NCBI RefSeq assembly: GCF_000720455.1
Contig: NZ_JOAK01000008.1
Coordinates: 1-64,000, forward strand
DNA from: Streptomyces virginiae
Lineage (GTDB): Bacteria; Actinomycetota; Actinomycetes; Streptomycetales; Streptomycetaceae
Length of the DNA stretch: 64,000 nt
Reading direction: 5' to 3'
In this document: piece after piece, positions 1 through 64,000 of the stretch
How positions within the stretch are numbered: the stretch's first letter is position 1
Layout: every line of letters begins with the position of its first letter
The notes under the pieces: generated by a model
Seen by the model: only the letters and a program-made list of their open reading frames with translations
Databases searched by the model: none
What the model was told of the DNA's origin: nothing
Made by a program: the position numbers and the translations under genes

Positions 1-3000
1 GCAGACCTCGTCGAGGGTCCGGGCGTAGACGGGGTGGGTCTCGTACAGCTCACGGCCCATGCCGGGCCGCTGACTGCCCTGCCCCGTGAACAGGAAGGCG
101 GTCTTGCCGCCGCGCTGTCCCGCCGGCGGTCCCGCGATGACGTCGGCGGACTCCTCCCCGGAGGCCAGCGCGGCGAGCGCCCGCAGCCGGCCCTCACCGT
201 CGTCCGCGACGACGGCCGCGCAGTGGGCGAGGAGCGCCGGTGCGCCGGCCAGTGACCGGCCGATGTCCGCCGGTGCGATCCGCGACGGCGCAGTTCCGGC
301 CGGCTCCGACTGCGCCGTGCGCTCGGAGACGAAGGCCAGCAGCCGGTCCGCCTGGGCCCGCAGGGCCGACTCCGTGTGACCCGACAGCAGCCAGGGCGCC
401 ATCGGCACCACCTCGGGGGCCGGGGCGGCGGGCTCCGGCTCGGTGGCGGGGGCCTGTTCGAGGACGACGTGGGCGTTGGTACCGCTGATGCCGAAGGAGG
501 ACACACCCGCCCGGCGCGGCCGGCCGGTCTCGGGCCACGGGGTCGTCTCCGTGAGGAGGGACACCGCCCCCCTGCTCCAGTCCACGTGCGAGGTCGGCCG
601 GTCGACGTGGAGGGTTTGCGGGAGGATGCCGTGGCGCATGGCCATGACCATTTTGATGACGCCGCCGACGCCTGCGGCGGCTTGGGAGTGGCCGATGTTG
701 GACTTGAGGGAGCCCAGCAGCAACGGTCGGTCGGTGTCGCGGTCTTGGCCGTAGGTGGCGAGGATGGCCTGGGCTTCGATGGGGTCGCCGAGGGTGGTGC
801 CGGTGCCGTGGGCTTCGACGGCGTCGACGTCGGTGGTGGTGAGGCCGGAGGCGGCGAGGGCTTCGCGGATGACGCGTTCCTGGGAGGGTCCGTTGGGGGC
901 GGTGAGGCCGTTGCTGGCGCCGTCCTGGTTGACGGCCGACCCGCGGATCGGCCAGGTGCAGGGCGACGAGGGAGGAGGAACAGGCCGTGTCGACGGTGAT
1001 GGCCGGACCCTGGAGGCCCAGCGCGTACGAGACCCGGCCGGACGCCACGCTGAGCGTGTTGCCGGTCGTACGGTAGGCCTCCACGGCCTCCGGAGCGTTG
1101 CGCAGGTGGGAGGCGTACTCGCTGTACATCGCACCGCTGAAGACACCGGTCCGGGTGCCGCGCAGGGTGGCGGGCGCGATGCCCGCGCTCTCCACCGCCT
1201 CCCAGCTGGTCTCCAGCAGCAGGCGCTGCTGAGGGTCCATCGCGGCGGCCTCGCGCGGGCTGATCCCGAAGAACTCGGCGTCGAACCGGTCCGCGTCGTG
1301 GAGGAAACCGCCGTTGCGGGCGTACGAATGCCCCGCGCGGTCGGGGTCCCCGTCGAAGAGCCGGTCCAGGGACCAGCCGCGGTTCGTGGGGAAGGGGCCG
1401 ATGGCGTCGGTGCCGTCGGCGACGAGCCGCCACAGGTCCTCGGGTGAGCGGGTGTCGCCCGGGTAGCGGCAGGCCATGCCGACGATGGCCAGCTCGCCCG
1501 CCAGGAACTCGGCCAGCGCCGTGGGGGTGGGGTGGTCGAAGACGGCGGTCGCCGGCAGCGTGATCCCCGTGACCGCGACGACCCGGCGCCGCAGCTCCAG
1601 CCCGGTCAGCGAGTCCATGCCGAGGGTCTTGAACGCCGTGTCCTCGTCGACGGATTCCGGGCCCGCGAGGCCGAGCACCGCGGCGACCGTGGTCCGCACG
1701 AGCTCGCCGACGGTACGCAGCCGGTCGGCGGCCGGGAGCGCGGCGGTGCGCTCGGCCCAGGAGCCACCGCCGGCACCGGAAGAGCCCGCGGCCGCGGCGG
1801 CGCGGCGGCGCGGGGCGCGGACCAGGGTGCGCAGCAGGGCCGGCGCCGACCGGTCGGGGGAGCGCAGGGTCGGCAGGTCCAGGTCGGCCGCGGCGAGCAG
1901 CGGCTCCGGCGAGGTGAGGGCCGCGTCGAAGATCTCCATGCCGCGCTCGGCGGAGATCGGCAGCACGCCCTTGCGGGCCCACCGCTTGACGTCCAGCTCG
2001 CTCAGCCCGCTGGTCATGGCACTGGCCGTGTCCCAGAGCCCCCACGCCACGCTCGTGGCGGCCAGTCCATGGTGGTGGCGGTGGTGGGCGAGGGCGTCGA
2101 GGTAGGTGTTGGCGGCGGCGTAGTTGGCCTGGCCGGGGTTGCCAATGAGGCCGGCGATGGAGGAGAAGAGGACGAAGTGGGTGAGGGGGAGGTGGGAAGT
2201 CAGCCGGTGGAGGTTCCAGGCGGCGTCGGCCTTGGGGCGGAGGACCTGGGTGACGTGCTGGGGGGTGAGGTTGTCGAGGGTGGCGTCGTCGAGGGCGCCG
2301 GCCGCGTGGACGACGGCGGTGAGGGGGTGCCGGGCGGGCACGGCGTCGAGGAGGTTCTGCAGGGACTGGCGGACGGCGGTGTCGCAGGCGGTGACGGTGA
2401 CGTGGGCGCCGGCCGCCGTGAGTTCGTCGGCGAGTTCCCGGGCCCCGGGGGCGTCGGGTCCGCTGCGGCTGGTCAGGAGCAGGTGTCGGACGCCGTGGCG
2501 GGTGACGAGGTGGCGGAGGCGTGGGGTGTGGAGCCGGCCGTCGCGGAGGCTGTACTGGGTGTCGGGGTGGGTGGCCGCGGTGTGGGCCGCGGCGGCCAGC
2601 TGCCCGGTGTCGGCGGCGTCGATGTCGAGGTGGGTGAGCCGGCCGGGGTATTCGTTCTGCGCGGTGCGGACGAGGCCGGTCAGGGCCGCGGCGGGCAGGT
2701 CGCGGATGTCCTGGTTGGTGCTGATGGCCGTGGCACGGCGGGTGAGCAGGACGATGCGGGTGGAGTCGAGAGCGGTGTCGGTGAGGAGTTCCCGGAGGGT
2801 GGCGAGGGTGTTCTGAACCGCCTCGTGCACGTCCGCGTACTCGTCCGACAGGGCTATGAAGGAAGGCAGTTGGGCGCCGTCGCCGAGAGCCGTCCGTAGT
2901 TCCGCCACGTCGGCGTACGTGTCGCCCGAGACGGCCGGGGCCAGCCCGTGCGGGTCGGATCCGAGCACGGCCCACAGCCCCGCAGCGGTCTGCGCACCGC

Positions 3001-6000
3001 CCGGGGCTTCCGCGTCCGCCTGCGGCGCGGGCTGCCACACCAGCCGGTGCAGCCCGGAGGGCCGCCCCGCGCTCCGCGCGGCACGCAGGTCACCGGCCGG
3101 ACGCAGCGTGATGGAGTCGACCGTGACGACGGGCCGGCCCTCGGGGTCGGTCGCCGTCAGCGAGGCCGTGTTGGCGTCGACCGGGACCACGTGCACGCGC
3201 AGCGCGGTCGCGCCCGAGGCGTGCAGGGTGACCCCGCTGAAGGAGAACGGGATGGTCAGCTCGGTGCCGTCACCGAGCAGCATCGCGTGCAGGGCAGCGT
3301 CGAGGAGCGCCGGGTGGATCGCGAAGGCCGAGGCGTCGGCGTGCTGTTCCGGTGTGAGGGAGACCTCCGCGAACCGCTCCCCGACCGCCGCCCCCGACGC
3401 CGGCGAGGCCCCCGCCCCCGACGAGGTCCCCGGCCCCGACAGCCAGGCCCGGCCCAGGCCCTGGAAGACCGGCCCGTACTCGTAACCGCGGTCGGCGAGC
3501 CGGTCGTAGACGTCGTCGAGCGGGACCGGCCGCGCGCCCTGCGGCGGCCAGGCCGGCGCGGCGGCGGGGACCGGGTGCTCGCCGGTGGCCAGTACGCCCG
3601 AGGCGTGCCGGGTCCATTCCGCGTCGGCCGCGCCCTCGGGGCGGGAGTGGACGGTGACGGACCGGGTGCCCGACTCCTCGGCCGGGCCGAGCGCGACCTG
3701 GAGGTGGACGCCGCCCTCCTCCGGGACGATCAGCGGCGCCTCCAGGACCAGCTCGCGGAGCCGGTCGTAGCCGAAGCGGTCACCCGCCGAGACCGCCATG
3801 TCGACGAGGGCGGTGCCGGGCAGCAGGACCGTGCCGACCACCGCGTGGTCCACGACCCACGGGTGCGTACGGCGGGAGACGCGGCCCGTGAACAGGACTC
3901 CCTCGCGGTCGGCGAGGCTGGTCACCGCGCCCAGCAGCGGGTGCTCCGCCGGGGTGAGGCCCAGGCCGGCCGGGTCCTCCGCCGTGACCGGGGTGTCGAG
4001 CCAGAACCGGGTCCGCTGGAAGGCGTACGTCGGGAGCTGGACGCGCCGGGCGCCCGTACCGGCGAACACGGCGGACCAGTCGACGCCGATGCCGTGGCAG
4101 TGGGCCTCGCCCAGTGCGAGCAGCAGCCGCCCGGCCTCGTCCTCGTCGCGGCGCAGGGTGCCCAGGGCGGTGCCCCGCACGCCCGCCTCGTCGAGAGCGG
4201 CCTGCACCCCGATGGTGAGCACCGGGTGCGGGCTGACCTCGATGAAAGTATGGTGCCCGGCGGCGAGGAGCTCCCCGACCGCCTGCTCGAACTGCACGGT
4301 CTCGCGCAGGTTCCGGTACCAGTACCCGGCGCCCATCACGCGCGCGTCCGGGAGCAGCGCCCCGGTCAGCGACGAGTACACCGGGACGTCGCCCGGTCCC
4401 GCCTCGATCCCGTCGAGGACCCGGGCCAGCTCGTCTTCGAGTGCTTCCACGTGGGCCGAGTGGGAGGCGTAGTCCACGTCGACGAGACGGGCCCTCGCCC
4501 CCTCCTCCTTGACCTGGGCGAGGAGCGCGCGCAAGGCCTCCGGATCGCCGGAGACCACGGTCTGGGCGGGGCCGTTGACCGCGGCGACGGAGATCCTGCC
4601 CTGCCAGGCGCCGATGCGCTCGCGCACCCACGTGGCCGGCCGGGCCACGGACATCATGCCGCCCCGGCCCGACAGCACGGTCAGCGCGCGGCTGCGCAGC
4701 GCCACGACCCGGGCGGCGTCCTCGACGCTCAGCACGCCGGCCACGCAGGCCGCCGCGATCTCGCCCTGCGAGTGGCCGATCACGGCGGCCGGTTCGACGC
4801 CCAGCGAGCGCCACACCGCGGCCAGGGACACCATCACCGACCACAGGACGGGCTGCACGACGTCGACGCGCTCGAAGCCCGGAGCCCCCTGCGCGCCCCG
4901 GACCACGTCCAGGAGCGACCAGTCCACGTGCGGCTCCAGGGCCGCGGCGCACTCGGCCATCCGGCCGGCGAACACGGGGGAGGACTCCAGCAGGCCGGCC
5001 GCCATGCCCACCCACTGCGCGCCCTGGCCGGGGAAGACGAACACGGGGCGGGCGGCGGGCCGGCTCTGCCCGGTGACGACGCCGCGGGCGGTGGCCCCGT
5101 CCACCAGGGCCAGCAGGCCCTGCTCCAGCTCCGCACGGTCGGCGGCGACGACAGCGGCACGCCGGTCGAAGTGGGCGCGGCCGACGGCGAGGGAGCGGCC
5201 GATGTCCGTGAGCCGGACGCCGGGGTGGTCGCGCAGGTGGTCCAGGAGCCGGCCGGCCTGCGCGCGCAGCGCCCGGTCGCTCTTCGCGGACACGAGGAAG
5301 GGGACGGGTCCGGTTTCGGCGGGCGCGGGCGCGGGCGCCTCGGCGGCGACCGGCTCCGCCGCCTGCTCCAGTACGAGGTGGGCGTTGGTGCCGCTGACGC
5401 CGAAGGAGGAGACCCCGGCCCGGCGCGGCCGCCCGGCCTCCGGCCACGGCGTGGCCTCGGTCAGCAGCGAGACCGCGCCGCTCGACCAGTCCACGTGCGA
5501 GGTCGGGGTGTCCACGTGCAGGGTGCGCGGCAGCAGGCCGTTGCGGATCGCCATGACCATCTTGATGACGCCGCCCGCGCCGGCGGCGGCCTGCGTGTGC
5601 CCGATGTTCGACTTCAGCGAGCCCAGGAACAGCGGCCGGCCGGCGTCGCGGTCCCGGCCGTACGTCGCCAGGATCGCCTGGGCCTCGATGGGGTCGCCGA
5701 GCCGGGTGCCCGTACCGTGCGCCTCGACGGCGTCGACGTCCGCGGCCGACAGGCCGGAGGCGGCGAGGGCCTCCAGGATGACGCGCTCCTGGGAGGGGCC
5801 GCTGGGGGCGCTCAGCCCGTTGCTGGCGCCGTCCTGGTTGACGGCCGACCCACGGATGACCGCGAGGACCTCGTGGCCGTTGCGCCGTGCGTCGGAGAGC
5901 CGCTCCAGGAGCAGCATGCCGACGCCCTCGCCCCAGCCCGTGCCGTCCGCCGCCTCCGCGAACGACTTGCAGCGGCCGTCCACCGACAGACCGCGCTGAC

Positions 6001-9000
6001 GGCTGAACTCCACGAACATGCCGGGGCTCGCCATCACCGTCACGCCGCCGGCCAGGGCCAGTTCGCACTCCCCGGCCCGCAGCGCCTGCGCCGCCGTGTG
6101 CAGCGCCACCAGCGACGCCGAGCACGCCGTGTCGACGGTGACGGCCGGACCCTCCAGACCGAGGGTGTAGGAGGCGCGGCCGGAGACCACGCTCGTGTAC
6201 GTGCCGGTCAGCAGGTAGCCGCCGACGCCCTCGCCCGCCTCGTGCAGGCGCGGCCCGTAGTCCTGGGCCATCGCGCCGACGTACACCCCGGTCCCGCTGC
6301 CGCGCAGCGAGGCCGGATCGATCCCGGCGCGCTCCACCGCCTCCCACACGGTTTCGAGGACCACGCGCTGCTGCGGGTCCATGGCGGCGGCCTCGCGCGG
6401 GCTGATCCCGAAGAACTCGGCGTCGAACCGGTCGACGTCGTGCAGGAACCCGCCCTGGCGGGTGTACGAGGTGCCCGCACGGTCGGGGTCCCCGTCGAAG
6501 AGGGTCTCCAGCGCCCAGCCGCGGTTGCCGGGGAATTCGGAGACGGCGTCGCGCTCCTCCACGAGCAGCCGCCAGAGGTCCTCCGGGGACTCCACCCCGC
6601 CGGGGAAGCGGCACGCCATGGACACGATCGCGATCGGCTCGTCGGAGCCGTGGTCCCGGCGCGCGGCGGCCCGGGAGACCGGCCGGTGCGCGGGCACCGC
6701 CCCGGAGAGCTCGGCGAGCCGCGCGACCAGCTTCTCGGGGGTGGGCCGGTCGAACAGGAGGGTGGTGGGCAGTTTCAGTCCGGTGGCGGCGACGAGCCGG
6801 TTGCGCAGTTCCACCGCGGTCGCGGAGTCGAAGCCGAGTTCCTGGAAGGTGCGGGCCGGGTCGACGTCCGCGCCGTTGCCGCGGCCGAGGACCAGGGCCA
6901 CCTCGTTGCGCACCAGGTCCGTCAGGAACCGGGCCGTGCGCTCCGGGTCCCCGCCGCTCCGGAAGGGGGCGCGGGCATCGGGAGCGCGGAGGCCGAAGGG
7001 GTACGTGGGCAGGTCGACGACCGTGGCGTCCGCGGGGAAGGCGGGGCTCCAGTCCACGGGGGCGCCGTGCGCGTACGCCTCGGCCACGGAGGACAGGAAG
7101 CGGTGCGGTCCGTCCGCCCCGCGCCGCAGCGAACCGACCGCGACGGCGGTGGAGCCGGTGTCCTCCAGGGTCTGTTCGAGGGGCAGGGTCAGCACCGGGT
7201 GGGGGCTGATCTCGACGAAGAGGTCGTGGTCGGCGACGCACCGGACCGAGCTCTCGAACAGCACGGGCTCGCGCAGGCTGCGGAACCAGTACGAGGCGTC
7301 CAGCGAGCGGGTGTCCAGCAGTGCGCCCGTCAGGGCCGAGTGGAAGGGGACGGTGCCCTTGCGCGGCCGGATGGGCGCCAGCACGGTGAGCAGCTCTTCG
7401 TGGATCTCGTCGATGTGCGCGGAGTGCGCCGCGTAGTCGATGGCGACCCGTCTGACCCGTACGCCGTCGGCGGTGAGCTCCTCCTGGAGCCGCTCGACGG
7501 CGTCCAGGTCACCGGCGACCGCGATCGACCGCGGACCGTTGACGCCCGCGACGGACAGCCGCTCGCCGTACGGGGCGGTGCGCGAGCGCACCTCGTCGAG
7601 GGGCAGCAGGATCGAGAGCATGGAGCCCCTGCCCGCGAGCCGGGCCTGGGCCCTGCCGCAGAGCGCGCTGACCCGGGCACCGTCCTCCAGGCTCAGACCG
7701 CCCGCGACGACGGCGGCGGCCATCTCGCCGATGCTGTGGCCGACGACCGCGGCCGGCTCGACGCCGAAGGAGCGCCACAGGGCTGCGAGGCCGAGGGAGG
7801 TCGCGAAGAGTGCGGGCTGGACGACGTCGACGCGGTCCAGAGCGGGCGCGCCCGGCGCCCCGCGCAGCACGTCCTCCAGGGACCAGTCGACGTACGGGGC
7901 GAGCGCCTCGGCGGTGGCCCGGACACTGGCGAGGAAGACGTCGGAGCCGTCGAGCAGGTCGGCGGCCATGCCGGGCCACTGCGCGCCGTGGCCCGGGAAG
8001 ACGAAGACGGTCCGGTCGCGCGGCGCGGCCGTGGCACTGACGCGTCCGGGGCCGCGGCGGCCCTCGGCGAGCGCGGCCAGCTCCTCGGCGAACTCGGCCC
8101 CGGTGGCGGCCAGCAGGACCGAACGGTGCGCGAACGCGGTGCGCGAGACGGCCAGGGAGTGCCCGACATCGGCGGCGCCGGGGTGTCCGCCGGCGCCGTC
8201 GGCGAGCTGCGCGAGGAGCTGCCCCGCCCGGGCGCGTTCGGCCGCCGCGGTGTGCCCGGAGACAACCCACGGCAGCACCCCGGCCCGGAAGGCGGCGGGC
8301 CGCCCGGTGGACCGTACCTGTGCACCGTCACGGGGCGTCCCGTCGACCTCCACGCCCCACACCACCCCGTCGAAGTCGACCGCCCGCACCACGCCGGGCC
8401 GCCCGGCCGCGGCGGAGCGCACCGCCCCGGCCAGCCGAACCCCGGCTCCGGCCCCGGCTTCGGACGCGGGCCGGGCCGCGTCCGGTTCGGGGGCCGGGCC
8501 CGTGGCTCCGAGCACGGCGAGGATCCTGTCGCCGTCCGCCTCGGCCCGGGCCAGGGGCTTGAGGACGACGACGGCCCCGTCCGTGGCGCCGGCGAGGGCG
8601 ATCAGGCTCTCCCCGGCGCGCAGGCTCTCCGCCGCGAGGTGCACCGCCGCCAGGGCGGACGCCGCGTCCGCGCGTACGGTCCGGTGCGCACCGGTCAGGC
8701 CGAACACGGCCGCGACCTCCCCGGTGACGCCCTCGGCGTCCGCCCCGAGGAAGAGCCCCGTACCGGCGGAGCCGCGCAGCGAGGCCGGCAGGGTACCGGC
8801 CTGCTCCAGGGCCTCCCAGCACAGTTCCAGCAGGAGCCGCTGCCGCTCGTCCACCGACGCGGCCGCCTCCGGCCCGATGCCGAAGAACGCCGGGTCGAAG
8901 CCCTCGGCTCCGTCCCCTCCCGGGACGCGGCAGGACAGCCCGATGACGGCGACGGGCTCCCCGGCGGTCCCGGCGAACTCGGCATCGCGGCGGGTGGTCT

Positions 9001-9010
9001 CGACAGACAT
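1..9010 (-). CDS. Modular type I polyketide synthase, partial at the left edge, reading frame broken near 950
   Basis: Start is taken at the ATG at 9010, with GAGG 6 nt upstream; a GTG at 9022 is possible. Domain order: shortened KS-like region (residues about 20-300), AT (GHSIGE near 430, YAAH near 530), ACP (GFDSA near 730), full KS (DTACSAS near 966), AT (GHSQGE near 1419, YASH near 1517, methylmalonyl type), DH ([11 protein letters not shown] and [10 protein letters not shown] both present), KR, ACP (GMDSL near 2469), a second full KS, and the first residues of an AT at the window edge. The reading suggests a loading module, one extension module with DH and KR, and the start of another. 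Three things are odd. The first KS has Ala where Cys is expected. The KR lacks its TGGTGxLG loop. The last KS loses about 78 codons and shifts frame near 950; HGTGT and KSNIGH continue in another frame. It is the last gene in view of an aminotransferase-P450-PKS operon. Confidence 0.9.
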
Positions 9011-9034
9011 GCGGATCCTCACTCCAAGTCCAAA

Positions 9035-9078
9035 GGTGTTCCGGGGAGCAGCACTTCGAGGGGGACGCCCGGAACACC
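9035..9078. other. Hairpin between P450 and PKS genes
   Basis: Perfect 11-bp inverted repeat (GGTGTTCCGGG at 9035-9045, its complement at 9068-9078) with a 22-nt loop. It lies in the 126-bp gap between the P450 stop and the PKS start, inside the presumed operon. It could reduce read-through into the PKS or stabilise mRNA ends; nothing in the sequence decides which. Confidence 0.5.
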
Positions 9079-9136
9079 CCGGAGGCGACCCGCCTGTACG
9101 ACCGGCCCGCGGCGCGCGCGGCGCGCGACGGCTCGG

Positions 9137-10327
9137 CTACCAGTCCACGAGCAGCCGGGCCAGCCCCCGGGTACCGAGGCCGTCCTTCCAGACCACGGCG
9201 TCGGGGCCCGCGGCCAGCCGCAGGGTGGGGAACCGCCGCATCAGACGCTCCAGCACGGTCTGCAGCTGGAGCCTGGCCAGCGGTGCGCCCAGACAGCGGT
9301 GCACCCCGTGGCCGAACGTCAGGTGTGCGGCGTCGTGCCCCTGCGGATCCAGCAGTCCGGGTTCGGCGAAGGTCTTGCCGTCCCGGTTCCCGTGCAGCAG
9401 GGAGACGATGACGCCCTCCCCGGCCTGGACGGTGACGCTGCCGAGCGGTACGGGCTCCACCGCGACCCGGGGGAAGCTGATCGGGGTGGAGGGGGTCAGC
9501 CGCAGCAGCTCCTCGACCGTGGGGGCCAGCCGGTCGGGCCGCCCGCACAGCTCCCGGTACGCGGCCGGATCGCGGAGCAGGGCGTGCGCCGACAGGCCGA
9601 GCTGCCCGACGACGGTCTCGTAGCCGGCCATCAGCAGGGTGAGCCCCATGGTGAGCAGCTCGCCCATGGACAGGTCGCCCTGCTCGTGCGCCGCGATCAT
9701 GGAGGTGAGGAGGTCGTCCTCCGGCCGGCGGCGCTTGCGGTCGATCAGGTCGGCCATGTAGTCGATGAGTTCGAGGCGGCGCCGGGCCTTCTCCTGCGGG
9801 GTACTGGCCGAGATGTCGAACAGCACCTCGACCCAGTCGCGGAAGCGGGTGGAGTCCTCGGGGGGAACGCCGAGCAGCGAGCACAGGACGGCCAGCGGCA
9901 GCGGTGCGACGAGGGCCTCGATCAGGTCGGTGCCGGGCCCCGACGCGGCCAGGGCGTCGAGGTGGCGGTCGGCCAGCTCCTCGACGGCCGGGGCCATGGC
10001 GGCGGTGCGGCCGGTGGTGAACGCCCTGGTCACCACGCGCCGCAGCCTGGAGTGGTCCGCACCGTCCATGCTCATCATGGAATTCGGCACGGGCTGGGCG
10101 TCGTTGAGCTTGGGGGCCTGCGGCGTGACGGCCTCGGCGCGGCTGAACCGCCGGTCCGTCAGGACCCGGCGGGCCAGTGCGTAGTCGCACACCAGCCACA
10201 TCTTGTCGCCGGCGGGCGTGAAGAACGGGACGACGTCGATGCCGTCCGGGACCTGGCCCTCCCCGGCCACGTACTGGCCGAGGAACTCCGGAAGCGGGCC
10301 CAGCGGGCCGGCGCTGCGGTGCTTCAT
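9137..10327 (-). CDS. Cytochrome P450 (bacterial class I, CYP105/107-like)
   Basis: 396 residues, normal for a soluble actinobacterial P450. The heme-binding loop FGHGVHRCLG supplies the thiolate Cys near residue 345. The ExxR of the K-helix is in EELLR. The I-helix carries AGYET, with Glu in place of the more usual Asp before the conserved Thr. GGGGAGGAAAG ends a few nt before the ATG at 10327. It follows the aminotransferase stop by 27 nt and precedes the PKS, so it is probably a tailoring oxidase of the same pathway; the substrate cannot be read from sequence. It would need an external ferredoxin and reductase, and none is adjacent. Confidence 0.93.
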   Translation of the reverse strand: MKHRSAGPLGPLPEFLGQYVAGEGQVPDGIDVVPFFTPAGDKMWLVCDYALARRVLTDRRFSRAEAVTPQAPKLNDAQPVPNSMMSMDGADHSRLRRVVTRAFTTGRTAAMAPAVEELADRHLDALAASGPGTDLIEALVAPLPLAVLCSLLGVPPEDSTRFRDWVEVLFDISASTPQEKARRRLELIDYMADLIDRKRRRPEDDLLTSMIAAHEQGDLSMGELLTMGLTLLMAGYETVVGQLGLSAHALLRDPAAYRELCGRPDRLAPTVEELLRLTPSTPISFPRVAVEPVPLGSVTVQAGEGVIVSLLHGNRDGKTFAEPGLLDPQGHDAAHLTFGHGVHRCLGAPLARLQLQTVLERLMRRFPTLRLAAGPDAVVWKDGLGTRGLARLLVDW

Positions 10328-10354
10328 GCCTTTCCTCCCCGTTGTGGTCGGCGA

Positions 10355-11518
10355 TCAGGTGTTCAAGAGGCGGCGCTCGGCCTCGCGCAGGACCGAGACC
10401 TGCCGGTTGAACGCGATGCGCACGTAGCTCTCCCCGTCGGCCGGGTCGGCGAAGAAGGGCGTTCCGGGGACGACCAGCACCCCGGTCCGGTCCAGGAGTT
10501 CGCGGACGAAGCCGAGGCTGTCCGGCCGGCCGCCGGTGAGCGGGCCGATGTCGGCGAAGAGGAAGCAACCGCCCTCCGCCGGGGTGAACTTCATGCCCAT
10601 GCGCGAGAAGACGTCCTGGGCGAGGTCGCGCCGCTGCGCCATCTGGGCCGCCGCGACGGTCGGGTCGACGCCGTGGGCGGTCCGTCCGGCGGCCACCTGG
10701 AGCGGGACAGCGGCGCCCAGCGTGGTGAGTTCGTGCACCTGGCGCAGCGCGCCCGTGCGCACCGGGTCGGACCGCAGGAAGCCCAGCCGCCATCCGCTGA
10801 CGGCGTGGCTCTTGGACAGGGACCCGACGACGATGCTGCGCTCGGCCAGCCCGGGCACGTCGGCCACGGAGACGTGGGGACGGCCGTCGAAGGTGAAGGC
10901 GCGGTAGACCTCGTCGGAGATCACGGTGACGTCCCGGCGCTCGCACAACTCGGCGATCTCGCCCAGCTCCTGGCGGGTGAGGACGCGTCCGGTCGGGTTG
11001 CCGGGGGTGTTCAGGACGACGGCCCGGGTGCGGGGGGAGAAGGCGGCGGCCAGCTCGGCGGGGTCGAAGCGCCACTCCGGCGCGTGCAGCCGTACGTACC
11101 GGGGTACGGCCCCGGTCAGTTCGACGGCGGCGGTGAAGTGGTCGAAGCCGGGGTCGAAGAGGATGACCTCGTCGCCGGGATCGACGGTCGCCAGCAGCGC
11201 GACGAAGAGGGCCTCCGTCGCGCCCGCGGTGACGGTGACCTCGGTGTCCGGGTCGGTGGGGGTGCCGAGGGACTCCGCGATCCGCTGCCGCAGGGTCGCG
11301 TCCCCGTTGGGGTGCTCGTACTGGTTGTGGCCGGCCCGCACGGCACGGGCCGCCTCCTCGATCATGTCGGCGGAGGTCTCGGGGTGGCCGGGGGTGCCGA
11401 CCGCCAGATCGACGGCGTCACGGGTCCGCGCCAGCATGAACACCTCGGTCAGGCCGCTGCCCTTGAGCCGGGCCGCACGCGACGAGACGGGCGACCTGTG
11501 GGCCCGGGAGTGCGTCAT
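10355..11518 (-). CDS. PLP-dependent aminotransferase, class I/II
   Basis: 387 residues. Fold-type I features are visible: GATEAL near residue 100, NTPGNPTG, ISDEVY, and the PLP lysine in VGSLSKSHAVSGWRLGF. The ATG at 11518 is preceded by AGGAGG at a good distance, so the in-frame upstream extension to 11902 is not used. It is the first gene of the minus-strand operon aminotransferase-P450-PKS. Members of this family act on aspartate, alanine or aromatic amino acids. Its role is presumably to make or modify a precursor for the cluster, but its specificity is unknown. The promoter would lie in the 417-bp region shared with the LmbU-type gene. Confidence 0.92.
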   Translation of the reverse strand: MTHSRAHRSPVSSRAARLKGSGLTEVFMLARTRDAVDLAVGTPGHPETSADMIEEAARAVRAGHNQYEHPNGDATLRQRIAESLGTPTDPDTEVTVTAGATEALFVALLATVDPGDEVILFDPGFDHFTAAVELTGAVPRYVRLHAPEWRFDPAELAAAFSPRTRAVVLNTPGNPTGRVLTRQELGEIAELCERRDVTVISDEVYRAFTFDGRPHVSVADVPGLAERSIVVGSLSKSHAVSGWRLGFLRSDPVRTGALRQVHELTTLGAAVPLQVAAGRTAHGVDPTVAAAQMAQRRDLAQDVFSRMGMKFTPAEGGCFLFADIGPLTGGRPDSLGFVRELLDRTGVLVVPGTPFFADPADGESYVRIAFNRQVSVLREAERRLLNT

Positions 11519-11790
11519 TTCCGATCCTCCTGCTCCTGCTGAATCGACTGAATTAGCTGAATAGGGAGGCGCAGTGCGGGCGCGGGAAAACGGCCATAGC
11601 CGTTCCGCTTTACCTCTGGTGCCTCGTGAAGAAAGCCGAGCCGGCGGCGATGTGAATTCTGCTGAGCCGCTGCGGAGAAACTCTGGCCGAGAATGAACAT
11701 ACCTCTCGCCCGGGAGGCGGAGAACAGAACGGCGACGACAGAGGGCGACGGCGTACGACGGCCGTTCGGTTGTTCGACGAGCCGGCCGGC

Positions 11791-11810
11791 CCGTCCCGTC
11801 GACGGGACGG
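11791..11810. promoter_or_regulatory. Palindromic operator, copy A
   Basis: CCGTCCCGTCGACGGGACGG is a perfect 20-bp palindrome in the divergent region between the aminotransferase and lmbU-type genes, 125 bp upstream of the latter. The 16-bp core recurs at 13522-13537 and 15597-15612, each time between two divergently transcribed genes of the cluster. This suggests a dimeric pathway-specific regulator. Which protein binds is not shown. Confidence 0.7.
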
Positions 11811-11814
11811 CGCC

Positions 11815-11847
11815 GCCCCGAAGACGCCCCGAAGACGCCCCGAAGGC
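11815..11847 (+). repeat. Three 11-bp direct repeats upstream of lmbU-type gene
   Basis: Three head-to-tail copies of GCCCCGAAGAC (third copy GCCCCGAAGGC) start 4 bp after palindrome A. Direct repeats at 11-bp spacing are the usual layout of SARP binding sites, though the heptamer here is not a named consensus. About 30 bp downstream, AGCACGTGCT (11879-11888) is another perfect palindrome close to the gene start. Confidence 0.55.
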
Positions 11848-11935
11848 GCGTGCGCCCGGGCGACTTTGGCACGCCTTTAGCACGTGCTGCGAGCCTCCAC
11901 ACCTGTTCTGGGGGACCCCTTCACATGGAGGCACG

Positions 11936-12727
11936 ATGGCGATTCAGGCCGGCGACATCGACGGATCGAGAACGGGGCAGATCCGTCCGGCCCCCGAGCC
12001 GGCGCCGAGGGCGCGCAGGGGCATGGGCGAGGACCCGCGGCGCGGCCAGGTGCTGACCACGAAGGTGGGCCTGCAGATGCCGGCCGGGATGTCCTTCGAC
12101 GACTGGGAGAAGGCCGGGCGCCAGCTGTCCGGAATCGTGGATTCCTCATCCTGGTGGCTCGGCGACTGGCTCGTGTACGGCAAGGACCACTACACCGACC
12201 GCTACCAGCGCGGGATCCGGGCCGCGGGGCTCCAGTACCAGACCCTGCGCAACTACGCCTGGGTCTCCCGCCGCTTCGACTTCAGCCGGCGGCGGGGCTC
12301 CCTGAGCTTCCAGCACCACGCCGAGCTGGCGTCCCTGCCGCACGACGAGCAGGAGACCTGGCTCGACCGCGCCGAGCAGCGCAGATGGACCACCAAGCAG
12401 CTGCGCGGCGCCATCCGCGCCGCACGCGAGAGCCAGGACCGGGTCCGGGTCCCCGCGGAACCGACGCGGAGGCTCGAAGTGCCGGGCAGCCGTCTGCAGT
12501 GGTGGCACCGGGCGGCCGAGCAGGCGGGCGTGGACTTCGAGCGCTGGGTGCTCGTCACCTTGGACAGCGCGGCCAAGCAGGCCCTGGCCGAACTCGGCAG
12601 GCTGGACGCCGCGGACGGGCCGGCGGAGCTCACGGCGCCGACCGCACCCGGTGGGCCGCTGGAGATCGAGGGGCCGAAGCCGCCCGCGGAGCGGGGTGGG
12701 TCCGAAGGGCCGGCCTCCGGTGCCTGA
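11936..12727 (+). CDS. LmbU-family transcriptional regulator
   Basis: 263 residues. The central part carries the signature of the LmbU/NovE/HmtD group: SFDDWEKAGRQL, SSSWWLGDWLVYG, YQTLRNYAWVSRRF and LSFQHHAELASL. LmbU of the lincomycin cluster is a dimeric DNA-binding activator of its own cluster. The C-terminal 40 residues are Pro/Gly-rich and probably flexible. The ATG at 11936 follows GGAGG by 4 nt; an ATG at 11925 is too close to any ribosome binding site. It is divergent from the aminotransferase operon and convergent with the piperazate synthase gene. It is the only obvious regulator inside the cluster, so it is the first candidate for binding palindromes A-C. That link is inference. 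Confidence 0.9.
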   Translation: MAIQAGDIDGSRTGQIRPAPEPAPRARRGMGEDPRRGQVLTTKVGLQMPAGMSFDDWEKAGRQLSGIVDSSSWWLGDWLVYGKDHYTDRYQRGIRAAGLQYQTLRNYAWVSRRFDFSRRRGSLSFQHHAELASLPHDEQETWLDRAEQRRWTTKQLRGAIRAARESQDRVRVPAEPTRRLEVPGSRLQWWHRAAEQAGVDFERWVLVTLDSAAKQALAELGRLDAADGPAELTAPTAPGGPLEIEGPKPPAERGGSEGPASGA

Positions 12728-12754
12728 CGCACCGCGCGGCCGCCCGCGGCGCAC

Positions 12755-12785
12755 GGGCCCGCACTCCGCGGGGGAGTGCGGGCCC
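12755..12785. terminator. Bidirectional terminator
   Basis: 13-bp perfect stem (GGGCCCGCACTCC and its complement) with a 5-nt loop, between the converging lmbU-type and piperazate-synthase genes. There is no T-run, as is common in Streptomyces. Confidence 0.7.
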
Positions 12786-12804
12786 CGCGGGGGTGTCCGC
12801 CGGA

Positions 12805-13455
12805 TCAGGGCAGCTGCCGCATGAGGTCGGCCGTGTCGCGCTGCCGCGGGCACCCGCTGTGGGTGAAGGACTCCAGCACCCGTCCGCGCACCTCGGCGGG
12901 CTGTTCCTGGCTGAGCTTGAACATGCCCTCGGCGCCGGTCACGGTGATCCGGAAGGCGCCCACGCCCGGCAGGAGCTGGTGGAAGTAGCCGACCGAGTCG
13001 GTCATGTCCCAGCCCGTCCCGAACTTCGCCTCCTCGAAGGCGCGCACGGTGGACCGCACCACCTCCATCGTCTCCTCGCTCGATTCGATCTTCTCCACGA
13101 CGCCGCGTACGTGCACCGAGGTGAAATCCCATGTCGGGGCCGCCGGTGATTTCTCGTACACCGTCGGGGAGACATAGGAATGCGGGCCGGTGAAGGTCAG
13201 CAGGACGACGCCGCCCGTCTTCATTGCCGCCCAGTGCGGATTCGCCTTGTTCATGTGGCCGAGGAGCCTGGCCCCTGAAAGGTCCGGGGCCCATGCGTCC
13301 AAATTCTCCTGCGGATCGGCGATGACCGGCAGATGCGTGGCGAACGGGCCGTCCTCGACGGTCCCGTTGGTCACCGCCAGGGCCAATGGATTCTCGCGCA
13401 TCAGATCGGTCATCCATGAACTGTCGGGTTCACGGTAGTTACTGGGGACGAACAT
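12805..13455 (-). CDS. Piperazate synthase, PaiB-like (KtzT/PipS type)
   Basis: 216 residues of the PaiB 'FMN-binding negative regulator' fold: MFVPSNYREPD, ATHLPVI, GHMNKANPHW, TFTGPHSYVSP, WDFTSVHVRG, FKLSQEQP. In actinobacterial clusters, members of this family next to an ornithine N-hydroxylase are heme-dependent enzymes. They close N5-hydroxyornithine to piperazic acid by forming an N-N bond (KtzT of the kutzneride pathway). Here an ornithine hydroxylase is divergently transcribed 234 bp away and an MbtH gene lies beyond it, which makes that reading much more likely than a transcription factor. Palindrome B lies 65 bp upstream of the start. The alternative is a true PaiB-type regulator. 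Family assignment is firm; the enzymatic role is inferred from context. Confidence 0.85.
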   Translation of the reverse strand: MFVPSNYREPDSSWMTDLMRENPLALAVTNGTVEDGPFATHLPVIADPQENLDAWAPDLSGARLLGHMNKANPHWAAMKTGGVVLLTFTGPHSYVSPTVYEKSPAAPTWDFTSVHVRGVVEKIESSEETMEVVRSTVRAFEEAKFGTGWDMTDSVGYFHQLLPGVGAFRITVTGAEGMFKLSQEQPAEVRGRVLESFTHSGCPRQRDTADLMRQLP

Positions 13456-13519
13456 CCTGAATTCACCCTTTCGGTCGGCGCGGTGCGTGAATACATGAAA
13501 ATCCGGACCGACCGTACCG

Positions 13520-13539
13520 CTGTCCCGTCACCGGGACAC
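13520..13539. promoter_or_regulatory. Palindromic operator, copy B
   Basis: CTGTCCCGTCACCGGGACAC has perfect arms TGTCCCG/CGGGACA around TCAC. It matches copy A at 15 of 20 positions. It sits between the divergent piperazate synthase and ornithine hydroxylase genes, 65 bp and 150 bp from their starts, and could serve both promoters. Confidence 0.65.
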
Positions 13540-13689
13540 CGGCCTTCGGTATTCGGATCGCGCAAAGGCCGCTCGGATTGCCTTGTTGGTGCCTTCAGGT
13601 TGGCGCCGGGACGTTCTCCGGCGCAATACTGAAGAAAGGTCTCCCGGATCACCGGTCGAGATTCCAAGACGCTAGCGGGAGAATTGTCT

Positions 13690-15054
13690 ATGGGTACAAC
13701 GGGTACGCATAACCATGAAATTCACGACGTGGTCGGCATCGGCTTCGGCCCGTCCAACCTGTCGCTCGCAATCGCTCTGGAAGAGCACCGGGCCAACGTT
13801 CCGGACCGTCCGGTGAAGGCCGTGTTCTTCGAGCGCCAGGCGTCGTTCGGATGGCACCGCAACATGCTGCTGCCGTCGACGACCATGCAGATCTCGTTCC
13901 TGAAGGACCTGGCGACCTTCCGCAATCCGGTGTCCCGGTTCAGCTTCGTCTCGTATCTCCACGAGGCCGGGCGCCTGGTGCAGTTCGTCAACAACCAGGA
14001 TTTCTTCCCGACCCGGCAGGAATTCCACCACTACCTGGAATGGGCGGCGGCGGGCCTCGCCGACCGGGTGTCCTACGGATCAGAGGTCACCGCGATCCGG
14101 CCCGCCGGGGACGCCGGGCGCGGATCCCCCGACCACCTCGAGCTGGAGGTGCGGGGCGCCGGCGGCGACGTCCGGCTGGTCAAGACGCGCAACGTGGCCA
14201 TATCGACCGGCCTGGTGCCGCGCCTGCCGGCCGGGGTGACCGCGGACGAACGGGTCTGGCACAGCTCCCAGTTCCTGGAGAGGTTCCGCGGCCTCGACCC
14301 CAACGAGCTCAAGAGCGTGGCGGTGGTCGGCGCCGGCCAGAGCGCGGCCGAGATCACCCGGTTCCTGTACGACACGCTCCCGCACGCGCGCGTCAGCGCG
14401 GTCATCCCGTCCTACGGGTACTCCGTCGCGGACGACACGCCCTTCGCCAACCAGGTGTTCGACCCGGCCGCGGTCGACGAGTACTACTTCGGCACCGACC
14501 GGGCGCGGGAGGCCTTCTGGCGCTACCACCGCAACACGAACTACTCCGTCGTCGACGACGAGGTGATCCGCGCCCTGCACCAGCGCTCGTACGAGGAGGA
14601 GGTGCGCGGCGACAAGCGGCTGCACTTCCTCAACCTCACCCGGGTCGCCGAGGTCGGCCGGGTCGGCAACGAGACGCGGCTCACCCTCAACTCGCTGCTC
14701 GACAGCGAGCCGCAGGAGCTGGACGTCGACGCGCTCGTCTTCGCGACGGGCTACGAGGGCATGGACCCCGCCGGCCTGCTCGGCGACTTCGACCGGCACT
14801 TCCTGCGCGACGAGACGGGCCGCCACCGGGTGGAGCGCGACTACCGCCTCGTCACCGCGTCGGGCCTGTCCTGCGGGATCTACCTCCAGGGCGGCACCGA
14901 GCACACCCACGGCCTGTCGTCGTCCCTGCTGTCGAACATCGCCGTGCGCAGCGGGGAGATCGCCGACTCCATCGTCCTGCGCAGGGCCGAGCAGGAACTG
15001 GCCGGGGCGCGTGCCGTCGAGGCCGCCGGCGCGGGTGCGGCCGTCCGGGCCTGA
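13690..15054 (+). CDS. L-ornithine N5-hydroxylase (KtzI/PvdA/SidA family)
   Basis: 454 residues. Class B flavin N-hydroxylase motifs: the FAD loop GIGFGPSNLSLA near residue 20, the NADPH loop VAVVGAGQSAAE near 215, HRNTNYSVVDDEVI, and ATGYEG near 355. It hydroxylates the side-chain amine of ornithine (less likely lysine) using NADPH and O2. Together with the divergent PaiB-like gene it forms the known two-step route to piperazate. The ATG at 13690 is chosen because GGGAG lies 8 nt upstream; the TTG at 13684 is too close. A siderophore role is possible for this family alone, but no siderophore synthetase is present. Confidence 0.92.
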   Translation: MGTTGTHNHEIHDVVGIGFGPSNLSLAIALEEHRANVPDRPVKAVFFERQASFGWHRNMLLPSTTMQISFLKDLATFRNPVSRFSFVSYLHEAGRLVQFVNNQDFFPTRQEFHHYLEWAAAGLADRVSYGSEVTAIRPAGDAGRGSPDHLELEVRGAGGDVRLVKTRNVAISTGLVPRLPAGVTADERVWHSSQFLERFRGLDPNELKSVAVVGAGQSAAEITRFLYDTLPHARVSAVIPSYGYSVADDTPFANQVFDPAAVDEYYFGTDRAREAFWRYHRNTNYSVVDDEVIRALHQRSYEEEVRGDKRLHFLNLTRVAEVGRVGNETRLTLNSLLDSEPQELDVDALVFATGYEGMDPAGLLGDFDRHFLRDETGRHRVERDYRLVTASGLSCGIYLQGGTEHTHGLSSSLLSNIAVRSGEIADSIVLRRAEQELAGARAVEAAGAGAAVRA

Positions 15055-15074
15055 CCCGGGATCCCCCGCACGGC

Positions 15075-15124
15075 CGAAGGGTGGGCCCCGGTGCTGTTCG
15101 TCCAGCACCGGGGCCCACCCTTCG
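15075..15124. terminator. Bidirectional terminator
   Basis: 22-bp perfect stem with a 6-nt loop (TTCGTC), starting CGAAGGGTGGG. It lies between the convergent ornithine hydroxylase and MbtH genes. Confidence 0.85.
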
Positions 15125-15177
15125 TACGTCATCGGCCGTTCCGCGGAATGCGCGCAATACGCGGCACCCCCATCACT

Positions 15178-15414
15178 TCACGCGGCGTCGGCGGAAACCC
15201 GGTCCGCGGCCATCGCGTCGCGCAGGCTCTGCGGCCGCAGGTCGGTCCAATTCGCCTCGACGTACTCCAGGCACAGCTGGCGGCTTTCCTCACCGAAAAC
15301 GATGCGCCAGCCGGCGGGAACCTCGGCGAACGACGGCCAAAGCGAGTGCTGGTCCTCGTCGTTCACCAGTACGTAGAACCGGCCGTCAGCGTCGTCGAAC
15401 GGGTTGCTGCTCAT
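15178..15414 (-). CDS. MbtH family protein
   Basis: 78 residues starting MSSNPFDD, a normal MbtH length. The signature is intact: [14 protein letters not shown] and [11 protein letters not shown]. MbtH proteins bind and activate or solubilise NRPS adenylation domains. None is in the window, so an NRPS should lie nearby, most likely left of position 1. The ATG at 15414 follows GGAG by 8 nt; upstream in-frame codons are not MbtH-like. The gene is divergent from the acetylglutamate kinase gene, with palindrome C between them. Confidence 0.95.
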
Positions 15415-15594
15415 GAATCCACTCCAATTCAAGCCGTTCACGGTGCGCTTCCCGGACGGGAAACGGACCGTCATCCATTAAGGGGGAGGGAGTTGGCGGG
15501 ACCGCCGTGCCCGATCATGGCACCTTTCGGCCGCCCGGTGGAGCCCGGTGTGGGGACGGGGCGTCCCGCCGGCACCGTCGACGCGTTTGTCCCG

Positions 15595-15614
15595 CCGTCC
15601 TGTTGACGGGACGG
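15595..15614. promoter_or_regulatory. Palindromic operator, copy C
   Basis: CCGTCCTGTTGACGGGACGG differs from copy A at 2 of 20 positions. It lies between the divergent MbtH and acetylglutamate kinase genes. Further GTCCCG half-sites occur just to the left, near 15562 and 15588. Confidence 0.68.
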
Positions 15615-15784
15615 CTCCCGCTCCGAACACCTTGCACCAAATTCCCGCGGTTCTGGTCGAGTTCCCGGGAACGGACTTCCGGTCGCGCCTTATCGCGCGC
15701 AATGCTGGACGGGCGACCACGGCCCCGTGCCGTGGTCCTTCACGTCCCCGGGAGCCGGAGTCCTCCACAGAAGGAGTTGTGCCG

Positions 15785-16789
15785 ATGAGCGTCGCCAGCG
15801 CGGCCGGCCGTTCTCTTCACCCTGCGCACGAGGTTCTCATGACGACCCCCCGGCGGACCGCCCTGGACAAGGCGCGGTCCGTCTGTGAGGCGCTGCCATG
15901 GCTGACCCGCCACCAGAACCGCACCGTCGTCATCAAACTGGGCGGGCACGCCATGGTCGACGAGCAGCTGACCGCGGCTTTCGCCAGCGACGTCGTCTTC
16001 CTGCGCTACGCCGGACTGAAGCCCGTGGTCGTCCACGGCGGCGGCCCGCAGATCGGAGCCGAACTCGAACGGCGCGGCCTGGTCAGCGAGTTCAAGGCGG
16101 GCCTGCGGGTCACCTCGCCGCCCGCGATGGACGTGGTCCGGATGGTGCTCGCCGGGCGCGTCCAGCGCGAACTCGTCGGGCTGATCAACGCGAACGGCCC
16201 GCTGGCCGTCGGCATGACCGGCGAGGACGCCGACACCCTCACCGCCGTCCGGCACGTGCCGTGGGTCGACGGCGAACCGGTGGACATCGGCCGGGTCGGC
16301 GACATCACCCGCGTGGACACCGGCGCCATCGAGGCGCTCCTCGCCGACGGCCGCATCCCGGTCGTCTCGTCCGTCGCCCGCAGCGCCGAGGACGGCCACG
16401 TCTACAACGTCAACGCCGACACGGCGGCGGCCGCGCTGGCCACCGCGCTGCGCGCCCAGGCGCTCGTGATGCTCACCGACGTGGAGGGCCTGTACGCGGG
16501 CTGGCCGGCCGGCGGCGAGGTCATCGCCCGGCTCACCGCCCGCGAGCTGGAGAAGCTGCTGCCGGAGCTCGCCGACGGGATGGTCCCCAAGATGACCGGC
16601 TGCCTGCACGCCGTGCGGGGCGGCGTCGGCACCGCGCGTGTGATCGACGGACGGGTCCCGCACGCGGTCCTGCTGGAGATGTTCACGGACGAGGGGGTCG
16701 GCACGGTGATCGTGCCGGACCCCGAAGCGGACGAGGAGGCGGACCAGGGGGCGGGCCCGGAGCCGGGGTCGGACGGGGTGCGGCGATGA
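15785..16789 (+). CDS. argB: N-acetylglutamate kinase, cluster-associated copy
   Basis: 334 residues. Amino-acid kinase fold: [31 protein letters not shown] and LTDVEGLY. It phosphorylates N-acetyl-L-glutamate, the committed step toward ornithine and arginine. An N-terminal helix ([14 protein letters not shown]) and a C-terminal [13 protein letters not shown] segment resemble arginine-sensitive enzymes, so feedback inhibition may be retained. AAGGAG lies 8 nt before the ATG at 15785. No argC, argJ or argD is adjacent. Together with the ornithine hydroxylase and palindrome C this suggests a dedicated copy that raises ornithine for piperazate. The last 20 residues are acidic and not typical of the family core. 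Confidence 0.93.
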
Positions 16790-16828
16790 GCGCGTCGGTC
16801 GTGCCGGGCCGATTATCCACCGACCATC

Positions 16829-16850
16829 GTGGCGCCATGATGGCGCCATG
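16829..16850. repeat. Two 11-bp-spaced TGGCGCCA sites
   Basis: GTGGCGC and ATGGCGC start exactly 11 bp apart (16829 and 16840). Each lies in a small palindrome (TGGCGCCA, ATGGCGCCAT). They are about 370 bp upstream of the MMPL gene. Confidence 0.55.
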
Positions 16851-17051
16851 TGGCCGCGGGCGATGCCACGGCCCGGTACGGGCGGCCGCGGCGAGTGGTG
16901 GCCGGTATCAACTGCCTTCTTTTGTCCCGCGCTTGACCCAATCCGCGCTCGCCCCGGGCCCCGATCGCCCAGGTCGGCGGGTTCTGCCCACTCGCGCCGC
17001 AGCCCCCGTACGGCCGTGCGCCGAGCCTCCTGATCCGGCCACTCCGGCCCC

Positions 17052-17102
17052 ATGGCGCAGAAATGGCGCGACAGTGGCGCCATATGTGTGCCATCATGGC
17101 GT
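17052..17102. repeat. Array of 11-bp-phased RTGGCGC repeats upstream of MMPL gene
   Basis: RTGGCGC-like heptamers begin at 17052, 17063, 17074 and 17096, and a degenerate one at 17085. That is five units exactly one helical turn apart. Phased direct repeats of this kind are the usual target of SARP-type activators. The last unit is 110 bp before the MMPL start. Confidence 0.6.
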
Positions 17103-17211
17103 CACGGAAGGCGCCCCGTAGGGCCGGGCCTACGGCCGGCCGCGCCGATCGCCCTGCCCGACCGAACCACCCCCGCTCGCACCACCGATTCAAACAGGAG
17201 TTCTTTTCGTT

Positions 17212-19461
17212 ATGGCCACTTTCCTTTACAAAGTGGGTCGGTTCGCCTTCCGGCGACGAGGCCTGGTCGCCCTGCTGTGGGTCGCCGTCCTGGTCGGAGT
17301 CGGTTTCGCGGCCTCCACCGCGCCGGCTCCGCCCGCCGATACGTTCTCCATGCCGGGTACGGAGTCCCAGAAGGCCTTCGACCTGCTGAAGGAGAAGTTC
17401 CCGGCCATGAGCGTGGACGGCGCCACCGCCCGCGTGGTCGTCCGTACGCCCGGCGGCGAGAAGCTCTCCGACCCCGCCCAGAAGGCCAAGGTCGAGGCGC
17501 TCGTCGGAGCGCTCGCCAAGGCGCCGGACGTGGTCTCCGCGTCCGACCCCTTCGCCACCAATGCCATCAGCCAGGACGGCACCACGGCCTACGCCGTCGC
17601 CACCTACAAGCTGACCGCGCTCAAGCTGACCGACGAGGCCCACGACGGCCTCGACAAGGTGCTCGGCGACGCCCGGGCCGCCGGACTCGTCGTCGAGGCC
17701 GGCGGTGACGCCGTCAAGGTCGACGGAGCACCGGGCGGCGGCGCCGAAGGCATCGGCATCCTGATCTCCGCGATCGTCCTGGTCCTCACCTTCGGCTCGA
17801 TGATCGCCGCCGGCATGCCCCTGCTCACGGCCATCCTGGGCGTCGCCATCGGTGGTGCGGCCATCACCGCGCTGGGCAGCACCCTCGGTCTGTCCAGCAC
17901 GACGTCCACCCTCGCGCTGATGATCGGCCTCGCGGTCGGCATCGACTACGCCCTGTTCATCGTCTCCCGCTACCGCTCCGAGATGGCCGAGGGCCGCGAG
18001 CGCCAGGACGCCGCGGGACGGGCCGTCGGCACGGCCGGCTCCGCCGTCGTCTTCGCCGGACTCACCGTCATCGTCGCCCTCGCCGGCCTCGCCGTCGTGA
18101 ACATCCCGATGCTCACCAAGATGGGCCTCGCCGCCGCAGGCACGGTCGCCGTCGCGGTCCTCATCGCGGTCACCTTCGTCCCGGCCCTCCTCGGCTTCGC
18201 ACCGATCAAGGTCATGCCCCGCCGCGACCGCAAGCAGTACAGCGGCAAGCCCCTCACCGAGCGCCAGCAGCGCAAGGCCGACAAGCGGGCCGCCAAGGGC
18301 GGCAAGCCGAACCTGGGCACCCGCTGGGCGCGGTTCGTGGTCCGCCGCCCGCTCGTCGTCCTCCTCTTCGGTGTCGTCGGCCTCGGCGTCGTCGCCGTAC
18401 CGGCCGCGAGCCTGCAGCTCGGCCTGCCCGGCGAGGGCACCATGGCGCCGGAGACCACCCAGCGCAAGGCCTACGACATGCTGTCCGAGTCCTTCGGGGC
18501 CGGGTTCAACGGCCCGCTGATGGTCACCGTCCAGGCCAAGGACGCGGCGACCGCCGCCGCCGGCGTGGGCAAGGAGCTCGCCAAGGTCGAGGGCGTCGCC
18601 ACGGTGACCCCCGCCACGCCCAACGACAAGGGCGACACCGCGGTGCTCACCGTCATCCCGAAGACCGGACCCACCGAGACCGAGACCGAGGAACTCGTCG
18701 GACACATCCGGGGAGTCGCCGGCACCCTCGGCTCGGGCAACGGCGGCGCCGAGATCCTGGTGACCGGTCAGACCGCCCTGTTCATCGACTTCTCCCAGAC
18801 CCTCGACGACGCGATGCTGCCCTACCTGGGCCTGGTCGTCGGACTCGCCTTCCTCCTGCTGGTCCTGGTCTTCCGCTCGCTGCTCGTCCCGCTCAAGGCG
18901 GCCCTCGGTTTCCTGCTCTCCGTGAGCGCGGCCATCGGCGCGGTCGTCGCCGTCTTCCAGTGGGGCTGGCTCGGGGAGTTCTTCGGCGTCGAACAGCCCG
19001 GCCCGATCATGAGCACCCTGCCGATCTTCATGATCGGTGTCGTGTTCGGCCTCGCGATGGACTACGAGGTCTTCCTCGTGACCCGGATGCGGGAGGCCCA
19101 CGTGCACGGGGCGCAGCCCAAGGACGCGGTCGTCACCGGATTCCGCTACGGCGGCCGGGTGGTCGGCGCCGCCGCGATCATCATGGTCAGCGTCTTCTCC
19201 GGCTTCATCATGGAGGACAACGTCTTCGTCAAGATGGTCGGCTTCAGCCTCGCCGTCGCCGTCCTCTTCGACGCCTTCGTCGTCCGCATGGCCCTGGTGC
19301 CCGCGCTGTTCGCCCTGTTCGGCCGGTCGGCCTGGTGGCTGCCCCGCTGGCTCGACCGGGTGCTGCCGAACATGGACGTCGAGGGCGAGAAGCTCAGCCG
19401 CACCGCCCCCGTCCTGCCCTCCCAGCAGCGCCGCGAACAGGAGGCCGGCGCCCTGCGCTGA
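17212..19461 (+). CDS. MMPL/RND family exporter
   Basis: 749 residues in the twice-repeated MMPL layout. There is one N-terminal membrane helix (about 15-35), a large extracytoplasmic loop, five further helices (about 180-340) with GLAVGIDYALFIVSRYRSE, then a second helix (about 380-400), loop and helix bundle with GLAMDYEVFLVTRMRE. The two D-Y motifs inside the membrane are the proton-relay residues of this family. Actinobacterial members export lipids or cluster products (ActII-3 type). AGGAG lies 11 nt before the ATG. It follows argB on the same strand after 422 bp with its own regulatory arrays, so it is probably separately controlled. Export of the cluster product is inferred. Confidence 0.92.
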   Translation: MATFLYKVGRFAFRRRGLVALLWVAVLVGVGFAASTAPAPPADTFSMPGTESQKAFDLLKEKFPAMSVDGATARVVVRTPGGEKLSDPAQKAKVEALVGALAKAPDVVSASDPFATNAISQDGTTAYAVATYKLTALKLTDEAHDGLDKVLGDARAAGLVVEAGGDAVKVDGAPGGGAEGIGILISAIVLVLTFGSMIAAGMPLLTAILGVAIGGAAITALGSTLGLSSTTSTLALMIGLAVGIDYALFIVSRYRSEMAEGRERQDAAGRAVGTAGSAVVFAGLTVIVALAGLAVVNIPMLTKMGLAAAGTVAVAVLIAVTFVPALLGFAPIKVMPRRDRKQYSGKPLTERQQRKADKRAAKGGKPNLGTRWARFVVRRPLVVLLFGVVGLGVVAVPAASLQLGLPGEGTMAPETTQRKAYDMLSESFGAGFNGPLMVTVQAKDAATAAAGVGKELAKVEGVATVTPATPNDKGDTAVLTVIPKTGPTETETEELVGHIRGVAGTLGSGNGGAEILVTGQTALFIDFSQTLDDAMLPYLGLVVGLAFLLLVLVFRSLLVPLKAALGFLLSVSAAIGAVVAVFQWGWLGEFFGVEQPGPIMSTLPIFMIGVVFGLAMDYEVFLVTRMREAHVHGAQPKDAVVTGFRYGGRVVGAAAIIMVSVFSGFIMEDNVFVKMVGFSLAVAVLFDAFVVRMALVPALFALFGRSAWWLPRWLDRVLPNMDVEGEKLSRTAPVLPSQQRREQEAGALR

Positions 19462-19476
19462 CCCCCTGCGAGGAAC

Positions 19477-19527
19477 GGAACGCCCGTGCGCCGACGGCCC
19501 CGAGAGCCGTCGGCGCACGGGCGTTCC
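19477..19527. terminator. Bidirectional terminator
   Basis: 22-bp perfect stem (GGAACGCCCGTGCGCCGACG... and its complement) with a 7-nt loop, between the converging MMPL and Lrp genes. Confidence 0.88.
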
Positions 19528-19569
19528 CGCCGCCGTCCGCCGGGGCCCGCTCCCCGGCCGCGCCGTCGA

Positions 19570-20034
19570 TCAGGAAGGTCCGCGGTCGACCGGCAGGCCC
19601 GTCGGTTCCTTGATGCGCTTCATGATGATCTGCGAGTTGACCTCGGTGATGCCGGTGAGGGCGGTCAGCTTCTCGATCCACAGCCGCTCGTACGCACGCA
19701 GGTCCGCGACCGCGATCCGCAGCAGGCAGCCGGGGCTGCCGAAGAGGCGGTACGCCTCGATCACGTCGGGGATGTCCTGGAGGGCGGCCTCGAAGGCCTC
19801 GACCGCCGCGCGGTCCCGGCGCACCTCGACCGAGACGAGCACCTCGAAGCCGCGCTCGACCGCCTCGGGGTCGATCACCGCGCGGTAGCCCTGGATCACC
19901 CCGTCCTGCTCCAGCTGACGCACCCGGCGCATGCACGGGGACGGGGTCAGCCCCACGCGCTGGGCGAGCTCCTGGTTGCTCAGCCGCCCGTCGGCCTGGA
20001 GCTCGCGCAAGATATCGCGGTCAATGGCGTCCAT
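19570..20034 (-). CDS. Lrp/AsnC family transcriptional regulator
   Basis: 154 residues. The N-terminal helix-turn-helix (DAIDRDILRELQADGRLSNQELAQRVGLTPSPCMRRVRQL) is followed by the RAM/AsnC effector domain ending in VNSQIIMKRIKEPTGLP. The ATG at 20034 fits the conserved family start. It is divergent from the asparaginase gene across 135 bp, which suggests it controls that gene in response to asparagine or another amino acid. This is context inference. Confidence 0.93.
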   Translation of the reverse strand: MDAIDRDILRELQADGRLSNQELAQRVGLTPSPCMRRVRQLEQDGVIQGYRAVIDPEAVERGFEVLVSVEVRRDRAAVEAFEAALQDIPDVIEAYRLFGSPGCLLRIAVADLRAYERLWIEKLTALTGITEVNSQIIMKRIKEPTGLPVDRGPS

Positions 20035-20080
20035 GGCGCAATTATCACCCACGGCTTCTCGGCCACCCCGGCGGAAGACG

Positions 20081-20127
20081 CAAGCACATTGCGCACAGAT
20101 CGCTCTATCATTGCTGCTTTGAGTACA
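20081..20127. promoter_or_regulatory. Divergent Lrp/asparaginase control region
   Basis: AT-rich for this genome. GCAAGCACATTGC at 20081-20093 has inverted GCAA/TTGC arms, and GTACAAATGTAC lies about 30 bp further downstream. Either may be an Lrp-type site; the assignment is tentative. Confidence 0.4.
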
Positions 20128-20169
20128 AATGTACGAGTGAGTTGCGACGGAGAAGGGCGGCCACGCAGC

Positions 20170-21171
20170 ATGGGACGGATCGTCGTCATCAGCACCGGCG
20201 GCACGATAGCCAGCCGCTGGCAGGGCTCCGGCTTCGCCGCGGACGCCGACGGGAGCGAGGTCATCGCCACGGCGCCGCTGCCCGAGGGCATGACCGTCGA
20301 GGTCGTCGACCTGTTCAGCGTGAACAGCCCCCGCCTCACCACCGCCCACCAGCTCACCCTCCTGCGCACCGTGCACGAGGTGCTCGCCGACCCCGGCGTC
20401 GACGGCATCGTCGTCACCCACGGAACCGACACCCTGGAGGAGTCGGCGTTCCTCGTCGACCTCCACCACCACGACCCGCGCCCCGTCGTCTTCACCGGCT
20501 CGCAGCGGCCCATGGGCACCGCCGACGGCGACGGACCGGGCAACCTGTACGACGCGCTCCTGACCGCCGCCACCACCCGCGGGCTCGGCGTCCTGATCGC
20601 CTTCGCCGGACGCGTGCACGCCGCGCGCGGCACCGTGAAGACGCAGGCCGTGGACCTGGACGCGTTCGCCGACCCCTCCAAGGAACTGCTCGGGAAGATC
20701 GGCTTCGGCAAGGTCGCCATCCTGCGCACCCCCCAGCGCCCGGCCGCACTCCCGCTGCCCGCCATGCCCGAACTCCCGCCGCGCGTCGACATGGTGATGC
20801 ACCACGCCGACGCCGACCCGGCGCTGCTGAACGCCGCCGTCGAGTCCGGCGCCCGCGGCCTCGTCCTCATCGGGACCGGCGCGGGCAACGCCACCCCGGA
20901 AATCGTCGAGGCGGTCCGCGCCGCCGTCGCGCGCGGGGTGCTGGTCGCCCTGACCACGCGCGTCATGGCCGGGCCGGTCACCGAGATCTACACGCACGGC
21001 GGAGCGGTGGACCTCGTCGCGGCCGGCGCCGTCCCGACGGGCACCCTGCGCGCCGGACAGGCCCGCATCGCGGTCCTCTCCGCGCTCCTGGCCACCGACG
21101 ACTCCGCCGAGCAGGCCCGCATCCTGCGCGAGTCCCTCACCCCGGCCGGCCCGGTGCTCGTCGAGGCATAA
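20170..21171 (+). CDS. L-asparaginase
   Basis: 333 residues. The two catalytic threonine motifs of the family are present: ISTGGTIASRW at the N-terminus and VVTHGTDTLEES near residue 85. FTGSQRP and the C-terminal GTGAGNATPE follow. The enzyme hydrolyses asparagine to aspartate and ammonia. No signal peptide precedes TGGTIAS, so a cytoplasmic location is expected. It is the only gene in its transcript before the NACHT gene 64 bp later, and it lies divergent from an Lrp-type regulator. Confidence 0.94.
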   Translation: MGRIVVISTGGTIASRWQGSGFAADADGSEVIATAPLPEGMTVEVVDLFSVNSPRLTTAHQLTLLRTVHEVLADPGVDGIVVTHGTDTLEESAFLVDLHHHDPRPVVFTGSQRPMGTADGDGPGNLYDALLTAATTRGLGVLIAFAGRVHAARGTVKTQAVDLDAFADPSKELLGKIGFGKVAILRTPQRPAALPLPAMPELPPRVDMVMHHADADPALLNAAVESGARGLVLIGTGAGNATPEIVEAVRAAVARGVLVALTTRVMAGPVTEIYTHGGAVDLVAAGAVPTGTLRAGQARIAVLSALLATDDSAEQARILRESLTPAGPVLVEA

Positions 21172-21235
21172 CGCCCCGGGCGGCGTGGGCGACCGTTAGG
21201 CTCCGGTCAACGGTCGCTACGCTGCGGGGGGTTGC

Positions 21236-24200
21236 ATGGAGCCCGGCACCATCGGCATCAGGCTGGCCTCGGCGGCCGTCGGACCCCTCGTGAAGAAGCT
21301 GTTCGTCAGCGAGGGCGCCGGCGCCGGCGTCGTCGACCGGCCGATCCGCCTTTCGGGCTACGTGTCCTTCACGGGCGAGAAGCGTTCCCTCACGGAATCA
21401 GACCTGCGCACGCTGGCCGCCAAGCTGGTGAAACAGGCCCTGCGCACGGGCGAGCGCCCGATCACCGAAGACGAACAGCAGGCCGTCACCGACGCCCTCG
21501 CGCAGACCCTGCGGGGCCTCGGCGACCTGACCATGACCGACCTGGACGCCGTCCGGCTCGGTTCCGCGGCCTTCGCGCGCGAACTGCGCGCCGTGAGCGG
21601 CCACCCCGAGCGGGAGCTCACCGCCGACGCCACGCACTTCCACGAGCGCCTCGTCGACACCGCCTGCCTGCACATCCTGCAGTTCTTCACCCAGCGCTCC
21701 ACCTTCGTGGCCCACGCCATGGTGGAACAGACCCGTGGGATCGCCGAACTGACCGCCAAGGTCGACGAACTGATCCGTCGCGACCCGCTGCCCGGAGCCG
21801 AGGACGCCGCGTTCGAGCAGCTGTACCTCCCGTACGTGGAGAAGAAGCACGGCAAGCTGACCATCTACGGCATCGACCTCACCAACTCCCCGACCCGGTG
21901 GCCCCTGGACGCGGCGTACCTGAGCCTGGAGGCGGCGCCGCTCGCGCGCGCTCGGTGGACGAGGAGCGGCCACTCGGGTCCGGCCGGTGCGGAGCAGAGC
22001 GACTACGGTGCCGTCATCGACGTGATCACGCCGGCATCCGTCGCACGCCTCTCGCCGGCCCGGTCACCGGCCGAGGCGGCTCGCACGACACGGGCGGGAC
22101 TCCCGCAGCCGCCGGAGGACAGCCGGTCCGCCGAGGAGGCGGGCGCCCGGCTCGCTGCGGACCACGGACTGGACCGGCAACAGTTCGACCGGGCGTTTCG
22201 GAAGCTGTTCCAGACCCTCGTGCCGCGGCCCGCCGACCACGCCCTGGCCGACAACCCCCGGGTACTGCTCCGCGGCGAAGCCGGGTCCGGCAAGACCACC
22301 CTCGTCCAGTGGCTGGCCGTCACCGCCGCCCGCCAGGACCTCACCCCGCAGATGGAGTACCTCGACGACCGCATCCCCTTCGTCCTGCCACTGCGCACGC
22401 TCACCCGCCACGGCGAACGGCTGCCCGCGCCACGGGACTTCCTGACCGCGGCCGGCTGTCCTCTCGGCGCCGCCCAGCCCGACGGCTGGGCCCACCGCGT
22501 CCTGCTGGCCGGCCGCGGCCTCGTCCTCGTCGACGGCATCGACGAGATCCCCGACACCGAACGCGAACGCACCCGCGGCTGGCTGCGGGACCTGATGGAC
22601 ACCTACGACGGGGACAACCGCTGGCTCGTCACCTCGCGCCCCTCCGCCGTCGGCGCGGACTGGCTCGCAGAGGAGGACTTCACCGAGCTGACCCTGTCCG
22701 CCATGGGCCGAGCGGAGGTCACCACCTTCATCAGGCGGTGGCACACCGCCGCCCGCGACGGCGGCGAAGCCGACGCGAAACTCCGGACGTACGAGACCCA
22801 GCTCCTCACCGCCGTACGGACCAAGCCCGACCTCGGACGCCTGGCCACCAACCCCCTGATGTGCGGACTGATCTGCGCCCTCCACCGCGACCGGAACGGC
22901 TACCTCCCGCACGGCCGCAAGGACCTCTACGAGGCCGCCCTGTCCATGCTGCTGAGCCGCCGCGACCGCGAACGCGACATGGCGGTCCCGGACCTGCGGG
23001 AGGAGCCACAACTCGACCTGCTGCAACGCCTCGCGTACTGGCTGATCAAGAACGGCCGCACGGAGATGGACCGTTCCCGCGCCGAGGAGATCATCGCCCG
23101 CGCACTGCCCGCGGTCCAGGAAGCGGCCGCCCTGGGTGACGCGCCCGTCGTCTTCGAGCACTTCCTCCAGCGCAGCGGGCTCCTGAGGGAACCGGGGCCC
23201 GGCACGGTGGAGTTCGTCCACCGCACCTTCCAGGACTTCCTGGGCGCGCGGGCCGCCGTCGAGGAAGGCGACTTCGGGCTCCTCACCGGCCACGCCGACG
23301 ACGACCAGTGGGAGGACGTCATCCGGATGGCGGTCGCCCTCGCCCGCCCCGCCGAACGCGTCACCATCATCCGCGACCTCCTCGCCCGTGGCGAGAACTC
23401 CTCCGACCAGCGCACCCGCGCCCGCATCTACCTGCGCGCCGCCGTCTGCCTCGAACACGCCACCACCCTCGACCCCGAAGTACGCGCGGCCGTCGAAGCA
23501 CGCACCGCCACACTCATCCCCCCGGCGAACGCGGAGGAGGCCCGCGCCCTGGCGAAGGTCGGCCCGCTGCTCCTGAGCCTGCTCCCCGGCCCGGAGAAGC
23601 TTGACGACATGGACGCGTACCACGTGGTGATCGCGGCCTCCCGGGTCGGATCGGACTCCGCCGTGTCCTACCTCGCGCAGTTCGTGGAACACCGCTGGCC
23701 ACCGGTCCGTTCCGAACTCCTGCTGGCCTGGCCGCGCTTCGACAGCGCCGAGTACGCCGACGAGGTCGTCGCACACCTGGATCCGGCGGGTCTGCAGTAC
23801 ACCGTCCGGTCCGACGACCAGCTGGACCAGCTGGAACGTCTCGCCGTCCGGCCGGAGGGCCTGATCGTCAGGGGCGGCGTGTCCTGCGGGGCCCTGGCGG
23901 GCTACCTCGGCCGGCACGGCCTCCAGGCGATCACGTTCGCGAGCGAGGCGACCCTGTCCGGTCTGGAATGCCTGCGGGGACAGTCCGCCCTGCACACCCT
24001 CGACATCGACGGCTGCCCGGACCTGACGGACCTCTCCGCGATCGGCGGCCTTCCGATCCGGCGACTGAACATCGCGACGGGCCGGCCGGACCTCGACCTG
24101 CGTGCCGTCGCCCAGCTGGGCCACCTGGAAGTCCTGACCGTCGACGGCCCCGCAGGCCTGAGCTGGTCCCCGCGGTCGCTGCCGATGAGCGCCCCCCTCC

Positions 24201-24667
24201 AGGGGCTGCTGGTACGCGGTGAGACGAGCCCCGCGCACGGACTCGACGGGCTCGGCTCGCTCCCCGCGCTCGTCCGCCTCGTGCTCAATGCCGAGTCCAG
24301 TCCGGCCTCGGCCGCCGACTGGCAGGAGATCCGGGCCCTGCCCCGCCTCGGCAGCCTCAGGGTGTCCGCCACCTCGATCGGGGCCATGCCGGCGGGCATG
24401 ACGCTCCCGGGCGTCAACAGCCTCACCCTGGACGGTACGTGCGGCGAGAGGGTACTGCGGATGGTGATCAGGCGGTTGCCGCTGGCGTTCCCCGGGCTCC
24501 GTGAGTGCCGCTTCCCGGGGAAGTTCACGCCGGAAGGCGACACCGGCATCGACATCGGGCCGCTGGGCGGACTCCCGCGCCTGCAGGAGGTCCAGATCCT
24601 GGCGAGCCGTGACCGGGTCCGCGGCGCCGAGCTGCTGCCGCCGTCGGCGAGGGTCTTCTTCGGATGA
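21236..24667 (+). CDS. NACHT-domain STAND NTPase with leucine-rich C-terminus
   Basis: 1143 residues. N-terminal helical region (about 1-200, beginning IRLASAAVGPLVKKLF), a linker, then a NACHT module with Walker A GEAGSGKTT near residue 348 and Walker B LVLVDGIDEIP near 429. SRPSAVG and a helical winged part follow, then from about 880 a run of short leucine-rich repeats (LHTLDIDGCPDLTDLSAIGG, LEVLTVDG, LVRLVLNAES). This is the architecture of bacterial NLR-like proteins; several NACHT proteins of this type protect against phage by sensing and oligomerising. There is no obvious toxic enzyme domain, so the helical N-terminus would be the effector. It appears to be a single-gene transcription unit. 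The ATG at 21236 follows a GGGGGG tract. An anti-phage role is inferred from the family. Confidence 0.85.
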   Translation: MEPGTIGIRLASAAVGPLVKKLFVSEGAGAGVVDRPIRLSGYVSFTGEKRSLTESDLRTLAAKLVKQALRTGERPITEDEQQAVTDALAQTLRGLGDLTMTDLDAVRLGSAAFARELRAVSGHPERELTADATHFHERLVDTACLHILQFFTQRSTFVAHAMVEQTRGIAELTAKVDELIRRDPLPGAEDAAFEQLYLPYVEKKHGKLTIYGIDLTNSPTRWPLDAAYLSLEAAPLARARWTRSGHSGPAGAEQSDYGAVIDVITPASVARLSPARSPAEAARTTRAGLPQPPEDSRSAEEAGARLAADHGLDRQQFDRAFRKLFQTLVPRPADHALADNPRVLLRGEAGSGKTTLVQWLAVTAARQDLTPQMEYLDDRIPFVLPLRTLTRHGERLPAPRDFLTAAGCPLGAAQPDGWAHRVLLAGRGLVLVDGIDEIPDTERERTRGWLRDLMDTYDGDNRWLVTSRPSAVGADWLAEEDFTELTLSAMGRAEVTTFIRRWHTAARDGGEADAKLRTYETQLLTAVRTKPDLGRLATNPLMCGLICALHRDRNGYLPHGRKDLYEAALSMLLSRRDRERDMAVPDLREEPQLDLLQRLAYWLIKNGRTEMDRSRAEEIIARALPAVQEAAALGDAPVVFEHFLQRSGLLREPGPGTVEFVHRTFQDFLGARAAVEEGDFGLLTGHADDDQWEDVIRMAVALARPAERVTIIRDLLARGENSSDQRTRARIYLRAAVCLEHATTLDPEVRAAVEARTATLIPPANAEEARALAKVGPLLLSLLPGPEKLDDMDAYHVVIAASRVGSDSAVSYLAQFVEHRWPPVRSELLLAWPRFDSAEYADEVVAHLDPAGLQYTVRSDDQLDQLERLAVRPEGLIVRGGVSCGALAGYLGRHGLQAITFASEATLSGLECLRGQSALHTLDIDGCPDLTDLSAIGGLPIRRLNIATGRPDLDLRAVAQLGHLEVLTVDGPAGLSWSPRSLPMSAPLQGLLVRGETSPAHGLDGLGSLPALVRLVLNAESSPASAADWQEIRALPRLGSLRVSATSIGAMPAGMTLPGVNSLTLDGTCGERVLRMVIRRLPLAFPGLRECRFPGKFTPEGDTGIDIGPLGGLPRLQEVQILASRDRVRGAELLPPSARVFFG

Positions 24668-24735
24668 CCGGGGTGGCCAGGGTGACCGATGTGACCAGGG
24701 TGACCGGCGTGACCAGGGTGGCCGACGTGGCAGGG
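24664..24735 (+). repeat. 9-bp tandem repeats at the end of the NACHT gene
   Basis: Eight head-to-tail 9-bp units of consensus GTGACCRGG begin at the NACHT stop codon (ATGACCGGG at 24664) and run to 24735. A weak GGGCGGC hairpin follows. The array lies in a 111-bp convergent gap. Slippage makes length variation between strains likely. Confidence 0.75.
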
Positions 24736-24778
24736 GCGTCCGGGCGGCTCCCCTGAGGGCGCCGCCCGGTCGCCGCCG

Positions 24779-25768
24779 TCAGCTGCCCGGGTTCCCGAAC
24801 GCCGCCAGGATGCGGTCCGCCGCCGACGTCGGGGTGACCGAGCCCGCCCGGACCGCGGCCTCCAGGTCCGGCGCGAGGCCGCGTACCGCCGGGTCCGCCC
24901 GCAGGCGTTCCAGCAGCTCGTCGCGGACCATCGACCAGGTCCACTCCACCTGCTGGGCCGCCCGCTTCGCCGCCAGCCGGCCCCCCGCCTCCAGCAGGGT
25001 CCGGTGCTGCTCCAGACGGTTCCACACTTCGTCCAGCCCCGTCGACTCCCGGGCGCTGCACGTCAGCACCGGCGGCGTCCACGCCGCGTCCACCGGGTGC
25101 ATCAGCCGCAGCGCGCCCGACAGTTCACGGGCCGCGGCCTTCGCGTCGCGCTCGTGCGGGCCGTCCGCCTTGTTCACCGCCAGGACGTCGGCCAGTTCCA
25201 GGACACCCTTCTTGATGCCCTGCAGCTGGTCGCCCGTACGGGCCAGGGAGAGCAGCAGGAAGGAGTCGACCATCCCCGCCACCGTGGTCTCCGACTGGCC
25301 CACCCCGACGGTCTCGACGAGGACCACGTCGTAGCCCGCCGCCTCCATCACGATCATCGACTCGCGGGTGGCCTTGGCGACCCCGCCCAGCGTGCCCGCC
25401 GACGGCGACGGCCGCACGAACGCCGCCGGATCCACCGACAGCCGCTCCATCCGGGTCTTGTCGCCCAGGATGGAGCCGCCCGTGCGCGTCGACGACGGGT
25501 CCACCGCGAGCACCGCCACCCGGTGCCCGAGCCCCGTCAGCATCGTGCCGAACGCGTCGATGAAGGTGGACTTCCCCACCCCCGGCACCCCGCTGATGCC
25601 GATCCGGCGAGCCCGCCCCGAGTGCGGCAGCAGCTCCGTCAACAGGCCCTGCGCGAGCGCCCGGTGAGCGGGCAGGGTGGACTCGACGAGGGTGATCGCG
25701 CGCGCGACGAACGCGCGCTTGCCGTCGAGCACCCCCTTCGCGTAGGCCTCGATGTCGATCTTCGGCAC
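24779..25768 (-). CDS. meaB: Methylmalonyl-CoA mutase chaperone GTPase MeaB
   Basis: 329 residues of the ArgK/MeaB G3E GTPase family: P-loop GVPGVGKSTF, VDPSSTRTGGSILGDKTRM, VETVGVGQSE and NKADG. MeaB gates adenosylcobalamin loading and protects the mutase from inactivation. Translation starts at GTG 25768, 10 nt after the mutB stop, as the last gene of the ROK-mutA-mutB-meaB operon. The pairing with mutAB distinguishes it from a metal or arginine-transport kinase, the older ArgK label. Confidence 0.95.
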   Translation of the reverse strand: MPKIDIEAYAKGVLDGKRAFVARAITLVESTLPAHRALAQGLLTELLPHSGRARRIGISGVPGVGKSTFIDAFGTMLTGLGHRVAVLAVDPSSTRTGGSILGDKTRMERLSVDPAAFVRPSPSAGTLGGVAKATRESMIVMEAAGYDVVLVETVGVGQSETTVAGMVDSFLLLSLARTGDQLQGIKKGVLELADVLAVNKADGPHERDAKAAARELSGALRLMHPVDAAWTPPVLTCSARESTGLDEVWNRLEQHRTLLEAGGRLAAKRAAQQVEWTWSMVRDELLERLRADPAVRGLAPDLEAAVRAGSVTPTSAADRILAAFGNPGS

Positions 25769-25778
25769 CGGCGGCCGC

Positions 25779-27961
<2,183 letters not shown>

Positions 27962-27965
<4 letters not shown>

Positions 27966-29827
27966 GCGGGCACTCCCATCCGGTCGAGTACGGAGGACAG
28001 CACGGCGACGGCGTCACAGCCGGCGAAGACGTACTCGTCCACGGATGCCTCTGCGGTGCCCGGCCGGCCGGCGAGGAAGACGGTCGTGGCGCCCGCCGCA
28101 CGCAGGGCCTCGGCCACCGCCGCGGCCTGCTCCTCGTACAGCGCGTCGCTGGAGCAGAGCACGGCCATGCCGTCGGCGCCGCTCGCGGCGTACGCCTCGG
28201 CGGCCGTCGCCGGGTCCACCGACACCGGGTCGTGCACCGGTTCGATGCCGCCCGCCTGGAACAGGTTCGAGGCGAAGGTGGCGCGCGCGGTGTGCGCGGC
28301 CGCCGGGCCCAGCGCGGCGAGGAAGATCCTCGGCCGGGCACCGGTCGCGGCCAGGTGCGCGTCGCTGCGGGCGCGCAGGGCCTCGTACGCCTCGTCGCGC
28401 CGTACGCGCGGCAGTCCGCCCGCGGGCGCTGCGGGCGCGGGCTCGCGGACGACCGGCTTCTCCGACAGCAGCGGGAACTCGCTGACACCGGTGATCGGTT
28501 CGCGGCGCTTGGCCAGCTTCTTGGAGCGCTCCGCCCAGGTGGCGGCGAGGCGTTCGGCGACCAGCCCGGAGCGCAGGGCGGCCGCCAGGCCTCCGGCCTT
28601 CTCCAGGGTCTGGAAGAACTCCCAGGCGGCGTGGGCGAGTTCGTCCGTCAGGCGCTCGACGTAGTACGAACCTCCGGCCGGGTCGATCACCCGGGCCAGG
28701 TGCGACTCCTCCAGCAGGATGGTGGAGGTGTTGCGGGCGATGCGGCGCGCGAAGGCGTCCGGCAGGCCCAGCTCGTTGTCGAAGGGGAGCACGGTGACCG
28801 AGTCGGCGCCGCCGACGCCCGCGGCCATGCAGGCCACGGTGGTGCGCAGCATGTTCACCCACGGGTCGCGGCGGGTCATCATCACCGGCGAGGTCACGGC
28901 GTGCTGGAGCTGGGCACCGGCCTCCGGGGCCCCCGAGGCCTCGGCGATCCGCGCCCACAGCCGACGTGCGGCGCGGAACTTGGCGATGGTGAGGAACTGG
29001 TCCGCGGTGGCGGCGTAGCGGAACTCCAGCTGGCCGAGGGCGTCTTCGACGCTCAGCCCACCTGCGGAGAGGGCGCGCAGGTAGGCGACGCCGGTGGCCA
29101 GCGACAGCCCCAGCTCCTCGGCGGCGCTGCCGCCGGCCTCGTGGTACGGCAGGGCGTCCACGGTCAGGGCGCGCACCCCCGGCAGGCCGGCGGCGGCCTC
29201 CCGGGCCAGCTCCACGGCGGCGGCCGTGTCCAGCGCCTCGCCGGTGCGGGCCTCGTGGCCCAGCGGGTCGGCGCCCAGGGAGGCCCGCACGGCCTCCGGA
29301 GCCACCGAGCGGGCGGCGAACAGGTCCAGCAGGGCGCGGGCGGCCCCGGCGTAGTCGGCGCCGGCGTCCAGGGCGATCGGGGCGAGGTCCAGGTAGACGC
29401 CGTCCAGGGCGCGGGCGAGACCGTCCGCCGGGATGCCGCCGCTGCCCACCGTCAGCCAGAGGGAGGTGACCCCGTTCTCCAGGTCGGCGAGGGCCGCCTC
29501 GTTCAGGCGCTGCGGATCGGTACCGGCGAGGCGCTGGCGCACGTCCCAGCCGTTCGCGGTGGTGCCTTCCGGCCTGCCTCCGCGGACGAAGGGGGCGAAG
29601 CCGGGAAAACCGGTGTCGGGAACCGTCCCGTCGGGCGGCGCGGTGTACAGCGGGCGGGTGGTGAGCCCGTCCTCGAGTCGGGTGGACAGCGCATCTTCTG
29701 CGGCCTCGCCGGATGCTTCCTTGCCCGACTTGCGCAGTACGCCTTCTACAAGGCGCTGCCACTGCTCATGCGTCGCGTCAGGGAACTCGGCGGCCAGGGA
29801 GAGCCCGTCGTCAGGCAGGACCGTCAT
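27962..29827 (-). CDS. mutA: Methylmalonyl-CoA mutase, small subunit
   Basis: 621 residues, as in other actinobacteria. The barrel is similar to MutB, but the C-terminal cobalamin-like domain lacks the DxHxxG motif, as expected for the structural subunit. The ATG at 29827 lies inside the end of the upstream ROK gene (17-nt overlap), and the stop overlaps the mutB start. Translational coupling of the whole operon is therefore likely. Confidence 0.95.
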
Positions 29828-31061
29828 GGCTCGAATGTAGGGGAGCGCGCTCAGCTGGCACCATACCGACGGGTGTGATCTCCCCCTCTCGGGCCGCACC
29901 GAGGGGATCCTGGAAGACCCGGCTGAGCAGCACGGTTGCGGCGGCCTCCGGGAGCACGGCCGGACCCGCGTGCGGGGCCACGATCCGTTCGGGGTCGTCA
30001 CAGACGTGCGAGAGCTCCATCGCGGCGCCCCGCAGCTCGTCCAGGTATCCCTCGTGCAGGACGCTCGCCAGCTCGGTCACGACCATGACCGCCGGATTGA
30101 AGACATCCAACAGAAGGGACGCCGCGCGGCCCACCGCGCGGGCCCGCTCGCGCAGCAGCAGGTCCGCGCGCGGGTCCCCGGTGGCGGCGGCGTCCACCAG
30201 CAGCGGGACGGACGGGTCCGGGACGATGCCCCGGCGCACCGCCTCGGCGCCGAGCGCCGTGTCGGAGGCGGTCGCCTGCAGGCAGCCGGTACGTCCGCAC
30301 GCGCACGGCACGGTCGCCCCGGGCACCGGCAGGTGGGCCACGTCGCCGGCCGCGGAGCCCGGACCCTGGTGCACGGCGCCCTCGATCCCGAACGCGGCGT
30401 CGACGACATTGCCGATGAACAGGTGCACCAGGCTCCGGCGGGCCTCGGGCCGGCCGAACAGGATCTCCGCCCGTGCGACGGCCCGGGCGTGGTTGTCGAT
30501 CCGCACCGGCAGCCCCAGGGCGCCGGACAGCTCGGCGGCGAGCGGCTTGCGCCGCCACCGCAGCACGGGGTGGCGTACGACGACGCCCTCGTCGGGCCGG
30601 ACCCAGCCGCCCAGCGCAGCACCGACCCCGAGCAGCGGCCGCCCCGAGTCGAACGCGGCCAGGAATCGGCCCAGTTCGGCGGTGATCTCACCGGACAGCC
30701 CGGCCGGATCCCGGCCCTCGTGGGGGAAGGCCCGCCGGGCCAGCAGCCGGCCCCGCAGGTCGACGAGGCTGAAGGTCGAGGCGGGCACGCCGATGTGCAG
30801 CCCGGCGGCGACGGGCCCGCCGACGGCCCCGGTGTGCAGGTCCAGGGGGACCCGCGGCCGCCCCACCCCACCGCCGGGGCCGGGCAGTTCGCGCAGCAGG
30901 CCGGCCTGGAGCAGCCCGGTGGCCTGCCGTGACACGGCCGCCGCGCTCAGCCCGCTGCGCCCGGCGATGTCACTGCGCGCGACCGGTCCGTGGTCGAGCA
31001 CCGTCCGCAGCACGGCGGCGGCATTGGCGGCCGTCCGGCTGTCACCGGCCATACGCGTCAC
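29811..31061 (-). CDS. ROK family transcriptional regulator
   Basis: 416 residues. N-terminal winged helix (about 15-65: VLDHGPVARSDIAGRSGLSAAAVSRQ), then a ROK sugar-kinase-like domain with the zinc motif CACGRTGCLQ near residue 255. The canonical ATP-site DxGxT is not evident, so it is a regulator rather than a kinase. The GTG at 31061 has GAGGAG 5 nt upstream; the ATG at 31052 is less well placed. ROK proteins normally sense sugars, so its position as the first, overlapping gene of the mutA-mutB-meaB operon is unusual. Confidence 0.9.
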   Translation of the reverse strand: MTRMAGDSRTAANAAAVLRTVLDHGPVARSDIAGRSGLSAAAVSRQATGLLQAGLLRELPGPGGGVGRPRVPLDLHTGAVGGPVAAGLHIGVPASTFSLVDLRGRLLARRAFPHEGRDPAGLSGEITAELGRFLAAFDSGRPLLGVGAALGGWVRPDEGVVVRHPVLRWRRKPLAAELSGALGLPVRIDNHARAVARAEILFGRPEARRSLVHLFIGNVVDAAFGIEGAVHQGPGSAAGDVAHLPVPGATVPCACGRTGCLQATASDTALGAEAVRRGIVPDPSVPLLVDAAATGDPRADLLLRERARAVGRAASLLLDVFNPAVMVVTELASVLHEGYLDELRGAAMELSHVCDDPERIVAPHAGPAVLPEAAATVLLSRVFQDPLGAAREGEITPVGMVPAERAPLHSSHDGPA

Positions 31062-31474
31062 TCGGTCTCCTCGGGGGCGGGGTAGTCCCCCGATGATGCC
31101 GGTTCCCCTGCGGGGCGCCCGGCGGGTGGGGTGCGGCCCTGCGCGGCGGGCGAGCCCGCCCGGCCGACGAGCCGCGGGGGAGCCCGGCCCACACCACCGC
31201 GTCCGAACCCGGAGCCGCGGGCGCCCACCCGGCACGGCACCGCCTCCGGAGGCGCGTCGTGCGGGAGAGGCCCGCCCGCGGCGGCGGGTGCCGGGCCGGA
31301 TCCGGCGAACGCGTGGCGTCCGCATTGCGGGGGCATGAAATCCGGCCACGGTTTTCGGCCGCGGGGGTGGGGTGGTGCGCGGGGTGGAGTGCGGGGGAAA
31401 GGGCAGGTCGTAGGGGGTGTACGGGGTGGACGCGGGGGCTCGCGACAGGTGCGTCCGGTGGCTGCGGACGGGGG
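31062..31474. other. GC-rich intergenic region
   Basis: About 410 bp upstream of the ROK gene. It has skewed G/C tracts but no open frame with family features and no clear ribosome binding site. It should include the ROK-mut operon promoter. Confidence 0.5.
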
Positions 31475-31503
31475 TTGACCCGGCTCGGAGCCGCTGACAC
31501 GCT
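31475..31503 (+). promoter_or_regulatory. Predicted promoter of the organosulfur leader
   Basis: TTGACC at 31475-31480, 17 nt, then CACGCT at 31498-31503. The -35 is good and the -10 moderate. Predicted transcription start is about 31509-31511, which coincides with the ATG of the cysteine-rich leader ORF. Confidence 0.5.
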
Positions 31504-31510
31504 CCGGGAC

Positions 31511-31612
31511 ATGTCCGCGAACGAACTCCTCGCCCCGCGGCTCCGCACCCCCGGCCCCTGCACCGCGCCGGGCCAGTGTCCGGGCCGCTGTCCGGCCCCC
31601 TGTCGCCCCTGA
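31511..31612 (+). CDS. Cysteine-rich leader peptide, apparently leaderless
   Basis: 33 codons from ATG 31511 to TGA 31612. The second half is CTAPGQCPGRCPAPC: four Cys in 15 residues, each spaced by prolines. No ribosome binding site precedes the ATG, and a promoter-like sequence puts the transcript start at or next to it. In mycobacteria, leaderless ORFs with clustered cysteine codons near the end act as cysteine-responsive attenuators in front of sulfur genes. The next genes here form an organosulfur-use operon starting at 32072. The peptide itself is probably not functional. Ribosome stalling when Cys-tRNA is low would be the signal. Identity rests on composition, position and context. Confidence 0.6.
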   Translation: MSANELLAPRLRTPGPCTAPGQCPGRCPAPCRP

Positions 31613-31821
31613 CCCCACCGCCCTGCGGTACGGCGGGCCGCCGGTTCCACGGCAGGCACCCCGCCGGCCGTGCGAGCCGTACGAGCCGTCCGGCCGAGCG
31701 GGCCCACCAGGCCGACGGCCCCGGCAGGCCGGTCCGCCGACGCACCGGCTCCTCGTTCCGCCGGACCGTGTCCGTCGGTGCGGCGATCCGCCCGACGGGC
31801 CGGCCGGGTCACGATCCCGGT

Positions 31822-31897
31822 GGTCTGCGGGCCCCGACGGCCGACTGAGGGATCGGCCCGGGGCGGCGGCCCGCAGACCGCCGGTCCGCCGGACCGG
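31822..31897 (+). other. Tandem hairpins between leader ORF and sulfur operon
   Basis: A 12-bp stem (GGTCTGCGGGCC at 31822-31833 with 31868-31879) encloses a nested GGCCGA/TCGGCC hairpin. CCGGTCC-GCC-GGACCGG at 31881-31897 follows. These could form a terminator or antiterminator for the leader-controlled operon. The remaining bases to 32071 show no gene. Confidence 0.5.
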
Positions 31898-32071
31898 GGG
31901 ACCTCCGCGCCCTCGGTCCGTGGGCCCAGGACAGCACTCCCACACCGCACCTCGCCGCACCGCACCGCACGGCACCGCCCCCGCACCCGGCCGGCACCAC
32001 CCGTACCCGCACCGCTCGCTCCATTTCTTCCGCTGCGGAAATAATTCCTGCGGCCCCAGCTAGGAGTCACC

Positions 32072-33040
32072 ATGGCCACTGCCACCCACACCGACACCCC
32101 CACCCACACCCCCACCCTCACCGTCTCGAAGATCGGCGGACGCATCGGCGCCGAGATCGGCGGCGTGCGGCTCGGCGGGGATCTGCCCGACGCCGACGTC
32201 GCCGGGATCCGGGCCGCCCTCCTGGCCCACAAGGTCGTCTTCTTCCGGAACCAGGGGCACCTCGACGAGGCCTCCCACGAAGCCTTCGCCGAGCGGCTCG
32301 GCGTTCCGGTCGCGCACCCCACCGTCCCCTCCGCGGACGGCCGGTACGCCCTCGGCATCGACTCCCACCACGGCGCCCGCGCCAACCAGTGGCACACCGA
32401 CGTCACCTTCGTCCCCGCCTACCCCGCCTTCTCCATCCTCCGCGCCGTCACCATCCCCCCGTACGGCGGCGACACCCTCTGGGCCAACACGGCCACCGCC
32501 TACGCCGGCCTCCCCGAGCCGCTCCGCGCCCTCGCCGACGGCCTGCGCGCCGTCCACTCCAACGAGTACGACTACGCCGCCCTCCGGCCCGACGCCCTCC
32601 CCGAGGCCCTGGCCCAGTACCGCGAGGTGTTCACCTCCACCAAGTTCCTCACCGAGCACCCGGTGGTCCGCGTCCACCCCGAGAGCGGCGAACGCACCCT
32701 GCTGCTCGGCAACTTCGTCCAGCGGATCCAGGGCTTCACCGGCCGCGACAGCCGCGCGCTCCTCGACCTCTTCCAGGCGCACATCGAGAGCCCCGAGAAC
32801 ACCGTCCGCTGGCAGTGGCAGCCCGGCGACGTCGCGATCTGGGACAACCGCGCCACCCAGCACTACGGCGTCGACGACTCCGACGACCACGAGCGCACCC
32901 TGCGCCGCGTCACCGTCGACGGCGACGTCCCGGTCGGTCCCGACGGAGCCCCGTCCCGCCTGATCAGCCCGGAGAGCGTCCCGGACCCCTCCTTCGGCAT
33001 CGCCTCCGGCGCTTCCACCTCCGACGCCCCCGCCGTCTGA
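32072..33040 (+). CDS. Fe(II)/2-oxoglutarate dioxygenase, AtsK/TauD type
   Basis: 322 residues. Metal ligands are visible as HTD in [14 protein letters not shown] near residue 110 and the distal His in [11 protein letters not shown] near 268; the 2-oxoglutarate Arg follows in ERTLRRV. The [11 protein letters not shown]...[13 protein letters not shown] segment resembles alkylsulfatase AtsK more than taurine dioxygenase. The enzyme would oxidise an alkyl sulfate or sulfonate to release sulfate or sulfite. TAGGAG precedes the ATG. It is the first structural gene of an eight-gene operon. Confidence 0.9.
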
Positions 33041-33075
33041 TCCGGCACTGACCGTACGCCGCCCAAGGAGCCCCC

Positions 33076-33687
33076 GTGCCCAAGCTGCTCGCCCTCACCG
33101 GCAGCCCCTCCGCCCACTCCCGTACCGCAGTCGTCGCCGACCACGCCCTGCGCCACCTGACCCGGTCCCACTCCGGCTTCGAGACCGCCCGCCTGGCCGT
33201 GCGCGAGCTCCCCGCCGCCGACCTGCTGGCAGCCCGCCGCGGTGAGCCCGAGATCCGCCGCGCCCTCGAAGCCGTCGCCGAGGCCGACGGCCTGATCATC
33301 GCGACCCCGGTCTACAAGGCCTCGTACACCGGCCTGCTCAAGGCCTTCCTCGACCTGCTCCCGCAGGACGGTCTCGTCGGCAAAACGGTGCTGCCCCTCG
33401 CCACCGGCGGCAGCCTCGCCCACGTCCTGACCATCGACTACGCCCTGCGCCCCGTGCTCGCCGCCCTCGGCGCCCGGCACGTCACCGCCGGCCGGTTCGT
33501 CCTGGACTCCTCCGTCGAACGTGGCTCCGGCCCCGACCGGCTGCGGCCCGAGGCCGAGATCGACCTCCTCCAGGCCGTCGACGAGTTCGCCGACGCCCTG
33601 CGCGGCGCGAACCCGCTGCTCGCCCCCGTTGCGCCGACCCCCGCCACCGCGCCGGCGCCCGCCACCGCGCTGACCGCCGCCCCGTAA
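33076..33687 (+). CDS. ssuE: NADPH-dependent FMN reductase, SsuE/MsuE type
   Basis: 203 residues of flavodoxin-like fold: LTGSPSAHSRT (phosphate loop), ATPVYKASYTGLLKAFLDLLPQ and LPLATGGSLAH with LTIDYALRPVL, the SsuE signature. It supplies reduced FMN to flavin-dependent monooxygenases, here presumably the one at 36597. The last 25 residues are Ala/Pro repeats outside the family core. Confidence 0.9.
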   Translation: MPKLLALTGSPSAHSRTAVVADHALRHLTRSHSGFETARLAVRELPAADLLAARRGEPEIRRALEAVAEADGLIIATPVYKASYTGLLKAFLDLLPQDGLVGKTVLPLATGGSLAHVLTIDYALRPVLAALGARHVTAGRFVLDSSVERGSGPDRLRPEAEIDLLQAVDEFADALRGANPLLAPVAPTPATAPAPATALTAAP

Positions 33688-33730
33688 GTCCGCCCCCGCC
33701 CCTCACGACCCGTACCGACAAGGATCCGCC

Positions 33731-34774
33731 ATGCCCGCAGCCTTCACCTCGACCACCACCTCCCGGCGCCAGTTCCTGACCCTGCTCGGCATCTCGGCGG
33801 CCGCGGTGAGCTGCGGCACGGCCACCGCCGGCGGCGGATCCGGCTCCGGTTCCGGCGGCCAGGTCACCACCCTCAAGTACCAGGGCAGCGTGGGAGCCGT
33901 CACGCTCCCCGAACTCGCCGCCGACCTCGGCTACCTCGGCGACGTCAAGCTGGAGTGGATCGGCAACACCATCAGCGGCCCGCAGGACATCCAGTCGGCC
34001 GCCACCGGCCAGATCCACTTCGGCGGCGCCTTCAACGGCGCCGTCGTGAAACTGGCGAGCAGCAAGGCCCCGATCACCTCGGTCATCTCCTACTACGGCT
34101 CCGACCAGCACTCCTACAGCGGCTACTACGTGCTGGAGGACAGCCCCATCCGCTCCGCCCGCGACCTGATCGGCAAGAAGGTCGGCATGAACACCCTGGG
34201 CGCCCACGCCCAGGCCATGCTGGAGATCTACCTGAAGCGCAACGGGGTGTCGAAGACGGACTCGGCCAAGGTCGAATCGGTGGTCGTCCCGCCGGTCAAC
34301 ACCGAACAGGTCCTCAGACAGAAGCAGATCGACGTCGCCGTGCTCGGCGGCGTGCTGCGCGACAAGGCCCTCGCCACCGGCGGGATCCGCCCGCTCTTCA
34401 CCGACTTCGAGCTGCTCGGCCCGTTCAGCGCGGGCAGCTACGTGATGACGAAGCGCTTCGTCAAGGAGAACCCCGACACGGTGCGCACCTTCGTCACCGG
34501 AGTGGGCAAGGCCATCGAGTGGTCCCGCACCACCCCCCACGAGCAGGTCATCGCCCGGATGACGGAGATCGTCAGCAAGCGCGGCCGCAACGAGGACACC
34601 GCCACCCTCAAGTACTGGCGCTCGTACGGCGTCGCGGAGGCCGGGGGCCGGATATCCGACAAGGAGTTCCAGGTCTGGCTGGACTGGCTCGCCGAGCGCG
34701 GCGACATCAAGGAGGGCCAGCTGAAGGCGACCGACCTCTACACCAACGAGTTCAACGGATACGGAAAGGGGTGA
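33731..34774 (+). CDS. Sulfonate ABC transporter substrate-binding lipoprotein (SsuA-like)
   Basis: 347 residues. The N-terminus SRRQFLTLLGISAAAVSCG combines a Tat-like RR motif with a lipobox Cys, so it is probably a Tat-exported lipoprotein. The mature part is a periplasmic-binding-protein type 2 fold (ATGQIHFGGAFNGAVVKLAS, DLIGKKVGMNTLGAHAQ) close to SsuA/NrtA. It is followed directly by its ATPase and permease genes. Organosulfur uptake is inferred from the operon. Confidence 0.9.
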   Translation: MPAAFTSTTTSRRQFLTLLGISAAAVSCGTATAGGGSGSGSGGQVTTLKYQGSVGAVTLPELAADLGYLGDVKLEWIGNTISGPQDIQSAATGQIHFGGAFNGAVVKLASSKAPITSVISYYGSDQHSYSGYYVLEDSPIRSARDLIGKKVGMNTLGAHAQAMLEIYLKRNGVSKTDSAKVESVVVPPVNTEQVLRQKQIDVAVLGGVLRDKALATGGIRPLFTDFELLGPFSAGSYVMTKRFVKENPDTVRTFVTGVGKAIEWSRTTPHEQVIARMTEIVSKRGRNEDTATLKYWRSYGVAEAGGRISDKEFQVWLDWLAERGDIKEGQLKATDLYTNEFNGYGKG

Positions 34775-34782
34775 CGACGGCC

Positions 34783-35591
<809 letters not shown>

Positions 35592-35595
<4 letters not shown>

Positions 35596-36509
35596 GTACC
35601 GGAACCGACACCGCTGTCCCCGCCGTGCTGCCCGCCCCGCCCGCCCCCGCCGAGGAGGTACGCGGCTCCGCGCCCGCGCCGCGGCCGCTGCCGGACGCGG
35701 CCCCGGGGCACGCCGACGGCCGCCCGGCCCGGCATCCCCTCAGGGCGCTGGGGCGCCGGCTGCGGGCCCTCGCCCTGCGGTCGGCGGCGATCCTCGCGCT
35801 CCTCGCCCTCTGGGAGACCGCGCCCCGGCTGGGCCTGGCCGACCCCACCTTCCTGCCGCCGGTCAGCGAGGTGGCCGTCGCCTGGTGGGAGCTGCTGAGG
35901 GACGGCCAGCTCGGCCAGCACACCTGGGCCAGCCTGGTCCGCTCCTTCGGCGGCTTCGGCATCGCCGTGCTCGTGGCCGTCCCGCTGGGGCTGCTCATCG
36001 GCTGGTACCGGCCGGTCGCCGCCCTGCTCGGCCCGCTGCTGGAGGTGTTCCGCAACACCGCCGCGCTGGCCCTGCTGCCGGTCTTCGTGCTCCTGCTCGG
36101 CATCGGCGAGACCTCGAAGGTGTCCATCGTCGTCTACGCCTGCGTGTGGCCGATCCTGCTGAACACCATCAGCGCCGTCGGCAACGCCGACCCCACGCTC
36201 GTACGGCTGGCCCGCTCCATGGACCTGTCCACCCCGAGGCTCTTCCAGAAGGTGATCCTGCCGGCCTCCGTACCGGCGGTCTTCACCGGCATCCGGCTCG
36301 CCGGCGCCGTCTCCATCCTGGTCCTCGTGGCCGCCGAGATGATCGGTGCGAAGGCGGGCCTGGGCTACCTGATCAACGCCTCGCAGTTCAACTTCGCCAT
36401 CCCGCAGATGTACGCGGGCATCGTCACCATCTCCGCCATCGGCGTGGCCTTCAACCAGCTGCTGGTCACGATCGAGCGCCGCCTGAGCACCTGGCGGGTC
36501 CCGTCCTGA
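35592..36509 (+). CDS. ABC transporter permease (SsuC-like)
   Basis: 305 residues. A long Pro/Ala-rich cytoplasmic N-terminus (about 55 residues) is followed by six predicted membrane segments. The EAA loop is visible in SMDLSTPRLFQKVILPASVPAVFTG. It belongs to the nitrate/sulfonate/taurine permease group and is translationally coupled to the ATPase by ATGA. Confidence 0.94.
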
Positions 36510-36596
36510 CTCCCCGCCGCGAAGCCCTGACGCCCTGACGTCCCGACGCCCCTTCCCGCCGCCCCACGCCCCGACCCGGAACCACGAGGACCCGCC

Positions 36597-37940
36597 ATGA
36601 CCGCTCCCGCCCCAGCCCCCCGGACCCTCCACCTCAACGCCTTCCTGATGAACGCCGGGCACCACGACGCCGCCTGGCGCCACCCCGCCAGCAGCCCGGA
36701 ACGCGTCACCGACCTGAAGTACTTCCAGGAACTGGCCCGCACCGCCGAGCGCGGCAGGCTCGACTCCATCTTCTTCGCCGACGGGCTCGCCCTCTGGGGC
36801 AAGGCCCGCTACAACGCCCTCGGCGGCTTCGAGCCGCTCACCCTGCTCTCCGCCATCGCCGCCGTCACCGAACACATCGGCCTCATCGCCACCGTCTCCA
36901 CCACCTTCAACGAACCCTTCAACCTCGCCCGGAAGTTCGCCTCCCTGGACCACATCAGCGGCGGCCGGGCCGGCTGGAACATCGTCACCTCCGGCACCCT
37001 CGACGAGGCGCGCAACTTCAACCGGGACGAGCACCTCGAACACGGGCTGCGCTACGACCGGGCCCGCGAGTTCCTCGACGTCGCCACCAAGCTCTGGGAC
37101 AGCTGGGAGGACGACGCGATCGTCCTCGACAAGGAAGCCGGCATCTACGCCGACACCGACAAGCTGCACCCCGCCGCGCACCGCGGCGAGTACTTCGGCG
37201 TCGCCGGCCCGCTCAACGTCCCCCGCTCCCCGCAGGGTTATCCGCTGCTCGTGCAGGCGGGGTCCTCCGAGTCAGGAAAGGAGTTCGCCGCCCAGTACGC
37301 CGAGGCCGTCTTCACCGCCCAGCAGACCCTCGCCGACGGCCAGACCTTCTACAAGGACCTCAAGTCCCGCCTGGCCCGGTACGGCCGGGCCGAGTCCGAC
37401 CTCCTCGTCCTGCCCGGCATCGCACCCGTCATCGGATCCACCGAGGCCGAGGCGAAGGCTCTGGAGCGGGAGCTCACCGACCTCCAGGTGCCGGAGTACG
37501 GCCTCGCCCAGCTCTCCGGGATGCTGGGCGTGGACCTCACCGGCCTGCCGCTCGACGGCCCGCTCCCCGATCTGCCCGAGGAGCGGGACATCAACGGCAA
37601 CAAGAGCCGCTTCACGCTCGTCGCCGAACTCGCCCGCCGAGACGGCCTCAACCTGCGCGAGCTGATCGCCCGCCTCGGCGCCGGCCGCGGCCACCGGGTC
37701 TTCGCCGGCACGCCCGAGCAGATCGCCGACCAGCTGGAGGAGTGGTTCACGCAGGGCGCCGCCGACGGCTTCAACATCATGGCGCCGGTGCTGCCCACGG
37801 GCCTGACCGACTTCGTCGACCAGGTCGTGCCGATCCTCCAGCGCCGCGGGCTCTTCCGCACCGAGTACACCGGCCGCACCCTGCGGGAGAACTACGGCCT
37901 GCCCCGCCCGGCCAACCGGTACGCGGGAGCCGTCTCATGA
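36597..37940 (+). CDS. FMN-dependent monooxygenase, NtaA/DszA/DmoA family
   Basis: 447 residues of the bacterial luciferase-like barrel: LHLNAFLMNAGHHDAAWRHP, DSIFFADG, TVSTTFNEPFNLARKFASLDHIS and GWNIVTS. Family members use FMNH2 from a partner reductase to split C-S or C-N bonds (nitrilotriacetate, dibenzothiophene sulfone, dimethyl sulfide). In this operon an organosulfur substrate is likely and SsuE would be the reductase. The exact substrate is not determined. Confidence 0.92.
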   Translation: MTAPAPAPRTLHLNAFLMNAGHHDAAWRHPASSPERVTDLKYFQELARTAERGRLDSIFFADGLALWGKARYNALGGFEPLTLLSAIAAVTEHIGLIATVSTTFNEPFNLARKFASLDHISGGRAGWNIVTSGTLDEARNFNRDEHLEHGLRYDRAREFLDVATKLWDSWEDDAIVLDKEAGIYADTDKLHPAAHRGEYFGVAGPLNVPRSPQGYPLLVQAGSSESGKEFAAQYAEAVFTAQQTLADGQTFYKDLKSRLARYGRAESDLLVLPGIAPVIGSTEAEAKALERELTDLQVPEYGLAQLSGMLGVDLTGLPLDGPLPDLPEERDINGNKSRFTLVAELARRDGLNLRELIARLGAGRGHRVFAGTPEQIADQLEEWFTQGAADGFNIMAPVLPTGLTDFVDQVVPILQRRGLFRTEYTGRTLRENYGLPRPANRYAGAVS

Positions 37941-39523
37941 CGGACCTCGCCACCGATGTCCTGGTCGTCGGCGGCGGACCGGCCGCCACCTGGGCCGCCC
38001 TCGCGGCGGCCCGGGCGGGGGCCCGCGTCGTCCTGGCCGACAAGGGCTACTGCGGCACGAGCGGTGCGACGGCCGCCGGCGGCACCGGCGTCTGGTACGT
38101 CCCGCCCGACCCGGCCGCCCGCGAGGCCGCCATGGCCAGCCGCGAGGGTCTCGGCGGCTACCTCGCCGACCGGCGCTGGATGGCCCGCGTCCTCGACGAG
38201 ACGTACGCGCGCATGAACGAGCTGGCCGTCGGGTCCGGCCGGTACCCGTTCCCGGCCGGACCCGACGGGACACCGCTGCGGGGTGGCCTCCAGGGCCCGG
38301 AGTACATGCGGCGGATGCGCATCCGGATCCGCCGCGCCGGGGTCCGCATCCTCGACCACAGCCCGGTCACCGAACTGCTCACCGACGCGGACGGAGCCGT
38401 CGCGGGCGCCGCCGGCCACCGCCGCCAGGCCCACGAGGACTATCGCGTCCGGGCCGGTGCCGTCGTCCTCGCCACCGGCGGCTGCGCCTTCCTCAGCGGG
38501 GCGCTCGGCACCAACACCAACACCGGTGACGGCGCGCTGTTCGCCGCCGAGGCCGGAGCGGAGCTCTCCGGCATGGAGTTCTCCAACGCCTACGGGATCG
38601 CCCCCGAGGGCACCTCGGTCACCAAGACCGCGTTCTACTCCTTCGCCACCTTCTACCAGGAGGACGGCAGCGTGCTGGAGGGCGCGGCCAGCCAGGGCGG
38701 CCGCGCGGTCATCGCCCGCACGCTCCTCGACGGCGGCAAGGTCTACGCCCGCCTGGACCGCGCCGGCGAGGCCGCCCGGGCCGCGATGCGCCTCGCGCAG
38801 CCCAACTTCTTCCTCACCTTCGACCGGCTCGGCATCGACCCGTTCACCGACCGCTTCTCCGTGACCCTGCTGGCCGAGGGCACCGTGCGCGGCACCGGCG
38901 GCATCCGGATCGCCGGAGACGACTGCGCCACCGGCGTCCCCGGTCTGTACGCCGCCGGGGACGCGGCCACCCGCGAGGAGATCTGCGGGGGCTTCACCGG
39001 AGGCGGCAGCCACAACGCCGCCTGGGCCATCTCCTCGGGCAGCTGGGCCGGAGCGGGCGCGGCCGCCCACTCCCGCTCCCTCGGCCCGGGCCGGGCCGCC
39101 TCCCGGCCCGTCACCGGGGCCGGTGGAGCGGGCCTGCGCCCGACGGGGCGGCCGGCCGCGGCCGGCGACCACCGCGCGGCCGTGGAACTCGTACAGCGCG
39201 AGGTCCTCCCGTACGACAAGAACTACCTGCGCCGCGGTGACCGGCTGGCCGCGTCGCTGCGGGCCCTCGACGCCGGCTGGACCGAACTGCGATCCGGCCT
39301 CCACGGCGAGGGAACCGACCTGGTCAGGGCCCGTCAGGCGGCGGCGATGACGGCGCACGCGCGGTGGATGTACGCGGCCGCGCTGGCCCGCCCGGAGACC
39401 CGCGGGATGGCCAAGCGCCTCGACCACCCGGACCAGGACCCCCGGCTGCACCACCGGATCCTGGTGGGCGGGCTGGACCGGGTGTGGACCCGGCCGGCCC
39501 CGAAGGCCGGGGTGACGGCGTGA
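37937..39523 (+). CDS. FAD-dependent flavoprotein, fumarate/APS-reductase-like
   Basis: 528 residues. N-terminal dinucleotide motif [32 protein letters not shown] and GNTNTGDG-like GTNTNTGDGALFAAEAGAEL are characteristic of the succinate dehydrogenase/fumarate reductase/adenylylsulfate reductase alpha family, as is LYAAGDAATREEICGGFTGGGSHNAAWAISSG. It overlaps the monooxygenase stop by ATGA and the ferredoxin start by GTGA, so the flavoprotein-ferredoxin pair is probably one enzyme. In an organosulfur operon it may oxidise or reduce a sulfur intermediate; the reaction is unknown. Confidence 0.85.
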   Translation: MTDLATDVLVVGGGPAATWAALAAARAGARVVLADKGYCGTSGATAAGGTGVWYVPPDPAAREAAMASREGLGGYLADRRWMARVLDETYARMNELAVGSGRYPFPAGPDGTPLRGGLQGPEYMRRMRIRIRRAGVRILDHSPVTELLTDADGAVAGAAGHRRQAHEDYRVRAGAVVLATGGCAFLSGALGTNTNTGDGALFAAEAGAELSGMEFSNAYGIAPEGTSVTKTAFYSFATFYQEDGSVLEGAASQGGRAVIARTLLDGGKVYARLDRAGEAARAAMRLAQPNFFLTFDRLGIDPFTDRFSVTLLAEGTVRGTGGIRIAGDDCATGVPGLYAAGDAATREEICGGFTGGGSHNAAWAISSGSWAGAGAAAHSRSLGPGRAASRPVTGAGGAGLRPTGRPAAAGDHRAAVELVQREVLPYDKNYLRRGDRLAASLRALDAGWTELRSGLHGEGTDLVRARQAAAMTAHARWMYAAALARPETRGMAKRLDHPDQDPRLHHRILVGGLDRVWTRPAPKAGVTA

Positions 39524-39873
39524 TCGAACTGGTCTCGGCGCAGCGGTGCATCGCCTGCGACAAGTGCGTGGAGGTGTGCCCGACCGATGTGTTCGAACGG
39601 GGACCCGAGGGGATCCCGGTGCTCGCGCGGCAGGAGGACTGCCAGACGTGCTTCCTGTGCGAGGCCAACTGCCCGGTGGACGCGCTGTTCGTGGCGCCGC
39701 TGACCAGGCCCCTGCCCGACGAGGAGGCCGTGCACGACGTGGCGGGGCTGGTCCGCAGGGGGCTGCTCGGCAGCTACCGGCGCGACATCGGCTGGGGAGA
39801 GGGGCGCACGCCCGGGGCACTGCGTGCGATCGGCCCGCCGCTGGGCCCGACGGCGCCGCCGATCACCTCCTGA
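39520..39873 (+). CDS. 2x[4Fe-4S] ferredoxin, AprB-like partner
   Basis: 117 residues starting at GTG 39520. Two cluster motifs: CIACDKCVEVCP and CQTCFLCEANCP. An extra C-terminal part of about 50 residues ends in GWGEGRTPGALRAIGPP. It is translationally coupled to the flavoprotein and is the last gene of the operon, before a strong terminator. It likely passes electrons to or from the flavoprotein FAD. Confidence 0.92.
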   Translation: MIELVSAQRCIACDKCVEVCPTDVFERGPEGIPVLARQEDCQTCFLCEANCPVDALFVAPLTRPLPDEEAVHDVAGLVRRGLLGSYRRDIGWGEGRTPGALRAIGPPLGPTAPPITS

Positions 39874-39875
39874 AC

Positions 39876-39914
39876 GCGCGTGCCGCCGGAGTCCGCTGCT
39901 CCGGCGGCACGCGC
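39876..39914. terminator. Bidirectional terminator
   Basis: 16-bp perfect stem (GCGCGTGCCGCCGGAG and its complement) with a 7-nt loop, between the converging ferredoxin and oxidoreductase genes. Confidence 0.85.
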
Positions 39915-39961
39915 ACACGCCGGGGCCGGCACGCACATGCCGGGCCCGGCGCGCGGCGGCG

Positions 39962-40882
39962 TCAGACCGTCAGGACGATCTTGCCGCGGGTGCGGCCCGC
40001 CGCGCTCAGCTCCCAGGCCTTGGCGGCGTCGGCGAGCGGCAGGGCGTGTTCCACGTTCACCGTGAGCTTGCCGGCGTCCGCCAGCTGCGCGAGGAACGTC
40101 AGATCGGCGGTGTCCGGACGCACCCACAGCTGGTGGGCGCCCTTGGCCGCGGCCTCGTAGTCGGCGATGGACACCACCCGGTCGCGCCGCTTCACCAGCG
40201 ACTGCAGCGTCTCGATGACGCCGTCCCCGTAGAAGTCCAGGCCCGCGTCCACGCCCTCGGGCGCGAGCGCGCGGACCCGGTCCGCCAGCCCTTCCCCGTA
40301 GAGCACAGGCTCCGCGCCGAGCGAGCGCAGGTAGTCGTGGTTGTGCGCGCCGGCCGTGCCGATGACGCGCAGGCCGAGGGCGACCGCGATCTGCACGCCG
40401 AAGGAGCCCGTACCGCCGGCCGCGGAGTGGATGAGGACGGTCTCGCCGGCCTCGACGCCGACGCGGGTCAGCGACTGGTACGCGGTGAGGCCGGCCAGCG
40501 GCAGGCCCGCCGCCTGCTCGAAGGTCAGCTCGCGCGGTTTGCGGGCCAGGGTGCGCACGGGGGCCGCGACCAGTTCGGCGTAGGTGCCGAGCTCCACCCA
40601 CTCCTTGCGGACGTAGCCGTACACCTCGTCGCCCACGGCGTAGTCGAAGGTGTCCTGGCCGACCGCCTCGACGACACCGGACACGTCCCAGCCGGGTATG
40701 ACCGGGTGGCGCACTTCGAGGATCGGATCGAGGTGGCCGGCGGCGAGCTTCCAGTCCACCGGGTTGACCCCGGCGGCCTTCACGCGGACGAGCACCTCGC
40801 CCGGCCCCACCTTGGGCTGCGGAGCGTCAACGAGCTTGAGGGAGGCGGGAGTTCCGTATGCGCTGTATGTGATGGCCTTCAT
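39962..40882 (-). CDS. NADP-dependent zinc-free MDR oxidoreductase (quinone oxidoreductase type)
   Basis: 306 residues. MKAITYSAYG start, GVNPVDWKL, HPVIPGWDVSGVV, and the NADP loop IHSAAGGTGSFGVQIA. No zinc-ligand cysteines are seen. Members reduce quinones or enones with NADPH. It sits alone on the minus strand downstream of a DUF2470 gene (43 bp gap), and could be co-transcribed with it. No link to the sulfur operon is evident. Confidence 0.92.
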   Translation of the reverse strand: MKAITYSAYGTPASLKLVDAPQPKVGPGEVLVRVKAAGVNPVDWKLAAGHLDPILEVRHPVIPGWDVSGVVEAVGQDTFDYAVGDEVYGYVRKEWVELGTYAELVAAPVRTLARKPRELTFEQAAGLPLAGLTAYQSLTRVGVEAGETVLIHSAAGGTGSFGVQIAVALGLRVIGTAGAHNHDYLRSLGAEPVLYGEGLADRVRALAPEGVDAGLDFYGDGVIETLQSLVKRRDRVVSIADYEAAAKGAHQLWVRPDTADLTFLAQLADAGKLTVNVEHALPLADAAKAWELSAAGRTRGKIVLTV

Positions 40883-40925
40883 GATCGTGCCCAACGCGGC
40901 TCCCGCCCGGGGTATTCCGGACCGC

Positions 40926-41645
40926 TCAGGCCGGCAGCGTGTTGCGGTGCGAGCGCCGGCGCGCCGCGCTGAACAGCGCCTGGATCTGCGCGCCCGACTG
41001 CTCGACGTCGTCGAGGGGCGAGGGGAAGGGCAGGCGTACGTCGCGGTGGCCGCGCCGCTCCTCCAGCCGCAGGGTGATCCCGTACCGGTCCAGGGCGAGC
41101 GGCAGGGCGCGCACCACCGCGGCCGTGGGCTGCGGGTGGACCAGGCGCAACAGCAGCGTGACGAGGTCGTGGTGGTCGTCGAGGAGGTGCGTGAGCATGC
41201 CCGCCTCGTAGGCGGCGAGCGGGTCGGGGCCGGCCTCGTCCAGCTCCTCCAGGCCGACGTACGCGATGCCCTCGGCGGTCTCGAGCTCGGCCCGCTCGAA
41301 CTCCATGCAGGTGGAGTCGGCACCGGACTCGGCGGACGGGTCGGAGTAGGGGGTGAGCAGCCGCCCCAGCACGGTGACGCGCGAGCGCACCCGGTCCCGT
41401 ACGGGGGTGGGCGCGACGTCGGTGAACTCCAGCCGGATCGCGGGCCGGTGCTCGGCGTGGCCGCCGGGCTCGGCGGGGTGCAGGTGCAGCCGGCCCATGG
41501 GGTCGCCGCCGTCGAGGTGGCGCACTTCGGTGCGCAGGCCGTCGGTGATCACCGTCATGGAGTGGGCGGCGGCCAGGACCGACCGGATCCGCTCGGCGGC
41601 GGTGGGCAGGGCGGCCGACGTTGCGGGGTCACCGAACAGGCGCAT
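40926..41645 (-). CDS. DUF2470-domain protein, iron-box controlled
   Basis: 239 residues, no signal peptide. The C-terminal domain (about 135-215: DPLAAYEAGMLTHLLDDHHDLVTLLLRLV and RYGITLRLEER) is the DUF2470/HugZ-C fold, which in related proteins binds or degrades heme. A DtxR/DmdR-type iron box lies 27 bp upstream of the ATG, so expression should rise in low iron. A role in heme-iron use is plausible but unproven. The N-terminal half is less conserved. Confidence 0.82.
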   Translation of the reverse strand: MRLFGDPATSAALPTAAERIRSVLAAAHSMTVITDGLRTEVRHLDGGDPMGRLHLHPAEPGGHAEHRPAIRLEFTDVAPTPVRDRVRSRVTVLGRLLTPYSDPSAESGADSTCMEFERAELETAEGIAYVGLEELDEAGPDPLAAYEAGMLTHLLDDHHDLVTLLLRLVHPQPTAAVVRALPLALDRYGITLRLEERRGHRDVRLPFPSPLDDVEQSGAQIQALFSAARRRSHRNTLPA

Positions 41646-41671
41646 GCGGATCTCTCCATCGTCCGTGTGGG

Positions 41672-41690
41672 TTAGGTATGCCTAACCTAA
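41672..41690. promoter_or_regulatory. Iron box (DtxR/DmdR1/IdeR operator)
   Basis: TTAGGTATGCCTAACCTAA closely matches the 19-bp actinobacterial iron-box consensus with TTAGG/CCTAA outer arms. It lies between the divergent DUF2470 gene and the SepF-like gene, nearer the former, and stands out as AT-rich. Confidence 0.88.
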
Positions 41691-41770
41691 CTCATCTTGG
41701 TCTCCGAGAGTACCCGGCACGGTTCGTGTCGGTGTTGGGCTGAACGGGTGAAACACGAGAGGATGGGGGG

Positions 41771-41806
41771 ATGCACATGAAGCGCGCGGCCGAGGCGGCC
41801 CGGTGA
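41771..41806 (+). CDS. 11-codon ORF coupled to SepF-like gene
   Basis: ATG at 41771 follows a purine-rich GGATGGGGGG. The frame MHMKRAAEAAR ends at TGA 41804-41806, overlapping the GTG of the next gene as GTGA. It could be a translational-coupling leader, or simply an unused start. No conservation data are available here. Confidence 0.35.
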   Translation: MHMKRAAEAAR

Positions 41807-42198
41807 GCAGGTACGACGTCACCGACGAACAGTGGGAGGGGCTCGCGCAGGTGGTACCCCTGCGCAGTCGCAACGAATGGCCCTCCCGGGTGGACCACCG
41901 CACGATTCCCAAGTCGCCCGGGGCGACGGCGGCGGAGCAGCGGCGCTTCGTGGTGATCAGAGTCCAGATCTTCGCGGACGCGCGGGAGGTGGCCGAGTAC
42001 CTGATCGCACAGATCCCGGTACTGCTGGACCTCACCGGCGCGGACAGCGAAGTGGCCAAGCGGATCCTCGACTTCAGCAGTGGGGTGGTCTTCGGGCTGG
42101 GCAGCGGGATGCACCGGGTGGACCGGAACGTCTTCCTGCTGGCGCCCGTGGGGACCGAGGTCGAGGGGATCGCGGCCGCGGCCGTCCCCCGATCGTAG
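41803..42198 (+). CDS. SepF-like protein
   Basis: 131 residues. The C-terminal SepF fold is recognisable: VVIRVQIFADAREVAEYLIAQIPVLLDLTGADSEVAKRILDFSSGVVFGLGSGMHRVDRNVFLLAP. SepF tethers FtsZ to the membrane. Streptomyces carries a main SepF in the dcw cluster and shorter SepF-like paralogues (SflA, SflB). This gene is outside any division cluster and lacks the usual amphipathic membrane-targeting N-terminus, so it is probably a paralogue. Start at GTG 41803 fits the conserved protein start. Confidence 0.82.
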   Translation: MSRYDVTDEQWEGLAQVVPLRSRNEWPSRVDHRTIPKSPGATAAEQRRFVVIRVQIFADAREVAEYLIAQIPVLLDLTGADSEVAKRILDFSSGVVFGLGSGMHRVDRNVFLLAPVGTEVEGIAAAAVPRS

Positions 42199-42265
42199 GA
42201 AGGTCCGTACGAAGGAACGGTTCGCCGGGGCCGCGGGGGGCCCGGCGGCCCGTACCGTCCGGCGC

Positions 42266-43660
42266 ATGGACGCCACCGCCGTCGCGTTAGGTGACACCAC
42301 CCGCAGCGACACATCGAGCAGCGACACCCCCCGCAGCGACACCCCCCGCACCCGTGCCGATTCCCCCGGGCCCGGACCGGCCGACGGGTCCCCGGGCGTG
42401 GAACCCCCGGCCCCGGCCCCGGCCCCTACCCCGCCCGCTCCTCCGGCGGCGGCCCCGGACGGTGCGGCCGCCGACCCCGTCGTGCCGGCGCAGGCGGCCC
42501 CCCGTGACTGCGGCCGTCCTGCCGGACCCGCGCAGCGCCACGCGCGGCCCGTGATCACCGAGTTGCGGCTGTCCGCCTTCGGGCGGCACCGGTCCGCTGC
42601 CTTCCCGCTCGGGCCCGTCTCCCTCTTCGCCGGGCCGAGCGGCAGCGGCAAGTCCCAGGCTCTGGCCGCCTACGAGGCCCTGGCCGGGCTGGGCGCCGGC
42701 GCCACCCTCGACGAGGCCTTCCCCGACGCGGGCGCCCGCATCCCCGACCGGGCGCTCCCCGACGCGCAGCGGCGACGCGGCTTCCGCCTCGGCTGCACCG
42801 TCGACGGCCCCGCCGGACCGGTCCGGCTCGACCTCGCGGTCCAGGCCGAGCCCGCCCTGCGGATCGTCGGCGAACGGCTCTCGCAGGACGGGCAGATCCT
42901 GTTCGCCACCGCCCTGCGGGACCCCGGCCGGCGCTCGGTGCAGGCCGCCTGGCTGACCGGTGGCGCCGTCGGCGTCACCCGGGCCCCGCTGCCCGACGAC
43001 CGGCTCGGCACCGCGCTGCTCCCGCTGCGGGTCGCCGGCTCGACGGCCGGCCAGCGGCAGGTGCTGGCCGCTGCCGAGCAGGTGGTCGTGGCCCTGCGCT
43101 CGGTGTTCGTCTGCGACCCGCGCCCCGACCGGATGCGCGCACCGGTCCCGCGGGGTGAGGGCCGGCTGCTGCGCGACTGCGCCAACCTGGCTGACGTACT
43201 GCGCCGGACCCGCCACGAGTGCGGGACCCGCCACGCGCTGCTGGCCGAGGCCGCCCGTACCGGCTGCCCGGGGTCCGTGACCGGGCTCGACGTACGCGCC
43301 CCGGAGAGCGGCACCGTCACCGCGGTCCTGGACCGCGGACCCGGCCGCCCCGCCACGGAACTGGCCCGGCTCGGCTCCGGCGAACTCCGCTTCCTCGCGC
43401 TCGCGCTGGTCCTGCTCACCGGACCGGGGGTGCTGGACATGGACCCCGCCGCCGAACTGCTCTCCGCACGGCAGGCGCTGACCGTCCTGGCCGACGGCTT
43501 CGACCACGGCCTGGACGGCGGCCAGAGCGCCGAACTGCTGCGGCTGGCGCTGCTGTCCTGCGGCCGCGGCCACGTCCGGCTGGTGGCGGCCGTGGGGGAG
43601 GGGACCGCGGCCGCCGCCCGCCGCCTGGCGGGCGTGTCGGTGGTAGACCTGTCGGTATGA
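42266..43660 (+). CDS. AAA/OLD-like ATPase of unknown role
   Basis: 464 residues. A low-complexity Ser/Asp/Thr then Pro/Ala N-terminus (about 1-95) contains short near-identical SDTPR repeats. The ATPase part follows: LRLSAFGRHRSAAFPLGPVSLFAGPSGSGKSQALAAYEAL (Walker A) and late ELARLGSGELRFLALALVLLTGPGVLDMD, a signature-like and Walker-B-like block of SMC/OLD-type AAA proteins. No nuclease domain is seen. It is coupled by ATGA to a MazG-like gene. Function unknown; a house-cleaning or defence-related role would be speculative. Confidence 0.75.
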   Translation: MDATAVALGDTTRSDTSSSDTPRSDTPRTRADSPGPGPADGSPGVEPPAPAPAPTPPAPPAAAPDGAAADPVVPAQAAPRDCGRPAGPAQRHARPVITELRLSAFGRHRSAAFPLGPVSLFAGPSGSGKSQALAAYEALAGLGAGATLDEAFPDAGARIPDRALPDAQRRRGFRLGCTVDGPAGPVRLDLAVQAEPALRIVGERLSQDGQILFATALRDPGRRSVQAAWLTGGAVGVTRAPLPDDRLGTALLPLRVAGSTAGQRQVLAAAEQVVVALRSVFVCDPRPDRMRAPVPRGEGRLLRDCANLADVLRRTRHECGTRHALLAEAARTGCPGSVTGLDVRAPESGTVTAVLDRGPGRPATELARLGSGELRFLALALVLLTGPGVLDMDPAAELLSARQALTVLADGFDHGLDGGQSAELLRLALLSCGRGHVRLVAAVGEGTAAAARRLAGVSVVDLSV

Positions 43661-44055
43661 ACGAGACGGAGACGCAGGAGCCCCGGCCGTCCGAGCGGCG
43701 GCCCGAGGAACGGCTGGACGTGCTGCAGCGCAGGCTCGCGCGGTTCGCGGCGGCGCGCGGCTGGGAGCCGTACCACACGCCCAAGAACCTGGCGGTGGCG
43801 CTGAGCGTGGAGGCGTCCGAACTGGTCGAGATCTTCCAGTGGCTGACACCGGAACAGTCGGCGAAGGTCATGGAGAAGCCGGAATCCGCCCACCGCGTGG
43901 CCGATGAGGTCGCCGACGTACTCGCGTATCTGCTGCAGTTCTGTGAGGTTCTCGGGGTGGATGTGCTGGATGCGCTCGCCGCGAAGATCGAGAGGAATGA
44001 ACTCCGCTTCCCCGTAACGGGTGGTCCGACACCGAATCGTCACTCTTCGGAGTGA
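43657..44055 (+). CDS. MazG-like / RS21-C6 nucleotide pyrophosphohydrolase
   Basis: 132 residues. MazG helices with the metal-binding EASELVEIFQW and ADEVADVLAYLLQFCE (the ExxE and ExxD pattern). Such enzymes hydrolyse non-canonical or excess dNTPs to NMP and pyrophosphate. Start ATG 43657 overlaps the ATPase stop. Confidence 0.9.
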   Translation: MNETETQEPRPSERRPEERLDVLQRRLARFAAARGWEPYHTPKNLAVALSVEASELVEIFQWLTPEQSAKVMEKPESAHRVADEVADVLAYLLQFCEVLGVDVLDALAAKIERNELRFPVTGGPTPNRHSSE

Positions 44056-44178
44056 TGGACTCCTCCACAATCACGTTTCTGTCCACATTTTCCGAATACC
44101 CCTGGCTTTACTGGCCCGTTGCCCTCACTCTGGGTAGTGGTGAGGACGGCGGGATGTCGTGCGGACGGGGGACGGCAT

Positions 44179-44664
44179 ATGGATGCGGTACGGCTCATCG
44201 CGGCCGGCCGGCACGCGCTGGCACAGAGCGGGGCTGCGTGGGACATAGTGGGCGAGGCCTGGCAGGCCCAGGCACTCGCGCAGGGAATCGGGAGCTGGCT
44301 GGCGGTCACCGGGCCGCCGGAGCTGAGATCGGAGGCACGGGGACTGGGGGAAGCGGGAGGCAGAGGGTGCGGGGTCCTGGACCGGGCGGCCCTGCGCGGC
44401 GAGGGCAGCGCGCCCGAGTATCCGCCGCGGGCCGCACAGCTGGACGGTGTGTCGGATGTCCGGCAGGCACTGCTCGGACTCCAGGCACTGCTGGGCGAAG
44501 TGGGGATAGCCCTGGTCGGGGTGGCCTGCGGCACGGACGACGAGGCCCTGTACTGGCAGTGCATAGAGTCGATCGACGCGGCTGACGAGTCGAGCGACCG
44601 GGTGAGGGCGATCCTGCGCCGCATGGCGGTGCGCGAGCGGGGGTCCGCCTCGGGCGTGGCCTGA
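44179..44664 (+). CDS. DUF6099-like hypothetical protein
   Basis: 161 residues, helical, Ala-rich: MDAVRLIAAGRHALAQSG, ALLGLQALLGEVGIALVGVACGTDDEALYWQCIESIDAADESSDRV. This resembles a conserved Streptomyces family (DUF6099) with no known function. No signal peptide or membrane helix. Confidence 0.7.
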   Translation: MDAVRLIAAGRHALAQSGAAWDIVGEAWQAQALAQGIGSWLAVTGPPELRSEARGLGEAGGRGCGVLDRAALRGEGSAPEYPPRAAQLDGVSDVRQALLGLQALLGEVGIALVGVACGTDDEALYWQCIESIDAADESSDRVRAILRRMAVRERGSASGVA

Positions 44665-44723
44665 GCCGGCACGGCACGGCCCGGGTGCGGGTGGCGCGGG
44701 CGGCTCGGAGAGCGGCACGGGGC

Positions 44724-44751
44724 CGGGTCCCGCCGTGCGCGACGGGACCCG
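44724..44751. terminator. Weak bidirectional terminator
   Basis: 9-bp perfect stem CGGGTCCCG/CGGGACCCG with a 10-nt loop, between two converging genes. Confidence 0.5.
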
Positions 44752-44756
44752 CACGG

Positions 44757-44996
44757 TCACCGGGACCGGTGGGACGGGCGCTCGCTCTCGAGGGTGCGGT
44801 CCGCGGAGGACTGGAGATCGGCGTCGAGCTGCGAGAGGTCGGCGTTCAGCGCCGCCATCAGCTCCTCCATCTGCTGCAGCAGGCCCTTCGGCGCGCCGTC
44901 GTTGCGGGCGGGCACGGTGGACTCCGGTGCGTCGTGTGCTGCCTGTCCGGTCCAGCCGGTCTGTCGGGGGGTCTGCGGCACGGCCTCGTGGGACAT
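44757..44996 (-). CDS. Small hypothetical protein, predicted coiled coil
   Basis: 79 residues starting at ATG 44996, with GAGGAGG 6 nt upstream. The first half is polar and disordered. The second half (LLQQMEELMAALNADLSQLDADLQ) is a good amphipathic helix. No family recognised. It is not close in sequence to a lanthipeptide or other RiPP precursor. Confidence 0.6.
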   Translation of the reverse strand: MSHEAVPQTPRQTGWTGQAAHDAPESTVPARNDGAPKGLLQQMEELMAALNADLSQLDADLQSSADRTLESERPSHRSR

Positions 44997-45199
44997 GGCG
45001 GCCTCCTCGGCCCTGGCCCTTCCGAGGGGGAAGGGGGCGGTGGACGCACCGGCGAGAAGCCGCCGGCACGCGGGCCGGGCGGTCCGGCTCCGTCCGGGCA
45101 AACGATCCCCGTCCGGGCGGGTCACTGGCGGCCCCGGGCCCCGACACGTCAGGTTGACGAAGATTCACCCTGGCGGGGCGGCACGGGCAGGATGGGGTT

Positions 45200-46123
45200 A
45201 TGGATCTTCGCATTTTCACCGAGCCCCAGCAGGGTGCGAGCTACGACACCCTCCTGACCGTCGCCAAGGCCACCGAGGACCTGGGCTTCGACGCCTTCTT
45301 CCGATCCGACCACTACGTCCGCATGGGGAACGCCGACGGTCTGCCCGGCCCCACCGACGCGTGGATCACCCTCGCGGGCCTGGCCCGCGAGACCCGGAGG
45401 ATCCGCCTCGGCACCCTGATGACGGCCGGCACCTTCCGGCTGCCCGGCGTCCTCGCCATCCAGGTGGCGCAGGTCGACCAGATGTCCGGCGGCCGCGTCG
45501 AGCTGGGCCTGGGCGCCGGCTGGTTCGAGGAGGAGCACAGGGCCTACGGGATCCCCTTCCCGGCGGACCGGATGTCCCGGCTGGAGGAGCAGCTGGCCAT
45601 CGTCACCGGCCTGTGGGCCACCCCGCCCGGCGCCACCTTCGACTACGCGGGCGACCACTACCGCGTGGAGAACTCGCCCGCGCTCCCCAAGCCCGTCCAG
45701 GCCCGGATCCCCGTCCTCGTCGGCGGCCACGGCGCCAAGCGCACCCCGCGGCTCGCCGCCCGGTACGCGGACGAGTTCAACATGCCGTTCGCGTCGATCG
45801 CGGACAGCGCGCGGCAGTTCGGCCGGGTCCGGGAGGCGGCCGAACGGGCCGGCCGGGGGCCCGGCGACCTCGTCTACTCCAACGCCCTCGTGGTGTGCGT
45901 GGGCAAGGACGACGCCGAGGTGGCCCGCCGGGCCGCCGCCATCGGCCGGGACGTCGACGAGCTCAAGGCCAACGGCCTGGCCGGCTCCCCGGCCCAGGTC
46001 GTGGAGAAGATCGGCGCCTACGGCGCCACCGGCTCCTCCCGCGTCTACCTCCAGCTCCTCGACCTCGACGACCTCGACCACCTGGAGCTGATCTCCGCCC
46101 AGGTGCTCTCGCAGCTCCGCTAG
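45200..46123 (+). CDS. LLM-class F420-dependent oxidoreductase
   Basis: 307 residues of the luciferase-like barrel: MDLRIFTEPQQG, LGFDAFFRSDHYV, RIRLGTLMTAGTFRLPGVLAIQVAQVDQMSGGRVELGLGAGWFEEEH. This subgroup is usually annotated as F420-dependent (TIGR03560-like). The substrate is unknown. It precedes a homocysteine methyltransferase by 15 bp and is probably co-transcribed with it. Confidence 0.88.
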   Translation: MDLRIFTEPQQGASYDTLLTVAKATEDLGFDAFFRSDHYVRMGNADGLPGPTDAWITLAGLARETRRIRLGTLMTAGTFRLPGVLAIQVAQVDQMSGGRVELGLGAGWFEEEHRAYGIPFPADRMSRLEEQLAIVTGLWATPPGATFDYAGDHYRVENSPALPKPVQARIPVLVGGHGAKRTPRLAARYADEFNMPFASIADSARQFGRVREAAERAGRGPGDLVYSNALVVCVGKDDAEVARRAAAIGRDVDELKANGLAGSPAQVVEKIGAYGATGSSRVYLQLLDLDDLDHLELISAQVLSQLR

Positions 46124-46138
46124 CGGCCGGGAAAATCG

Positions 46139-47059
46139 ATGCCACGCGCGACCGGCCCGCTCGCCGAAGCCCTCGCCCGCCGGACCGTCGTCCTGGACGG
46201 CGGTCTCAGCAACCAGCTCGCCGCCCAGGGCTGCGACCTCACCGGAGGCCTCTGGACCGCCCGCGTCCTCGACGAGCGGCCGGTCCAGATCGAGGCCGCC
46301 CACGCGGCGTACGCGCGGGCCGGCGCCGAGGTGCTGATCACCGCGAGCTACCAGGTCGGCTACGAGGCCTTCGCCGCCCGCGGCCGCGACCGCGACGCGA
46401 CCACCGCCCTGCTGCACCGCAGCGTCGCGCTCGCCGCCCGGGCCGCCGAGGCCGCCGACCACGACGTGTGGGTGGCCGCCTCGGTCGGCCCGTACGGAGC
46501 GGTGCTCGCGGACGGCTCCGAGTACCGCGGCCGGTACGGACTGAGCGTCCGCGAACTCGCCGCGTTCCACCGCCCCCGCATCGAGGCCCTGCTCGCCGCG
46601 GGCCCCGACGTACTGGCCGTGGAGACCCTCCCCGACCCGGACGAGGCCGAGGCCGTGCTCACCGTCCTCGCGGAGACGGGAGCCCCGGCCTGGCTGAGCT
46701 ACACCGTGGCCGGGGGCCGCACCCGGTCCGGACACCCGCTGCCCGAAGCCTTCGCCCTCGCCGCGCGGGCCCCGCAGGTCATCGCGCTCGGCGTCAACTG
46801 CTGCGACCCCGCCGAGGTCCTCCCGGCCCTGAAGGCGGCCGCCGCCGTCACCGCCAAACCCCTGCTGGCGTACCCCAACGACGGCTCCGTCTGGGAGGCG
46901 GCCACCGCCACCTGGCGGACCCCCGAGGCCATGCCCCCGTGGCCCACGTCCGCCTGGTACCGCACCGGAGCCCGCCTCGTCGGCGGCTGCTGCCGCATCG
47001 GCCCCACCCACATCGCGCAACTGGCTCGAGCACCCGACGCCCCCGGCCAAGCCGACTAA
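46139..47059 (+). CDS. mmuM: Homocysteine S-methyltransferase (MmuM type)
   Basis: 306 residues. Zinc ligands are visible as Cys in GVNCCDP and the pair in GGCCRIGP; VLDGGLSNQLAAQG is the family N-terminus. It transfers a methyl group from S-methylmethionine (or AdoMet) to homocysteine to give methionine. Its stop overlaps the stop of the converging excalibur gene. Confidence 0.92.
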   Translation: MPRATGPLAEALARRTVVLDGGLSNQLAAQGCDLTGGLWTARVLDERPVQIEAAHAAYARAGAEVLITASYQVGYEAFAARGRDRDATTALLHRSVALAARAAEAADHDVWVAASVGPYGAVLADGSEYRGRYGLSVRELAAFHRPRIEALLAAGPDVLAVETLPDPDEAEAVLTVLAETGAPAWLSYTVAGGRTRSGHPLPEAFALAARAPQVIALGVNCCDPAEVLPALKAAAAVTAKPLLAYPNDGSVWEAATATWRTPEAMPPWPTSAWYRTGARLVGGCCRIGPTHIAQLARAPDAPGQAD

Positions 47060-47856
47060 CGCTCGCAGCCGACGCCGTCGCCGTCCCGGTCGAGGTGGCG
47101 GCCGTAGCCGGGGTCGCCGACGCGGATGGGGGCCGCGCCCGCCGCCCTCACCGCGGCGCAGTTCCGGTACGAGACGTTGCCGCCACCGCTCCCGCCCGTC
47201 TCGTCGTCGTCGGGCGCCGGGGCGGTCGTGGGGGCCGCCGTCGTGGGGGCGGGCGCCGGCGCGGCCGGCTTCGGGCGCAGGTCCGTGCCGGGCGTCGCGG
47301 GGCAGGCGGTGCCCGGCGCCACCAGGTGCACGACCGGAGCGGCGCTCCGCGCCACGAGTCTGCTGCCGGCCGTGACGTCCTGGAAGCAGACGAGCCAGGT
47401 CCCGTAGTCGGCGGGGAGGCTGACGTCGGCGTAGGCGCTCAGCGCCTTGAGCTCGCCGTCGATCAGTTCCTCCACCGTCTTTTGCGCCTGTGCGTAGGGC
47501 CGGCCGACGGCCGACGGCATCTGCGGTTCGGCGCTCGGTGTGGGCGTCGGTGCCGGCGGCGGGCTGCTGTTCGGGGCGGGGGAGGCGGAGGCCGCCGCCG
47601 TGGTCTGTGCCTTGCCCTCGGCCCCGGTCTCCTCCGGCGGGTCCGACAACAGCGGTATCAGGAACCAGATCCCGGACAGTACGGTGGCGAGGATCTTCTG
47701 CGTCCGCTCCCACTGGCTCGTCCAGGCGAGCGCGATTCCCGCGGGCGGAAGGACGACGAGCGCCGTGATGATCAGGGCGGGGTGCTGCCACCAGCGCCGC
47801 GGGGGCTTGGGCACGGGCATCGGTGCGGGGGCGTAGGCGTGCGGTGGCGGGTACAT
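47056..47856 (-). CDS. Excalibur calcium-binding domain membrane protein
   Basis: 266 residues. Pro-rich N-terminus, two membrane segments (about 27-45 and 52-70), a Pro/Ala/Ser linker, a cysteine-containing middle domain, a second Pro/Ala/Thr linker, and a C-terminal excalibur domain YRNCAAVRAAGAAPIRVGDPGYGRHLDRDGDGVGCER, with the DxDxDG calcium loop. It is probably anchored at the cell surface. Function unknown. Confidence 0.88.
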   Translation of the reverse strand: MYPPPHAYAPAPMPVPKPPRRWWQHPALIITALVVLPPAGIALAWTSQWERTQKILATVLSGIWFLIPLLSDPPEETGAEGKAQTTAAASASPAPNSSPPPAPTPTPSAEPQMPSAVGRPYAQAQKTVEELIDGELKALSAYADVSLPADYGTWLVCFQDVTAGSRLVARSAAPVVHLVAPGTACPATPGTDLRPKPAAPAPAPTTAAPTTAPAPDDDETGGSGGGNVSYRNCAAVRAAGAAPIRVGDPGYGRHLDRDGDGVGCER

Positions 47857-47978
47857 GGCGCTCCTGGAGGCTGTACGCGGTGCGGAGCGCGCGAGCCTAT
47901 CCAGAAGGTTGAAGATCGTACTTGTTTTCGCTCGAAATCCGTTGGCCCGAGGATGATCCGGCAGTCATGCTGAACCGC

Positions 47979-49499
47979 ATGTTCCTTACGATCACCACCA
48001 CCGGGACCGCCGAGAATCCGGCGACTGACCTGGGCTTTCTCCTGCACAAGCACCCCGACCGGGTCCGCGTGGAGAACCAGTCCCACGGCACCGCCCACGT
48101 GTTCTACCCCGAGGCCACGGCCGAGCGGTGCACGGCGGCCCTGTTGCTGGAGGTGGACCCCGTCGCGCTCGTGCGCCGCGGGAAGGGCAAGGGCCGTGGC
48201 GGAGCACCCGACGCCGCGCTCGCGCAGTACGTCAACGACCGGCCGTACGCCGCGTCCTCGCTGCTCGCCGTCGCGCTCAGCGGGGTGTTCCGCACCGCCC
48301 TGAAGGGGCAGTGCGTCCTGCGTCCCGAACTCCCGGACCAGGCGCGGCCGCTGCGCGTCGAGATCCCCGTACTCCCCGCGCGCGGCGGCGCCGCCATGGT
48401 GCACCGGCTGTTCGACCCGCTCGGCTGGGACCTCGTACAGGCCGAGGCCGTACCGCTCGACGAGCAGTTCCCCGAGTGGGGGGACTCCCGCTACGTACGC
48501 CTCGTGCTGGAGGGTGAGCTGCGCCTCGCCGACGCCCTGCGGCAGCTCTACGTGCTCCTGCCGGTCCTCGACGACGCCAAGCACTACTGGATCGCCCCCG
48601 ACGAGGTCGACAAGCTGCTGCGCGCCGGAGAGGGCTGGCTCGCCGCGCACCCCGAGCACGCGCTGATCAGCTCCCGCTACCTGGCCCGCCACAAGCGGCT
48701 GACCCAGGAGGCCGTCGAGAGGCTGGAGCTCGTGCGCCTCGCCGAGTCCGACGGCAGCGAGGTCGAGGAACTCGACAACGCCGTCGACGAGACCCGCGAC
48801 ACGCAGGAGCGGCCCGTACCGCTCGCCGTGCAGCGGCGCGACGCGATCCTCGCCGCCCTGCGCGCCGCCGGCGCCCAGCGGGTGCTGGACCTCGGCTGCG
48901 GACAGGGCCAGTTGGTGCAGGCGCTGCTGGGGGACCCCGCGTACACCGAGATCGTCGGCATGGACGTCTCCGTGCGGGCCCTGACCATCGCCGCCCGCCG
49001 GCTGCGGCTGGAGCGGATGGGCGAACGGCAGAGGTCGCGCGTCACCCTGCTCCAGGGATCGCTCGCCTACACCGACAAGCGGCTGACCGGCTACGACGCG
49101 GCCGTGCTCAGCGAGGTCATCGAGCACTTGGACCTGGAGCGGCTGCCCGCGCTGGAGTACGCCGTGTTCGGCTCGGCCCGTCCCCGTACGGTCCTCGTCA
49201 CCACCCCGAACGTCGAGTACAACGTCCGCTGGGAGACCCTCCCGGCCGGGCACGTCCGGCACGGCGACCACCGCTTCGAGTGGACCCGTGAGGAGTTCCG
49301 CGCCTGGGCCGGCCAGGTCGCGGAGCGCTTCGGCTACGCGGTCGCGTACGTCCCCGTGGGCGACGACGACCCCGAGGTCGGGCCGCCGACGCAGATGGCC
49401 GTCTTCACCCAGGAGGCCGTCAGCGACACCACCACCGGCGCCACCACCGACGCCGCGGCCACCACCACCGACTCCCCGAAGGAGGGCGAGGCAGCATGA
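47979..49499 (+). CDS. hen1: 3'-terminal RNA ribose 2'-O-methyltransferase Hen1
   Basis: 506 residues. An N-terminal domain specific to bacterial Hen1 (MFLTITTTG, TDLGFLLHKHPDRV, RRYVNDRPYAASS-like QYVNDRPYAASSLL) is followed by a methyltransferase domain with VLDLGCGQGQLVQALL, the metal ligands SEVIEH and HRFEWTREEF. It methylates the repaired 3'-end so that the RNA resists re-cleavage. It is coupled by ATGA to the kinase-phosphatase-ligase gene. An ATG at 47967 is also possible. The last 30 residues are a Thr/Ala tail. Confidence 0.95.
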   Translation: MFLTITTTGTAENPATDLGFLLHKHPDRVRVENQSHGTAHVFYPEATAERCTAALLLEVDPVALVRRGKGKGRGGAPDAALAQYVNDRPYAASSLLAVALSGVFRTALKGQCVLRPELPDQARPLRVEIPVLPARGGAAMVHRLFDPLGWDLVQAEAVPLDEQFPEWGDSRYVRLVLEGELRLADALRQLYVLLPVLDDAKHYWIAPDEVDKLLRAGEGWLAAHPEHALISSRYLARHKRLTQEAVERLELVRLAESDGSEVEELDNAVDETRDTQERPVPLAVQRRDAILAALRAAGAQRVLDLGCGQGQLVQALLGDPAYTEIVGMDVSVRALTIAARRLRLERMGERQRSRVTLLQGSLAYTDKRLTGYDAAVLSEVIEHLDLERLPALEYAVFGSARPRTVLVTTPNVEYNVRWETLPAGHVRHGDHRFEWTREEFRAWAGQVAERFGYAVAYVPVGDDDPEVGPPTQMAVFTQEAVSDTTTGATTDAAATTTDSPKEGEAA

Positions 49500-52051
49500 C
49501 CACCGAGACCAAGCGCACACTTCCCGTCACCGACCTGTCCCTCGTCGTCCTGATCGGTGCCACCGGATCGGGCAAGTCCACCTTCGCCCGCAAGCACTTC
49601 AAGCCGACCGAGGTCATCTCCTCCGACTACTGCCGCGGCCTGGTCTGCGACGACGAGAACGACCAGGGCGCGAGCCGGGACGCCTTCGACGTCCTGCACT
49701 ACATCGCCGGCAAGCGCCTCGCCGCCGGCCGCCTGACCGTCGTCGACGCCACCAGCGTCCAGGCCGACGCCCGCCGGCAGCTGGTCCAGCTCGCCCGCGA
49801 GCACGACGTCCTGCCCATCGCCATCGTCCTGGACATGCCCGAGCAGGTCTGCGCCGAGCGCAACGCGGCCCGCCCCGACCGGGCCGGCCTGCCCCGCGCG
49901 GTCATCCAGCGGCACCGCCGCGACCTGCGGCGCTCCCTGCGGGGCCTGGAGCGCGAGGGCTTCCGCAAGGTGCACGTGCTGCGTTCCGTCGAGGAGGCCG
50001 AGAGCGCCGAGGTCGTCCTGGAGAAGCGGTTCAACGACCTCACCCACCTCACCGGCCCCTTCGACATCGTCGGTGACATCCACGGCTGTTCCTCCGAGCT
50101 GGAGACCCTGCTCGCCAAGCTCGGCTACGAGGACGGCGTCCACCCCGAGGGCCGCACGGCCGTGTTCGTCGGCGACCTCGTCGACCGCGGCCCCGACAGC
50201 CCGGGCGTCCTGCGCCGCGTGATGGGCATGGTCACGTCCGGCAATGCCCTGTGCGTGCCCGGCAACCACGAGAACAAGCTCGGCCGCCACCTCAAGGGAG
50301 CCAAGGTCCAGCAGACCCACGGCCTCGCCGAGACGATCGAGCAGCTCTCCCACGAGCCGCAGGAGTTCGTCGAGGAGGTGCGGGAGTTCATTCGCGGCCT
50401 CGTCAGCCACTACGTCCTCGACGGCGGGAAGCTGGTGGTCTGCCACGCCGGGCTGCCCGAGAAGTACCACGGCCGCACCTCCGGCCGGGTCCGCTCGCAC
50501 GCCCTGTACGGGGAGACCACCGGCGAGACCGACGAGTTCGGCCTGCCCGTGCGCTACCCGTGGGCCGAGGACTACCGCGGCAAGGCCGTCGTGGTCTACG
50601 GCCACACGCCCGTCCCGAACACCGCCTGGATCAACAACACCATCTGCCTCGACACCGGCGCCGTCTTCGGCGGCCGGATGACCGCCCTGCGCTGGCCCGA
50701 GCGCGAACTGGTCGACGTACCGGCCGAGAAGGTCTGGTACGAGCCGGTCAAGCCGCTCGTCACCGAGGTGCCGGGCGGCCACGACGGGCGTCCGCTGGAC
50801 CTGGCGGACGTGCACGGGCGCCGGGTCGTCGAGACCCGGCACCTGGGCAACGTGGGCGTCCGCGAGGAGAACGCGGCCGCGGCCCTGGAGGTCATGAGCC
50901 GCTTCGCCGTCGACCCGCGGCTGGTCCCGTACCTGCCGCCGACCATGGCGCCGACCGCGACCTCCCGGGAGGACGGCTACCTGGAGCACCCGGCCGAGGC
51001 CTTCGACCAGTACCGCAAGGACGGCATCACGCAGGTGGTGTGCGAGGAGAAGCACATGGGCTCCCGCGCCACCGTCCTGCTCTGCAGGGACGCCGACGCC
51101 GCCCGCGAGCGGTTCGGCGTCGACGGCCCGACCGGTTCCGTCTACACGCGCACCGGGCGGCCCTTCTTCCACGACCCCGAGGTCACCGAGGAGGTACTGG
51201 CGCGGCTGCGCGCCGCCGTCACCGGTGCCGGGCTGTGGGAGGAACTGGGCACCGACTGGCTGCTGTTCGACGGCGAACTCCTGCCCTGGTCGCTGAAGTC
51301 GGGCGGACTGCTGCGCAACCAGTACGCCGCCGTGGGCGCCGCCTCGCGCGCCGTGTTCCCCGGCGCCCTCGCGGCCCTGGAGGCGGCGGCCGCCCGTGGC
51401 GCCGACACCGGCGCCCTGCTGGAGCGCCAGCGCGGCCGGGCCGCCGACGCGGCGGCCTTCACCGAGGCCTACCGTCGCTACTGCTGGACCACCGACGGGC
51501 TGGACGGCGTACGGTTCGCGCCGTTCCAGCTGCTGGCCGTGGCCGGGCGGTCGCTGGCCGCCGTACCCCACGACGAGCAGCTGGCCTGGCTGGACCGGCT
51601 GGTGGCGGCCGACGACCCGGGCACCCCGGGCGGCACCGGCCTGCTGCGCGGCACCGGCCGGATCGTGGTCGACACCGGGGACGAGGACTCCGTACGGGCC
51701 GGCACCGAGTGGTGGCTGGAGCTGACGGCCGCCGGCGGCGAGGGCATGGTCGTCAAGCCGCTCCAGGCCTACGCCCGGGACGGCAAGGGCCGGCTGGTCC
51801 AGCCGGGGATCAAGGTGCGCGGACGGGAGTACCTGCGGATCATCTACGGTCCGGAGTACACGCGTCCGGACCAGCTGGAGCGGCTGCGGGACCGGTTCCT
51901 CGGGCACAAGCGCTCGCTCGCCCTGCGGGAGTACGCGCTCGGGCTGGAGGCGCTGGACCGGCTGGCGGCCGAGGAGCCCCTGTGGCGGGTCCACGAGCCG
52001 GTCTTCGCGGTCCTCGCGCTGGAGTCGGAGCCGGTCGACCCGAGGCTGTGA
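49496..52051 (+). CDS. pnkp: Polynucleotide kinase-phosphatase-ligase Pnkp
   Basis: 851 residues, three domains. 5'-kinase: GATGSGKSTFARK near residue 20. 2',3'-phosphatase, calcineurin-like: DIVGDIHGCSSELE, VGDLVDRGPDS and GNHENK, about 180-260. C-terminal adenylyltransferase: EEKHMGSRA near 520, Lys as nucleophile. With Hen1 it forms the bacterial RNA repair complex that heals and seals RNA cut by ribotoxins and marks it by methylation. Both genes are in one unit; a separate Rnl ligase is not present. Confidence 0.97.
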   Translation: MTTETKRTLPVTDLSLVVLIGATGSGKSTFARKHFKPTEVISSDYCRGLVCDDENDQGASRDAFDVLHYIAGKRLAAGRLTVVDATSVQADARRQLVQLAREHDVLPIAIVLDMPEQVCAERNAARPDRAGLPRAVIQRHRRDLRRSLRGLEREGFRKVHVLRSVEEAESAEVVLEKRFNDLTHLTGPFDIVGDIHGCSSELETLLAKLGYEDGVHPEGRTAVFVGDLVDRGPDSPGVLRRVMGMVTSGNALCVPGNHENKLGRHLKGAKVQQTHGLAETIEQLSHEPQEFVEEVREFIRGLVSHYVLDGGKLVVCHAGLPEKYHGRTSGRVRSHALYGETTGETDEFGLPVRYPWAEDYRGKAVVVYGHTPVPNTAWINNTICLDTGAVFGGRMTALRWPERELVDVPAEKVWYEPVKPLVTEVPGGHDGRPLDLADVHGRRVVETRHLGNVGVREENAAAALEVMSRFAVDPRLVPYLPPTMAPTATSREDGYLEHPAEAFDQYRKDGITQVVCEEKHMGSRATVLLCRDADAARERFGVDGPTGSVYTRTGRPFFHDPEVTEEVLARLRAAVTGAGLWEELGTDWLLFDGELLPWSLKSGGLLRNQYAAVGAASRAVFPGALAALEAAAARGADTGALLERQRGRAADAAAFTEAYRRYCWTTDGLDGVRFAPFQLLAVAGRSLAAVPHDEQLAWLDRLVAADDPGTPGGTGLLRGTGRIVVDTGDEDSVRAGTEWWLELTAAGGEGMVVKPLQAYARDGKGRLVQPGIKVRGREYLRIIYGPEYTRPDQLERLRDRFLGHKRSLALREYALGLEALDRLAAEEPLWRVHEPVFAVLALESEPVDPRL

Positions 52052-52247
52052 CGGCCACGACGGCGGCCACCGCGTGGGGGACCGCGTGAGGACCGCGTGA
52101 AGGACCGCGTAAAGGCGGAGCCCCCGTACGGCCCTGAATTAGGTCGTATGGGGGAACTTTCACGGAGAACGCCGGGGAAACCACCGGCGGGATCGTTCAT
52201 CCAGGGCAGCGGAATGACCGCCACCCTGGAAGGACGGAACATCACCT

Positions 52248-52760
52248 ATGAAGATGACCGCGCGCGGAAGCATTGCGGCGCTCCTGACCTGTATGGCCGC
52301 GGCCGGTGTGGCCACCCCGGCCGTCGCCGACGGGGTACCGGTCGGTGTCCCGCTCGAGGGTGTGGAGACCACGACGGGCCTGGACGTGCCGCGGATCGCC
52401 ACCGCGGTGCCGCTGCCGGTCGTCGGAGCGCCCGAGGCTCCCCGCATGCACAAGGGGGAGATGCTCCCCTCGCCCCTGCTGCCGGCGGTCCCGATCGCCA
52501 CCGAGCTCGGCGAGACCCTGGTCACCTCCCCGCTGCCGAACCTGGCGGGCCGTCCGGAGACGGACGGCGAGGGTTCCCTGGAGTCGCCCGCCACCACCGT
52601 CCGCACCCGTACCCCGGGCGCGGTCGTCGGTGCCCCGCTCACGATGCCGGACGGGTCCAACTTCGGGCTGCCGAACCTGACCACGCCCAAGCTGGGTCTC
52701 CTCGCCCCCGAGGTCACGGGAGCGCCGGAGGCACTTCTCGGTGTCGCCCTGCCCCGCTGA
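52248..52760 (+). CDS. Secreted protein of unknown function
   Basis: 170 residues. A Sec signal peptide ([27 protein letters not shown]) with likely cleavage after AVA near residue 27. The mature part is Pro/Val/Gly-rich without cysteine and contains repeated short V-P-L and TTP motifs; it is probably extended. No family recognised. The preceding 196 bp holds three direct GACCGCGTGA-like repeats near 52080-52110 and no gene. Confidence 0.72.
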
Positions 52761-52806
52761 GCCGACGCCACCTCAAAAGGCCGCCCGGTCTGGGAACGTG
52801 TACGGC

Positions 52807-54033
52807 ATGGGATTCCATGTCGACTCCGAGACCGGGCGGCTTCGCCGCGTCATCCTCCACCGGCCCGACCTGGAGCTGAAGCGGCTCACACCCGGCAACA
52901 AGGACGCGCTCCTCTTCGACGACGTGCTGTGGGTGCGCAGGGCCCGCCAGGAGCACGACGGCTTCGCGGACGTGCTGCGGGACCGGGGAGTGGAGGTCCA
53001 CCTCTTCGGGGACCTGCTGTGCGAGGTCCTGGACGTCCCGGAGGCCAGGCGCCTGGTGCTGGACCGGGTGTTCGACGAGAAGGAGTACGGGCCGCTCGCC
53101 ACCGACCACCTGCGGTCGGTCTTCGACGGGCTGGCATCGGCGGACCTGGCGGAGGCGCTGGTCGGCGGGATGACCAAGCGGGAGTTCCTGGAACGGCACG
53201 CCGAGCCGGTGTCCGTGCGCTTCCACGCCCTGGACCTGGACGACTTCCTGCTGGGGCCGCTGCCCAACCACCTCTTCACCCGCGACACCTCCGCCTGGAT
53301 CTACGACGGGGTGTCCATCAACGCGATGCGCTGGCCCGCCCGGCAGCGCGAGACCGTCCACTTCGAGGCGATCTACCGCCACCACCCGCTCTTCACCACC
53401 TCCGGCGCCTTCCACTACTGGTCGCAGGGGCAGGCGGACTACCCCTCGACGATCGAGGGCGGGGACGTCCTGGTCATCGGCAACGGCGCGGTGCTGATCG
53501 GGATGAGCGAGCGGACCACGCCGCAGGCGGTGGAGATGCTGGCGCGGGGCCTGTTCGCCGCCGGTTCGGCGACCTCCATCGTGGCCCTCGACATGCCGAA
53601 GCGGCGGGCCTTCATGCACCTGGACACGGTGATGACGATGGTCGACGGAGATACGTTCACTCAGTACGCGGGGCTCGGCATGCTCCCCTCCTACACGATC
53701 GAGCCGGGCGACGGGGGCAGCGAGCTGAAGGTGACCGACCACCCGGCGGAGCACATGCACCGGGCCATCGCGGCGGCGCTCTCGCTCGACTCGATCCGGG
53801 TGCTGACCGCAACCCAGGACGTGCACTCGGCACAGCGCGAACAGTGGGACGACGGGTGCAACGTGCTCGCCGTCGAGCCGGGCGTGGTGGTCGCCTACGA
53901 ACGGAACGTGACCACCAACACGCACCTGCGCAAGCAGGGCATCGAGGTGATCGAGATCCCGGGCAGCGAGCTGGGGCGGGGCCGGGGCGGGCCGCGCTGC
54001 ATGAGCTGCCCGGTGGAGCGGGACCCCGTCTGA
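52807..54033 (+). CDS. arcA: Arginine deiminase
   Basis: 408 residues. Guanidino-modifying fold: [37 protein letters not shown] with [19 protein letters not shown], and the nucleophile Cys in PRCMSCPV near the C-terminus. It hydrolyses arginine to citrulline and ammonia. The start MGFHVDSE is chosen by homology. It is followed by ornithine carbamoyltransferase, suggesting an arginine deiminase pathway; carbamate kinase is not in the window. Confidence 0.95.
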
Positions 54034-54090
54034 GCAGGCACGTACGGGGGCCGGATTGGGGAAGGTCACACCCGCGGGACACCCACAGGT

Positions 54091-54119
54091 CTGTATATCA
54101 ATACAGTGCGTCGTATAGA
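54091..54119 (+). promoter_or_regulatory. Palindrome and promoter in front of ornithine carbamoyltransferase
   Basis: CTGTATATCAATACAG (54091-54106) has 6-bp inverted arms and is strikingly AT-rich. A TATAGA -10-like box follows at 54114. This is probably an operator overlapping a promoter, perhaps for ArgR or a Crp/Fnr-type ArcR. The regulator is not identified. Confidence 0.6.
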
Positions 54120-54159
54120 CTTCCAGCATCCCCTGTCACCGTGACGCTGGAGCGACCCC

Positions 54160-55179
54160 ATGGCCCCCGACCTCAAAGGCCGCAGTTTTCTCAAGGAGCT
54201 CGACTTCTCGGCCGCCGAGTTCCGCGGCCTGGTCGAACTCGCCGCCGACCTGAAGGCGGCCAAGAAGGCCGGGGTCGAGCAGCGCCTGCTGCGGGGCCGG
54301 AACATCGCGCTGATCTTCGAGAAGACCTCGACGCGCACCCGCTGCGCCTTCGAGGTCGCCGCCGCGGACCAGGGCGCCCACACCGTCTACCTCGACCCGG
54401 CCGGCTCCCAGATGGGGCACAAGGAGTCGGTCCGGGACACCGCCCGGGTGCTGGGCCGGATGTTCGACGGGATCGAGTACCGGGGTGACAGCCAGGAGGC
54501 CGTCGAGGAACTCGCCGCGCACTCCGGCGTCCCCGTCTTCAACGGCCTGACCGACGACTGGCACCCCACCCAGATGCTGGCCGACGTCCTGACGATGACC
54601 GAGCACAGCCCCAAGCCGCTGCACCGGATCTCCTTCGCCTACCTCGGCGACGCCCGCTTCAACATGGGCAACTCCTACCTCGTGACCGGCGCGCTGCTGG
54701 GCATGGACGTACGGATCGTCGCGCCCAGGAGCTACTGGCCCGCGGAGCACGTGGTGGCCGAGGCGCGCAGGCTCGCTGCGGACAGCGGGGCGCGGATCAC
54801 CCTGACCGAGGAGGTCGGCGAGGGGGTCGCCCAGGCCGACTTCGTGGTGACCGACGTCTGGGTGTCCATGGGCGAGCCCAAGGAGGTCTGGGACGAGCGG
54901 ATCGCGGCCCTGGCGCCGTACGCCGTCACCATGGACGTGCTGCGGGCCACCGGGAACCCGGACGTGAAGTTCATGCACTGCCTGCCGGCCTTCCACGACC
55001 TGGGCACCAAGGTGGCCCGGGAGATCCACGAGCGGCACGGGCTCGATTCGCTGGAGGTGACGGACGAGGTGTTCGAGTCGGAGCACTCCGTCGTCTTCGA
55101 CGAGGCCGAGAACCGGCTGCACACCATCAAGGCCGTACTCGTCGCCACCCTCGGCCGCCCCGGCCCGGGTGACGCATAG
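54160..55179 (+). CDS. argF: Ornithine carbamoyltransferase
   Basis: 339 residues. Carbamoyl-phosphate loop [12 protein letters not shown], ornithine loop DVWVSMGEP, and HCLPAFHD with the catalytic Cys. The same enzyme serves arginine synthesis (ArgF) or arginine breakdown (ArcB). Adjacency to arginine deiminase favours the catabolic role, although it has its own promoter region. Confidence 0.95.
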
Positions 55180-55234
55180 TCATACGAGGGCGGTCGGCGC
55201 GCCCGGCGCGCTCACGCCTCGGCCCCCGGCGCGC

Positions 55235-55663
55235 TCACGCCTGGGCCGGGTGGAAACGCCGCGAGGGCAGGGTGAACCAGACCGCCTTGCCGTGCGGGGT
55301 GCGGCGGTGTCCGCAGGCGGCACTCAGGGTCCGGATCAGCAGCAGCCCGCGGCCGTGCTCCTGCCAGGGGTCGGGACGGGCGTGGTCGGGCCAGGAGGAC
55401 AGCTCTCCGGGCGGCCCCGGGTCGCCGTCGTGCACCTCGACCTGGCAGCCGTTCGCCAGGAGCTCCACGACCAGCTCGATCGGGCCGCGGGCCGGGGTGT
55501 GCTCCACGGCGTTGGCGACCAGTTCCGCGGTCAGCAGCTCGGCCGTGTCGCCGTCGGCGGGCGCGTCGGAGTCCGCCAGCGCCGTACGGACGAGGGCGCG
55601 GGCGAGGGGTACTGCGGCCGCCGAGTGGGGCAGGGTGATCCGCCAGGCGGGGTTGTCGGGCAC
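55235..55663 (-). CDS. HATPase (anti-sigma/RsbW-like) regulatory protein
   Basis: 142 residues. Histidine-kinase-like ATPase fold with N-box ELVANAVEHT, G1 region VHDGDPGPP and GRGLLLIRTLS. This is the large Streptomyces family of stand-alone anti-sigma-factor-like ATPases. GTG 55663 is preceded by GGAGAGGAAG. The target sigma or antagonist is unknown and none is adjacent. An 18-bp direct repeat (CCGGCGCGCTCACGCCT core) spans its 3' end near 55203-55240. Confidence 0.85.
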   Translation of the reverse strand: MPDNPAWRITLPHSAAAVPLARALVRTALADSDAPADGDTAELLTAELVANAVEHTPARGPIELVVELLANGCQVEVHDGDPGPPGELSSWPDHARPDPWQEHGRGLLLIRTLSAACGHRRTPHGKAVWFTLPSRRFHPAQA

Positions 55664-55918
55664 TGCGGAATCTTCCTCTCCGTGATGGGCCGCATCGCTT
55701 CGGGGAGCCGGGCCCGGGACTCGCACGAGGGGTCCCTGCCGGCCGGCTCGCGCCGGGGTGCGTGGGGAACTACCACTTTCAACGATACGGAGAGCGAAAT
55801 GGATCCCGTAGGGCACCCCGCAGTCGGCGCAGGGGACCGAGGCCCCGCGGAGACCGGGGCGTTCGGCAGGTGCGGGCGGCGGCCCGCGGCGGGGCGTCCC
55901 CCATTTGTAGCGTTTCTC

Positions 55919-55930
55919 TGACGGTAGTCA
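55919..55930. promoter_or_regulatory. TGACGGTAGTCA operator, copy 1
   Basis: A 12-bp palindrome (TGAC-GGTA-GTCA) 24 bp before the enoyl-CoA hydratase start. GATAAC at 55940 may be the -10 of a nearly leaderless transcript. It recurs as TGACGGCAGTCA at 62524-62535 in the same catabolic island. Confidence 0.65.
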
Positions 55931-55954
55931 CGATCTGGTGATAACGTCGATCGT

Positions 55955-56782
55955 GTGAGCCCCTTCACCGGTTCCACACCAGCGACCGAACGGTGGCACC
56001 ACCTCCGCCTCACCCGGCAGGACGGCGTCGCCACCGTCACCTTCGACCGCCCCGAGAAGATCAACGCGCTCACCTTCGGCGCCTACGCCGACCTGCGCGA
56101 TCTGCTCGCCGAACTGTCCCGCGAGCGCTCCGTGCGCGCCCTCGTACTGGGCGGCGAGGGCCGCGGCTTCTGCTCCGGCGGAGACGTCGACGAGATCATC
56201 GGCGCCACCCTCGCCATGGACACCGCCCAGCTCCTCGACTTCAACCGGATGACCGGCCAGGTGGTCCGCGCGATCCGCGAATGCCCCTTCCCGGTGATCG
56301 CCGCCGTGCACGGCGTCGCCGCCGGCGCCGGCGCCGTCCTCGCGCTCGCCGCCGACTTCCGGATCGCCGACCCCACCGCCCGCTTCGCCTTCCTCTTCAC
56401 CCGCGTCGGCCTCTCCGGCGGCGACATGGGCGCCGCCTACCTGCTGCCCCGCGTCGTCGGCCTCGGCCACGCCACCCGCCTGCTGATGCTCGGCGAGCCC
56501 GTCCACGCCGCCGAGGCCGAGCGGATCGGCCTGCTCAGCGAGCTCACCGACGAGGGCAAGGCCCACGTACGGGCCGCCGAACTCGCCGCCCGCCTCGCCG
56601 CCGGCCCCTCCCTCGCCCACGCGCAGACCAAGGCGCTGCTCACCGCCGAACTCGACATGCCGCTGGCCGCGTCGGTCGAACTCGACGCCGCCACCCAGGC
56701 CCTGCTCATGAACGGCCAGGACTACGCGGAGTTCCACGCGGCCTTCACCGGGAAACGGCCGCCGGAGTGGAAGGGCAGGTAA
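55955..56782 (+). CDS. Enoyl-CoA hydratase/isomerase
   Basis: 275 residues of the crotonase fold: FDRPEKINALTFGAY, GRGFCSGGDVDEI and AAVHGVAAGAGAVLALAADFRIA (oxyanion hole). It fits with CoA-thioester ring products of the adjoining monooxygenase. Start GTG 55955 probably lies at the very 5' end of the mRNA. It is followed by the monooxygenase gene after 4 bp. Confidence 0.93.
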   Translation: MSPFTGSTPATERWHHLRLTRQDGVATVTFDRPEKINALTFGAYADLRDLLAELSRERSVRALVLGGEGRGFCSGGDVDEIIGATLAMDTAQLLDFNRMTGQVVRAIRECPFPVIAAVHGVAAGAGAVLALAADFRIADPTARFAFLFTRVGLSGGDMGAAYLLPRVVGLGHATRLLMLGEPVHAAEAERIGLLSELTDEGKAHVRAAELAARLAAGPSLAHAQTKALLTAELDMPLAASVELDAATQALLMNGQDYAEFHAAFTGKRPPEWKGR

Positions 56783-56786
56783 CGCC

Positions 56787-59042
56787 ATGCCGCACGGCAG
56801 CGCATTGCGGGTCGCCGTCGTCGGCGGCGGACCGGGAGGACTGTACGCCGCCGCGCTGCTGGCCCGCCGGGGCCACACCGTGGAGGTGTGGGAACGCAAC
56901 GCCCCGGACGACACCTTCGGCTTCGGCGTCGTGCTCTCCGACGAGACGCTCGGCGGCGTCGAACGCGCCGACACCGTCGTCCACGCCGCCCTGAGCAGGG
57001 AATTCGTACGCTGGGACGACGTCGACGTGGTGCACCGCGGACGGTTGCTGACCTCCGGCGGCCACGGTTTCGCCGCCATCGGACGGCGCCGGCTGCTGGA
57101 GATCCTGCACGAGCGCTGCGCCGGACTCGGCGTCCGGCTCCGCTTCCGCGCCGAAGCCCCGGACGTGGCCCGGCTGCGCGCCACCCACGACCTGGTCGTC
57201 GCGGCGGACGGCGTGCACAGCGCGATCCGCGAGGCGGACGCCGCCCACTACAAGCCGACGCTGACCGCCGGCCGCTGCCGCTACATCTGGCTCGCCGCCG
57301 ACTTCGCCTTCGAAGCCTTCCGCTTCGAGATCGCGGAGACCGAGCACGGGGTCATGCAGCTGCACGCCTACCCGTACGCCGCGGACGCCTCCACCGTCAT
57401 CGTCGAGATGCGGGAGGAGGTCTGGCGGGCGGCGGGCCTCGACCTCTGCGACGAGGACGAGTCGGCGGCCCGCTGCGCCAAGATCTTCAGCGAGGCGTTG
57501 CGCGGACGCCCCCTGCACGGCAACCGCTCCGCCTGGACGCAGTTCCGCACCGTCGTCAACGAGCGCTGGTCCCACGGCAACGTGACGCTCGTCGGCGACG
57601 CCGCGCACACCGCCCACTTCTCCATCGGCTCCGGCACCAAACTCGCCGTGGAGGACGCGCTCGCCCTCGCCGAAGCCGTCGACGCGGCCGAAGGGGACGT
57701 ACCGGCCGCCCTCGCCGCGTACGAGACGGCCCGCCGCCCGGCGGTCGCCAGCACCCAGCGGGCCGCGGCCGCCAGCAGCCGCTGGTTCGAGGAACTCGCC
57801 GGCTACGTCGACCAGCCCGCCCGCCAGTTCGCCTTCAACCTCCTCACCCGCAGCCGCCGCGTCACGCACGACAACCTGCGGCTGCGCGACGAGCGCTTCA
57901 CCCGCGCCGTCGAACGGGACTTCGGCTGCCCCGACGAGACCACCCCGCCCATGTTCACCCCGCTCACCCTGCGCGGCCTGACCCTGCGCAACCGGGTCGT
58001 CGTCTCCCCGATGGACATGTACTCGGCCGAGGAGGGCGTGCCCGGCGACTTCCACCTCGTCCACCTCGGCGCGCGGGCCCTCGGCGGGGCCGGCCTGGTG
58101 ATGACCGAGATGGTCTGCGTCAGCGAAGAGGGCCGCGTCACGCCCGGCTGCGCCGGCCTCTACACCCAGGAGCAGGCCGCCGCCTGGCAGCGGATCACCG
58201 ACTTCGTCCACACCTCGGCGCCCGGCGCCGCACTCGGCGTCCAGCTCGGCCACGCGGGCCGCAAGGGCTCCACCCGGGTGATGTGGGAGGGCATGGACGA
58301 CCCCCTCCCGCACGGCAACTGGCCGCTGGTGGCCGCCTCGGCCCTGCCCTACCGGCCGGGCGTCTCCGCGTCCCCCCGCGCCCTTCAACCGGCGGACCTG
58401 GCCGCACTGCGCTCCGACTTCGCGGCGGCCGCCGTCCGCGCCGCGGACTGCGGCTTCGACCTGCTCGAACTGCACTGCGCCCACGGCTACCTGCTCTCCG
58501 GCTTCCTCTCGCCGCTGACCAACCGGCGCGACGACGCCTACGGAGGCTCCCTGGAGAACCGCCTGCGCTTCCCGCTGGAGGTCTTCGACGCCGTCCGCGC
58601 GGTCTGGCCCGCGGACCGGCCCATGACCGTGCGCCTGTCGGCCACCGACTGGGCACCGGGCGGCACCTCACCGGAGGAGGCCGTGCGGATCGCCGCCGCG
58701 TTCGCCGCCCACGGCGCCGACGCCATCGACGTCTCCACCGGCCAGGTCGTCGCGGACGAGGCACCCGAGTACGGGCGCTCGTACCAGACCCCGTACGCCG
58801 ACCGGATCCGCAACGCGCTCGGCGTCCCCGTCATCGCCGTCGGGGCCATCTCCTCCTGGGACGACGTCAACTCCCTGCTGCTGGCGGGCCGCGCCGACCT
58901 GTGCGCCCTCGGCCGCCCCCACCTCTACGACCCCCACTGGACCCTGCACGCGGCCGCCGACCAGTCCTACGAAGGCCCGGCCGCCCCCTGGCCGAAGCCG
59001 TACCGCGCGGGCAGCCGCAAACCCCCCACCGGCCGGGGCTGA
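56787..59042 (+). CDS. Bifunctional aromatic-CoA monooxygenase/reductase (2-aminobenzoyl-CoA or salicylyl-CoA type)
   Basis: 751 residues, two fused enzymes. The N-terminal FAD monooxygenase (VAVVGGGPGGLYAAALLARRG; LVGDAAHTAHFSIGSGTKLAVEDALALAE) runs to about 385. The C-terminal Old Yellow Enzyme barrel (MFTPLTLRGLTLRNRVVVSPM; HCAHGYLLSGFLSPLTNRRDDAYGGSLENR) runs to the end. This is the layout of 2-aminobenzoyl-CoA monooxygenase/reductase, which hydroxylates and reduces the ring in one protein; stand-alone relatives hydroxylate salicylyl-CoA. The neighbouring ligase is closest to 2-aminobenzoate-CoA ligases, so anthranilate is the likelier substrate. Operon partner of the hydratase gene. Confidence 0.9.
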   Translation: MPHGSALRVAVVGGGPGGLYAAALLARRGHTVEVWERNAPDDTFGFGVVLSDETLGGVERADTVVHAALSREFVRWDDVDVVHRGRLLTSGGHGFAAIGRRRLLEILHERCAGLGVRLRFRAEAPDVARLRATHDLVVAADGVHSAIREADAAHYKPTLTAGRCRYIWLAADFAFEAFRFEIAETEHGVMQLHAYPYAADASTVIVEMREEVWRAAGLDLCDEDESAARCAKIFSEALRGRPLHGNRSAWTQFRTVVNERWSHGNVTLVGDAAHTAHFSIGSGTKLAVEDALALAEAVDAAEGDVPAALAAYETARRPAVASTQRAAAASSRWFEELAGYVDQPARQFAFNLLTRSRRVTHDNLRLRDERFTRAVERDFGCPDETTPPMFTPLTLRGLTLRNRVVVSPMDMYSAEEGVPGDFHLVHLGARALGGAGLVMTEMVCVSEEGRVTPGCAGLYTQEQAAAWQRITDFVHTSAPGAALGVQLGHAGRKGSTRVMWEGMDDPLPHGNWPLVAASALPYRPGVSASPRALQPADLAALRSDFAAAAVRAADCGFDLLELHCAHGYLLSGFLSPLTNRRDDAYGGSLENRLRFPLEVFDAVRAVWPADRPMTVRLSATDWAPGGTSPEEAVRIAAAFAAHGADAIDVSTGQVVADEAPEYGRSYQTPYADRIRNALGVPVIAVGAISSWDDVNSLLLAGRADLCALGRPHLYDPHWTLHAAADQSYEGPAAPWPKPYRAGSRKPPTGRG

Positions 59043-59062
59043 CGGTCCGGCCGTGCGCCTGG

Positions 59063-59902
59063 TCAGGCCGGGACGATCCGAGCCCGGTCCTCCACCGGCC
59101 GGTAGCCCAGCCGCAGGTAGACGCCATTGCTCGTCGGGTTGGCCAGATCGGTGAAGAGGACGACCTCCGAGGCGCCCGCCGCGTACGCCGCCTCGCTCAC
59201 CGCGTGCGTGACCCCGGCGGCGTACCCGCGGCCCCGGAACCCGGGCGGGGTGTAGACGGGCCCGACGCGCGAGGCGGACCCGATCGGACGGGAGAAGGCG
59301 GCCAGCGAGACGGGGACGCCGCCGTCCTCCCACAGCAGGAAGCCCCCGTACGAAAGCCGGTCGCGCACCTGAGCCCCGGTGGGACCGGCCGGGATCTCCA
59401 CCTCCGCGTGGAACGCCTCCAGCCACCGGGTCAGCAGCGGCAGGTCGGCCTCGGTGGCGACCCGCACCCGGCCGGCGGGGGAGGGCTGCGGGGCGACCAG
59501 TGCGGCCAGCCGGTACAGCCGGTGCTCCTCGGCCACGACCGTGGGCCGGCCCCAGGCCAGGGCCAGCGCCTCCGCGTCCCGGCGGCGGGCGTTGACCGCC
59601 CCGAGACCGGCCAGCAGCGGCTCGGTGGTGAGCACGTCGGCCAGCGCACGGACCGCCTCCTGCGGCAACGCGCCGAGCTGCAGCGGGTGCGGCGGAGTGC
59701 ACACCAGCGCGCCGTCGACGGCGCCGTCGGGACCGGTCCACCAGCCGAAGACGGGGGCCTCGGGACCGAAGGTGTGGAGTCCGCGCCGCTCCAGCGCGTC
59801 GGCCACGCTCAGCAGCAGGGTGTTGGGCACGGGCCGCGCGGCCACGGCCGGGCCCGCCGCGGCCCGGTAGGCGGCCAGGTCGGAAGTGAAGGTCCAGGTC
59901 AT
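59063..59902 (-). CDS. GNAT family N-acetyltransferase
   Basis: 279 residues. A divergent N-terminal half (possibly a second, degenerate GNAT fold) and a C-terminal GNAT domain with RVGPVYTPPGFRGRGYAAGVTHAVSE (acetyl-CoA loop) and LFTDLANPTSNGVYLRLGYRPVED. The substrate is unknown. It follows the PaaX-type gene by 42 bp on the same strand and may be part of that operon. Confidence 0.9.
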   Translation of the reverse strand: MTWTFTSDLAAYRAAAGPAVAARPVPNTLLLSVADALERRGLHTFGPEAPVFGWWTGPDGAVDGALVCTPPHPLQLGALPQEAVRALADVLTTEPLLAGLGAVNARRRDAEALALAWGRPTVVAEEHRLYRLAALVAPQPSPAGRVRVATEADLPLLTRWLEAFHAEVEIPAGPTGAQVRDRLSYGGFLLWEDGGVPVSLAAFSRPIGSASRVGPVYTPPGFRGRGYAAGVTHAVSEAAYAAGASEVVLFTDLANPTSNGVYLRLGYRPVEDRARIVPA

Positions 59903-59944
59903 GGCTCATCCTGCCGCGGCGGCGTCACCACCCGCACCGTCTTT

Positions 59945-60754
59945 TCAGGCGGCCTGCAGTTCCACGTACTCCGCCCCGATGTCCCGCAGGCGGGCGTGGA
60001 ATTCGGCGAAGACGGCCGCCGACCGGTCGCCCGGCCAGCCCGCCGGGAGCAGCTCGCGCGGCAGGCCCGGATCGGCGTACGGCAGGCGGCGCCAGCTGTC
60101 CAGCGCGAGGAGGTAGCCGCGGTAGGCCTCCTCCGGGGTCGGCGGGGGGCCGGACTGGAGGGCGCGCAGGGCCGGTTCGTGCAGGTCGAGGAACTCCTCG
60201 TGCTGTTTGGCCAGCGCCGCCAGGTCCCACCAGCGGGCCACCGCCTCGGCGGCCGGGGCGAAGCCCAGGTGATCGCCGCGGAACAGCTCCACATACGGCG
60301 TCAGGTGCAGCCGCTCCAGCGTGTGCGCGGTCTCCTCCGCCAGCCGGGCCGGCGCGATCCACACGCCCGGCGCCACCGCGCCGAAGCCGAGCCCGGCCAG
60401 CCGGGAACGCAGCAGGTGCCGTTTGCTCCGCTCCTGCTCCGGCACGGAGAACACCGCCACCAGCCATTCGTCCGACGGCTGCGGGCCGCCGTAGATCCGG
60501 CGGTCGCCGTCGTCCAGCAGCCGGCGCGCCTCGCCGGACAGCTCGTACGCCGCCGCGCCGTCCGCCGTGCGCGCGGGCAGCAGGAAGCCGCGCCGCTTCA
60601 GCCGGGACACCGACGAGCGGACCGACGGGGCGTCCACGCCGGCCGTGCCCAGCAGGCGGACCAGCGCGGACACCGGGACCGGGCCCTCGAAGGCCCGCCC
60701 GTAGGCTCCGTAGAACGTGACGATCAGAGATCGCGGAGTGTGCTGCTCGACCAC
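59945..60754 (-). CDS. PaaX-family transcriptional regulator
   Basis: 269 residues. The N-terminal winged helix (SLIVTFYGAYGR, VSALVRLLGTAGVDAPSVRSSVSRLKRRGFL) and the PaaX C-terminal region (DEWLVAVFSVPEQERSKRHLLRSRLAGLGFGAVAPGVWIAP) are clear. PaaX-type proteins repress aromatic catabolic operons and are released by an aryl-CoA. It lies 4 bp downstream of the CoA-ligase gene, so the ligase product could be the inducer. It is the leading candidate for binding the two TGACGGYAGTCA sites. Confidence 0.92.
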   Translation of the reverse strand: MVEQHTPRSLIVTFYGAYGRAFEGPVPVSALVRLLGTAGVDAPSVRSSVSRLKRRGFLLPARTADGAAAYELSGEARRLLDDGDRRIYGGPQPSDEWLVAVFSVPEQERSKRHLLRSRLAGLGFGAVAPGVWIAPARLAEETAHTLERLHLTPYVELFRGDHLGFAPAAEAVARWWDLAALAKQHEEFLDLHEPALRALQSGPPPTPEEAYRGYLLALDSWRRLPYADPGLPRELLPAGWPGDRSAAVFAEFHARLRDIGAEYVELQAA

Positions 60755-60758
60755 GGCT

Positions 60759-62417
60759 TCACTCTAGGGCGTCTCGCCGGCCGGGCACGGTTCCTTGATC
60801 GCGCAACCGGAAGCGCTGGAGCTTGCCCGTGGCGGTCCGGGGGAGCGTGGGGAGGAAGACGAAGGAGCGCGGGCACTTGTGCGGGGCCAGTTCCGCCCGC
60901 ATGAAGGTGCGCAGGGCGTCCTCCGTCAGCACCACGCCCTCACGGACGACGGTGTACGCCACGACGACCTGCCCGCGTCGCTCGTCCGGGCGGCCCACGA
61001 CCGCGGCCTCCACCACGTCGGGGTGGCGCAGCAGGGCCTCCTCCACCTCAGGGCCCGCGATGTTGTAGCCAGCCGAGACGATCATGTCGTCGGCGCGCGC
61101 GACGTAGCGGAAGTAGCCCTCGGCGTCGCGCACGTAGGTGTCGCCGGTCAGGTTCCAGCCGCCCTGTACGTACTCCGCCTGCCGGGGATCGGCCAGATAG
61201 CGGCAGCCCACCGGGCCGCGCACGGCCAGCAGCCCCGGCTCGCCGTCCGCCACCGGCCGTCCGGCCCGGTCCACGACGCGGGCCTCCCAGCCGGGCACCA
61301 CCCGGCCGGTCGTGCCGGGCCGGATGTCCTCGTCGGCGGCGGAGATGAAGATGTGCAGCAGTTCGGTCGCCCCGATGCCGTTGACGATGCGCAGACCGGT
61401 CCGTTCGTACCAGGCCCGCCAGGTGGCGGCGGGCAGGTTCTCCCCGGCCGAGACGCAGCGGCGCAGCGCCGACAGGTCGTACATGCCCACGTCGTACGGC
61501 CCGAGGGCGTCCAGCATCGTCCGGTAGGCGGTCGGCGCGGTGAACAGCACCGTCACCCGGTGCTCGGCGAGCGCGGGCAGCAGCCGGCGCGGCACCGCGT
61601 CCTCCAGCAGCAGCGCGCACGCGCCGGCGCGCAGCGGGAAGACGACGAGCCCGCCGAGGCCGAAGGTGAAGCCGAGCGGCGGGCTGCCCGCGAACACGTC
61701 GTCGGGGCGGGGCCGCAGCACGTGGCGGGAGAAGGTGTCGGCGACGGCGAGCAGGTCGCGGTGGAAGTGCATGCAGCCCTTGGGCCGCCCGGTGGTCCCT
61801 GAGGTGAAGGCGATCAGGGCGACGTCGTCCGCGGAGGTCGGGACGGCGGGGAAGGGCGCGTCGTGGCGCTCGGCCAGTCTCAGCAGGTCGTCCGGGGCGC
61901 CGCCCCCGTAGGCGGTGATCCGCAGCCCCGGCACCTCGGCCTTCACCAGGTCGTCCAGCACGTCCGCATGGCACAGGGCGTGCCGGACCTGGGCCATCGC
62001 GCACACCGTCGCCAGCTCCTGCGCGCGCTGATGGGGCAGTACGGTGACGGCGACCGCGCCCGCCTTCATGACCGCGAGCCAGCACGCGGCGAGCCAGGGG
62101 CCGGTGGGCCCGCGCAGGAGCACCCGGTTGCCGGGTACGACGCCGAGGTCGGCCGTGAGGACGTGGGCGAGGCGGTCCACGCGGTCGCGCAGCCCGCCGT
62201 ACGTCCACACCTCGCCGGCGCCGTCGCGGAGGGCCGGGCGGTCGGCGCCACCGTGCCCGAACCTGGCGATGGTGGCGTCGAGCAGCTCGGCACCGCAGTT
62301 CAGCCGGTCCGGATAGGCCAGTTCGGGCAGATCGAAGAGGAGCTCCGGCCAGGCGTCCGCGGGTGGCAGATGGTCGCGGGCGAAGGTGTCGGCGTGAGCG
62401 GAAGGCTTGAGGTCCAA
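60759..62417 (-). CDS. Aryl-CoA ligase, 2-aminobenzoate/benzoate-CoA ligase type
   Basis: 552 residues. Adenylate-forming motifs: FTSGTTGRPKGCMHFHRD, and NGIGATELLHIF, with SAGYNIAGPEVEE and PRTATGKLQRF near the end. HADTFARDHLPPADAWPEL at the start and the GPTGPWLAACWLAVMKAGAVAV block resemble 2-aminobenzoate-CoA ligases. TTG 62417 is chosen because AAGGGGGG lies upstream and the N-terminus then matches the family; the in-frame upstream part is not homologous. It activates the aromatic acid to its CoA thioester for the bifunctional monooxygenase. Confidence 0.9.
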   Translation of the reverse strand: MDLKPSAHADTFARDHLPPADAWPELLFDLPELAYPDRLNCGAELLDATIARFGHGGADRPALRDGAGEVWTYGGLRDRVDRLAHVLTADLGVVPGNRVLLRGPTGPWLAACWLAVMKAGAVAVTVLPHQRAQELATVCAMAQVRHALCHADVLDDLVKAEVPGLRITAYGGGAPDDLLRLAERHDAPFPAVPTSADDVALIAFTSGTTGRPKGCMHFHRDLLAVADTFSRHVLRPRPDDVFAGSPPLGFTFGLGGLVVFPLRAGACALLLEDAVPRRLLPALAEHRVTVLFTAPTAYRTMLDALGPYDVGMYDLSALRRCVSAGENLPAATWRAWYERTGLRIVNGIGATELLHIFISAADEDIRPGTTGRVVPGWEARVVDRAGRPVADGEPGLLAVRGPVGCRYLADPRQAEYVQGGWNLTGDTYVRDAEGYFRYVARADDMIVSAGYNIAGPEVEEALLRHPDVVEAAVVGRPDERRGQVVVAYTVVREGVVLTEDALRTFMRAELAPHKCPRSFVFLPTLPRTATGKLQRFRLRDQGTVPGRRDALE

Positions 62418-62523
62418 GGCGGGTTCGCCCCCCTTGCAGCGGTCCGGAGTGGGGTGGGGCCGGCCGTGCGGTCGTTTCTCCCGGCGACCGCCGGGAGGTA
62501 CACCTTGGAGCGTATCGTGATGG

Positions 62524-62535
62524 TGACGGCAGTCA
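62524..62535. promoter_or_regulatory. TGACGGCAGTCA operator, copy 2
   Basis: The same 12-bp palindrome as at 55919 with one base change, in the 148-bp divergent region between the ligase-PaaX operon and the acyl-CoA dehydrogenase-RidA operon. It lies 30 bp before the dehydrogenase start and 106 bp before the ligase start. Confidence 0.65.
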
Positions 62536-62565
62536 ACAGGACGCGATAGATGCGGGGATGTTCGG

Positions 62566-63717
62566 ATGACCGGATTCGCGCTCGGGGTGGACCAGGAGGA
62601 GTGGTGCGGGCGGTTGCGCGCACTGTCGGCCGAACGGCTGAGGCCGCTCGCGGAGAAGGGAGAACCGGGCAGGGTCAACCGGCCGCTGCTGGCGGCGTTG
62701 GGTGAGCTGGGCCTGCTGGAGCGGGTGTTCGCCTCGGGTGCGCTGGAACTCTGCCTGCTGCGGGAGTCCCTGGCCTACGGCTGCACGGAGGCCGAGACCG
62801 CGCTGGCCCTGCAGGGCCTGGGGGCGTACCCGGTCCTGCGGGCCGGGAGCGAGGCGCAGCGGGAGCGGTGGCTGCCGCAGGTCCGGTCGGGGCGGGCCGT
62901 GGCCGCGTTCGCGCTGAGCGAGCCGGGGGCGGGCTCGGACGCGGCGGCGCTGGCGCTGGCCGCGGTCCCGGACACGGCCGCCGGGGACGGCGGCAGGAGT
63001 GGCGGTTGGCGGCTCAGCGGCGAGAAGTGCTGGATCTCCAACGCGCCCGAAGCGGATTTCTACACCGTGTTCGCCCGTACGGGTGAAGGGCCGGGGGCGA
63101 AGGGGGTGTCGGCCTTCCTCGTCCCCGCGGACCGCGAGGGCCTCAGCGGCGAGCCGCTGGACATGCTGTCCCCGCACCCCATCGGATCGCTCCGGTTCGA
63201 CGGGGTCCCGGTCGGCCCGGAGGACCTGCTCGGCGAGCCCGGACGGGGCTTCCGCGTCGCCATGGACACCCTGAACCTCTTCCGGCCCAGCGTCGGCGCG
63301 TTCGCGGTGGGCATGGCCCGGGCCGCGCTGGACGCGACGCTCGCCCACACGGCCGGGCGGACCGCGTTCGGCGGAACGCTGAGCGACCTCCAGGCTGTGG
63401 CGCACCGAGTGGCCGAGATGGCCACGCGTACGGAGGCGGCCCGGCTGCTGGTGTACGCGGCGGCGGGGGCGTACGACCGGGGCGCGGCGGACGTGCCGGG
63501 GCGGGCGGCGATGGCGAAGCTGCTGGCCACGGAGACGGCCCAGTACGTGGTGGACCACGCGGTCCAGCTGCACGGGGCGGTCGCCCTGCGGCGGGGGCAC
63601 CTGCTGGAACACCTCTACCGGGAGGTGCGGGCACCGCGGATCTACGAGGGGGCGAGCGAAGTGCAGCGCACGATCATCGCGAAGGAGCTGTACGGGGCGT
63701 TGGGGGCCGGGCGGTGA
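62566..63717 (+). CDS. Acyl-CoA dehydrogenase
   Basis: 383 residues. FAD/acyl-CoA motifs FALSEPGAGSDAAA and EKCWISNAPEADFY (a variant of WITNA), and the catalytic Glu in RIYEGASEVQRTIIAKEL near residue 366. It would oxidise an alicyclic CoA thioester in the aromatic pathway. It overlaps the RidA-like start by GTGA. Confidence 0.93.
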   Translation: MTGFALGVDQEEWCGRLRALSAERLRPLAEKGEPGRVNRPLLAALGELGLLERVFASGALELCLLRESLAYGCTEAETALALQGLGAYPVLRAGSEAQRERWLPQVRSGRAVAAFALSEPGAGSDAAALALAAVPDTAAGDGGRSGGWRLSGEKCWISNAPEADFYTVFARTGEGPGAKGVSAFLVPADREGLSGEPLDMLSPHPIGSLRFDGVPVGPEDLLGEPGRGFRVAMDTLNLFRPSVGAFAVGMARAALDATLAHTAGRTAFGGTLSDLQAVAHRVAEMATRTEAARLLVYAAAGAYDRGAADVPGRAAMAKLLATETAQYVVDHAVQLHGAVALRRGHLLEHLYREVRAPRIYEGASEVQRTIIAKELYGALGAGR

Positions 63718-64000
63718 GCCTTGAGCGGATCAACCCGGCGGAGTTGTCGCCGGCGACGGGTTTCTCGCACGCGGTGGTGGCGACCGGCTCGCGGCTGGTG
63801 TTCCTGGCGGGCCAGACCGCGCTGGACGGCGCCGGCAAGGTCGTGGGGGAGACCCTGCCGGAGCAGTTCGAGACGGCCCTGGCCAACCTCCTGTCGGCCC
63901 TGGCCGCGGCGGGCGGTGCCCCGGCGGACCTGGCCCGGGTGACGGTGTACGCGGTCGACGTGGCCGCGTACCGGGTGCACGCGGGCGAACTGGGCCGGAT
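63714..64000 (+). CDS. RidA/YjgF-family enamine deaminase, partial at right edge
   Basis: First 95 residues, beginning MSLERINPAELSPATGFSHAVVATGSRLVFLAGQTALDGAGKVVG. GQTA and the following helix are typical of the RidA fold; the C-terminal Arg-containing motif is outside the window. RidA proteins hydrolyse reactive enamines and imines. The product of 2-aminobenzoyl-CoA monooxygenase/reductase is a cyclic enamine, so a pathway-specific deaminase is plausible. Coupled to the dehydrogenase. Confidence 0.85.
   Translation, partial: MSLERINPAELSPATGFSHAVVATGSRLVFLAGQTALDGAGKVVGETLPEQFETALANLLSALAAAGGAPADLARVTVYAVDVAAYRVHAGELGR

What the first reader, a model, noticed from the sequence alone, without database searches (positions are those of the whole stretch)
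11791..15614. One palindrome in three divergent promoters of a piperazate-type cluster
Copies of GTCCYGTYRMCGGGAC lie at 11793-11808, 13522-13537 and 15597-15612. Copy A is a perfect 20-bp palindrome and copy C differs from it at two bases. Each sits between divergently transcribed cluster genes: aminotransferase/lmbU-type, piperazate synthase/ornithine hydroxylase, and mbtH/argB. This defines a candidate cluster regulon that ties argB and mbtH to the piperazate genes. The LmbU-family protein is the first candidate binder, although the LmbU site reported for lincomycin is a different short palindrome.
Basis: partly seen in the sequence, partly recalled or inferred. Interest (0 to 1): 0.8.

Follow-up and report, generated by a model that had tools for sequence, protein, structure and literature searches.

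The report
Operator box of LmbU-family antibiotic regulators
The repeated palindrome is real and recurs beside many actinobacterial antibiotic gene clusters that carry an LmbU-family regulator; it is most likely the DNA switch that this regulator binds, of which only the middle eight bases appear to have been described.

Summary
The three copies are where stated; the exact pattern occurs at four places in the 8.3 Mb genome, three of them here.

In 64 loci with LmbU homologues, GTCCYGYYRRCRGGAC occurs 93 times in 49 loci; permuted half-sites average 0.46. Among 5,376 palindromes ranked without prior choice, GTCC-N8-GGAC is first in non-redundant intergenic DNA. Of 295 Streptomyces genomes, 47 of 54 with LmbU hold the box (167 sites), against 72 of 241 without (84 sites).

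In more distant LmbU loci it often reads GTCCCGCCGGCGGGAC or GTCTCGCCGGCGAGAC. The published LmbU site CGCCGGCG is thus probably its core, not "a different short palindrome".

Best reading: the box is the LmbU-family operator, set between divergent operons and perhaps activating from about -70. In the aurantimycin cluster, where the LmbU-family ArtB is a genetically proven activator, strict boxes precede artA-artB, artL and artT. Two further boxes on contig C10 probably belong to the same cluster (inference).

Not shown: binding by this LmbU; the lincomycin promoters themselves were not seen.

The parts
11791..11810 (.). box A, perfect 20-bp palindrome CCGTCCCGTCGACGGGACGG between aminotransferase and lmbU
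13522..13537 (.). box B, a degenerate copy between piperazate synthase and ornithine hydroxylase genes; in orthologous loci this is the most constant site
15597..15612 (.). box C between mbtH and argB
11936..12727 (+). LmbU-family regulator, proposed binder; only copy in the genome
   Evidence: NF038070 231.5 bits, cut-off 125
12805..13455 (-). piperazate synthase (KtzT/HmtC type; name by homology and context)
   Evidence: PF04299 FMN_bind_2, E 2.1e-40
13690..15054 (+). L-ornithine N5-hydroxylase (start read from the sequence; the mechanical ORF begins at 13684)
   Evidence: PF13434, E 3.4e-109
15178..15414 (-). MbtH-like protein
   Evidence: PF03621
15785..16789 (+). acetylglutamate kinase ArgB (ornithine supply)
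   Evidence: TIGR00761, 227.2 bits, cut-off 151.3
10355..11515 (-). PLP-dependent aminotransferase, head of the leftward genes after box A
   Evidence: PF00155
9137..10327 (-). cytochrome P450
   Evidence: NCBIfam P450 models, below their cut-offs
1..9022 (-). modular polyketide synthase, cut by the contig end
   Evidence: PF00109, PF00698, KR, DH, PP-binding

Best explanation
The palindrome is the operator of the LmbU-family regulator encoded beside it. The family box is YGTCCYGYYRRCRGGACR (GTCY...RGAC in some lineages): two abutting 8-bp half-sites, proposed to be read by a dimer through a ParB/Noc-like helix-turn-helix. It sits between divergent operons and is proposed to activate them, often from about 70 (or 80) bp upstream of the start. 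In this cluster it would co-ordinate piperazate synthesis, ornithine supply (argB), mbtH, lmbU itself and the PKS/NRPS operons. Shown here: conservation, placement upstream of operons, co-occurrence with LmbU. Shown by others: LmbU binds CGCCGGCG; LmbU, ArtB, HmtD and AcnO act as activators. Inferred: direct binding by this LmbU, the activation geometry, the dimer architecture, and that C8 and C10 form one cluster.
For: 93 strict boxes in 49 of 64 LmbU loci against a mean of 0.46 for 1,679 permuted half-sites; spacing 8 gives 184 GTCC/GGAC pairs, other spacings 26-124. 79 of 93 intergenic where 83% of the DNA is called coding, with little flank conservation beyond one more pair. Top of 5,376 palindromes in 34 non-redundant loci, 57 against 5.0 expected. 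295 genomes: 47/54 with LmbU, 72/241 without, Fisher P 6e-15; three or more sites in 27/54 against 2/241. GTCC-N8-GGAC upstream of piperazate synthase in 22 of 28 genes from LmbU genomes, 0 of 8 from genomes without. In 34 mainly distant LmbU loci, 18 of 136 CGCCGGCG words have palindromic 4-bp flanks, all GTCC (13) or GTCT (5). Aurantimycin cluster: boxes at operon heads, ArtB knock-out lowers product to about 45%, extra copy raises it 1.9-fold (PMC5031334 passages). -10-like elements peak 49-51 bases after the box, P 0.008.
Against: No binding data for this protein. 7 of 54 LmbU genomes lack the strict box and 6 of 34 distant loci lack even the general one. In the distant set the strict half-site ranks only 7th among its permutations; those above it are degenerate near-variants, and two unrelated-looking palindromes outrank GTCC-N8-GGAC there. 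Only 6 of 63 lmbU genes have a box within 500 bp upstream, so autoregulation is not general. 79 of 695 other genes in these loci also have GTCC-N8-GGAC upstream. Site B is degenerate. The promoter-distance peak rests on 7 of 36 elements. Loci were chosen by LmbU, so that set cannot itself show association; the genome survey does.
Confidence: 0.83

Rival explanations
1. The box is bound by another regulator that travels with the same clusters (for example TetR or SARP type), or by a global factor, and LmbU acts indirectly.
For: LmbU clusters often hold other regulators (ArtX in aurantimycin; SARP, TetR, ArsR and MarR genes in the lunaemycin table, PMC9866976 passages). Binding was not tested.
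Against: Association with LmbU holds with piperazate synthase absent (20/27) and across unrelated clusters; the box centre equals the published LmbU site, with GTCY flanks. A global factor would not explain 3.09 against 0.35 sites per genome.
Confidence: 0.12
2. The palindromes are terminators or other hairpin elements rather than operators.
For: A and the two C10 copies are long perfect inverted repeats; one further genomic match, C7:25457, sits inside a much longer inverted repeat and looks like a terminator.
Against: Most sites lie upstream of genes, many between divergent genes; sequence, not only pairing, is conserved; asymmetric copies B and C break pairing.
Confidence: 0.03
3. Chance or shared ancestry of nearly collinear clusters.
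For: The three closest relatives are nearly collinear, and genomes without LmbU still hold 0.35 sites each.
Against: Flanks diverge while the box stays; the non-redundant set still ranks it first; it occurs in loci from Streptomyces, Yinghuangia, Actinacidiphila, Actinomadura, Dactylosporangium and two unnamed families' members, though not in strict form in the Nocardia, Sinosporangium, Streptacidiphilus or Mangrovihabitans loci.
Confidence: 0.02

Closest known systems
LmbU (lincomycin) and its site CGCCGGCG in the lmbA and lmbW promoters
   Same: Same protein family (NF038070); the 8-mer fits the centre YGYYRRCR, and the extended TCGCCGGCGA (PMC10763038 passages) fits the GTCT...AGAC form found in five places in distant loci
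   Different: Here the palindrome is 16-18 bp with near-invariant GTCC/GGAC ends; close relatives use GTCGAC- or GTCGGC-type centres. lmbA has T/A where this box has C/G; its outer flanks were not seen
ArtB in the aurantimycin cluster (and HmtD himastatin, AcnO actinomycin)
   Same: LmbU-family activators of peptide clusters; boxes in the art contig and in the S. himastatinicus locus L119 between piperazate synthase and argB homologues
   Different: Their binding sites are not given in the passages read; art genes and piperazate genes lie on two contigs with two LmbU genes
ParB/Spo0J/Noc and their 14-16 bp palindromes (parS, NBS; recalled)
StrR-family boxes GTCCAR-N17-YTGGAC (recalled)
   Same: GTCC/GGAC ends
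   Different: Spacing 17 and other half-sites; absent from the window

Membership tests
LmbU family of transcriptional regulators | match to NF038070 above the curated cut-off | tested here: met
   231.5 bits against 125
LmbU family of transcriptional regulators | conserved helix-turn-helix with the arginine pair (LmbU R101/R102, R101 needed for binding, PMC6510168) | tested here: met
   R112 and R113 are nearly invariant in 40 homologues; mapping to R101/R102 is by position in the helix, as the LmbU sequence was not at hand
LmbU family of transcriptional regulators | binds the palindrome in target promoters | not testable with these tools
   needs EMSA or footprint
LmbU operator CGCCGGCG | site contains CGCCGGCG | tested here: not met
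   A, B and C have CGTCGACG, CGTCACCG and TGTTGACG centres; they fit the wider YGYYRRCR form (B with one departure)
ParB/Noc proteins | ParB-type DNA-binding fold | tested here: inconclusive
ParB/Noc proteins | N-terminal ParB domain seen by Pfam | tested here: not met
   0 Pfam families at E 0.001 for the LmbU protein
StrR-type operator | TCCAA-N17-TTGGA | tested here: not met
   no match in the window
piperazate biosynthesis genes | FMN-binding-2 synthase next to an ornithine N-hydroxylase | tested here: met

The most novel reading that the evidence does not exclude
LmbU proteins are a recruited ParB/Noc-like DNA-binding fold joined to a ribbon-helix-helix-like part, and one 16-18 bp operator code, GTCYYGYYRRCRRGAC, serves much of the family across actinobacteria. 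Bidirectional class I activation from this box ties precursor supply to NRPS/PKS operons, and in this clade reaches the primary arginine operon in trans through a box before argC.
Probability: 0.3. Interest if true: 0.75.

Novelty: new variant of a known kind. Interest (0 to 1): 0.62.

Why it matters
LmbU-family genes are in 54 of 295 sampled Streptomyces genomes, and a published survey places nearly two-thirds of such genes in biosynthetic clusters (PMC7014725 passages). The site in use is an 8-mer that is common in GC-rich DNA: 306 copies in the 64 loci, 7 of them inside the box GTCCCGCCGGCGGGAC. A 16-18 bp box with about 0.35 hits per genome lacking LmbU would make regulons of this family predictable, mark operon heads in silent clusters, and give an exact sequence for binding and reporter tests.

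Tried and rejected
Trans-regulation of a second NRPS cluster on contig C10: not kept as the default, because C10 ends and C8 begins inside what looks like one acyltransferase domain in compatible orientation. No exact end overlap exists, so contiguity is inferred. Relatives of the C10 P450 lie about 10-50 kb from an LmbU gene on the same contig in G093, G139, G179 and G246.

Housekeeping argC: GTCTCGTCGACGGGAC lies 229-259 bp upstream of the query start in all four genomes with this cluster, and no GTCY-N8-RGAC in the 24 other argC loci with upstream sequence (18 genomes, 9 with LmbU and 9 without; 2 loci had no upstream sequence). In 16 further loci of close relatives (14 of them in the 295-genome set and without LmbU, 2 not tested) none is exact: the best are 1, 2, 3, 4 and 5 mismatches, the rest 6-7. 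In some relatives the place looks like the coding tail of the upstream gene, so coding constraint may explain part. Left open.

Weak NF038070 matches in other proteins were suspected to be StrR-type; the translations of the four loci fetched did not suggest it by eye and no family scan was run. TGTC-N5-GACA looked like a second motif but nearly all copies are an offset reading of the box. Upstream counts for the ornithine hydroxylase are not used: loci cut at their edge gave false distances. In six distant loci the pattern lay only inside called genes and is not counted as intergenic. Site calls depend on a simple GC-based gene caller of mine, which makes some false genes. Viral and metagenome collections were not searched.

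Full report
Observation. The three copies are exactly where stated. Copy A is the longest perfect palindrome in the window. The exact pattern occurs at four distinct places in the 8,316,910-base genome, three here and one on contig C10. With 2 mismatches there is no excess over the reversed control (89 against 100 forward), so only near-exact copies inform. A general pattern GTCYYGYNNRCRRGAC, which misses the degenerate copy B, has 8 places in the genome against 4 for its control: A, C, two on C10, one before argC on C13, one in a terminator-like repeat on C7 and two on C5, one of these inside a called gene and the other not examined.

Genes. The regulator at 11936-12727 is LmbU family (NF038070, 231.5 bits) and the only one in the genome.

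The rest of the cluster. C10 carries C10:262730, in a 28-bp perfect palindrome, and C10:266515, in a 24-bp one, upstream of a thioesterase and a long NRPS. C10 ends in the C-terminal part of an acyltransferase domain on the minus strand and C8 starts with an N-terminal part on the minus strand; I infer one cluster split by assembly. In the three nearest relatives boxes also lie on the contig that holds the relative of the C10 P450; in two of them a pair lies 3.6-3.9 kb apart, in the third the two candidate copies are on different contigs.

Footprint. 64 named loci with LmbU homologues were fetched with up to 10 kb flanks. GTCCYGYYRRCRGGAC occurs 93 times in 49 of 64; 1,679 permuted half-sites average 0.46, the highest (81 and 79) being near-variants of the same word. 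GTCC and GGAC at spacing 8 give 184 pairs in 61 loci, other spacings 26-124. 79 of 93 sites are intergenic by my gene caller, while 83% of the DNA is called coding. To remove hindsight, 256 four-base half-sites at 21 spacings were ranked in intergenic DNA of 34 loci that differ by 20% or more in LmbU: GTCC-N8-GGAC came first, 57 against 5.0, and 25 of 34 loci hold the general box. In 34 mainly distant loci the same box read one base further out (TGTC-N10-GACA) came first and GTCC-N8-GGAC fourth, behind two forms of another palindrome.

Which genes. GTCC-N8-GGAC within 500 bp upstream: piperazate synthase 40 of 46, mbtH 15 of 19, aminotransferase 4 of 6, argB 7 of 21, lmbU 6 of 63, other genes 79 of 695. 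So the piperazate and mbtH promoters are the constant targets; the lmbU and argB links of the window are lineage-limited.

Link to LmbU. Of 295 genomes in the genus, 54 have LmbU, by protein search and by family cut-off alike. The strict box is in 47 of 54 (167 sites; its reversed control has 45) and in 72 of 241 without LmbU (84 sites); Fisher P 6e-15; 27 against 2 genomes have three or more. Genomes are related, so the P value is optimistic. Of 27 LmbU genomes without a piperazate synthase match, 20 have it. Of 36 piperazate synthase genes examined (of 37 matches), 22 of 28 from LmbU genomes have GTCC-N8-GGAC upstream and 0 of 8 from genomes without LmbU; one of the 8 had only 106 bp to read, and these 8 are more diverged, so the contrast is partly confounded.

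The published site. LmbU is reported to bind CGCCGGCG in the lmbA and lmbW promoters, extended to TCGCCGGCGA from lmbA (passages of PMC6510168 and PMC10763038). In the 34 distant loci CGCCGGCG occurs 136 times; 18 have palindromic 4-bp flanks, 13 GTCC and 5 GTCT, no other. In the 64 closer loci it occurs 306 times; GTCC is again the commonest palindromic flank (7), with GCTG 2 and four singles. GTCYYGYYRRCRRGAC is intergenic in 22 of 34 distant loci, only inside called genes in 6 and absent in 6. The published core is thus most simply the middle of this box. The lincomycin promoters were not available to prove it.

A tested example. The aurantimycin cluster lies on NZ_AOPZ01000014 (PMC5031334; passages and section 5 read). 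In contig C14 of that genome, whose gene order and sizes match the art table, strict boxes are at 8310 and 8366 before artA(mbtH)-artB, 36515 before artL and 57936 before artT, and a GTCC...GAGAC variant at 11519 between artD and artE. ArtB there is the LmbU homologue. Its knock-out lowers the product to about 45% and an extra copy raises it 1.9-fold. AcnO is needed for actinomycin (PMC6521150 passages); HmtD is reported to activate himastatin genes (PMC7014725 and PMC6510168 passages).

Print. Five 16-mer forms of the box were sought as text in the held open-access papers: none found. Searches on LmbU with palindrome, binding motif, HmtD, homologues, himastatin, piperazate and aurantimycin led to papers whose passages gave only the 8-mer and its 10-base extension. 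Subscription papers and supplements were not seen; the 2018 LmbU paper is not held.

Verdict.

Noticed in passing
L165, L167, L173, L179, L184, L191, L202: A second palindrome TCCAA-N17-TTGGA, 13 intergenic copies in 7 of 98 loci, resembles the StrR-family box (recalled) and lies near LmbU genes, several with a GTCC-type LmbU box: a possible LmbU/StrR cascade like NovE/NovG.
   Followed up: partly
L239-L242, about 230-260 bp upstream of argC: GTCTCGTCGACGGGAC before the primary arginine operon in all four genomes with this cluster and not exact in the others examined.
   Followed up: partly
G024:C33, G121:C28, G141:C53, G194:C61, G199:C22, G303:C18: Extra argC copies within about 10 kb of LmbU genes, suggesting dedicated ornithine supply in such clusters.
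   Followed up: no
window 1-600: The leftmost polyketide synthase ORF (194-9022) leaves the frame that encodes the acyltransferase start at the contig edge; a frame break or an assembly error.
   Followed up: no
L119 10001-10870: The LmbU homologue (HmtD) in the held S. himastatinicus record reads in two frames, probably a sequence error.
   Followed up: no
L163 around 3458: Box match C7:25457 lies inside a much longer inverted repeat between called genes and looks like a terminator, not an operator.
   Followed up: partly
window 21236-24667: NACHT protein with an NNH1 N-terminal domain beside the cluster.
   Followed up: no
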